From a virus, in IMG/VR virus record IMGVR_UViG_3300032737_000059, positions 1-32,810 of that record: 32,810 nt of DNA, one strand, 5' to 3'. Shown piece after piece: positions 1 through 32,810 of the stretch. Each line of letters opens with the position of its first letter. Within the stretch, counting starts at the first letter, position 1. The notes under the pieces were generated by a model. That model was not told the DNA's origin. It ran no database searches and saw nothing but the letters and a program-made list of their open reading frames with translations. A program made the translations under genes and the position numbers.

Positions 1-573
1 GACGAAAAAGCGGAAATAAAACGCCAGAGTAATACAATTATGTATGAATTGGCCGCCCAGGGACTAGGGGGACTTGTCGCTTTATCTCAGGCTTTCGGTA
101 AAAAAACGAGCCTAATATCTAAGCGGCTCGCTCAGTTTGAAATTTTTGTGAGTACAATCGCGTCCGCTCAAAAAGCCTATGAGACCGGTTTAAAATCCCC
201 TATCCCTCCCCCTGGTAATGTAATCTTTGCTAAAGGCTTATCTATAGCGGCCTACGCCGGGGGTATGGCTAAAATAGCTATGGTTGAATCCCGAAAATTT
301 GGGGAGGGGGCTATATTTACTAAGCCAGTATTCAGCCCATTTTTAAAGGGAGGGGCCACTATAGCCGAACCAGGAGCCGGCCCCGAGGCTGTAATTCCCT
401 TAGGTAAATCGGGCGGGATATTCGGGTTAATGCTTAAAGAAATAAAAATACTTAACAGGGACCTTAAAAAAATAGCTCCGATTGTCAATATTCGTAGTGA
501 AATCGACGGAATAGAGTTTTACGAGGAGCAAGTTAGGCCGGCCTCCCAAGAAGTAGACGGGTCGGAATGGTAA
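1..573 (+). CDS. Tail tape-measure protein, C-terminal part (5' truncated by window)
   Basis: The frame is open from base 1, so the ATG at 40 is internal and only the last ~190 residues are present. The visible part has an Ala/Gly-rich segment with helix-forming hydrophobic stretches (GLSIAAYAGGMAKIAM). It ends with a Gly-rich region carrying GGATIAEPGAGPEAVIPL; the PGxGPEAVIPL signature is typical of the C-terminus of siphophage tape-measure proteins, which set tail length and are threaded through the tail tube. The next gene overlaps by 7 bases and is another tail gene, as expected downstream of a tape measure. The identification is confident from the signature and context; the length and the rest of the domains are outside the window. 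Confidence 0.85.
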   Translation, partial: DEKAEIKRQSNTIMYELAAQGLGGLVALSQAFGKKTSLISKRLAQFEIFVSTIASAQKAYETGLKSPIPPPGNVIFAKGLSIAAYAGGMAKIAMVESRKFGEGAIFTKPVFSPFLKGGATIAEPGAGPEAVIPLGKSGGIFGLMLKEIKILNRDLKKIAPIVNIRSEIDGIEFYEEQVRPASQEVDGSEW

Positions 574-1613
574 AAGTAATGGTATCCGCCACCGGTTCCG
601 GCGGGGTTAATCTAGCGGAATATATTACTAAAATGGATTATTTAAAAATATCCGCCGGCTGGCCATTGGCTAGCTTTAAAATTCCGAAAATTAATTTTAC
701 GATATTAAAAACAGCCCTGGATAATACAGGCGTAGATATTTCTCTATTTTATGCTATAGTAACAAAGTCTAAGCTTATTGTTCGCTTAGTTTGTACCGCG
801 AATCTGGAGGATAAAAATAGCGATTTTTACAGAGTAGAGGCGACCTACAAACATAGTTTAACCGGCAAATATCGCCGGGACCATCCTGATTACGATTCGG
901 GTAATGCTGCGCCGCTAATTTCCAATGCGGCCGACCTGGGGGGGGAATATGTCAATTTTAAATTATCAACAATTTACGACGCGGTAGGAGCCACCTATCC
1001 GAACGATCCTACTAGAAATTATTATTATAGAATCCTCTATGTCTCTACGATCGTGCTCGATGTAGACGAGGACTTGATCCGAGACATATTACAATTATCG
1101 CGCTGGTGTTCTTTTTATTCGCCCGGCCTAGTTACATTGCTCGGATCTACTATAATACCGCTAACCTTTATAAAATTAAACGATCCGGTTTTATTTTATA
1201 ATTTAACCTTAAACCCTCCTATCAGTTTAGATATAAGTAAGATTACCAAATGGAGCCGGGTAGACTACCGGCCAGGCTTTGAGGTAAATAGCGAGGAGGA
1301 AAATTATCGGGTGGGCAAAATAGGAAAAGGGCCGACTCATTCGATAAACTTAGACAGTCATTTTGATAGCCTGGTAGATGAAAACAAGGACGAGCTAGAT
1401 ATTTCTGACGTTATGGTCGACATTAAAGCTAATATAAATAATTTATTTAGTTACGTCGGGAAAACTCTGACAACTATTGAAACCCTCCAGAATATAGCTC
1501 TCCCGCCTTACTATAGAGTAGAAATAGACGGAGAAAAATTTTATGTTTTAGAGATTCAAATACCAATAAAATCTTATGAACCTTACAAATACAAACTAAT
1601 AGAAAGGTTATAG
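567..1613 (+). CDS. Tail protein downstream of the tape measure (unknown family)
   Basis: This is a 348-aa protein of mixed alpha/beta character, rich in Asn, Asp, Tyr and Ile, with no signal peptide or transmembrane segment. It overlaps the tape-measure stop by 7 bases and is followed 2 bases later by another gene, so it sits in the tail-tip position. In siphophages that slot holds a distal-tail or tail-associated protein. No family motif could be recognised, so the tail role is inferred from position only. The C-terminal half has a run of predicted beta strands ending in YYRVEIDGEKFYVLEIQIP. Other possibilities are a baseplate hub component or an attachment protein. Confidence 0.6.
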   Translation: MVKVMVSATGSGGVNLAEYITKMDYLKISAGWPLASFKIPKINFTILKTALDNTGVDISLFYAIVTKSKLIVRLVCTANLEDKNSDFYRVEATYKHSLTGKYRRDHPDYDSGNAAPLISNAADLGGEYVNFKLSTIYDAVGATYPNDPTRNYYYRILYVSTIVLDVDEDLIRDILQLSRWCSFYSPGLVTLLGSTIIPLTFIKLNDPVLFYNLTLNPPISLDISKITKWSRVDYRPGFEVNSEEENYRVGKIGKGPTHSINLDSHFDSLVDENKDELDISDVMVDIKANINNLFSYVGKTLTTIETLQNIALPPYYRVEIDGEKFYVLEIQIPIKSYEPYKYKLIERL

Positions 1614-1615
1614 TA

Positions 1616-2074
1616 ATGGCTTTTTTCGGTACGGGAGTCCCGGCTTTCCACCTGGTTAATGAATCAGTAACTATTTCCTTGCCGGTTCCGGCGGACCGTA
1701 AGGAATGGCCTAAATTAGTCCAGAAAGTTTATACAAATATTAATGACGAATTATTAATAGTAAAAAAAGGCTATCGCGTAACCCTGGAAATGGAATTTAC
1801 TCAGGTTGATACAGATACCTACGAGGATATACTTAGTATCGCTAACGCTTCTATTATTATGTTAAGCTTTCAGAGTATTCCGATAGCTTACCATGTGTAT
1901 GTTATTGAGTTAAAGGGAGGCCGCGAAAATAATATGAGAGATATAGATACTATTACCCTAAGTGTTGCCGGTAAAAGCCTTATCGGTCATATTCCTAATC
2001 CCGATGATTTTTGGACGATCCGCCAGGTATTTAATGGCGCTGTTTATTTAACGGCTCCGGTAATCGGTCCTTAA
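1616..2074 (+). CDS. Small tail-tip protein (unknown family)
   Basis: This 152-aa protein starts 2 bases after the previous stop in the tail operon. Alternating hydrophobic and polar strands (for example YRVTLEMEFTQVDTDTY) suggest a compact beta-barrel or sandwich like those of distal tail or tube-type proteins. There is no cysteine, signal peptide or membrane segment. Function is inferred from position after the tape measure; no conserved motif was recognised. Confidence 0.55.
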   Translation: MAFFGTGVPAFHLVNESVTISLPVPADRKEWPKLVQKVYTNINDELLIVKKGYRVTLEMEFTQVDTDTYEDILSIANASIIMLSFQSIPIAYHVYVIELKGGRENNMRDIDTITLSVAGKSLIGHIPNPDDFWTIRQVFNGAVYLTAPVIGP

Positions 2075-2170
2075 ATGAATAGTAAATTTATAAAAATAGT
2101 AAAATATTCCTGGCCACCGGTTATAAATAGGAGCTGGATTAACCTTACTATTATTACAATAAAGTTATAA
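2075..2170 (+). CDS. Possible 31-aa ORF in the tail intergenic gap
   Basis: An ATG follows the previous TAA directly and opens 31 codons rich in Lys and Ile, ending just before the ribosome-binding site of the fibre gene. There is no clear ribosome-binding site of its own and no recognisable motif. A perfect TATAAT lies at 2166-2171 but has only a weak upstream -35, so the stretch may instead carry a promoter for the fibre gene. Real coding status is doubtful. Confidence 0.2.
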   Translation: MNSKFIKIVKYSWPPVINRSWINLTIITIKL

Positions 2171-2182
2171 TGGAGGTATAAT

Positions 2183-3247
2183 ATGAGTAGTCGAGTATCT
2201 TTTTCGGTTTATGAGGTTGGCGGCCTGGCCACCAACTTAGTCGCGTCAGACTTTGAGGTTTATAAAAACGGGGTTCTCGACGCTTCTCTGGTAGTGACCC
2301 CTAATAACGACGGGACCTATTATTTTACTATTAGTGAGTCGGCTAAATATCGGCTTAAAATAAAAGCGAGTTGGCAGGATGAATACTATGATATTTATCT
2401 GGTAACGGACGACAACCTGGTCCAGGGAGACGCCGACGATTCCAGCTTAGAATTTAGTAGCGATCTCCATATTAAAGACCTGGGGGTATCGACGGCGAAG
2501 ATTGCCGCCGAAGCGGTAACAACGGCGAAGATTGCCGCCGACGCAATTGACGGAACTAAGATAGCGGACGATTCCGTTGATTCTGAGCATTTAGTTGCTG
2601 ATTCAATTGATAACGAGCATGTCAATTGGGGAACCGGGGGCGGTAATATAAATAGTGAGTCATTACCAATAAAAGACGCCGGGGGATATTTCACAGGTAC
2701 GCAAACAGAGCAAGCATTACAAGCCTTAGGCACGGCCCTGGGAATTGCTGATAATTCGTTTGATTTTAGTTCGAGTACCTATTTAACTACAATTAGCACA
2801 GTAGCCGCCGCCCTCCTAAAGCTGGATCGGTTAATAGGCGGGGCGGGTCCATCAAATTACCGTACGATTATAGATGAAATGAAAGCGGCCGCCGCGGCCG
2901 CTGCTCAGACTCCGGGAGCATATACAGCCTGGCAAGAGACCGGCGCGGCTTACGTCGAAAAAATTAAGGTTTATTTCTATAAAAGACCCTCCGATAATAC
3001 AGTCAGTTTTACTTTCGAGGCTCAATGGGATACTAATACCTCGGTAATCAAGATCGTAGCCGGTGGGCAGACTACAGAGTTAGACCTGTCCGGGCAATCC
3101 GAGAGTATATGGGTAGAGAATACTATTACGGTAGATATTACCGGCGTTTCGACGGGTCTCGCGGCTGTAGTTATTTCTATGAAAGCGGCCGCCGGCGGTA
3201 CTAACCAAATGCGCTATCCAGTAGTATCAATCGAAAGTTCTACCTAA
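2183..3247 (+). CDS. Tail-fibre-like / receptor-binding structural protein
   Basis: This is a 354-aa protein with a good ribosome-binding site (GGAGGT, 7 bases before the ATG). The N-terminus is a short beta-rich domain (about residues 1-85, including YEVGG and DGTYYF). It is followed by tandem 10-11 residue repeats of the form TAKIAADAI / GTKIADDSV / SEHLVADSI at about 100-145, a signature of trimeric fibre shafts in many phages. A poly-Ala linker (KAAAAAAAQTPG) precedes a C-terminal beta domain. It is the last gene before a terminator, so it closes the tail operon. The receptor-binding role is inferred from the repeats and location. It lacks the signal peptide seen on the three fibre paralogues at the other end of the window. 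Confidence 0.7.
   Translation: MSSRVSFSVYEVGGLATNLVASDFEVYKNGVLDASLVVTPNNDGTYYFTISESAKYRLKIKASWQDEYYDIYLVTDDNLVQGDADDSSLEFSSDLHIKDLGVSTAKIAAEAVTTAKIAADAIDGTKIADDSVDSEHLVADSIDNEHVNWGTGGGNINSESLPIKDAGGYFTGTQTEQALQALGTALGIADNSFDFSSSTYLTTISTVAAALLKLDRLIGGAGPSNYRTIIDEMKAAAAAAAQTPGAYTAWQETGAAYVEKIKVYFYKRPSDNTVSFTFEAQWDTNTSVIKIVAGGQTTELDLSGQSESIWVENTITVDITGVSTGLAAVVISMKAAAGGTNQMRYPVVSIESST
2492..2541 (+). repeat. Direct repeat inside the fibre gene
   Basis: The 20-mer ACGGCGAAGATTGCCGCCGA occurs at 2492-2511 and again at 2522-2541, a 30-base period that encodes the repeated peptide TAKIAA. Near-perfect DNA identity at this period suggests recent repeat-unit duplication, a usual way for fibre shafts to change length. 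Confidence 0.8.
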
Positions 3248-3269
3248 ATATTTCCTGGCGAACGGCGAC

Positions 3270-3309
3270 GGGGGGCTGGTAAATGCTGTTAATCCGGCCC
3301 CCTGTTTTT
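3270..3309 (+). terminator. Rho-independent terminator after the tail operon
   Basis: The arms GGGGGCTGG (3271-3279) and CCGGCCCCC (3294-3302) pair over 9 bp with one G-T wobble. They enclose a 14-base loop and are followed by TGTTTTT. The hairpin lies 23 bases after the fibre stop and before a long non-coding control region, as expected for the end of a late transcript. Confidence 0.8.
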
Positions 3310-3434
3310 ACCTATTCCAAATAAATATCTAAAATCGCTTTTAAGCCGCCTAAATGGCCGCTTACGGCCGAACCTCCCTTTTAACGTATAAGTCTCTCTA
3401 TGCCTCGACTTTTTCGATTTTCCCTCGGTAAATT

Positions 3435-3450
3435 GTATAGTAAATTATAC
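3435..3450. promoter_or_regulatory. Operator-like palindrome, copy 1
   Basis: GTATAGTAAATTATAC has arms GTATA/TATAC in dyad arrangement and is flanked by T and A, which extends the outer arms to TGTATA/TATACA. It differs at one position from copy 2 and shares arms and length with copy 3 at 7739. The copies lie only in non-coding control regions, which fits a repressor binding site. Confidence 0.6.
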
Positions 3451-3526
3451 ATAATCCAGAGGGATAGTACAAAAATCGTGCCAGGCTATCCGGGTAATTT
3501 GGCCCGGTATTTGTATACGTAATCCT

Positions 3527-3542
3527 GTATAATAAATTATAC
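3527..3542. promoter_or_regulatory. Operator-like palindrome, copy 2
   Basis: GTATAATAAATTATAC is a 7-bp perfect inverted repeat (GTATAAT/ATTATAC) with a 2-base centre. It ends 7 bases before the -35 box of the early promoter and is 92 bp (about nine helical turns) from copy 1. That placement is compatible with two repressor dimers cooperating across a loop to control the promoter. Confidence 0.65.
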
Positions 3543-3549
3543 TTTTCTC

Positions 3550-3578
3550 TTGACTCTTATACCCGACGAATATATTTT
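3550..3578 (+). promoter_or_regulatory. Sigma70-like promoter for the early rightward operon
   Basis: A -35 box TTGACT (5 of 6 to consensus) is separated by 17 bp from TATTTT (3573-3578). A better -10 hexamer TATATT at 3571 would give a 15-bp spacer. It lies directly downstream of operator copy 2 and about 100 bp before the first early gene. Activity is inferred. Confidence 0.5.
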
Positions 3579-3602
3579 TACTTATGATTTATGATAGATA
3601 TA

Positions 3603-3645
3603 GAGAGGACACGCCACCCGGAGCCGTCGCCACCGGTTCCCTCTC
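3603..3645 (+). promoter_or_regulatory. Structured 5' leader of the early operon
   Basis: GAGAGG (3603-3608) can pair with CCTCTC (3640-3645). Inside it GAGCCG (3621-3626) pairs with CGGTTC (3634-3639, one wobble) around a 7-base loop. The fold lies between the promoter and the AGGAGG site of the first gene. It might stabilise the mRNA or bind a regulator; this is inferred from base pairing alone. Confidence 0.35.
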
Positions 3646-3678
3646 GAACTTTAATAACACTAACCCAGGAGGTTAATA

Positions 3679-4035
3679 ATGGTAACAGTAGATTACACAA
3701 AATCCCCAGCCCAGCGAATAGATCACTACGACGAGCGGGGCGCTTTGCTGGATAAATATAATTATTTTATAGAACGTACAGAGCTTAAAAATGGTAAATA
3801 TCGCTATGATGTTTACGCGGAACCAGTAGGGAAAGGTTTCCGGGTTAGGATTGGGGGACTTAAAGCCTCAAATAATCCGAACTTTGTAACGGTCCGTATT
3901 TTTGCCAGAATGTCCCCCGATCGTAAGACCGGCCGCCGGATTGTCGCGTCGATGTATAGCTCGTTACCCCGGTTTGAATATAGTTATACTAAGCATGGCC
4001 GGATAGTCCCTTGCCGTAACGCGGACCTTATTTAA
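3679..4035 (+). CDS. Early hypothetical protein (118 aa)
   Basis: First gene of the early operon, with a strong AGGAGG 8 bases before the ATG. The product is basic, beta-rich and soluble, with many Arg and Tyr residues and one Cys. No known family was recognised. As the first gene behind the operator-controlled promoter it may be an immediate-early host-interaction or DNA-binding protein, which is a guess from position. Confidence 0.6.
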   Translation: MVTVDYTKSPAQRIDHYDERGALLDKYNYFIERTELKNGKYRYDVYAEPVGKGFRVRIGGLKASNNPNFVTVRIFARMSPDRKTGRRIVASMYSSLPRFEYSYTKHGRIVPCRNADLI

Positions 4036-4061
4036 TAACAACAAATCCCAGGAGGATTAAA

Positions 4062-4667
4062 ATGAGTAGAAAGACACTAGAATTTTACACAATAGAGACC
4101 GGGCGGTATATGCGGCTAGTAGTGGAAACCCTTACCGGCGGCTCAAATGTTTACAATGTAGAAATTGACGCCTACCCCGGCGATCGAAACCCGCTAGACA
4201 TAGCCGTAACGTCCAAGGATCGCGCCGAGCGATTATATTTAATGCTTGCTAGCAACAATTTCGCTTTTAGTAAAAGGACCTCTCCCCTTCCCCCGGCGAT
4301 TGATTCCCGCCCGGACTTTAACCGTCCAGAGAATAAACGAAAATTAACTATCGTATCTATGGACCTGGTTAAATGTACGGCCGTAGTGGCTGTAAGTTTT
4401 TTACCCAGCCCCGACCCGCTCGAGGATCATCCTCAAGTTACTGAAATTCGCTATAGAGTAAGAGGGCTAATGTCTCACGCCGGCCCTACTATTGAATATA
4501 GATTTAGCAAGCCTACAACCCTACCACATATTGACGACGTTATCCTGATTAACGCCCACCTGGAACGGATCGGCCAGGCCCTCGAGGTAGCTAGAGCTAA
4601 TAACGAATTAACGGAAATATTTAACGATAATATTCTCGGGAAAACCCCGAAAACGAGCGAAAAATGA
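4062..4667 (+). CDS. Early hypothetical protein (201 aa)
   Basis: Preceded by CCCAGGAGG, the same strong ribosome-binding site as its neighbour. The product is soluble, with no signal peptide and no clear motif; a central stretch is rich in Pro and basic residues (about 70-95). The stop overlaps the start of the Toprim-like gene in an ATGA junction, so the two are translationally coupled and may work together. Confidence 0.6.
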   Translation: MSRKTLEFYTIETGRYMRLVVETLTGGSNVYNVEIDAYPGDRNPLDIAVTSKDRAERLYLMLASNNFAFSKRTSPLPPAIDSRPDFNRPENKRKLTIVSMDLVKCTAVVAVSFLPSPDPLEDHPQVTEIRYRVRGLMSHAGPTIEYRFSKPTTLPHIDDVILINAHLERIGQALEVARANNELTEIFNDNILGKTPKTSEK

Positions 4668-5284
4668 GACAAGTAGACGAGTTTACCCGGACCTGGATAA
4701 TAGACCGTGCCCTCCCAATAATAAATAACTACGGCTCTGAGCTTACGCTTAGGGCTTTACATTACCGTTTGGTAGCCCTGGGAATGACTAACTCGCTCCA
4801 GCATTATAAGCGGGTTATCGGGGCTATGACAAAAGCTCGCTGGGAGGGCCTGGTTAGCTTTTCCTCTTTTGTGGACCACGACCGCTCGGTAGAGGGTCGG
4901 ACTAAGGCCGAGCCTACGGACCTGGACGATGAAATCGCGACGGCTGAAAACGCTATACTGTTATGGATGAACGAATACGCGAAAAATCGCTGGGAAAACC
5001 AGCCGTATTACGTAGAGGTATTCATAGAAAAAAAGGCTCTTCAGGGAGTATTCGCTCGGCCTTGCTCGCGTAAAGGCGTAGCCCTTTGTCCCTGTAAAGG
5101 TTATCCTAGTCTTACGTATCTTGATTTGGCCGCCGATCGTTTCCGCGAGGCAATGGATAGGGGCCAGGACCCGGTAATACTTTATTTCGGTGATTACGAC
5201 CCCTCAGGCGAGGATATACCCCGGAATATTGGGGACACTCTTAGCCGTATGGGCGTAGACGTAGAAATTAAAGGCCAGCCTTAA
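4664..5284 (+). CDS. Topoisomerase VI A / Toprim-like protein, apparently C-terminally truncated
   Basis: This 206-aa protein begins with a winged-helix-like region (LTLRALHYRLVALG, about 27-40) followed by a Toprim-type fold. EVFIEKKAL (118-126) supplies the acidic and lysine residues and ILYFGDYDPSGEDI (172-185) the DxD motif (D177, D179). The same order occurs in a family of phage and bacterial proteins related to the SPO11/TopoVI A Toprim domain, which bind metal and act on DNA. Those relatives usually continue about 80-100 residues past this point with conserved PAK..D.R and SWELDAL-type segments. Here the frame stops right after the DPSGED helix (EIKGQP), and neither other frame restores the tail. 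It may be a shortened but active version or a decayed gene. Confidence 0.65.
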   Translation: MRQVDEFTRTWIIDRALPIINNYGSELTLRALHYRLVALGMTNSLQHYKRVIGAMTKARWEGLVSFSSFVDHDRSVEGRTKAEPTDLDDEIATAENAILLWMNEYAKNRWENQPYYVEVFIEKKALQGVFARPCSRKGVALCPCKGYPSLTYLDLAADRFREAMDRGQDPVILYFGDYDPSGEDIPRNIGDTLSRMGVDVEIKGQP

Positions 5285-5309
5285 AGTTAATCAATTCTCC
5301 GGGGAATTA

Positions 5310-5441
5310 ATGGCTATCGAAAAGGAGGTCCAGGAGCTACTATTTAGAATAATAGCTCTAACGAGAGCTTTTGCCAAGGGGCTTTCTAGCTGTAAGGCTC
5401 TGGAAACGATAGCTAAACACGGTAACGCTATCGGAATTTAA
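5310..5441 (+). CDS. Possible small protein (43 aa)
   Basis: An ATG with only a weak purine stretch (GGGG) upstream opens a 43-codon frame rich in Ala, Leu, Lys and Glu, probably a short amphipathic helix hairpin. The frame is also open upstream through the end of the Toprim-like gene. It stops at the first base pair of the tRNA-like element. It has no recognisable family; coding status is uncertain. Confidence 0.35.
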   Translation: MAIEKEVQELLFRIIALTRAFAKGLSSCKALETIAKHGNAIGI

Positions 5442-5502
5442 ACCCGATAACTGGACGAGGTCGTGTGTCCGGCCCCTCCTGGTTCGACTCCAGGATCGGG
5501 AG
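5442..5502 (+). other. tRNA-like element lacking one arm (tRNA remnant or attachment-site candidate)
   Basis: A canonical T-arm is present: CCTGG (5478-5482), loop TTCGACT, CCAGG (5490-5494). It is followed by ATCGGG (5495-5500), which pairs with CCCGAT (5443-5448) as an acceptor stem. Between them only one hairpin fits: CTGGAC (5451-5456) with GTCCGG (5467-5472), one wobble, around a 10-base loop containing GG like a D-loop. At about 61 nt it lacks either the anticodon or the D arm, so it is not an ordinary tRNA. It could be a tRNA with an internal deletion, a tRNA-like RNA, or a 3'-tRNA copy of the sort phages use as attP. No integrase is visible in the window. Confidence 0.55.
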
Positions 5503-5525
5503 CTAATTAACTTAGGAGGTATTAA

Positions 5526-5768
5526 ATGGTATTACCTAACAAATTAACTGAGGATATAATCCGGCGGGATAACCCTCATTTTGGACCGGTGATAAGAGTA
5601 GTCGAGGAGGTTGAGCCCTACACTAGCGAGGGGTTTGATTTCTCTTTTAAAATAACTGTAGGGGCTCACCACAGTAAATTTATGGACGAGCCTAATACAT
5701 TAATCGACGCCTGGGCTACGTACCTATGGAGTCCGTCCTGCGACGAATGGGTTCTCGGGGCTAATTAA
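5526..5768 (+). CDS. Hypothetical protein (80 aa)
   Basis: AGGAGG lies a few bases before the ATG. The small acidic protein has two His and two Trp residues near its C-terminus and no recognised motif. It opens a run of small early genes spaced by 10-20 bases. Confidence 0.55.
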   Translation: MVLPNKLTEDIIRRDNPHFGPVIRVVEEVEPYTSEGFDFSFKITVGAHHSKFMDEPNTLIDAWATYLWSPSCDEWVLGAN

Positions 5769-5783
5769 ATAGAGAGGTAAAGA

Positions 5784-5999
5784 ATGGAACTTAAAAAAGC
5801 GGCTGAAATAGCCGCCCTCAAACTTCGGCTTATTGTACTGTATTCCAAGTACAGCCTACTTAGGGGGAAATATGATTGTGGGGCCGAATTGGCCGAATAT
5901 CTTAATCCAGATATAACTAAAACCAAAGACGAAATAAACCAGATTTTAGACCGGCTGGCCGTGATTGACCACTCGGCCCCTAAAACTAGGGTAGAATAG
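5784..5999 (+). CDS. Hypothetical helical protein (71 aa)
   Basis: GAGAGG precedes the ATG. The sequence is almost entirely helix-forming, with a Leu/Ala/Lys-rich N-terminal helix and a second helix ending at about residue 60, suggesting a helical hairpin or coiled coil. Function is unknown. Confidence 0.55.
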   Translation: MELKKAAEIAALKLRLIVLYSKYSLLRGKYDCGAELAEYLNPDITKTKDEINQILDRLAVIDHSAPKTRVE

Positions 6000-6010
6000 G
6001 AGCGTAAACA

Positions 6011-6214
6011 ATGGCAAAATTAACAGAAAAACGGTTATACGAGACTTGGCTAGATATTCACTACGCCGCTATAGATAGCGCGGCCCACTTGGTAGATATG
6101 TTGGATAATTTAAAAATTGCCAGAAAACTACACCGGGGTAATTTAAGGAACTTAAAAAAGGCGGCGGACCATTACGAGGCTGTCTATGGTAACCCGCCGA
6201 AATTTCACAAATAA
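6011..6214 (+). CDS. Hypothetical helical protein (67 aa)
   Basis: This small His-rich helical protein (LDIHYAAIDSAAHLVDML) is preceded by AGGAG. It belongs to the same small-gene run. No family recognised. Confidence 0.55.
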   Translation: MAKLTEKRLYETWLDIHYAAIDSAAHLVDMLDNLKIARKLHRGNLRNLKKAADHYEAVYGNPPKFHK

Positions 6215-6227
6215 ATGGAGGTATTTA

Positions 6228-6548
6228 ATGATAATACAAATAACTAAGCTCAGGGCCTTAATTAACCAGGCTGGAGGTCAATCCACGCCGGAGGCTCTAA
6301 GCATGATAAATAAGGCCTTAGAACGCCAGATTATAGCCGTAGTGGACCGGGCTAAGGCCGACGGTACGATCCGGCTCTCAAGTGCTAATTTACCGCTTTA
6401 TATGCCTATTGCCGGGAATGGTAACGAGAGGACCTGTCAGAGATGCGCGGCAATTGATCCGGTCTTTTTAAAATTCGCCCGGACTACCCAGGAATTCACA
6501 GCCGGCCAGGCTAAAATTTTGTTAGGCCGGCTTAAGGGAGGTCAATAA
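6228..6548 (+). CDS. Hypothetical protein (106 aa)
   Basis: The ATG at 6228 is chosen over upstream in-frame codons because TGGAGG lies 8 bases before it and because an earlier start would overlap the previous gene. The protein has an N-terminal helical part and a Cys pair (CQRC, about residue 70). The stop overlaps the next ATG (TAATG), so translation is coupled. Confidence 0.55.
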   Translation: MIIQITKLRALINQAGGQSTPEALSMINKALERQIIAVVDRAKADGTIRLSSANLPLYMPIAGNGNERTCQRCAAIDPVFLKFARTTQEFTAGQAKILLGRLKGGQ

Positions 6549-6799
6549 TGGATTTCGGAAAAAGCAAATATCAGAGAGATGACATTACCCATTATAAGCT
6601 ACAGTTATCTAAGATAGCTAGCCAGATCGCGAATGTTCACGACTCTATAATAGATCAATCTACGGAGGATATACCGGACCTATGGACTCTTGCTAAGCCG
6701 CATACATTCCAGGAAATCCAAGCGATAGTAAATAAAGCCACTGTTAAGCTGGGACAATTCGGTAATTACCTGGAAAGGATAAAACCTTATGGCCAGTAA
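6548..6799 (+). CDS. Hypothetical helical protein (83 aa)
   Basis: Starts on the stop of the preceding gene (TAATG) with GGGAGG upstream. It is predicted largely helical and mildly basic, with no motif recognised. Its end overlaps a 25-codon frame that leads exactly into the XRE gene. Confidence 0.5.
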   Translation: MDFGKSKYQRDDITHYKLQLSKIASQIANVHDSIIDQSTEDIPDLWTLAKPHTFQEIQAIVNKATVKLGQFGNYLERIKPYGQ

Positions 6800-6866
6800 A
6801 ATAAGTAGGTCCGACCGCGCCCGGCTCCATAATTTTAGTATGTACCTTAAGAGAGTGGGGCCATAA
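6789..6866 (+). CDS. Possible 25-aa basic peptide coupled to the XRE gene
   Basis: The ATG lies 11 bases inside the end of the previous gene and the TAA overlaps the ATG of the HTH gene (TAATG). Both junctions look like the operon's other coupled starts. The peptide is Arg/Lys-rich. It may be a real small protein or a leader that couples translation of the repressor-like gene. Confidence 0.35.
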   Translation: MASKISRSDRARLHNFSMYLKRVGP

Positions 6867-7084
6867 TGGCAGTTATAGGATCAGAATACCTGAAACTCCT
6901 CAATGGCCAGGAGTTAGTTATTGCCGTCCGTGCGGCTCTTAATTATACTCAGACTGAATTAGCCGACCGGCTAGGGTACGGCCAGGGCGGCCAGAATAAG
7001 ATTAGTGAAATGGAGCATGGTAAGCGCCAGGTCTCCGGTCCGATCCGTAAATCTCTTTTTAATTTAATCGAAAGCGAGGAGTAA
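6866..7084 (+). CDS. XRE-family helix-turn-helix DNA-binding protein
   Basis: This 72-aa protein contains a single HTH_XRE domain at about residues 15-66. TQTELADRLGYGQGGQNKIS forms the helix-turn-helix, followed by the typical EMEHGKRQVSGPIRKSL tail. The loop between the two helices contains a Gly/Gln stretch (GYGQGGQ) that is longer than usual. Proteins of this size bind operators as dimers, like Cro or small repressors. It is a candidate for recognising the 16-bp palindromes, together with the 62-aa HTH protein at 7770. Confidence 0.8.
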   Translation: MAVIGSEYLKLLNGQELVIAVRAALNYTQTELADRLGYGQGGQNKISEMEHGKRQVSGPIRKSLFNLIESEE

Positions 7085-7420
7085 ATGGATAGAGAGGATA
7101 AGGTCAAGTTATTAGTAATGGCTAGTATATTAGACAGCACTCACCATACTTTAGTCGGAGTCATTCACAAAAGCGAAACGGCAAAAAGATTACACAGTGA
7201 AATATTGCGGAGCCTAGCAGATCATTCCGTAAAATGTGTAAAAATTAGCCGAAATCGAGGACTTGTTGTTTGCCCTAAATGCAGAAAAGACGTAAAGCTA
7301 AGAATAGATGGGCGATTGCCAAACCATAAAATACCTCGCGCTTACAGAAACCAGAAAATGACTTTGCCAAAATGCCCGGCGGCAGAAACATTCCTGAGCG
7401 AATGGGTAATTAATAGTTAA
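7085..7420 (+). CDS. Hypothetical zinc-ribbon-like protein (111 aa)
   Basis: The ATG directly follows the stop of the XRE gene. The N-terminal half is helical. The middle carries VVCPKCRKDVKL (about 59-70), a CxxC knuckle. Only one further Cys (KCPAA, about 98) is present, so a complete four-ligand site is not obvious. Last rightward gene before the switch region. Function unknown. Confidence 0.55.
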   Translation: MDREDKVKLLVMASILDSTHHTLVGVIHKSETAKRLHSEILRSLADHSVKCVKISRNRGLVVCPKCRKDVKLRIDGRLPNHKIPRAYRNQKMTLPKCPAAETFLSEWVINS

Positions 7421-7428
7421 TAACCCGC

Positions 7429-7692
7429 CTATAAAATAACCAGGCGAGTATCTGATTGGCTATAATCTGGTCCAAATTGCCAGAGAGGGAAAACGGGACT
7501 GAATTGTTCCAGGAGGCGAGATATATACCTGGCCGCCTCCTCGTCTCTCGTAGCTACGTCCAGAACGAAGTCCAGGGGAGCGCGGCCGCTCCCGCGGATC
7601 ATTTCCACGTAGACCCAAAACAGGCCCTCGGAGTTAAATCTCATGCGATTAAGATACCGAACCGGGGGTTTGGCTGGCCAGGAATTATTCAC
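7429..7692 (-). CDS. Leftward hypothetical protein of the switch region (87 aa)
   Basis: This is the only convincing leftward gene. It begins with GTG and has a strong leftward promoter upstream (TTGTCA, 17 bp, TATAAT at 7776-7748) whose -10 lies in the third operator palindrome. The product is acidic with a helical C-terminal half (RDEEAARYISRLLEQF). The competing rightward frame through the same bases needs a TTG start, lacks a good ribosome-binding site and has a less protein-like composition. No family was recognised; by position it could be a maintenance, immunity or antirepressor-type gene. The start is uncertain because neither the GTG nor the internal ATGs have a clear Shine-Dalgarno. 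Confidence 0.5.
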   Translation of the reverse strand: MNNSWPAKPPVRYLNRMRFNSEGLFWVYVEMIRGSGRAPLDFVLDVATRDEEAARYISRLLEQFSPVFPLWQFGPDYSQSDTRLVIL

Positions 7693-7727
7693 ACACTAAT
7701 TAAGTGTAAATCTTTTTTGTGGATTTA

Positions 7728-7755
7728 TTGCCTCGACTGTATATATAATTATACA
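7728..7755 (+). promoter_or_regulatory. Possible rightward promoter for the Cro-like gene
   Basis: TTGCCT (7728-7733) and TATACA (7750-7755) are 16 bp apart. Transcription would begin about 8 bases before the ATG at 7770, so the message would be almost leaderless. An alternative TATAAT at 7744-7749 has no good -35. Either -10 overlaps the operator palindrome. Confidence 0.4.
7739..7754. promoter_or_regulatory. Operator-like palindrome, copy 3
   Basis: GTATATATAATTATAC has the same GTATA/TATAC arms and 16-bp length as the two copies at 3435 and 3527, and is flanked by T and A like copy 1. It sits between the divergent 87-aa and HTH genes and overlaps -10 boxes on both strands, so a bound repressor would shut both directions. 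Confidence 0.65.
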
Positions 7756-7776
7756 TTAAATTAGATGCTATGACAA
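7748..7776 (-). promoter_or_regulatory. Leftward sigma70 promoter for the 87-aa gene
   Basis: Reading leftward, TTGTCA (7776-7771, 5 of 6) is followed after exactly 17 bp by TATAAT (7753-7748, 6 of 6). This is the best-matched promoter noticed in the window. The -10 lies within operator copy 3 and the -35 covers the first codons of the HTH gene. Confidence 0.65.
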
Positions 7777-7958
7777 CCGAGACAAAATTAAAAAAAGTAT
7801 TGAAAAAGCAGGGCCGTAAAACGTCCTGGCTGGCCAATAGGATAGGTAAAACCGCCGTCCTTACGTATAAATACGTGGATGGATCGCGGCGCGTACCTCT
7901 CGACGTCCAGGCGCTTATATCTAAGGCGCTGGGGGTCAAGGCCTCTTTGCTTTTTTAA
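7770..7958 (+). CDS. Cro/CI-like helix-turn-helix protein (62 aa)
   Basis: The short basic protein fits a minimal XRE/Cro fold: helix 1 (KLKKVLKKQGRK), then SWLANRIGKTAVLTYKYVDG as the helix-turn-helix and RRVPLDVQALISKAL as helices 4-5, the typical lengths for a Cro monomer. No ribosome-binding site is visible before the ATG, which fits a very short leader. It is divergent from the 87-aa gene across operator copy 3, the classic layout of a phage switch. It probably binds that operator to tune its own and the opposite promoter; this is inferred. Confidence 0.75.
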   Translation: MTTETKLKKVLKKQGRKTSWLANRIGKTAVLTYKYVDGSRRVPLDVQALISKALGVKASLLF

Positions 7959-7978
7959 AATTACCCAGGAGGTAAATA

Positions 7979-8098
7979 ATGCTAAATTTAATAGATCGTA
8001 TAGGGTCGTATATTGCCGATAACGGCCTCTTTTACTGCATTGTCTTAATAGTGTTTTTAATGCTGTTAAATATAGTGCGGTATTATGTCCAGTTTTGA
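7979..8098 (+). CDS. Small single-pass membrane protein (39 aa)
   Basis: An excellent ribosome-binding site (AGGAGG, 5-6 bases before ATG) precedes a 39-codon frame. After a short polar N-terminus there is one hydrophobic segment (LFYCIVLIVFLMLLNIV, about 17-33). The end overlaps the next gene by 14 bases. The quality of the ribosome-binding site and the membrane segment argue it is real. The role is unknown; small early phage membrane proteins are often exclusion or regulatory peptides. Confidence 0.6.
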   Translation: MLNLIDRIGSYIADNGLFYCIVLIVFLMLLNIVRYYVQF

Positions 8099-8396
8099 GC
8101 CCCCGGTAGGTCGCGCCACCGATCGCCTCCGAAACCCTCCTGGGTCCGGGGGTACTATTTCCCCTCTCCAGGCTATTTATATCGAGGATTTATTACATGA
8201 AGCCTATCCATACTCCGCCGTCGCTAATATCGAGCGGCACTTTAGGGATACCTGGGACCCGGAGCGGGAGTTATCAACTATGGCCAGCGATATTGGGGGC
8301 TGGATTATTGGAGCTTTAAAGAGTGGAAATAGCTCGAAAATAAAGATTATAGACACTAAATTGATTAGCCCCCAGGAGGATAATCCCGAGGGCTAA
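8085..8396 (+). CDS. Hypothetical protein (103 aa)
   Basis: Starts inside the end of the small membrane-protein gene. It has a Pro/Gly-rich N-terminus (about 1-30) followed by a helical region. No recognised family. It lies directly upstream of the ERF gene and may be part of the recombination module. Confidence 0.5.
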   Translation: MSSFEPPVGRATDRLRNPPGSGGTISPLQAIYIEDLLHEAYPYSAVANIERHFRDTWDPERELSTMASDIGGWIIGALKSGNSSKIKIIDTKLISPQEDNPEG

Positions 8397-8436
8397 ATAC
8401 CGATTTAAACCAACAACCTGACAGGAGTATAATACA

Positions 8437-9492
8437 ATGGGTCAACCTGACAAAGCAACTCTAAACATTTACACAAAGCTCGCGGCCATACAGGCAGAGC
8501 TTAACGCTCCGAAAGGGCAGTATAACGAACACGGTAATTTTAAATATAGATCGGCCGAGGATATACTGGAGGCCGCTAAGCCGTTACTAGCTAAATATAA
8601 TTTATTACTCACCACTACCGACGATATTGTTATGGTCGGGGATAGGACCTACGTAAAACCTACCGCGTTACTTCGGGACCTGGATAATATCGAAAAGACC
8701 CTCAAGTTTCCGGGTTTTGCTAGGGAGGAGGAGGAGCGTAAGGGAATGTCCGCCGCCCAGCTTACCGGGGCGACCTCCAGCTATGCCAGAAAATACACTT
8801 ATAACGGTCTATTTGCTATTGACGACGGGGTCGACGCGGATAGCCTCCCACCGGCTCAGAATACAACTAAAAAAGCCACTAAGGCCGAACCCCGGACGTC
8901 CGGTATATATATACTTACTTTCGGAGCCCATAAGGATAAACCTATTACGGAGGTTCCCGAAAAGTATCTATCTGAATACCTAGCTGTTAAGGCTAGTGAT
9001 CCCAAAGTTAAAAAGATCGCTAAGGACGAATTAGCGCGCCGCCAGGCCATAAAGGACCAAGACCCTGACGCCCCGGATAAGGGTAAAATTAAGTTTGCCA
9101 CTAACGTCGAACTCCAGGCAATCCTAAACTCCGCAACTCAGCTATATGGAGAGGCAACTGTTAAAGCCAAGCTCCGGGACCTACTTAAGAAAAATCTAAA
9201 TATAACTAAATCGGCCGATATACCCGCCGACCAGGTCCAGAGCATCCTCCAGTTAATCCAGACCGAAATAGCCAGCAAGCGATCCAGGGAGAGCCGGACA
9301 AACCAGGATATAATCAGCTCTATGATTTCCCACCTGGAAAATACGGCTGGACTACTCCAGGTCGAGGCTGTGTCACGGCTAAATATGCTTACTAAGGAAA
9401 TAGCGAATAAACCGACTATTGACTCCCTGGATATTCATAAAGACGGTAACGCGATCCAGAAAATAAAAGACCGGATAGGTTATAATGAGTAG
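8437..9492 (+). CDS. erf: ERF-family single-strand annealing protein with extra C-terminal domain
   Basis: Residues about 8-135 match the ERF family of phage recombinases: GNFKYRSAEDILEAAKPLL (33-51) and TGATSSYARKYTYNGLFAI (110-128), followed by DDGVDAD. ERF proteins form rings that bind single-stranded DNA ends and anneal homologous strands, typically to circularise or repair phage DNA. After a Thr/Lys linker, residues about 158-200 (TFGAHKDKPITEVPEKYLSEYL) match the small domain also found at the C-terminus of exodeoxyribonuclease X and in DUF3820 proteins. At 351 aa the protein is longer than a bare ERF because of this domain and a helical tail. Its stop overlaps the next gene by 8 bases. 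Confidence 0.88.
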   Translation: MGQPDKATLNIYTKLAAIQAELNAPKGQYNEHGNFKYRSAEDILEAAKPLLAKYNLLLTTTDDIVMVGDRTYVKPTALLRDLDNIEKTLKFPGFAREEEERKGMSAAQLTGATSSYARKYTYNGLFAIDDGVDADSLPPAQNTTKKATKAEPRTSGIYILTFGAHKDKPITEVPEKYLSEYLAVKASDPKVKKIAKDELARRQAIKDQDPDAPDKGKIKFATNVELQAILNSATQLYGEATVKAKLRDLLKKNLNITKSADIPADQVQSILQLIQTEIASKRSRESRTNQDIISSMISHLENTAGLLQVEAVSRLNMLTKEIANKPTIDSLDIHKDGNAIQKIKDRIGYNE

Positions 9493-10360
9493 ACCTAGAC
9501 GGGCGACCGTAGAGTATTTCCCTCATTACTGTAATCCTGGTAGGACCCTGTATATACTCCAGGAGAAATTCGGAAACGACGGTTACGCCTTTTACTATAA
9601 GCTCCGGGAACTCCTGGGAGAAACTGAGGGACACTATTACGCCTTGGTAGCCGAGGCCGACTGGCAGTATTTAGCGGCCAGAACCGGGGTAGATCAATGC
9701 CAGGCTAAGGAAATCCTAGATACTATGGCTAACCTGGCCGCGATAGACCCGGACCTCTACCGATCGGGTACTATATGGTCCGACGGGTTTATAGAAATTG
9801 TCGAGCCTGTTTACTCCCGTCGTAAGACCGATCCGCCGGATAAGCCGGAGATTAATACCTCCCAGTTATCTATAACTCCGACCGATACCCCTCTCACTGA
9901 GCCGAAGTCTAACAATAACCGACAAAGTAAAGTAAAGAGAGTAAAGAAAGTAAAGGATACAAAGAGCCGTGTGTCCTTAGGGGCTCCTGAATTTTTAAAT
10001 ACTCTTTACAGTAAATACCCAGGAGTTAGTATAACTACGGAACTGGATCGGTTTAACGACTACCTGGATGCTAAAGGTAAGGTCTATAAGGATTACCGGG
10101 CGGCTTTCCGTAACTGGCTGTCCAGCCCATACCAGGGAGATAACAATAAACCCAGCCAGGGTGGAACTGATAAGGTTTATTATTTCGCTGAATGTCCCGA
10201 ATGTAATTGGAAAAAAATAGTAGATCATACACACGGATTTCATGGCTACTGTAAAAATCCTGAGTGTAAAAATAAGCCGGAAATGTTAGGCTATAAAATG
10301 ACACAGGCAGAGGCTAAATTATATGAAAAAACAAAAAAATCGGTAGAAGCTCATGCTTAA
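9485..10360 (+). CDS. DUF4373-type replisome organiser / replication initiation protein
   Basis: Residues about 8-110 (EYFPHYCNPGRTLYILQEKFGNDGYAFYYKLRELLG and on) match the DUF4373 or Lin1244/Lin1753-like N-terminal domain of phage replisome organisers. A Ser/Thr/Lys linker (about 115-160) leads to a second helical region (FNDYLDAKGKVYKDYRAAFRNWL) like the DnaD-related C-terminal parts. The very C-terminus adds a zinc-ribbon-like segment, AECPECNWKKI ... GYCKNPECKNK, with paired CxxC and CxxxxC. The likely role is to recognise the phage origin and recruit the host helicase. It is coupled to the ERF gene by overlap. Confidence 0.75.
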   Translation: MSRPRRATVEYFPHYCNPGRTLYILQEKFGNDGYAFYYKLRELLGETEGHYYALVAEADWQYLAARTGVDQCQAKEILDTMANLAAIDPDLYRSGTIWSDGFIEIVEPVYSRRKTDPPDKPEINTSQLSITPTDTPLTEPKSNNNRQSKVKRVKKVKDTKSRVSLGAPEFLNTLYSKYPGVSITTELDRFNDYLDAKGKVYKDYRAAFRNWLSSPYQGDNNKPSQGGTDKVYYFAECPECNWKKIVDHTHGFHGYCKNPECKNKPEMLGYKMTQAEAKLYEKTKKSVEAHA

Positions 10361-10511
10361 AACAGCATTTGCATTAATCGGGATCGTAGCCCTGGCCGGA
10401 GTATTCTTATTTTTACTTGGCTGGGTAATCGGATCGGCATTACACAATATCAATAAACACGACGAAACAATAAGAAATACCGCTAGTTCTCTCTGGAGGG
10501 ATAAACAATAA
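10353..10511 (+). CDS. Small single-pass membrane protein (52 aa)
   Basis: Overlaps the end of the replication gene by 8 bases. One strong hydrophobic segment covers about residues 4-31 (LIGIVALAGVFLFLLGWVIG), followed by a charged tail. The stop TAA overlaps the next ATG. The topology resembles small phage membrane peptides; function unknown. Confidence 0.55.
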   Translation: MLKTAFALIGIVALAGVFLFLLGWVIGSALHNINKHDETIRNTASSLWRDKQ

Positions 10512-10600
10512 TGATAGGGGCCGGGATCGGGTTGGCAAATTCGATACGACTATTTTCAAGATTGGTAAGTCAATATCGGCCCCTCAAAAATTGGAGGTAA
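10511..10600 (+). CDS. Possible 29-aa peptide
   Basis: The start sits on the preceding stop (TAATG) and the frame ends exactly at GGAGGTAA, which is also the ribosome-binding site of the next gene. It may be a genuine coupled peptide or just spacer. The product is basic with no motif. Confidence 0.3.
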   Translation: MIGAGIGLANSIRLFSRLVSQYRPLKNWR

Positions 10601-10603
10601 TTT

Positions 10604-10774
10604 ATGACTGATAAAAAACCGCCTGTAACTAAAATCGTGAATCCTAGCCGAGGATGGACGCCGCCTCGGGAAATTTGCGCGACTTGTATATGGCGCCTCG
10701 GTAAATTTTGCGAAAAAACGCATAAACCTACCGCCGATACCGATACCTGTATGGGTTGGATCAAAGGGGCTTAA
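10604..10774 (+). CDS. Small cysteine-containing protein, zinc-binding candidate (56 aa)
   Basis: A good GGAGGT lies 6-7 bases before the ATG. The protein carries CATC (about 30-33), a third Cys at about 40 and a fourth at about 52, an arrangement suited to binding one zinc ion. Also notable are Trp residues beside each Cys cluster. Probably a small nucleic-acid or protein-binding factor; family not identified. Confidence 0.55.
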   Translation: MTDKKPPVTKIVNPSRGWTPPREICATCIWRLGKFCEKTHKPTADTDTCMGWIKGA

Positions 10775-10778
10775 TTAT

Positions 10779-11336
10779 ATGACCGTTAGAAATACTAGCC
10801 GCGAGGCTTATCAAAATATTCAGGGTAAAATAGGCCCCCAGCAAAAAATAATACTGGATTTTATAAGCAGTAACAAGGCTGGATTTACCAGGATGGAAAT
10901 AAACGACGGTCTAAGATTGGGTATCAATGTAGTTTGCGGCCGGGTTAAGGAACTATTGGAAAGCCATAATTTAGAGGAAGCTCCAAAAAATAGGGTTTGT
11001 ACTATTACCGGCGAAGTGGTCCACGTAGTACGCCGGCCGATCGGACCAAAACAGGTAAAAAAAGCTATTGGGATCGCTAAGGTTATTCGTCATAATACAA
11101 TCACAATAGACAACGTAGGGACCACTTGCGTAGATATAAAATTAAGTAACGGGTCAATCTGTACCAGAGTAACTCGAGCGGAATTTGACAGGGACATAGA
11201 CGCGGCTATAAAAGAGGGAATATCTGACCGATCGGATAGAACCATACCAGGCGAAAATATACAGGTTAAACACCTGGCTATTTACGATCTTTACCATACC
11301 AGGACTAAAAATGTCCAGAACCGGCTCAATCTTTGA
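10779..11336 (+). CDS. Winged-helix DNA-binding protein (185 aa)
   Basis: Residues about 18-75 form a winged helix: QQKIILDFISSNKAGFTRMEI, then NDGLRLGINVVCGRVKELLE as the recognition part, and a wing ending TITGEVVHVVRR. Such domains occur in phage proteins that control replication or transcription. The remaining ~100 residues, which include VDIKLSNG and a charged helix, are not recognised. It sits between replication and small zinc-protein genes. Confidence 0.6.
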   Translation: MTVRNTSREAYQNIQGKIGPQQKIILDFISSNKAGFTRMEINDGLRLGINVVCGRVKELLESHNLEEAPKNRVCTITGEVVHVVRRPIGPKQVKKAIGIAKVIRHNTITIDNVGTTCVDIKLSNGSICTRVTRAEFDRDIDAAIKEGISDRSDRTIPGENIQVKHLAIYDLYHTRTKNVQNRLNL

Positions 11337-11479
11337 TATACGCTATATTTATTCGGTGCGGTAATTATTACGACTCTGATACCCTCCCGCCGGCTGATGG
11401 GTTATGTCCGGCCTGTAAACAGGCCCGAGCTAAATGGTATAATCGCCGTAAATACGTGGATATGTGTAAAGAGGGGTAA
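11333..11479 (+). CDS. Small zinc-knuckle protein, likely TTG start (48 aa)
   Basis: This frame contains RCGNYYDSDTLPPADG and then LCPACKQARAKWYNRRKY. It looks like a compact zinc ribbon in which CPAC is one knuckle and the first knuckle is reduced to a single Cys. The only plausible start is TTG at 11333, overlapping the preceding TGA, with no clear Shine-Dalgarno. It overlaps the upstream half of the frame at 11397 in a different phase, so at most one of the two uses this segment; composition favours this one. Confidence 0.45.
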   Translation: MIYAIFIRCGNYYDSDTLPPADGLCPACKQARAKWYNRRKYVDMCKEG

Positions 11480-11633
11480 TATACCCGAGTCCCATAGAAA
11501 ACGTGGCCATAAGGCCCATATTTCACGCATGGCGACCCTATCCAGGACCGACCCGGAGCGGTTCCAGCGATTATTTAATAATTTGCCCCCAGGTAAAAGG
11601 GCGGCGATAACCAGGAGGTTAAAAAATGAATAA
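11397..11633 (+). CDS. Basic hypothetical protein; start uncertain
   Basis: The C-terminal part (SRTDPERFQRLFNNLPPGKRA and on) is a convincing basic helical protein. The ATG at 11397 has no ribosome-binding site and lies inside the zinc-knuckle frame, so the true start is probably later. The ATG at 11530 would give a 34-aa product. A GAGGGG stretch at 11471-11476 would favour a start near 11481, but that codon is ATA. The 3' end overlaps the next gene. Confidence 0.4.
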   Translation: MGYVRPVNRPELNGIIAVNTWICVKRGNIPESHRKRGHKAHISRMATLSRTDPERFQRLFNNLPPGKRAAITRRLKNE

Positions 11634-12024
11634 ACATAAACAGGTCGAGGCTTTTTGCCATATGTTGTATAAATGTGAAAAATGTCGGAGGGAAATAACT
11701 GTCTGGAATTCAAGGGATGCCGTTACGCCTTTTTCGATTAATTGTAGGGAAGCCGGATGCAATGGGACGATGATACATATATCTTGGCATTTCGACCGCT
11801 ATGATCCAAACTATAAACCGAAAGCAGGGGATTATATATTTATCAATTTAACAGAAAAAGCCGCCAGAAAAGCCGCCGGGAGAATAGTAAAAAATAATTG
11901 GGATAAAGGCCTTTGCCCTATGATAGAGAAATACCCAAATAAAAAAGCGGTGATAGATCAACTTACTAAAAGTATTTATACACCCGGCTCCAATGCACCG
12001 GATATAATAAGAGTAGGAAATTAA
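11626..12024 (+). CDS. Zinc-ribbon-like hypothetical protein (132 aa)
   Basis: AGGAGG lies 8 bases before the ATG. Residues about 17-45 hold CEKC and a second CREAGC pair, a likely zinc ribbon. The rest is a helical basic region (LTEKAARKAAGRIVKNNW). No family was recognised; DNA or RNA binding is likely but inferred. Confidence 0.55.
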   Translation: MNKHKQVEAFCHMLYKCEKCRREITVWNSRDAVTPFSINCREAGCNGTMIHISWHFDRYDPNYKPKAGDYIFINLTEKAARKAAGRIVKNNWDKGLCPMIEKYPNKKAVIDQLTKSIYTPGSNAPDIIRVGN

Positions 12025-12075
12025 GCTATAGAGGAAACAGAGAAATGAATCATAACCAATTCAAAGGAGTAGGTG

Positions 12076-12252
12076 ATGCCCCAAGCTTATATCTACACAT
12101 GGAGTAATAATCCTAAGAGGAGTGCGATGAAAGGCCGGCAATGTATTGTTCTGTGTCGTGGTAAAATGAACTCCTGCATGGTTGAATTTATTGATAACCA
12201 ACAAAGGGAAATCATATCAAGAAATGCTTTGAGAAAGGATCAGAGTGAGTGA
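12076..12252 (+). CDS. Small conserved KGxxC..L.RGKMNSCxVEF-type protein (58 aa)
   Basis: AAAGGAG lies 6 bases before the ATG region (12066-12070). The protein reads MKGRQCIVLCRGKMNSCMVEF then QREIISRNALR, a pattern I recognise from a widespread small phage and bacterial protein that looks like a five-strand SH3-type barrel. Function is unknown in that family. Base composition here, with frequent GCA and TGC, differs from flanking genes, which suggests recent transfer. The TGA overlaps the next ATG by one base. Confidence 0.6.
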   Translation: MPQAYIYTWSNNPKRSAMKGRQCIVLCRGKMNSCMVEFIDNQQREIISRNALRKDQSE

Positions 12253-12587
12253 TGGGAAGTAACAGCAACAGAGATTTTACTAAAGGTGAAAGATTGGCTC
12301 GACATGTCCAAAGAATGCTGGAATCGAACAAATCCTATAAAGAAAATCTCTGCCCGATATGCCACAAGCCCTATTGTGACGATGGACTAAGACCTGAGCC
12401 ACCGGAATTGTGTCAGGGGCATGATGATAACGTGGATATTTTAAGGCCATGCATGGATAATACTTGTGAATACCACGATATTTTATTTGAGCAAAGCTGC
12501 TGTAGAAGTGAAAATGGAGAGTATGCAGGCAAGTGCCTCGATGAATATGGCTGGGATCAAATGAAACAGGAACAAAATAATGATTAA
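12252..12587 (+). CDS. Cysteine-rich hypothetical protein (111 aa)
   Basis: The ATG at 12252 overlaps the stop of the preceding gene and is preferred over the GTG one codon earlier. Cysteines are numerous: CPICHKPYC (about 34-42), CQGH, CMDNTCEYH, CC and a final C, enough for two metal sites, with several His as possible partners. Composition differs from the surrounding phage genes. It may be a zinc-finger-like accessory protein. No family recognised. Confidence 0.55.
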   Translation: MGSNSNRDFTKGERLARHVQRMLESNKSYKENLCPICHKPYCDDGLRPEPPELCQGHDDNVDILRPCMDNTCEYHDILFEQSCCRSENGEYAGKCLDEYGWDQMKQEQNND

Positions 12588-12762
12588 AAAACCTAAGAAA
12601 TGTTGTGCAATGGGTTCTTATGAGTGTCAGGTCCCTATGCCGATTAACGGCGGCGTATTAAGTCTTTATTCAAACGTCGAAATTCCAGGTATTCCTACTA
12701 AGGACCACGACGCGATTATAGAAATTTCTAAAACCAGGATCGTAAATAGCGATCCGGCATAA
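12580..12762 (+). CDS. Small hypothetical protein with CC and C motif (60 aa)
   Basis: Overlaps the end of the Cys-rich gene by 8 bases. Three Cys are clustered near the N-terminus (KKCCAMGSYEC), followed by a beta-rich region. Nucleotide usage returns to the phage norm from about base 12600, so the junction of the foreign-looking patch lies near its start. Confidence 0.45.
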   Translation: MIKKPKKCCAMGSYECQVPMPINGGVLSLYSNVEIPGIPTKDHDAIIEISKTRIVNSDPA

Positions 12763-12776
12763 AAAAGAGGTAGCAA

Positions 12777-12992
12777 ATGGATACTAGAACAGGAGAGATT
12801 TTTTCAATGGAGGACCTTAAAAAAAAGTTTATAGAAACTCCCGAGGAGGAGGCTTTTTTTATTCCTATTAGTCCAACACCCGAGCAATTTAAACGCGGTA
12901 AGGTAAGCAGAAATGATTATTGCCCTTGCGGGAGTGGCAAGAAATTTAAAAAATGCTGTCTCCGAAAGGACGAGGAGCATAAACGAGGATAA
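12777..12992 (+). CDS. SEC-C motif protein (71 aa)
   Basis: The C-terminus has the complete SEC-C zinc motif, [16 protein letters not shown] (about 47-62), as found at the end of SecA and in many small accessory proteins, where it binds one zinc and contacts partners such as SecB or ribosomes. The N-terminal ~45 residues are acidic and of no known family. AGAGGT precedes the ATG. The motif assignment is firm; the biological role in the phage is unknown. Confidence 0.8.
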
Positions 12993-13019
12993 CATAAAAC
13001 CCTAACAGAAAGGTAGTAA

Positions 13020-13487
13020 ATGGAACATAAAAGAAAAATAACTATCCCGATCCAATATAAAGGCCCGGATTTTAAAAATATCTGGACCCTTTTAATGATA
13101 GCCGCTATAGCAATCCTTATTATGGTTCTTGCTTGGACCCCGGTAAAAACCTGGTTAAATCCCCCGATTGCTTTTACGGACGATGCCGGTAATTTTCTAT
13201 TTGCCAGGCAAGTACCAGGGGGTAACCAGGTCCTCGCTCTTGGTTTTGAGGAGGGCGGCCGGGTCCGATGGAATAGGTTCACGATACAGAGCAGACAGCC
13301 GGCCCCCGACCCTATCCCTAAACCTACCGCTAAGGACTCCCTGGACGCGGTCCTGGAGGATGCTATTAAAGAGGCTCAAGAAGTCCTAGATGCTGGTAAA
13401 GTTTTGGATACACTTGAACAGGATGCCGACGTCCTGGGGAAGAAAGTTAAGGACTTCGGTAAAAAGGTCCGCCAGAAAACGGGATAA
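13020..13487 (+). CDS. Membrane-anchored protein with C-terminal coiled coil (155 aa)
   Basis: After a basic N-terminus, one transmembrane segment (about 24-40, LLMIAAIAILIMVLAW) is followed by a soluble domain (45-95), a Pro-rich stretch and a Lys/Glu/Asp-rich helix (about 105-150). An N-in topology would place the domain outside the inner membrane. The layout resembles inner-membrane spanins or other membrane-tethered phage proteins, but no lysis motif is present and no partner lipoprotein follows, so no lysis role is claimed. Confidence 0.55.
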   Translation: MEHKRKITIPIQYKGPDFKNIWTLLMIAAIAILIMVLAWTPVKTWLNPPIAFTDDAGNFLFARQVPGGNQVLALGFEEGGRVRWNRFTIQSRQPAPDPIPKPTAKDSLDAVLEDAIKEAQEVLDAGKVLDTLEQDADVLGKKVKDFGKKVRQKTG

Positions 13488-13494
13488 ATTAAAT

Positions 13495-13562
13495 ATGGCC
13501 GGCTCCGGGAGTACTTCCTTAGCTTCCTTGATAGTAGTGCAAAAGGCCCCAGGGTCGGCCAT
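13495..13562 (+). promoter_or_regulatory. Long stem-loop directly upstream of a gene without ribosome-binding site
   Basis: ATGGCCGGCTCCGGG (13495-13509) pairs with CCCAGGGTCGGCCAT (13548-13562) over 15 positions with two wobbles and one mismatch, closing a 38-base loop with a repeated CTTCCTT. The stem ends 8 bases before the next ATG, which lacks a Shine-Dalgarno. A 24-codon frame runs through it but looks incidental. It could be a translational control element or a structured RNA. Confidence 0.45.
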
Positions 13563-13570
13563 TAATTAAA

Positions 13571-13762
13571 ATGGAAAAAGAAATATTAACAATAATAGCC
13601 CAAAACTCTATTTACTCCTATGATGATATTAGGCAGGCCTGGTTAGGCTGTAGGCGGAGCTACGATTTATTAATTACCAGTATTGAATTAAGCGCTAGTC
13701 TCGGGCTACCGTTTATACAAAAAGTTAACCTTAAAGCTGATCTGTCTATAACAAATGAATAA
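13571..13762 (+). CDS. Hypothetical protein (63 aa)
   Basis: The sequence looks like a small helical protein (NSIYSYDDIRQAWLGCRRSY then LLITSIELSASLGLPF). No ribosome-binding site is visible; translation may depend on the stem-loop just upstream. The stop overlaps a short frame leading to the nuclease gene. No family recognised. Confidence 0.5.
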   Translation: MEKEILTIIAQNSIYSYDDIRQAWLGCRRSYDLLITSIELSASLGLPFIQKVNLKADLSITNE

Positions 13763-13856
13763 TATTATTATAGCTTGGTCCAGATCCATTTACAAGCCGA
13801 ATTACAACAAAGTAATAATTCACCCCTATAGTTTTACTTTAAATGCAATATCCTAA
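13755..13856 (+). CDS. Possible 33-aa linking ORF
   Basis: The ATG lies 8 bases inside the previous gene and the stop 14 bases inside the nuclease gene. The nuclease gene has no ribosome-binding site of its own, so this frame might couple its translation. The Asn/Ile/Tyr-rich product resembles no known protein. Confidence 0.25.
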   Translation: MNNIIIAWSRSIYKPNYNKVIIHPYSFTLNAIS

Positions 13857-14292
13857 GCCTAAAAAGCGTAATAAATCGAAATCCTGGACGACTATTAAAC
13901 GATCGCTCGAGGATGATAAATATAGTATTATGATCCGCCACCTGGCTAATTGGACTTGTGAAAATTGCGGCCGAAAAGTTAACCCGGAAGTAAGCGAGGG
14001 TCGTGCCGTTATACATTGCTCCCATTATTTCGGGAGGGGCCGCCAGGGTACTAGATTCGACCAGGGAAATACAGATTGTCTTTGTGCATATTGTCATAAG
14101 TTACTAGGCTCGATCGATCCGGAGGCTTACCGGGTTTTCAAGATCAAAAAATTAGGAGGCCTTAAACGTTTTAATGCCTTGACCCTCCGGGCGAATTTAT
14201 ACCATAAAAAAGACTTAAAACTGGTCCGGCTGTGGCTCCGATCGGAATTTGAGCGCCTGGGCCTGGATTGGAAAACAGGGAGAGTTTTATAG
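13843..14292 (+). CDS. NinG/Rap-like HNH-type recombination endonuclease
   Basis: This 149-aa protein has CENC (39-42) and C59-S-H61, then RQGTRFDQGNTDCLCAYCH (67-85). This is the order of metal-binding and catalytic residues in the lambda NinG (Rap) family and related HNH nucleases, which cut branched DNA intermediates such as Holliday junctions and D-loops. A basic N-terminus (1-20) probably binds DNA. It works naturally with the ERF annealing protein encoded upstream. The ATG has no Shine-Dalgarno; the start could be shifted slightly but the domain is intact. Confidence 0.75.
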   Translation: MQYPKPKKRNKSKSWTTIKRSLEDDKYSIMIRHLANWTCENCGRKVNPEVSEGRAVIHCSHYFGRGRQGTRFDQGNTDCLCAYCHKLLGSIDPEAYRVFKIKKLGGLKRFNALTLRANLYHKKDLKLVRLWLRSEFERLGLDWKTGRVL

Positions 14293-14501
14293 TGGACACA
14301 TTAACCTTACCAGGTCGATTATTGTCTATGCACGTTACCAGGTACTCCCAGGACTCCGATATTAGAGTCCCGGATATTATTAAAATTATGAAAAATTCCC
14401 TCGTTTCCCTGGATACCTGGGGGTTTTGGGCTTATTCGGGCTATAAGAGTTTTAGCCATAAAATTAATTACTTAAGATTTGGAAACGTAGAGGGAGAGTA
14501 A
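14292..14501 (+). CDS. Hypothetical protein, GTG start (69 aa)
   Basis: The GTG overlaps the TAG of the nuclease gene and GGGAG lies 9 bases upstream, so it is preferred over an in-frame upstream ATG inside the nuclease gene. The product has no recognised motif and several aromatic residues (WGFWAYSGYKSF). Confidence 0.5.
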   Translation: MDTLTLPGRLLSMHVTRYSQDSDIRVPDIIKIMKNSLVSLDTWGFWAYSGYKSFSHKINYLRFGNVEGE

Positions 14502-14505
14502 AATA

Positions 14506-14829
14506 ATGGAAACGATAATTAAAAATTTATACGATATATTGGAGATTCTTGAGGTCGAACATAACCCGGCCGCCCACCATAAGTTAAGTCGGATTATCGA
14601 CGCCTTGGGAGAGGTTAAGTCGATCGGCCCCGACAATATCAGAATTATGACTAGGGAAGTTTCCGCGCCTGGCTTTATGCCACTTATCGGGCAAATCGAG
14701 GTGGAGGCCGTCGCTGTTATTAAGTTTTCCTCTACCTGTAAGCCGGAGGATTATAAAAAGCATCAAATAGACATAGACGCCCGACTTAAAGAAATGTTAC
14801 TAGGGAGTATTTATGGGAGGATCGAATAA
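14506..14829 (+). CDS. Hypothetical protein (107 aa)
   Basis: Preceded by AGGGAGAG. The N-terminal helix bundle (LYDILEILEVEHNPAAHHKLSRII) is followed by a beta segment. The TAA overlaps the next ATG. Function unknown. Confidence 0.5.
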   Translation: METIIKNLYDILEILEVEHNPAAHHKLSRIIDALGEVKSIGPDNIRIMTREVSAPGFMPLIGQIEVEAVAVIKFSSTCKPEDYKKHQIDIDARLKEMLLGSIYGRIE

Positions 14830-15095
14830 TGGCAGATATAATACCAGTAGCTTACCGCGATTTAGACTCGCCGGAATGGATACCCTGGGACGCTCCGACA
14901 ATTTCCCCGGATAAAGTAGAAACAATCATAGTAGCCACTAGGAACGATAGTTCCCCCTTTGCTAGTATGCTATTAACCTGGGGGAAAACTCAGAGTCAGA
15001 GGATTTTTTACGGGATTAAATTAAGTAACGGCGCGGTATATCATGCTTGCGTTAATACAATTGTTAGGACTCCAAGGAGGGAACATAATGATTAA
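14829..15095 (+). CDS. Hypothetical protein (88 aa)
   Basis: Starts on the stop of its neighbour (TAATG) with GGGAGG upstream. Beta-rich small protein with a Trp/Pro cluster (SPEWIPWDAP). No family recognised. Confidence 0.5.
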   Translation: MADIIPVAYRDLDSPEWIPWDAPTISPDKVETIIVATRNDSSPFASMLLTWGKTQSQRIFYGIKLSNGAVYHACVNTIVRTPRREHND

Positions 15096-15339
15096 AATAC
15101 ACCCCGACACTTACAATACTTTAATGGACTATATTGTCCAGTCGACCAGTAACCTATCAAACCCTTTAGAAACTACCGACAGGTGGGAAAGCTACGTATC
15201 TATACCGGTCGTTAAACATTTATTAGCTCCGCGAGAGGCACGGGCTATTTTAGAAGTTTTTGGAGTATTGGGAGATTATGGAATAAAACCCGGCGGAATC
15301 TTACATAAAATAATCGCCGAGCAAATGGAGGTAAAATAA
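15088..15339 (+). CDS. Hypothetical protein (83 aa)
   Basis: The ATG at 15088 is chosen because AGGAGGG lies 8 bases before it; an in-frame upstream codon would overlap the previous gene much further. The product is helical and neutral. The TAA overlaps the next start. Function unknown. Confidence 0.5.
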   Translation: MIKIHPDTYNTLMDYIVQSTSNLSNPLETTDRWESYVSIPVVKHLLAPREARAILEVFGVLGDYGIKPGGILHKIIAEQMEVK

Positions 15340-15566
15340 TGAGCGCAATAATTAATAAACTACACGACATAGCGGAAAAACGGGCTGATCGAATTATTGA
15401 TAATTTCCAGCCAGCTATATTTCGGATTTTTATATTACCGATCGCTTACGCTCTGGAGGCCCTCGAAATGGCTAGGGCCTGGAATATAATGATTAAGGAA
15501 ATTATTGATCTATCCTACGCCGTGGGACTCATAGAGCCATCAAAACCAAATCAGGGAGGGAAATAA
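15339..15566 (+). CDS. Hypothetical helical protein (75 aa)
   Basis: Coupled at both ends by TAATG overlaps. Sequence is helical with an amphipathic central region (FRIFILPIAYALEALEMARAW) that could associate with membrane, although it is interrupted by charged residues. Function unknown. Confidence 0.5.
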   Translation: MSAIINKLHDIAEKRADRIIDNFQPAIFRIFILPIAYALEALEMARAWNIMIKEIIDLSYAVGLIEPSKPNQGGK

Positions 15567-15865
15567 TGAATTACCCAGCTAAACAGAATTCACCGGCCTA
15601 TATAGCTATGGCAGGGTTTTTAATCCTGTTTGTAATTGTTATTCTAATCTCAATCAAAGGCCCGGAACCGGTAAAGCAGATAAGCCTCAAGGATTCAATA
15701 GCTACAGACTTAACCCTTGATTTTATGGCCTTAAATAATTTAATTCTAACTATTGAGTACCCCGGCTCTACCTGGGTATTTATCCCTCATTCCGATACTG
15801 TAGTTATGGAAATGGGCGAGGAGGGGATTATTTCTTATCACGTTATAATAGCAGGAGGTAGATAA
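15566..15865 (+). CDS. Membrane-anchored hypothetical protein (99 aa)
   Basis: One transmembrane segment near the N-terminus (about 12-30, IAMAGFLILFVIVILISI), then about 65 soluble residues predicted beta-rich. GGAGGGAAATA precedes the ATG. It resembles small membrane-tethered phage proteins but has no recognised motif. Confidence 0.5.
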   Translation: MNYPAKQNSPAYIAMAGFLILFVIVILISIKGPEPVKQISLKDSIATDLTLDFMALNNLILTIEYPGSTWVFIPHSDTVVMEMGEEGIISYHVIIAGGR

Positions 15866-16101
15866 TGTCAGGGACCACTAAAAAACACCGGATCGAGAAA
15901 TTTCTAAAACCTATCCCATATATCGGCCCCCGGACTACCTGGGAAATATCTCAGTATTTTCAGGAATACAAAGGTATATCACTCCCTAATTTTATCCTGA
16001 GGGTCGTACTTAACGACGATTACCGTATCGTTAATATTCCCTGTTTGGATTATGGTCGCCGCCGTAGGATCGCTAAACGCTACCAGGAGGTTCACTTATG
16101 A
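15865..16101 (+). CDS. Winged-helix-like hypothetical protein (78 aa)
   Basis: The pattern GPRTTWEISQYFQEYKGISL followed by FILRVVLNDDYRIVNIPCLDYGRRRR is consistent with a winged helix: helix, helix-turn-helix, and a basic wing. This suggests a DNA-binding factor, but no family is recognised. GGAGGT precedes the ATG. Confidence 0.45.
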   Translation: MSGTTKKHRIEKFLKPIPYIGPRTTWEISQYFQEYKGISLPNFILRVVLNDDYRIVNIPCLDYGRRRRIAKRYQEVHL

Positions 16102-16394
16102 AAATGAAAATTAAGCGTAATCTGGCTAGATTCCTGGAGCGCCGGGATCAGTTAAATACGCTAATAGCGGACGAGCTTAATCTTATGTTTAAGCCTGGGG
16201 ACGAGGTAGCCTGGGACCAGGGCGTAAAAAATAATCCCTATGATACCCGCGAATATTCCGGGATCGTTACCTCTGTTTTGGTCCATAATTGTGCTCCGTA
16301 CCTAATAGTATCAAATAAGCGCCGCAAACACCCTTTTAAGGTCGGATATATGCCAGGTAATACCAGGATAGTATCAAGGGGAAACAATGGCTAA
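16098..16394 (+). CDS. Hypothetical basic protein (98 aa)
   Basis: Overlaps its neighbour by 4 bases (ATGA) and follows AGGAGGT. Very basic, with a beta-rich KOW- or SH3-like middle (FKPGDEVAWDQG ... YSGIVTSVLVHN). RNA or DNA binding is plausible; not identified. Confidence 0.45.
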   Translation: MKMKIKRNLARFLERRDQLNTLIADELNLMFKPGDEVAWDQGVKNNPYDTREYSGIVTSVLVHNCAPYLIVSNKRRKHPFKVGYMPGNTRIVSRGNNG

Positions 16395-16581
16395 AGAAAC
16401 CCCCACTATAGAAACCGCTAAACAAATATCTAAGCTACACGCCCAAGACGTTGTAATCCTTATTACTGCCGCCCAGGGAGGCCGGTTAACAATGGTTACC
16501 TATGGTCGTACTAAAAATTTATGTGAATATGCTAAACGCCTGGGCGACCTGGCTTTTAATACACTCATAAACAGGCTTTAA
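16387..16581 (+). CDS. Small phage protein of a recurring DUF-like type (64 aa)
   Basis: The segment AQDVVILITAAQGGRLTMVT then YGRTKNLCEYAKRLGD follows the pattern of a small protein common in phage genomes: a beta hairpin with VxLxxxxGG, then YGRT...C..A. The family has no assigned function that I know. It lies in a run of coupled small genes. Confidence 0.5.
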   Translation: MAKETPTIETAKQISKLHAQDVVILITAAQGGRLTMVTYGRTKNLCEYAKRLGDLAFNTLINRL

Positions 16582-16582
16582 T

Positions 16583-16783
16583 ATGCTGAAAGCTAAAAAA
16601 TACTTTTGTCCTATGGTAATAATCACCTGGGCGGAATTAAAAACAGAGACCCAGGTAGGCCCTATAGAGGTTAAGATCGACGGGAGTACCGGGTTCATTC
16701 CAGTATACGACGATAAGGATAAGCTCCGTAAGGATTATCCCGCTACGCCGTATTTTCCAGTAACTAAAAAACAGGAGGACTAA
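16583..16783 (+). CDS. Hypothetical protein (66 aa)
   Basis: The ATG at 16583 follows the previous stop almost directly; an internal ATG at residue 12 is an alternative start. The product is acidic in the C-terminal half with a Pro/Tyr-rich end. Function unknown. Confidence 0.45.
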   Translation: MLKAKKYFCPMVIITWAELKTETQVGPIEVKIDGSTGFIPVYDDKDKLRKDYPATPYFPVTKKQED

Positions 16784-16963
16784 ATGTCCTATACTCAGGT
16801 AATAATCCCCTGGCTACCGGAGAACTCAAAAAACATAGAATACCTGAGAGAGGAGCTTAAACGGCTAAGAGCTAAAGGCTGGCCGGTCCGTACTTATTCG
16901 CGGAGAAATGACGGAATAAAAAAACGACGACAAATTAAATTAGTGAGGTTTATTTATGACTGA
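16784..16963 (+). CDS. Small basic hypothetical protein (59 aa)
   Basis: AGGAGG lies 7 bases upstream of the ATG and the stop overlaps the zinc-ribbon gene by 8 bases, so it fits the coupled-gene pattern. The product starts with YTQVIIPWLPENSKNIEYL and is Arg/Lys-rich afterwards, with a helix-like LREELKRLRAKGW. Possibly nucleic-acid binding. Confidence 0.55.
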   Translation: MSYTQVIIPWLPENSKNIEYLREELKRLRAKGWPVRTYSRRNDGIKKRRQIKLVRFIYD

Positions 16964-17174
16964 CAACTTGATCCCTAACAAGCATAAAAGCCGGTTTACT
17001 TTCAATCCTATCCCACCCACTATAATAAAGGCCCAGGACGGCCTTAAATGCCCATCCTGTAGGTCAGCTAATACCTCGGCCTTGGACCCTAATAGCCTCT
17101 ACTGTAATGAATGTAAAACCGGTTTTGGTATGGGTCTCTATATACAAGTCTACGGATTTTCGGCAGTTATTTAA
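16956..17174 (+). CDS. Zinc-ribbon protein (72 aa)
   Basis: CPSC (about 32-35) and CNEC (about 51-54) form a classical four-Cys zinc ribbon of 19-residue spacing. The N-terminus is basic. It is the last gene before the packaging module and is followed by a strong hairpin. Zinc ribbons of this kind commonly bind nucleic acid or polymerase; here the role is unknown. Confidence 0.6.
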   Translation: MTDNLIPNKHKSRFTFNPIPPTIIKAQDGLKCPSCRSANTSALDPNSLYCNECKTGFGMGLYIQVYGFSAVI

Positions 17175-17216
17175 GACTACCTCTATACCATTATGGGCCC
17201 GGCGGCCTAATTGCTT

Positions 17217-17236
17217 GACTCCTCTACGGAGGAGTC
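17217..17236 (+). terminator. Hairpin with C(UACG)G tetraloop ending the early region
   Basis: GACTCCTC pairs perfectly with GAGGAGTC over 8 bp around TACG, a very stable UNCG-type tetraloop closed by C-G. It lies 42 bases after the last early gene and well before the TerS start. There is no immediate U-run (GCCTCCGGG follows), so it may terminate, stall or protect mRNA ends rather than act as a textbook intrinsic terminator. Confidence 0.5.
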
Positions 17237-17402
17237 GCCTCCGGGTCTATTAGTTTTGGTGTAAATATTCTTTATGGATACCCATTAAAACTAAATTATA
17301 TATTATATACGTGAATGAAAAAGCAACTCCCAATATTAAGATAAATACCCGACCCGGCCAACGCATAGGCCGACACGATAAGCAAAATAGACGGCGTGGT
17401 AT

Positions 17403-18011
17403 ATGGCTAACCCTAAATACGAGCCGACTGATAAACACATAGCAACAGCCGAAACCCTGGCCAGCCAGGGGGCTACTAATATCGAGATAGCTAAGGCTCT
17501 AGGGATTGGGCGTACTACTTTTTTTAAACATACGCGAACATTCGCGAGCGCCTTAAAAAAAGGCCGCGAGAAATGGTGGGACGACTCAGTCGCCCAGGGA
17601 ATAGAGAAAATAGGGCTAAAAAAATTAGTATTTGGTTTTGAATACACCGAGAAAACAACCGAGGAAAAATTTAATAAGTATGGCGTATTATTCGATACTA
17701 CGAAATACGTTACAAAATTCTATCCTCCTAACGTCGCGGCTATTATTTTTGCCCTTTGTAATAGGAATCCCGATAGATGGAAAAATATAAATGATCCATT
17801 CCGAGGCCAAGGAATTACTCAGGACGTCGTCGATCAAATTGCCGCCGGCCTTACTACCCTTGACGCCGATACAGTCCCATTTCCTACGGAATCGCCGGAC
17901 ACTCCACCCCCAGGCCCACCGGTTCCAAGTCTTAAGCGCCGGTCGCCGGTCCCGGAAAACGCTCCTCGGGAAACGCCGCCTGTTTTACGAATCCATAGGT
18001 CAGGTAAATAA
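17403..18011 (+). CDS. terS: Terminase small subunit
   Basis: This 202-aa protein has an N-terminal helix-turn-helix (about 15-45, EIAKALGIGRTTFFKHTRTF) for pac or cos recognition. A middle region (TKYVTKFYPPNVAAIIFALCNRNPDRWK, about 105-130) is typical of phage TerS. The C-terminal ~45 residues are Pro/Arg-rich and overlap TerL in another frame. TerS binds the packaging site and recruits the large subunit. The ATG has only a weak ribosome-binding site; no in-frame earlier start exists because of a TAG at 17388. Packaging genes TerL and portal follow. Confidence 0.82.
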   Translation: MANPKYEPTDKHIATAETLASQGATNIEIAKALGIGRTTFFKHTRTFASALKKGREKWWDDSVAQGIEKIGLKKLVFGFEYTEKTTEEKFNKYGVLFDTTKYVTKFYPPNVAAIIFALCNRNPDRWKNINDPFRGQGITQDVVDQIAAGLTTLDADTVPFPTESPDTPPPGPPVPSLKRRSPVPENAPRETPPVLRIHRSGK

Positions 18012-19176
18012 GAGGTATTTCGCCGGCGCTCCGATCCGTAAACAAGCTAAGGAAATATTTTGGAGTGATCTTAAAAATTATCTAAAAATCTTTACTGTAG
18101 GTCGTCCCTCAGAGTCCGACCTGGTTATTAATTTATTTAATGGTACTGAGGTCCACGTTATCGGGTTGGACCGACCGGAGCGAATAGAGGGCCAGCCCTG
18201 GGACGGCTGTATTATAACAGAATTCCCAAATATTAAGCCTAGGGCCTGGGCCGAAAACATAAGACCCGCCCTGGCGGATACTAACGGCTGGGCGATCCTG
18301 GAGGGAGTTCCTGAGGGCCGGGATCATTATTTTACTATGGCTAGCTATAACGCCGGGGGAGCGCTTCCCCCGACTATACCCTATTACGGAGCTTATGGCC
18401 TTAACCCTGAGGACCCGGAGGTCTGTTTCTATTCCTGGTTTAGTTCCGATGTACTCCCTGTCTCAGAAATAGAGAGCGCTAGGCGTACCCTGGACCCGCG
18501 GACATTCCGCCAGGAATACGAGGGGAGCTTTGAGGGTTACGAGGGGCTACTCTATTATGCTTTTAGCCAGGAAAACGAGGACGCCGATAAAACAGTTAGG
18601 GACCTTGACCGCCCGGTAATTTTAACCTGCGATTTTAATAAAAGTCCTATGGTTTGGGAGGTTGGCCAAATGACAAAAGCCTACCAAGCCGGCCGTGAGT
18701 ACAAGGCCGTAAAAATAGTACAAGAGATTTCCATTCCTTTATTTGCCAAAACCCCCGCCGCCGTTCGCTTATTCCTAGACTATATGGAGGATCACCAAAA
18801 CAAAACAATATTTTTAACAGGTGACGCCTCGGGACAATGGGAGGGCCATAAGGACCACTCTACCGACTATGTAATTATCCGGGATTCCCTCAGGGAGGCC
18901 GGTTATAAGGTTTTTATGAGAGTACCCTCCCATAATCCCAGCGTTAACAATAGGGTTAATATTGTTAATTCACTTTGTAAAACCGCCTCCGACCTGGTTC
19001 GTTTATGGATAGTGCCTACGGCCACCTATTTACTCACTGACCTCCGACAAAACGAGGGCGACGACAAAGGCGGTAAAAATAAGGACGACGACGAGCGGAC
19101 TCACGGGTCTGATGCTTTAGACGCCCTAATATGGTTAGAATTCGCGGATGAATTTTATAAGATGAAAGGTAACTAA
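17791..19176 (+). CDS. terL: Terminase large subunit
   Basis: The 461-aa protein has an N-terminal ATPase domain and a C-terminal RuvC-like nuclease. The Walker A position reads AGRRSRKT (50-57), lacking the usual Gly before Lys, and the Walker B position reads IITE (141-144) instead of hhDE. Downstream are the LEGVPEGRDHY coupling motif (170-180) and the nuclease acidic residues in TCDFNKSP (D281), TGDASGQW (D345) and HGSDALDAL (D441). It cuts and translocates phage DNA into the head. The start at 17791 overlaps TerS by 221 bases in another frame; a later TTG (17839) is possible, but some overlap is unavoidable because residues 29-70 are needed. Confidence 0.88.
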   Translation: MIHSEAKELLRTSSIKLPPALLPLTPIQSHFLRNRRTLHPQAHRFQVLSAGRRSRKTLLGKRRLFYESIGQVNKRYFAGAPIRKQAKEIFWSDLKNYLKIFTVGRPSESDLVINLFNGTEVHVIGLDRPERIEGQPWDGCIITEFPNIKPRAWAENIRPALADTNGWAILEGVPEGRDHYFTMASYNAGGALPPTIPYYGAYGLNPEDPEVCFYSWFSSDVLPVSEIESARRTLDPRTFRQEYEGSFEGYEGLLYYAFSQENEDADKTVRDLDRPVILTCDFNKSPMVWEVGQMTKAYQAGREYKAVKIVQEISIPLFAKTPAAVRLFLDYMEDHQNKTIFLTGDASGQWEGHKDHSTDYVIIRDSLREAGYKVFMRVPSHNPSVNNRVNIVNSLCKTASDLVRLWIVPTATYLLTDLRQNEGDDKGGKNKDDDERTHGSDALDALIWLEFADEFYKMKGN

Positions 19177-20706
19177 ATGGCTATTACTATTTGGCAATTA
19201 AACAACATGTACGCCCGTAAGGAAATGGACGCTACGAGTGTAGCTCGCGCTCAAATACGGGACATTTTTTACGATATAGATACGGCCTGGATTAGAGACC
19301 TGTTACTCCAGGACCTTAAAAAGTATTTCGATGATAAAGATATTAGTTATATGAAACTTATTACCCTGGACTTTTTTGTCCCGGCCTTTATAGATCGGAT
19401 TAGTCACGTATACGATGAGCCTCCGATAATTAAGGCTCTCACCGAAAAAGGGGCATTAGATAAGAACAATAAAGACTTGGCAAAAATCCGCCAGTTACTT
19501 AACGAGACTAAATACGCTACCAGGTTTAACGAAAACCAGGAGCGGACGATCCTACATAACACTATATTGGTCCAGGCCCGTTACTATAAGGAATTGGACC
19601 GTATGTATATCCAAAACGGCTTTAATATCGGAAATACCAGGGTCCATACCTACCCCGGATTTATTGAGGAGGCCGCGATTATTGCTTACGAGACCTATAA
19701 CCAGATGGAAGAAAAAACCTGGATCGTATGGGACCACTACAATAAAACGCTGTTCGAGGCTAAAGGGGACATTAAATATGAACCGGAAAGCCGGAGTATA
19801 ATAGCAGATACTAAAAGAGCCGTAGGGGATAATAAAGACCTAGTCCAGCCTGGGGGAATATGGCCCTGGGTTAAATACCAGCATCGGGCCGATCCGGCTG
19901 ATTATTGGGGGTCGGGAATAGACTCCATAATAGAGCTAGTCCGGGCAATGAATATTTTACTTACCGTTACCCAGGATGATAGTATCCAGGAAACTATCCG
20001 AATACTATTCTTAAACTTTGATCCAGCCGGGAATAAGGGTGATAAAGGCCAATTAAAAGTAGGGTTACGTAATCCGGTATTTAAAGAGCAAAATTTGCCA
20101 GGTAAAGAAAACACCCTGGACGCTAAAATTCTGAGCGCGGACCTGTATAATAAGGAAATACTGGACCTAATCGAACGCCTGGCCGATATATTGGGCTCTA
20201 TGCACAACGTAGATTCTGTACTAAAAACCAAGCTCCAGCAAGATATAAGCGGGATCGCCTTACGGCTCCGTAAAGAGCCGATCCTCCAGCGCTGGAGTAA
20301 AGATATTAATAATTTCCGTTATAGCGATATGGAACTAATTACGGCCCTTGTACGGGTACATAATTACCATAGAGGAGCCGAGAACAAGGGCGAGGTCGCT
20401 CAGGTAACAGATAAGCTAATTGACGAAAAGGTCTTGGATAACCTGGTTATTGATTATATGGAGCCTCAAATCATAACCGATGAAAAAGAGGAGTACGAAC
20501 TAGAACAGAACAAATGGCAGGACGGGACCAGCAATCCTATTGAGTGGGTACTCAGGGCTCACCCGGATTTCTACGGCGATCGGGATACCGCTATCAAATA
20601 CATCGAGGAAAACCGCAAATTATTAAAGGACCTGGGGATTATAGCAGAATCCCAGGGGCTACTTGGTAATATGAGAGGTGGAAAACGTGGCGGAACTGAT
20701 AAATAA
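19177..20706 (+). CDS. Portal protein
   Basis: A 509-aa acidic protein immediately after TerL, of typical portal length and of the SPP1 gp6-like type: a helical N-terminal region (DLLLQDLKKYFDDKD), a beta-rich stem and wing region and a long helical C-terminus (TALVRVHNYHRGAENKGEVA). It forms the dodecameric ring through which DNA enters the head and to which TerL docks. The end overlaps a small gene by 20 bases. Assignment rests mainly on position and length plus overall pattern. Confidence 0.8.
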   Translation: MAITIWQLNNMYARKEMDATSVARAQIRDIFYDIDTAWIRDLLLQDLKKYFDDKDISYMKLITLDFFVPAFIDRISHVYDEPPIIKALTEKGALDKNNKDLAKIRQLLNETKYATRFNENQERTILHNTILVQARYYKELDRMYIQNGFNIGNTRVHTYPGFIEEAAIIAYETYNQMEEKTWIVWDHYNKTLFEAKGDIKYEPESRSIIADTKRAVGDNKDLVQPGGIWPWVKYQHRADPADYWGSGIDSIIELVRAMNILLTVTQDDSIQETIRILFLNFDPAGNKGDKGQLKVGLRNPVFKEQNLPGKENTLDAKILSADLYNKEILDLIERLADILGSMHNVDSVLKTKLQQDISGIALRLRKEPILQRWSKDINNFRYSDMELITALVRVHNYHRGAENKGEVAQVTDKLIDEKVLDNLVIDYMEPQIITDEKEEYELEQNKWQDGTSNPIEWVLRAHPDFYGDRDTAIKYIEENRKLLKDLGIIAESQGLLGNMRGGKRGGTDK

Positions 20707-20923
20707 ACATATAGATAAAATCGACGCGATCCAGGAAGCAATCCAGGACGATGCCGACGCGATCCTCCGCGAGTTTGACCTGGACAGATTTTTTAAAAAC
20801 CCTGAAAAATACCTGGAGGAAATAGCGGACGCTTTTTTAGATGACCATTTACCGGAATTGATCCAGGCCGCCCAGGAGGGCGAGCGTTTCGGCCTGGAAA
20901 TCCTGGATAACCTGGAGCCCTAA
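20687..20923 (+). CDS. Small acidic helical protein (78 aa), GTG start
   Basis: GTG at 20687 is preferred because AGAGGTGG lies 5 bases upstream; an earlier GTG at 20678 falls inside that site. The protein is highly acidic and helical (IQDDADAILREFDLD then EIADAFLDDHLPELIQ). It overlaps the portal C-terminus. Acidic helical proteins here may help portal or scaffold assembly; unproven. Confidence 0.55.
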   Translation: MAELINKHIDKIDAIQEAIQDDADAILREFDLDRFFKNPEKYLEEIADAFLDDHLPELIQAAQEGERFGLEILDNLEP

Positions 20924-20924
20924 T

Positions 20925-21236
20925 ATGAAGTGGGTTTATATAGTTACTATTACGGTAGGTTTTTGGCTGAATTTACCCTGCCCCTCCTGGGAATATAATA
21001 TAATCCAACCCGACGGAGTTGATACCTTAATTTCTATCTATGATCGGGAAATGCTAGAGGATATTGTCGGCGCTCCCTGTCCCCTGGATCATGGCCGCTA
21101 TACGTATTTAGAGTATCGCCGGACATTTGATAATAAATTGTGTGCAGAGGCCTTTAAAGAGAGCCTCCCGCTATATAAAGGGAAATACTTACTTAAGCGG
21201 TCCCTGGACTCTATGGAGGTTAATATTGACTATTGA
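20925..21236 (+). CDS. Hypothetical protein with hydrophobic N-terminus (103 aa)
   Basis: The N-terminus (WVYIVTITVGFWLNLPCP, 3-20) could be a signal sequence or anchor, followed by a Cys-containing domain (three further Cys). It lies inside the head module between the portal and MuF genes. The unusual hydrophobic start is notable in a head gene cluster. Family not recognised. Confidence 0.5.
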   Translation: MKWVYIVTITVGFWLNLPCPSWEYNIIQPDGVDTLISIYDREMLEDIVGAPCPLDHGRYTYLEYRRTFDNKLCAEAFKESLPLYKGKYLLKRSLDSMEVNIDY

Positions 21237-21390
21237 AGCCCAGGCCATAATTGAGGCTTATGTAGATAAATTACTTTTGGGAGGGTACTACCGTGCCGGC
21301 TCCAGGGCCGATCGTATAACCTACCTGGCTCGCCGACTAAAGAATAAACTAAATCATATAGTTGGAATAAAAGCGAATCAATGGCCGTAA
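21226..21390 (+). CDS. Small helical protein, TTG start (54 aa)
   Basis: TTG at 21226 is preceded by GGAGGT at 21215-21220 with 5-base spacing, which decides the start; in-frame ATGs upstream would overlap the previous gene by over 100 bases. The product is helical and basic (SRADRITYLARRLKNKL). The 3' end overlaps the Mu gpG-like gene by 10 bases. Confidence 0.55.
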   Translation: MTIEAQAIIEAYVDKLLLGGYYRAGSRADRITYLARRLKNKLNHIVGIKANQWP

Positions 21391-21848
21391 AGACCGTAAC
21401 GGATACTTTCGATATTCGCCTGGCTATAAAGACCTTAAAAAGGTTTACTCCGGTAATAGTAAACGACGCCGCCGATATTGTTAAAAAAGATATTACTGCC
21501 GGGATTGAATACGGACGCGATATTAAAGGTAAACCACTCACTCCCTTACTACCGGCCACGATCAAAGCCAAGCGATCTAAAGGCGTAGAGTTTCCCCGGC
21601 GGATACTATGGGAAAAGGGTATAATGCAAAACTCCTATGTTAACCAAAGAGCTACCAGGAGGATACCTGTAGCCGTGTTAATCTGCCCGAAGTCAAGGAC
21701 TGAAATAGGCGGATACCATCAAAAAGGGGAGGGAAATAATCCGGTCCGGGAATGGTTCGGAATATCTACGACCGCCCACAAAAGAATAGATGAGCATATC
21801 AGGATAAAATTAATTGAAATACTCCGGTCCGGCTGGGGCCTTAAATAA
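21381..21848 (+). CDS. Virion morphogenesis protein of the Mu gpG / Phage_tail_S type
   Basis: This 155-aa protein shows the pattern of that family: DIKGKPLTPLLPATIKAK near residue 50-70, a G.M..S segment, then GGYHQKGEGNNPVREWFGIS (about 110-130). The last block corresponds to the conserved YA..HQ.G....PAREFLGIS core. Members act in head completion or tail attachment and often neighbour a MuF-type gene, as here. The stop overlaps the MuF gene (TAATG). Confidence 0.75.
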   Translation: MAVKTVTDTFDIRLAIKTLKRFTPVIVNDAADIVKKDITAGIEYGRDIKGKPLTPLLPATIKAKRSKGVEFPRRILWEKGIMQNSYVNQRATRRIPVAVLICPKSRTEIGGYHQKGEGNNPVREWFGISTTAHKRIDEHIRIKLIEILRSGWGLK

Positions 21849-23197
21849 TGCCAAGTTTCCAGACCTATGTAGATACTGAGGCAATGAAATTAATAATAGG
21901 TTCCGAACTCGAGGAGACTATTACCAGGTTCTTAGGTGAATACCAGAAAACAGTAACCAGGTTAACGGCCGCCGGTATGCCAGCTAATCAGATTCGTAGA
22001 ATAATAGAGAATGATCTCCAGGGATCGGGTCGCCTATTCGGCCAGCTAAAAAATGGGATTAGTAAGGGAGTAGGTCGAGGGGCCGGCGATATATCCGGGG
22101 AGGTCTCCGAACAGGTCCAAGTAAAAAAGAAAATTAAGAAGTTTAGATGGGTTACCGTATCCGTAAAACCCTGTCCCGATTGCTCCCCCAGGCATAACCG
22201 CAAGGAAACTATGTCTACCTGGAGGAAAATAGGTAAACCCCGGTCCGGCTTTAGTGTCTGCCAGGGCTCCTGTAAGTGCCGCCTGGTAGCCGAGAAATAC
22301 AAGGGGAGGATTAAAAAGCCTATTATCCGTCAAACCTCCTACCTTAATAGTAATATGGCCGGGAAACATAAATCTATCAAGCAAGCGGAAGCCTGGGCTA
22401 ATCATAATTATAAAAATGTTCAATTTGATTATATAGGAATGGAATTACGGTCAGCTAACGACCTTAATAAACAATATAAAATACTGGCTAAGGATTTCCC
22501 GGAGGTCTCCGATCGGCTGGAATACGTCGGGACATTCCGCAACTATATTCCTAATAAAGCCAAAACTCCAGGGTATAGTCAGAAATATTTTGCCAATAAA
22601 CGGCGGTATAAATGGGCTGGTAAACGGCGGAACTGGATAGGATTCGCTGTCCAAGACGGTTATACGATTGGGTTAAACCCTAAATATTACGGAAACTACG
22701 ACTTTTTTAAAAAGTCAGTCTCCAGGCTGGTAAATAGTGGATACCATCCTCTCGGCTGTGCTAACCCGGCGAGTATATTAACTCATGAGTGGGGCCACAT
22801 GGTAGAGAATTGGATTAGGCGGGACCTGGGAAACGTAGCTGTAGCGGAATATTACGCGGCCACCGATGCAGTCGGCCTGGTCCGCTCTACATTCCAGGAA
22901 TTTATAGATGCCTGGAGATTAAATAGTAAGGCCCGTTTATCAGTAAGCGAGTACTCTATGGAAAGTATGCGGGAAACCTGGGCCGAGGCCTTTAGTCAGG
23001 TGTATCATGCCAGTAACGACGTACTCCCGGAATTTTCCAGGAGAGTAAAATACTTTTTAGAGGAAATCCTAGACCGGTCGAGATGGGTTAAGCCGGTAGA
23101 TGCCTGGTATGTAATAAGGGATCAGGCGGCTAAGGATAAAATAAAATATTACCTGGCGGAAATCAGGGAACTCTTAGGAATCCTCCCGCCTCAATAG
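21848..23197 (+). CDS. MuF-type head protein fused to a zincin-like metallopeptidase domain
   Basis: This 449-aa protein joins two parts. Residues about 1-150 form a helical segment and then a MuF-like Cys module: CPDC (109-112), W125 and CQGSCKC (138-144), as in minor capsid proteins that sit near the portal and are injected with DNA in several phages. Residues about 170-449 contain LTHEWGHMVENW with the zinc motif HEWGH (313-317) and a downstream RETWAEAF (375-382) that could give the third ligand. This matches metallopeptidases and zincin-type toxins carried on MuF proteins. The likely role is a peptidase delivered into the host or used in head maturation; both are inferred. Confidence 0.75.
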   Translation: MPSFQTYVDTEAMKLIIGSELEETITRFLGEYQKTVTRLTAAGMPANQIRRIIENDLQGSGRLFGQLKNGISKGVGRGAGDISGEVSEQVQVKKKIKKFRWVTVSVKPCPDCSPRHNRKETMSTWRKIGKPRSGFSVCQGSCKCRLVAEKYKGRIKKPIIRQTSYLNSNMAGKHKSIKQAEAWANHNYKNVQFDYIGMELRSANDLNKQYKILAKDFPEVSDRLEYVGTFRNYIPNKAKTPGYSQKYFANKRRYKWAGKRRNWIGFAVQDGYTIGLNPKYYGNYDFFKKSVSRLVNSGYHPLGCANPASILTHEWGHMVENWIRRDLGNVAVAEYYAATDAVGLVRSTFQEFIDAWRLNSKARLSVSEYSMESMRETWAEAFSQVYHASNDVLPEFSRRVKYFLEEILDRSRWVKPVDAWYVIRDQAAKDKIKYYLAEIRELLGILPPQ

Positions 23198-23208
23198 GAG
23201 ATAAAGTT

Positions 23209-23400
23209 ATGTATGGAGAACGTCCAATATGTTACACTTGTTCAAGGTTTTGGAGATTAAGCTTTGATCTTCGAAAATGCGACGCTTACCCTAAGGGGGT
23301 CCCTGAGGACATTATTGGGGCCAGTAACGACCATAAGGAAAAATTCGACGGAGATCACGGTCTCCAGTATGAAAAAGGGGAGCCTCAGGACAGGGAATAA
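23209..23400 (+). CDS. Small conserved head-module protein with CxxC (63 aa)
   Basis: The sequence PICYTCSRFWR ... CDAYPKGVPEDIIGASNDHK ... DGDHGLQYE matches a small protein that often lies between MuF and scaffold genes in phage genomes. Three Cys (about 8, 11, 24) and His residues suggest metal binding. Function unknown. AGGAG precedes the ATG. Confidence 0.6.
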   Translation: MYGERPICYTCSRFWRLSFDLRKCDAYPKGVPEDIIGASNDHKEKFDGDHGLQYEKGEPQDRE

Positions 23401-23419
23401 TAAGTGTACAAATTCTTAC

Positions 23420-23447
23420 TTGCATAATAATAATAACAAACTATAAT
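23420..23447 (+). promoter_or_regulatory. Promoter directly upstream of the scaffold gene (leaderless start)
   Basis: TATAAT (23442-23447, perfect) follows TTGCAT (23420-23425) by 16 bp. Transcription would begin at about 23454, two bases before the ATG at 23456, and no Shine-Dalgarno exists there. This would give the capsid genes an internal high-expression promoter with an essentially leaderless first message. Confidence 0.5.
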
Positions 23448-23455
23448 ATTACAAT

Positions 23456-24100
23456 ATGGGTAAAGCAAAATCCGAAATAATTAATGAAACCCTCCGGGCT
23501 GTCTATTCTAAGGTAACTGGATTCGACGATGCCGAGGAGGTCCTAACTGTCCTAAAGCAAGTGGAGAGTTTGGTAGTTGACTTGGGTACTACCGTCGAGG
23601 CTTTCGGTCGTGAGAACAAAACAAAAACGACCTCAATTACTACCCTCGAAAATAAGGTAAGTACCCTCGAAACCGACCTAGCCACCGCTAAAAACACTAT
23701 AAGCGAGTCCGACACTGAGGGACTCCAGGCCAAGATTACCACGCTCCAGACCGAGAAAACCGATTGGACTAAAGAACGATCCGACCGGGTTAAGGCACGG
23801 CTGGAGGTAATCGCTAAACACCCCCAATTTAAAACGATCCAGGAAACCGGCGTATTTAAAGGTATTTCAATCGACAAGGATACTAGTAAGGTAGTATTTG
23901 CCGAGGACCTTAAGCCGGAGGCGATTCTGGAAATGGGTGATAAGGCCGAGGAGTATATCAAGTTAGGAGTATTTGGCAAGGTTAATGAACTGGATACTCC
24001 TCAGGACCAGCGCTTACACCCGGACGACAAGCCGATCGAAGTTACTGACCGTAGCTCGCTGGGTGATAAGATTACTACCGGTCTAAAAGAGTATACCTAG
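23456..24100 (+). CDS. Capsid scaffolding protein
   Basis: The 214-aa acidic protein lies directly before the major capsid gene. Residues about 45-105 are a Thr/Leu/Glu-rich coiled coil (ENKVSTLETDLATAKNTIS), typical of scaffolds, with a helical, charged C-terminus that would contact capsid subunits. The start has no ribosome-binding site but a promoter sits just before it. Identification rests on position and coiled-coil character. Confidence 0.75.
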   Translation: MGKAKSEIINETLRAVYSKVTGFDDAEEVLTVLKQVESLVVDLGTTVEAFGRENKTKTTSITTLENKVSTLETDLATAKNTISESDTEGLQAKITTLQTEKTDWTKERSDRVKARLEVIAKHPQFKTIQETGVFKGISIDKDTSKVVFAEDLKPEAILEMGDKAEEYIKLGVFGKVNELDTPQDQRLHPDDKPIEVTDRSSLGDKITTGLKEYT

Positions 24101-24137
24101 ATATTATTTAATCACTAAATAATTTAGGAGGTCTATT

Positions 24138-25097
24138 ATGGCCGGTATTCGTGCGGCGGACTTACAGTACGTCCTTAATGTTATACCCCTCTCAGACTAT
24201 CAAAAGGCTTTTGCCCTTGATGAAACCTTTATCAATTTAATCGGTGGGCTTAAACCCGGACCGGGTCGCCTACAAATTCCATTCCATCACGCCGGCAACA
24301 CTACCGCCGGGTCGTTTATCGAGGGTGACGACCTGAGTACTGCCGGAAAACAGAGCCGTAGGCTCCTGTCTTTCGATTATAAGCGTATTTATGTAACTGC
24401 CGGGGTCGATGGTCTCCAGGAAGCTATCGCGAATAATGGTGGTATCGTCAAAATAAATGATTTACTTAACCTCGAGGTTATGCAAGCCGTCGAGGACCTC
24501 CTGGACGAACTTAATACCCAGACCCTTAGCGACGGGACCGGGAACTCCAGCGCAGACGTAGACGGTCTCCAGTTTCAAATTGCTGACGACAATACCTGGG
24601 GGGGGCTGGCTCGCGCTTCTTATGCCTGGCTCCAGAGCTACGTTAACGATAACGGTGGAGCTAATCGGGCATTGACCGAGGCCCTTATGCGAACTATGCA
24701 CAATACCGCCGTAGATACCCGGAAAGCAAAATACAACGCTATATTTTGCGGGTCCGATTTATACGACGCTTACGAGGATTTAATGGGCGATCGCAAGCGT
24801 TATATTGATATGAAAGTCGGTGATATATCATTTAAAGGCCTGTCCTTTAAACAGCGTCCGCTTATCAATATTCCGGGCTTTGCCGCTAACCGGATGGACT
24901 TTGTCCGCCGGGGTGATTTCTCCCTTAAATATCTACCTATCCAGTCGATCGACAATAAAAACCGGATAGTTAAAGGCCCCTTTAAGGTCGAGGAAGTCGC
25001 GTCCAATAGTGACGATACATATTTCAATATTATTATGTATCCTCAATTAATGTGCCTGAACCCCTGGAAGCAATTAAGCCTCCAGGATGTCGAGTAA
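24138..25097 (+). CDS. Major capsid protein (HK97 fold)
   Basis: This 319-aa protein follows the scaffold and has a perfect AGGAGGT. The sequence shows an N-arm, then a long mixed domain with IPFHHAGNTTAGSFIEGDD, DYKRIYVTAGVDG, and a C-terminal YFNIIMYPQLMCLNPW core typical of HK97-like capsids. Acidic and Asn-rich loops are spread through the sequence. It builds the icosahedral shell around the scaffold. A terminator-like hairpin follows. High confidence from length, pattern and position. Confidence 0.85.
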   Translation: MAGIRAADLQYVLNVIPLSDYQKAFALDETFINLIGGLKPGPGRLQIPFHHAGNTTAGSFIEGDDLSTAGKQSRRLLSFDYKRIYVTAGVDGLQEAIANNGGIVKINDLLNLEVMQAVEDLLDELNTQTLSDGTGNSSADVDGLQFQIADDNTWGGLARASYAWLQSYVNDNGGANRALTEALMRTMHNTAVDTRKAKYNAIFCGSDLYDAYEDLMGDRKRYIDMKVGDISFKGLSFKQRPLINIPGFAANRMDFVRRGDFSLKYLPIQSIDNKNRIVKGPFKVEEVASNSDDTYFNIIMYPQLMCLNPWKQLSLQDVE

Positions 25098-25110
25098 TAA
25101 TTAGTTGATC

Positions 25111-25146
25111 GGGGCCGGTCTTTTTTCCTCCTTATGTTCCGGCCCC
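25111..25146 (+). terminator. Hairpin after the capsid gene
   Basis: GGGGCCGG (25111-25118) pairs perfectly with CCGGCCCC (25139-25146) around a 20-base loop that holds a T-run. The 3' side is not followed by a U-tract, so it may be a partial terminator or mRNA stabiliser that sets high capsid and lower downstream expression. The stem sequence is close to that of the terminator at 3271. Confidence 0.5.
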
Positions 25147-25214
25147 TCCGCTTTCCAATTATGCCGACCAAACAACCTAAACCGAAATTTTCAGACAATA
25201 ACCGGAGGTAAATA

Positions 25215-25847
25215 ATGTTCAATAAATTTAAAACATTGTTTTTAGTTTTAACCCTTGTATTTTTCGGGATCGGCTCCGCTCAGGCGGGGGATTTCGATAT
25301 AATTACCGGTCTATTTGACGGATCATCTACCGCGACGCTAGTAAACGCCGAGGTAGGTACTACCGCGACTATAACCCTAACTCGTAAAATCCAGGGTCGG
25401 CTCCAGTACCCGGATCGGCTCTCGTTTGAAATGCGAGCCACTGAGGCCACAGGCGACACCACAGCGCTAGTATGTGCTTTAGATTTAAGTAACGATGGGA
25501 CCTATTGGTATAGCTACGGGACCCTGGCTACTTTATCCAGTACCACAGGCGATAATACTACGACCGTCGCGAATAAGGTACTTAAGGATAGTAATGAAAG
25601 TATGCTGGCCAGCGTGGCCGATGTGGTTACAATGGCTCAGACGGAGACTTGGACCTATGCTAACACTGATTCCAGTGATTCTCTAAAGGTAGCCTCTACG
25701 CTCTTGTCAGGGAACAATACCCACGCCTGGACGCCGACCTACGCCTCGGAGTATCCTACTTGGAAATATTGCAGGGTACGGGCTACCAAGACCCAGGACG
25801 ACGATACGCTTACGGTAGCGGTGCGGTTAGTTAAAATTTTTCACTAA
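25215..25847 (+). CDS. Secreted protein encoded directly after the capsid gene (210 aa)
   Basis: The N-terminus is a textbook Sec signal peptide: NKFK basic region, FLVLTLVFFGIG core, and SAQA before G as cleavage site (about residues 1-24). The mature part is Thr/Ser-rich and beta-strand-like and contains LSNDGTYW, a motif also seen as CSNDGTNW in the 103-aa protein at 28881. Proteins at this position are normally decoration proteins without export signals. It might be an exported surface or periplasmic protein, or a virion protein whose signal has an unknown role. GGAGGT precedes the ATG. Confidence 0.65.
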   Translation: MFNKFKTLFLVLTLVFFGIGSAQAGDFDIITGLFDGSSTATLVNAEVGTTATITLTRKIQGRLQYPDRLSFEMRATEATGDTTALVCALDLSNDGTYWYSYGTLATLSSTTGDNTTTVANKVLKDSNESMLASVADVVTMAQTETWTYANTDSSDSLKVASTLLSGNNTHAWTPTYASEYPTWKYCRVRATKTQDDDTLTVAVRLVKIFH

Positions 25848-25874
25848 TCCCCTAAACCAGAGAGGAGTCCTTAC

Positions 25875-26357
25875 ATGAAAGGATCATTTACTAAGGCTAT
25901 GGAACTCTCCGAGCCGGAGAGAACTAAATATATAGCTAAGAATATCAAACCGACCAAAATTTACCCGGTCTTTAATCCTGGATCTCCGATCCCTGTTAGA
26001 TACCAGGGCGAATTATTGGAGGTTCCTAGTGGCGAGTCTGAATGGCCCGAGGAGTTTGCCTACTGGCTACTCTGTAAATATAATTTCCTGAAATCGCCGG
26101 CTGATAAATCCAAGAAAAACCTTTTGGACGGGAGGGAGTATGCTCCCGAGCCTATCTATGATTTTATAGAGACTTTCCCGGAAATTATACCCGCCTATGA
26201 TGATATTACAGCCAAGGAAATTACGGCCTGGCTAGGTAAGCTAGAGGTCCCGATCGAAGCGAAAGCCAAGAAAAAGGAACTTTACGCCCAGCTAGTAGCC
26301 CAGGCTAACGATCCTCCGGTCGATCCTAGTAAACCTCAGGAGCCCCCGCCCGAGTAA
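25875..26357 (+). CDS. Head protein with C-terminal HeH/SAP-like helices (160 aa)
   Basis: The N-terminal part is a short beta-rich domain (KIYPVFNPGSPIPVRYQG). The C-terminal ITAKEITAWLGKLEVPIEAKAKKKELYAQLV (about 110-142) follows the helix-extended-helix pattern of SAP/HeH/LEM-like domains that occur in phage head genes next to connectors and can bind DNA. A Pro-rich tail ends the protein. Confidence 0.55.
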   Translation: MKGSFTKAMELSEPERTKYIAKNIKPTKIYPVFNPGSPIPVRYQGELLEVPSGESEWPEEFAYWLLCKYNFLKSPADKSKKNLLDGREYAPEPIYDFIETFPEIIPAYDDITAKEITAWLGKLEVPIEAKAKKKELYAQLVAQANDPPVDPSKPQEPPPE

Positions 26358-26360
26358 ATA

Positions 26361-26798
26361 ATGTCTATTTTATCTAATATCACGGTAAACACCGCTACGC
26401 TCCAGGCCATTAAAAAGGATATTTCAAATTATCTTTTTAGCCAGGAGAGCCAGAGCGATTTTAGTGACCAGGTCACCCAAGCTAAACGGATTGTTTACCG
26501 TGATATTAAAGCGGACTATAAAAAAGGGAAACTCCTCGAGGGCCTTAATCCTACGGACGCGGACCTGGAAACCGACTTGGCCAAGATTAAGGACTTACCC
26601 AGCCAACCAATCCAGGATAAAATCGCCTACCATGCTTTAGCGCTTATCATGTATGCTAACGAGGACGACAACCTGGGAGCCTATTATAAAGGTATAGCGG
26701 AATCTATACCGGCCGAGTATTACGTCGACCTGGACGAGGACTCGGTTATAGACCTTACGGAGCAAGATATAGCCCCTAGGGCTATTTTCGGCCGATAA
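26361..26798 (+). CDS. Head-tail connector / adaptor protein (145 aa)
   Basis: Helical protein following the capsid region; its pattern (ITQAKRIVYRDIKADYKKGK, then HALALIMYANEDDNLGAYYKG) fits the gp6/gp36-like adaptor class that seals the portal. The TAA overlaps the next gene's ATG. Assignment is from position, size and helical composition. Confidence 0.6.
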   Translation: MSILSNITVNTATLQAIKKDISNYLFSQESQSDFSDQVTQAKRIVYRDIKADYKKGKLLEGLNPTDADLETDLAKIKDLPSQPIQDKIAYHALALIMYANEDDNLGAYYKGIAESIPAEYYVDLDEDSVIDLTEQDIAPRAIFGR

Positions 26799-27202
26799 TG
26801 GCAGATACTAGGCTACAGAATTTATCGGCGGCGATCCAGGCCAGTTTTTCGACCTATACGTATTACCCTGCTAGCGAATGGTTTAACCCCGAGGTCGGTA
26901 TGATTCCCAAGGCCCGACTGGACGACGGCTATAATCTTAAGTTTGAATCGGACGAGTCAGAATTTGAGGACCGGGTAGTTAACCGGGTCCGGGTACAAAT
27001 TGAATTTGTCATGAATCCGAAAAACGACCTTTACCTGGCGGCGATCCAGGATATAGTCGATTCCGTAGCTGGATTAAAGACCTTGGCCTTTACCGGGAAA
27101 AAGAGGATTAGGATAAAGGAAGAAATATGGACCACGACTTTAATAAATGAAAAATTATTATTATTAACATTCCCCGAAGTATACTTTGAAATAGGAGCGT
27201 AA
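26798..27202 (+). CDS. Neck / tail-completion-like protein (134 aa)
   Basis: Small mixed alpha/beta protein coupled to the connector gene and just before the tail-tube pair, the usual slot for a tail terminator or neck protein. Motif-based support is lacking; the segment NRVRVQIEFVMNPKN would be a central beta strand. Confidence 0.5.
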   Translation: MADTRLQNLSAAIQASFSTYTYYPASEWFNPEVGMIPKARLDDGYNLKFESDESEFEDRVVNRVRVQIEFVMNPKNDLYLAAIQDIVDSVAGLKTLAFTGKKRIRIKEEIWTTTLINEKLLLLTFPEVYFEIGA

Positions 27203-27204
27203 TT

Positions 27205-27600
27205 ATGGCACTAAATTGGGATAAAATTTTTTACGGGCCTTTTAATATGGTTATAGCCGGCGGGACCGGTTTAACTGTTAACGGCCTTAAAGAGGACGCT
27301 ATTAGCGTCAATGTTGAAACTAAACGCGGGTCCAGGGACCTCGAGGACGGCGACGCAAAACACTGGCTTACCGGTCGCGAAGGTAATATCGAGGTTACAA
27401 TCGACGAATTAGCCACCGCCGACGTCGGTTACATCGAAGCCGGGACCTCTGTAGCGTTTACCTTTACCGAACAGTCGGACGTTATTACGATGGCCTACGA
27501 AAAAGCCTTTGTGGATATTGAAAACGGCCGGACCAAAATTATATTCGTTAAGGCCGCCGGCGTAGCCTCGGCCCTGACTGATATTATAACCATAAGTTAG
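27205..27600 (+). CDS. Tail-tube-like protein, paralogue A (131 aa)
   Basis: Beta-rich protein that shares blocks with the next gene: FYGPFN, GLKEDAISVN, HWLTGREGNIEVTIDEL, and AFVDIENGRTKIIF. Such proteins polymerise into the tail tube in siphophages or form a minor tube ring. It follows the neck genes. The role is inferred from position and the paralogy. Confidence 0.6.
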   Translation: MALNWDKIFYGPFNMVIAGGTGLTVNGLKEDAISVNVETKRGSRDLEDGDAKHWLTGREGNIEVTIDELATADVGYIEAGTSVAFTFTEQSDVITMAYEKAFVDIENGRTKIIFVKAAGVASALTDIITIS

Positions 27601-27610
27601 GAGGCTTATA

Positions 27611-28048
27611 ATGGGTTTAACAGATACTAAAATTACGTTTTTTGGCCCCTTTGACCTGGATTTATTAGTAGCTGGGGAGCCCGACGTTTCCCAGTACGCC
27701 CGTACAGGTCTTAAAGAGGACGCTATAGTTATTAATATGCCTACGGCTGTAGGTGAGCGGGAAGCCGCGGACGGATCGAAAAGGCGCTGGGTTAACGGCC
27801 GGGATATTATTATCGAAATATTCCTGTCTGAAATTGACCCGACAGCCACGACCGGCGATATGGTCAAGATCGAGGCGGCCGATAAACTTACTATTGATTT
27901 TCTAGAGGCTAACGCTGCTAGCGATATTCTTACCATTGAGACCTTTGATAAGGCCATAGTAGACGTCGAGGGCGGGCGGATGAAAATAACTATTTATAAT
28001 TCCGGCGACCTGGCTAAGGGCTGGTCTGATTTAATTAGCCTAGCTTAA
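27611..28048 (+). CDS. Tail-tube-like protein, paralogue B (145 aa)
   Basis: Clearly related to paralogue A by the matching blocks FFGPFD, GLKEDAIVIN, RRWVNGRDIIIEIFLSEI and AIVDVEGGRMKITI, with a short insertion near the N-terminus. TAGGAGG precedes the ATG. One of the pair may form the main tube and the other a terminal ring or decoration. Confidence 0.6.
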   Translation: MGLTDTKITFFGPFDLDLLVAGEPDVSQYARTGLKEDAIVINMPTAVGEREAADGSKRRWVNGRDIIIEIFLSEIDPTATTGDMVKIEAADKLTIDFLEANAASDILTIETFDKAIVDVEGGRMKITIYNSGDLAKGWSDLISLA

Positions 28049-28060
28049 GAGGGGGATAAA

Positions 28061-28201
28061 ATGACTGAAAAGAAAAAAATTCAAATGGTCGCAATGGTTA
28101 ACAAACACGGCGACCCCCGCCTGGTATATCCTGAGGACGTAGCTCACCGGGAGAGCATTGGCTGGAAAATTAAAAAACCAGCTAAACCCAAAACTAAGTA
28201 G
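28061..28201 (+). CDS. Small basic hypothetical protein (46 aa)
   Basis: GAGGGGG precedes the ATG. The 46-aa product (KHGDPRLVYPEDVAHRESIG and a Lys/Pro-rich tail) is basic and follows the tail-tube pair. Its compact, motif-like middle suggests a real conserved small protein; no family name is known to me. Confidence 0.5.
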   Translation: MTEKKKIQMVAMVNKHGDPRLVYPEDVAHRESIGWKIKKPAKPKTK

Positions 28202-28209
28202 GTACAACT

Positions 28210-28509
28210 ATGTCGCCTCGCGAAACGGGAGGGTTTTTCCTAAAGGACGTTATTCAGGTAGGTTTTTATATTGTTACCGCCATAGCTTTATTTATTGGAT
28301 TTAGGGCTACTACTCAGGGACATATAGTTAATGCCGCTATACACCTGGACGAGTCTCAGGCGATAATAGTATCAAAATCCGCTGATTTTTTGAATCAGGA
28401 CCCGATCGGGCGCTTGGTAGTCCTAGAGACTAAACTTATAGCCTTTGAGGATATTCAAATACGGAACGGCGAAAAACTGGACCAAATTTTAATTAAACTA
28501 ACCGAATGA
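28210..28509 (+). CDS. Membrane protein (99 aa), possible holin-like
   Basis: One hydrophobic segment at about 11-28 (DVIQVGFYIVTAIALFIGF) is followed by a helical tail with heptad-like Leu/Ile (VVLETKLIAFEDIQI). This is the topology of XhlA/holin-accessory proteins, but no lysin gene is near. The role is uncertain. Confidence 0.45.
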   Translation: MSPRETGGFFLKDVIQVGFYIVTAIALFIGFRATTQGHIVNAAIHLDESQAIIVSKSADFLNQDPIGRLVVLETKLIAFEDIQIRNGEKLDQILIKLTE

Positions 28510-28519
28510 GAGGAAATTA

Positions 28520-28876
28520 ATGGAATGGATATTGGCACTAGTCGGCGGAGCCGTCGGAATTAGCGTAATTCTTAACCGGATTATTAAAAAGAAATTAACC
28601 CCGGAGGTCCTGGCTCGCTGGGATATTAAGGTCGTTAAGTTTTCTCATACTAAATGTCAACCAGGCGGGTACTGGGTAGGCCGTATATGTACGTTAAACA
28701 TAACTAAATGGCCGTTTGTCGGAGTATTATGGGAGAATCTTATAGAGCCCTGGGTAATTATCTTTTTGCGTATGGGAGCCAAATATCTCGCTCAAATCAT
28801 TAAGGACGTTATAGCCGTAGGTATTCCTAACGGACTACTGAGCGATAACGCCCAGCCGCCTAAACCAGAGGAGTAA
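28520..28876 (+). CDS. Membrane-associated hypothetical protein (118 aa)
   Basis: N-terminal hydrophobic segment (ILALVGGAVGISVIL, about 4-18) and a second amphipathic region (LIEPWVIIFLRMGAKYLAQII). Two Cys (CQPGGYWVGRIC) are 12 residues apart. It directly follows the holin-like gene; together they may form a membrane complex. Confidence 0.45.
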   Translation: MEWILALVGGAVGISVILNRIIKKKLTPEVLARWDIKVVKFSHTKCQPGGYWVGRICTLNITKWPFVGVLWENLIEPWVIIFLRMGAKYLAQIIKDVIAVGIPNGLLSDNAQPPKPEE

Positions 28877-28880
28877 TTTT

Positions 28881-29192
28881 ATGAGTGAAAAGGCCACCGC
28901 CGCGATACAAACCGTAACGGCTAGTTACGTCGACCTGGCCGGGTCCGAAATGAGGACCCCCTTAAATGGGACTTTTTCCTACATTATCCAGGCCACCGTC
29001 CAGGATATTAAGTTTAAAATCCTATGCAGTAACGACGGGACTAATTGGGCCGAGGATACTCCGGAGACCGATCTAGTCGCCGCCGCTAGCGCTTATGAGG
29101 CCGGCCCGGCTTTCGCCCTGTATTACAAAATACAGATTATTAAGGGAGCGGTCGCCGGTGGGAAAGTAACTGCCCAGGGATACGCTAAATAA
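28881..29192 (+). CDS. Small beta-rich virion-like protein (103 aa)
   Basis: Ser/Thr/Ala-rich, soluble and predicted beta-sandwich. It contains CSNDGTNW, similar to LSNDGTYW in the secreted protein at 25215, so both may share a fold. Lacks a signal peptide. Probable virion decoration or tail component; inferred. Confidence 0.5.
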   Translation: MSEKATAAIQTVTASYVDLAGSEMRTPLNGTFSYIIQATVQDIKFKILCSNDGTNWAEDTPETDLVAAASAYEAGPAFALYYKIQIIKGAVAGGKVTAQGYAK

Positions 29193-29293
29193 TGATACGG
29201 ATACCTATAAGGCTAGGGATTTTCCTGGCTATATCCAGGCGTTTACGGGTATGGAGTAAGCATTTAAAACTACGCTCTAAAGACCTGGGTTAA
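29192..29293 (+). CDS. Possible 33-aa basic peptide
   Basis: The ATG overlaps the previous stop (TAATG). The peptide is very basic with a hydrophobic middle (RLGIFLAISRRLRVWSK), compatible with a small membrane-active peptide. No independent support. Confidence 0.4.
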   Translation: MIRIPIRLGIFLAISRRLRVWSKHLKLRSKDLG

Positions 29294-29318
29294 TCCCAGC
29301 CCCGCCAGGAGTTAGACA

Positions 29319-30119
29319 GTGGACGTTAAGAGCTTTCAATTAAGCTCGAGTCTTGTTCGATCGAGTTATAAGTCTATTAATCTGGACGCCTATACAGGTA
29401 AAGTTTCCGTTACTTTCGGAGTTATTTACCCTACGATCGGGAACTGGCAGTTAACCTCTTTTAAATATTACGATGGTTCCTGGCATGACTGTACAATCCA
29501 CGCCGATAGTGCTGTAGTAAAATCCACTAATTATAACGCTACCCACAAGGAAAAGAATTTTATTGTAATATGGGACGCCTCCGAGGACCTTACTTTATTG
29601 GCTCATACTGATTTGAAAATAAAGCTATCGGTAGAGGATGCAGACGGAGCGGAGGACGATTATAGTGTATCAAGCAATACTAGCGCGATTTTTAACTTCG
29701 ATTTATTACCTAAAGTAGATAAGGCCGTCGAGCCGACTATCTACCAAAAAGATACGACCCCGGACTTTATTGCCGAGGTTCCTAGCTCGGTAGAGGTTTG
29801 TAATATGCACTTTATTTTAAAGATTGCCACTAACGAGGCCCTGGATGAAAACCTTATAACGGTCGACTCCTCGGATTCGCAAACTGGCTGGTACTTTGAA
29901 ATAGAGGAGGCTTACGTTAGTATGTTAGCCGCCGGCTGTCCCGATAAATCAGCTTTGGTAGATAACGCCAGGTTAAAATATGTTAAACAGGGGGCCATGA
30001 CCCCGCCTGATGTATTTTACTGGCAAATGTATGTAAAAACGGCTACGAAAAAGGCCGACGGAGTAGGTGAATTAGACCTGGCCCCTGGGGCTATGGCTGG
30101 CTATCCATGCAATTACTAA
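29319..30119 (+). CDS. Beta-rich structural protein (266 aa), GTG start
   Basis: GTG start with AGGAG 8 bases upstream. The protein is Ser/Thr/Asp-rich with many predicted strands (TGKVSVTFGVIYPTIGNWQL, VEDADGAEDDYSVSSNTS), compatible with Ig-like or jelly-roll modules of tail or fibre proteins. The C-terminal half has a cluster with two Cys. It is unrelated by eye to the fibre paralogues that follow. No signal peptide. Confidence 0.5.
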   Translation: MDVKSFQLSSSLVRSSYKSINLDAYTGKVSVTFGVIYPTIGNWQLTSFKYYDGSWHDCTIHADSAVVKSTNYNATHKEKNFIVIWDASEDLTLLAHTDLKIKLSVEDADGAEDDYSVSSNTSAIFNFDLLPKVDKAVEPTIYQKDTTPDFIAEVPSSVEVCNMHFILKIATNEALDENLITVDSSDSQTGWYFEIEEAYVSMLAAGCPDKSALVDNARLKYVKQGAMTPPDVFYWQMYVKTATKKADGVGELDLAPGAMAGYPCNY

Positions 30120-30128
30120 AGGATCAAT

Positions 30129-30248
30129 ATGAGTAAAGGCACAAAGCGCATGTTAATTGTTTTTGCCGTTGCTATTGGGATACCCTTGTCGGGCGTTCTA
30201 TGGGCATTTTTAAATCTGTGGATTATGGGAATAGCGAATAAATTATGA
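30129..30248 (+). CDS. Small membrane protein (39 aa)
   Basis: AAGGA precedes the ATG. After a basic start (SKGTKR) a long hydrophobic stretch (LIVFAVAIGIPLSGVLWAFL) covers most of the peptide, suggesting one membrane pass. It lies directly before the fibre paralogues. Holin-like peptides can be this small, but no evidence decides. Confidence 0.45.
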   Translation: MSKGTKRMLIVFAVAIGIPLSGVLWAFLNLWIMGIANKL

Positions 30249-30297
30249 TCGAATTCAGATCCACCGGCTTGTATAAAAACTATAATAAGGTTATAAT

Positions 30298-31056
30298 ATG
30301 AGAAAATATTTAGCAATTCTTATAATGATAGGTGTAATTACCGGCCAGAGCGGAGAGGACCGGACCGGAACCTATATATCCGCGTTTTATAAATCCTGGT
30401 TAAATTTTACCGGTACTAGTCACGATTCGATATTAATAGCCGTTACCCGTATCCAGGACGGAGCCGGGTATTACGCTCCATTTTCCCTGGGCCAGGATAG
30501 CCTGGTTATTCACGGCTACACTCAGATTAATAAAAATTTGGTAGCCGAGAACGCGGCCGGACCCGCGATCCTGGACGAGGGGGCGACCCTCTCTAATCCG
30601 ACTTTAGTACCAAACCAGGCGGACAATAATACGGGAATAGGAAGCCAGGGCGACCAACTAGGAATTATATCGGCCGGCTCCCGTGTATTCGATATGGATA
30701 ACAATGGGTCCGGTACACTTTTATCTATGGTATCGTCCTCCTCTTTATGGTTGTCTTATGATGAATATCCTGATGCCTCGACGGAATTTCGGGCTCGCAA
30801 AGTTTTTGCTTATAGTACCAGGTCAGACGCGGGAGAGCAAGAAATAGATATACCCGCGGACAGGGTCGAATTAGTCGGTCAGCTAGGTTTTATTATCGAT
30901 TGCGACGGAAACGCGGCCTGGAACAATATTACAGTTATAGCTGATGGCGGCGGGAAAACCATAAACGGAGCCGGATCGGTTAAATTAAATACCGATTACG
31001 GTTGGATGCTTACAATAAGTTTTAACGATTCTGTTTTTGCTACCGGATCACTTTAG
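30298..31056 (+). CDS. Fibre-like protein with N-terminal signal peptide, paralogue 1 (252 aa)
   Basis: The N-terminus (KYLAILIMIGVITGQSG) is a signal peptide. It is followed by a module shared with the next two genes: FYKSWLNFTGT, VTRIQDGAGYYAP, DSLVIHGYTQI, AAGPAILDEGA. The RIQDGAG...DSLVIHGY block resembles the N-terminal block of tail-fibre proteins that carries a VQDG signature. The C-terminus is beta-rich (ADGGGKTINGAGSVKLNTDYG). It is likely an extended fibre or surface protein. Export by Sec is unusual for tail fibres; this entry and its two paralogues deserve study. Confidence 0.65.
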   Translation: MRKYLAILIMIGVITGQSGEDRTGTYISAFYKSWLNFTGTSHDSILIAVTRIQDGAGYYAPFSLGQDSLVIHGYTQINKNLVAENAAGPAILDEGATLSNPTLVPNQADNNTGIGSQGDQLGIISAGSRVFDMDNNGSGTLLSMVSSSSLWLSYDEYPDASTEFRARKVFAYSTRSDAGEQEIDIPADRVELVGQLGFIIDCDGNAAWNNITVIADGGGKTINGAGSVKLNTDYGWMLTISFNDSVFATGSL

Positions 31057-31066
31057 GAGTAAGATT

Positions 31067-31813
31067 ATGAGAAAATTATTAGCAATTATTTTAATTAGCG
31101 GCCTGGTATTTGGTCAGAGCGGCGACGCGAGGGCCACAACCTCAATTAACGCCTTTTATAAATCCTGGCTCCAGTTGACCGGGACTAATAACGACACTAT
31201 AGTAACGGACGTTACTCGTATCCAGGACGGAGCCGGTTATTATGCTCCGCTTAGCATAGGGACCGACTCCCTGGTAATTCATGGCTATACGGTAATAGAA
31301 AAGAAGTTAACAGTCGAGGACGCGGCCGGTCCGGCGATTTTAAACGAGGCAGCCAGTATCACTAATCCGACACTATTACCCAATAAGGCCGATCCTAATA
31401 CTGGTATAGGCGGCGACGGATCGGACCGCCTGAGCTTTATAGCCGGCGGGACCGAGGTAGCTTATGCTTATTCCTCCGGCGGCGTTCAATATTTTTATAT
31501 TAATAGCGGTTTTGGATTCGGGGCCACTAACGTAGTACTAGCCACTTATACCCTAGACCTGGACGATAGCTTTATAGCGGCTAATCATAGCTCTGGAGGA
31601 GTTCAGACTCTTAGTCTCCCGGCCTCTCCTCCGAGTGGCTGGATTATTATTATAATTGATATAGAGGGTAACGCCTCGGGGAATACTATTACTATAGATA
31701 CGGTAGGCGCGGAAACTATTAACGGAGCCGCTAGCGTTACAATTACAACCGACTACGGCTGGAGAATAATATCCGCTTTCGGTGGCGAATATTACGCCAC
31801 TGGAGAACTTTAA
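31067..31813 (+). CDS. Fibre-like protein with N-terminal signal peptide, paralogue 2 (248 aa)
   Basis: Start chosen at 31067 because TAGGAG lies 8 bases upstream; an upstream in-frame ATG would overlap paralogue 1. The signal peptide RKLLAIILISGLVFGQSG precedes the same module as in paralogue 1 (FYKSWLQLTGT, VTRIQDGAGYYAP, DSLVIHGYTVI, AAGPAILNEAA). The same C-terminal pattern (GAETINGAASVTITTDYGW) recurs. The middle segments differ, suggesting duplication followed by divergence. Confidence 0.65.
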   Translation: MRKLLAIILISGLVFGQSGDARATTSINAFYKSWLQLTGTNNDTIVTDVTRIQDGAGYYAPLSIGTDSLVIHGYTVIEKKLTVEDAAGPAILNEAASITNPTLLPNKADPNTGIGGDGSDRLSFIAGGTEVAYAYSSGGVQYFYINSGFGFGATNVVLATYTLDLDDSFIAANHSSGGVQTLSLPASPPSGWIIIIIDIEGNASGNTITIDTVGAETINGAASVTITTDYGWRIISAFGGEYYATGEL

Positions 31814-31827
31814 ACAGGAGTAAACCC

Positions 31828-32810
31828 ATGAAAAACCTAATCAAAATTTTATTAATTACTAGCCTGGTATTCGCCCAGAATGATCGAAGTAACGCCCGGT
31901 TTTCTCGATACTATAAAAGCATACTCCAGCTAACCGGGACCTCTAATAGTGAGATCGGCGCGGAATTAGTCCGGGTCCAGGACGGGGCCGGGAATTTCTC
32001 CCCTTTGTGGATCGCTACGGATAGTGTAAAGGTCTCCGGGACTTTTTGGGTAACTGGAGCGGTTACTCTGGATAGTGTGGACGCCAGAATAATTACAGTC
32101 GATTCGGTTTATGTTGCTGACTTAACTAATCTGGATTATGCTACAGCTACCCGATTATTGGCTACCGACGGATCAAAAAACGTAGTGTCAACCGATCTTA
32201 ATTCGTGGGTTACTGGTACAGCCTACGAGGTTACAATTGCCGACGACGCCGACGGAACTATTACTATTAGTTTACCAGATTCGGTTTATCAGAATTTATT
32301 TGAGGCCGATAGTATTTGGGCAAATTACGCCGGGATAGCTAATTTATTAGATGTTGACGGCTTAACGGAATTAGATAGTACTCATATATCGCTCGGTCTG
32401 GAAATCGACAGTATTTTAACTTTCAGTAATAGCGGGGTAGTTATAAGTCAAGATTCCTCGGGCGAATTACATATAGAGGGCTCTTGGAATCCAACTACAG
32501 ACGATGGTCACGATCTTGGACGGCCTGGATTTGAGTGGAAGGATATTAGCATAGATGGAGTTGCATATATAGATTCGCTTGAGGTTCATGGTAACGCCTC
32601 TATTGCAAGTCACTGGAATTTTAAAGATAATGCCCTGACTTCACTCACTGATAATAACACGACGTTTACCGCTTTTGCTGGTAAGGCTATTGTGATTGAA
32701 TCAGTAAGTATGGACGGTGGAGTGGTTACAGGTGTAACAGATTTGACAATGACAGGCACAATACAGGGGAGTGGACTTAATACATTGCTCTCTCAGGGTG
32801 TATCTTGGGA
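31828..32810 (+). CDS. Fibre-like protein with N-terminal signal peptide, paralogue 3 (3' truncated by window)
   Basis: The frame is open from 31828 to the last base (327 codons and 2 extra bases) without a stop. AGGAG precedes the ATG. Signal peptide: KNLIKILLITSLVFAQ. The shared N-module is shorter (YYKSILQLTGT, LVRVQDGAGNFSPLWI, DSVKVSG). Later parts carry typical tail-fibre blocks, including LLATDGSKNVVSTDLNSWV and WNPTTDDGHDLGRPGFEW. From about base 32550 onward base composition changes (more GCA, TGC, TGG), so the distal part may have been exchanged. Confidence 0.65.
   Translation, partial: MKNLIKILLITSLVFAQNDRSNARFSRYYKSILQLTGTSNSEIGAELVRVQDGAGNFSPLWIATDSVKVSGTFWVTGAVTLDSVDARIITVDSVYVADLTNLDYATATRLLATDGSKNVVSTDLNSWVTGTAYEVTIADDADGTITISLPDSVYQNLFEADSIWANYAGIANLLDVDGLTELDSTHISLGLEIDSILTFSNSGVVISQDSSGELHIEGSWNPTTDDGHDLGRPGFEWKDISIDGVAYIDSLEVHGNASIASHWNFKDNALTSLTDNNTTFTAFAGKAIVIESVSMDGGVVTGVTDLTMTGTIQGSGLNTLLSQGVSW

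Follow-up and report, generated by a model that had tools for sequence, protein, structure and literature searches.

A 61-nt reduced tRNA-like element between two genes of a phage operon

What is a tRNA-like fold that lacks one arm doing between two genes of a phage? The fold lies on a phage contig from IMG/VR; the window, that is, the whole stretch of 32,810 bases analysed here, is fragmentary, and carries genes for a terminase, a major head protein, an Erf-type annealing protein, a replication protein and a Toprim protein. A preliminary description of the locus proposed a decayed tRNA, a phage attachment (attP) core or a tRNA mimic, and this interpretation survives in part: the attachment site is not supported, a decayed tRNA is possible, and the tRNA mimic is strengthened. 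The element may best be seen as a tRNA-derived, non-decoding RNA module, possibly an intercistronic signal for RNase P and RNase Z, a reading that we put forward tentatively and with more doubt than confidence.

Anatomy and gene setting of the element

The fold described earlier at 5442-5502 is confirmed in its six-pair acceptor stem, its perfect T-arm and its one hairpin (Table 1), and an arm is indeed missing: the 29-nt middle holds just this hairpin, in place of a D-arm plus an anticodon arm with a 7-nt loop. The dinucleotide AA (5449-5450) joins the 5' acceptor strand to the hairpin, whose 8-nt loop contains GG. The hairpin can be read either as a D-arm-like arm or as an anticodon arm that is enlarged and has no readable anticodon. 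The six acceptor pairs are accompanied by an A1·A72 mismatch, and the bases that follow G73 are CTA, not CCA.

Table 1. Features of the element and of its surroundings (window coordinates)
Feature	Position	Strand	Basis
Toprim (DNA topoisomerase-like) gene, about 90 C-terminal residues absent	4664..5284	+	
43-aa orphan ORF between Toprim and the element; its stop codon abuts the element	5310..5441	+	
TATCGG, competing partner for the 5' acceptor strand	5429..5434	+	context folding
Reduced tRNA-like element, 61 nt, A1 to G73	5442..5502	+	sequence, fold, architecture scan
5' acceptor strand CCCGAT, preceded by A1 (5442)	5443..5448	+	pairs with 5495-5500
Single 22-nt hairpin CTGGACG-AGGTCGTG-TGTCCGG, 7 pairs	5451..5472	+	fold
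Linker CCCCT, 5 nt, variable-loop-like	5473..5477	+	sequence
T-arm CCTGG-TTCGACT-CCAGG, perfect five pairs, consensus T-loop with G53-C61	5478..5494	+	
3' acceptor strand ATCGGG (5495-5500), A72 (5501), discriminator-like G73 (5502)	5495..5502	+	sequence
AGGAGG, ribosome-binding site for the 80-aa ORF; its complement CCTCCT (5475-5480) lies within the element	5514..5519	+	
80-aa ORF downstream of the element	5526..5768	+	

Folded alone with RNAfold, positions 5442-5502 adopt the tRNA-like structure as their minimum free energy state (-24.2 kcal/mol). When a 262-nt mRNA context is folded, the acceptor stem has a pairing probability of only about 8%, because the upstream TATCGG takes its 5' strand.

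The operon between 3679 and 7420 consists of tightly packed genes with gaps of at most 26 nt, the sole exception being an 84-nt intercistronic gap made up of the element and a normal leader with AGGAGG. Upstream, the Toprim protein is truncated (206 aa versus about 290-296 aa in relatives), and its C-terminus is not encoded elsewhere in the window. Damage to Toprim recurs, since a frame change after about 100-150 codons breaks the gene in L017, L018, L019 and Parabacteroides phage PDS1 (L009). In two Bacteroidota-type phages, a tRNA-Gln(UUG) gene lies some kb downstream of a related Toprim gene (L055:9384-9457 and L069:4321-4392).

A 24-mer from the element has zero exact copies in IMG/VR, no second copy of the exact element was found, and searches with Toprim, ORF 4062 and ORF 5526 revealed no phage carrying the same element. 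The closest homologue of the downstream 80-aa ORF, in L027, has no such element upstream of it. Two contigs, L002 and L003, probably belong to the same virus as the window, having an identical terminase; they begin near window position 12.2 kb, and the element locus is outside both. That both start near one window position (about 12173 and 12196) looks as if coverage or strain content shifts there.

Might an intergenic stretch simply resemble half a tRNA by chance? When G-U pairs are tolerated, the architecture arises in 7-15% of dinucleotide-shuffled windows; the fold energy is ordinary (z -1.05 versus shuffles); and the Rfam tRNA model RF00005 has no match to the element even at an E value of 10. 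All three observations are what a chance likeness would give. Against it, the all-Watson-Crick architecture occurs in 0.25% of shuffled windows, the element occupies the operon's single long non-coding gap, and comparable elements are present elsewhere (see below). We therefore hold chance to be improbable. The window contains a single consensus T-arm on its two strands, that of the element.

Kinship with tRNAs

A canonical, intron-containing or mitochondrial tRNA gene and a tmRNA gene were all rejected, as ARAGORN, run in its normal, intron and mitochondrial modes, calls nothing there, and Rfam gives no hit. One trait of the tRNA model RF00005, a 7-bp acceptor stacked on a 5-bp T-arm with a TTCRA loop, is nevertheless recognizable in the six pairs plus mismatch and the perfect T-arm, and by its sequence the 3' half is clearly tRNA-like. 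Weak BLAST matches to the element fall at tRNA 3' ends (Gln, Asn, Phe) in 17 of 19 phage records, the best being the tRNA-Gln of Microbacterium phage Hendrix; they include tRNA-Asn genes of Dibbivirus that are unannotated at those places. The Dibbivirus genomes DIBBI and PSKM (L028:1453-2046 and L029) contain several unannotated tRNA genes, tRNA-Asn among them.

Within IMG/VR, a single true tRNA has the relaxed T-arm/acceptor sequence: the tRNA-Gln(CUG) of L026, a phage rich in tRNAs. Its acceptor, T-arm and G73 are nearly identical to those of the element (acceptor ACCCGAT/ATCGGGT with G73, versus ACCCGAT/ATCGGGA with G73), and the Hendrix tRNA-Gln agrees with it in the T-arm and over most of the 3' acceptor strand. 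Both tRNAs differ from the element in being full cloverleaves, with a D-arm and an anticodon, that ARAGORN calls. Over the acceptor strands, T-arm and G73, 29 of 32 positions match between L026 and the element, 20 of these positions being fixed or partly fixed by the search pattern. Since part of the agreement is thus forced, tRNA-Gln is a suggestion for the source of the element, not a proof.

These similarities are what would be expected of a decayed phage tRNA, probably a tRNA-Gln, that lost its D-arm and anticodon loop and persists as a functionless relic. Such a history would also agree with the presence of a tRNA-Gln some kb downstream of Toprim in the Toprim-carrying phages AS73P1 and G012, and with the truncation of the adjacent Toprim gene. 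On the other hand, the T-loop is undamaged, as is every one of the 18 pairs that remain, and the hairpin in the middle is neither a canonical D-arm nor a canonical anticodon arm. Of the earlier proposal of decay, the derivation of the 3' half from a tRNA, with phage tRNA-Gln as the nearest, stands, while intact pairing and a non-canonical hairpin speak against simple erosion. Decay is a serious possibility that still falls short of probable; it is the main rival of a processing signal, and almost as likely.

Another proposal was that the element is an attP core equal to the 3' end of a host tRNA and used for site-specific integration; indeed, phages commonly use tRNA 3' ends as attachment sites (PMC9897764). 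However, the 21-nt T-arm/acceptor 3' end is absent from all 84,980 prokaryote species genomes searched, and a relaxed form of the 3' end gave five matches among about 85,000 species genomes, none of them in a tRNA. Moreover, a scan of the larger window ORFs turned up no integrase, the contig being a fragment; CCA is absent; and the 5' acceptor strand is present and matches, although an attP core needs none. We therefore reject this interpretation, which retains very little probability. Elsewhere, in the record of L027, there is a tRNA-Val-like 3' half (L046, G008:58900-59300) with an anticodon arm, a T-arm and CCA, which from its sequence looks like an attP site. It lacks a 5' acceptor partner and differs in this, and in its anticodon arm and CCA, from the element of the window.

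Reduced tRNA-likes in other phages

Short tRNA-like sequences were searched for in IMG/VR with a pattern in which the acceptor sequence was fixed to that of the element. The pattern occurs at 11 places, seven of which have a T-stem of four or five pairs. The other four (L034, L038, L039 and L041) were discarded as chance matches: they lie inside open reading frames and have no proper T-stem. The seven retained places represent three other phage lineages with reduced, unannotated tRNA-likes, namely family A, a single lineage of five contigs (L035, L036, L037, L040 and L043), L033 and L042. Members of family A are laid out as an acceptor, a canonical D-arm containing GG, a mini hairpin (about four pairs) where the anticodon arm would be, and a T-arm. 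The mini hairpin of L033 has a GAAA loop. The best reading of L042 is a 76-nt element with a 7-bp acceptor, a D-arm, a 4-bp mini hairpin with a 3-nt loop, and a T-arm. Each of the seven records contains only one such T-arm.

A fourth lineage has a 41-nt minihelix (L044/L067), in which seven acceptor pairs and only ten bases in the middle are found. The phage that carries it is that of the L012 record, and its Toprim shares 61% identity with the one in the window; from shuffles, 0.2 elements are expected in 323 kb of Toprim-phage DNA. The acceptor shared by family A, L033 and L042 follows by construction from the search pattern, which fixes it, whereas the minihelix was found otherwise. ARAGORN calls none of these elements, the minihelix included, and Rfam gives no call for family A, L033 or L042. 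In the open-access literature, we found no phage tRNA-likes of this kind.

The reduced tRNA-likes sit between genes, and in the cases checked 18-27 nt separate their end from the following ATG. The element of the window shares the traits of the group: it is intercistronic, has an acceptor and a T-arm, has a shortened or absent anticodon arm, and ends within this distance of an ATG. It differs in having a single hairpin, whereas family A, L033 and L042 have a D-arm and a mini hairpin. The preliminary description had held that absence from related phages and from bacterial tRNAs would count against its reading; formally this applies to close relatives, and no tRNA with the 3' end of the element turned up among about 85,000 prokaryote species genomes, yet the architecture recurs in other phages. 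The tRNA-mimic reading is strengthened by this recurrence of unannotated forms, which occupy comparable intercistronic positions in phages that are unrelated. In family A, the mini hairpin is kept in all five contigs despite changes in its loop, which indicates that reduced forms can be maintained and argues against decay.

Family A also bears on the idea of a recombination scar, in which the tRNA-like 3' end would mark a junction where cassettes enter, as a scar or target in DNA rather than as an RNA. Homology among family A members breaks off where the element ends on its 3' side, give or take a few bases: L036 and L040 have an extra 938-nt PAPS-reductase-like cassette there, compared with about 21 nt in L037 and L043. 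The earlier observation of a truncated Toprim just upstream in the window was correct and may point the same way. Nevertheless, ordinary modular exchange at gene borders yields the same picture, the scan of the larger window ORFs found no integrase, and the 3' flank in the window resembles the leader of the L027 homologue over a few bases only. A recombination or insertion site thus seems unlikely to us, if less so than chance.

A possible processing signal

The presence of look-alikes between genes in several unrelated phages suggests that the element may serve as a signal for RNA processing instead of being a functional tRNA. Among the readings considered, such a signal fits the anatomy and position best, given the binding mode of RNase P, the cleavage of other non-tRNAs and the precedent of mascRNA and menRNA. 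RNase P binds the stack of T-stem-loop and acceptor, and the D-loop seems dispensable (PMC4919913). The M3 RNA of phage phi80 and other non-tRNAs are substrates of RNase P (PMC11143913, PMC10731613). RNase P and RNase Z cleave two reduced tRNA mimics, mascRNA and menRNA, the former of which is not aminoacylated (PMC11693755).

In this scheme, the module would have retained the acceptor stem, the T-arm and one arm of a tRNA, the nearest being a phage tRNA-Gln, and would have lost the ability to decode. Its locus, which directly follows a stop codon and precedes the next start codon by 25 nt, would fall within a polycistronic early transcript. Host RNase P would recognize the acceptor/T-arm stack and cut at about 5441/5442, and RNase Z would perhaps cut after about 5501-5502. 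With these cuts, the message upstream would acquire a defined 3' end, and a short leader would be left to the next gene. The analysis itself establishes the anatomy of the sequence, the tRNA-like character of its 3' half, its position and the recurrence of reduced forms between genes of unrelated phages; we infer transcription of the element, its folding in the cell, its cleavage and a benefit to the phage. The stack is predicted to have 11 pairs and one mismatch; in non-tRNA substrates of RNase P of the M3 RNA and mascRNA type, a stack of about 12 bp ends at the cleavage site. Several points weigh against the model. Within the surrounding mRNA, a competing hairpin is predicted to prevail over the acceptor stem (P ~0.08 for the stem). 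Recognition by RNase P would also be weakened by the mismatched first acceptor pair (1-72) and by the lack of an RCCA 3' end.

The known systems resemble the element to various degrees. The mascRNA and menRNA, tRNA-like RNAs at the 3' ends of MALAT1 and MEN-beta, have a similar small tRNA-derived shape with acceptor and T-arm (PMC11693755); as in the element, the other arms are altered, there is no usable anticodon, and the RNA directly follows another transcript. They differ in being human nuclear RNAs with a small D-arm bearing elbow guanines and a longer anticodon-like stem, and their cleavage is established, that of the element only proposed. The M3 RNA, also from a phage, and other non-tRNA substrates of RNase P likewise have a tRNA-like acceptor/T-arm stack (PMC11143913, PMC10731613). 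The element, whose cleavage is putative, lacks an RCCA end, and the likeness is one of shape. D-armless mitochondrial tRNAs also lack one side arm; they are active tRNAs of animal mitochondria that keep their anticodon, in contrast to the element, which has no recognizable 7-nt anticodon loop (PMC7609411).

Alternatively, the element could act in cis as a translation switch, in which its T-stem CCTCCT would pair with the downstream AGGAGG whenever the tRNA-like fold is absent. Folding of 5430-5525 predicts that the ribosome-binding site is paired with the T-stem strand; when 5442-5525 is folded, the prediction is the tRNA-like structure, which leaves that site unpaired. A six-base complementarity to a ribosome-binding site could, however, easily arise by chance in a GC-rich stretch, and other reduced tRNA-likes precede genes without such a site, so that we give this switch little credence.

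A broader version of the processing signal is that unrelated phages carry an unannotated class of non-decoding, reduced tRNA-likes that lie between operon genes and serve as RNase P/RNase Z punctuation of their mRNAs, with the element of the window as a member. This extension is conceivable, and we consider it rather unlikely at present. As tRNA finders miss such elements, many small tRNA-like RNAs may lie hidden in phage genomes. If the elements are relics, they record how phage tRNAs get lost. If they are processing signals, phages would cut their own messages with host tRNA enzymes, a step that would have to be added to models of operon expression.
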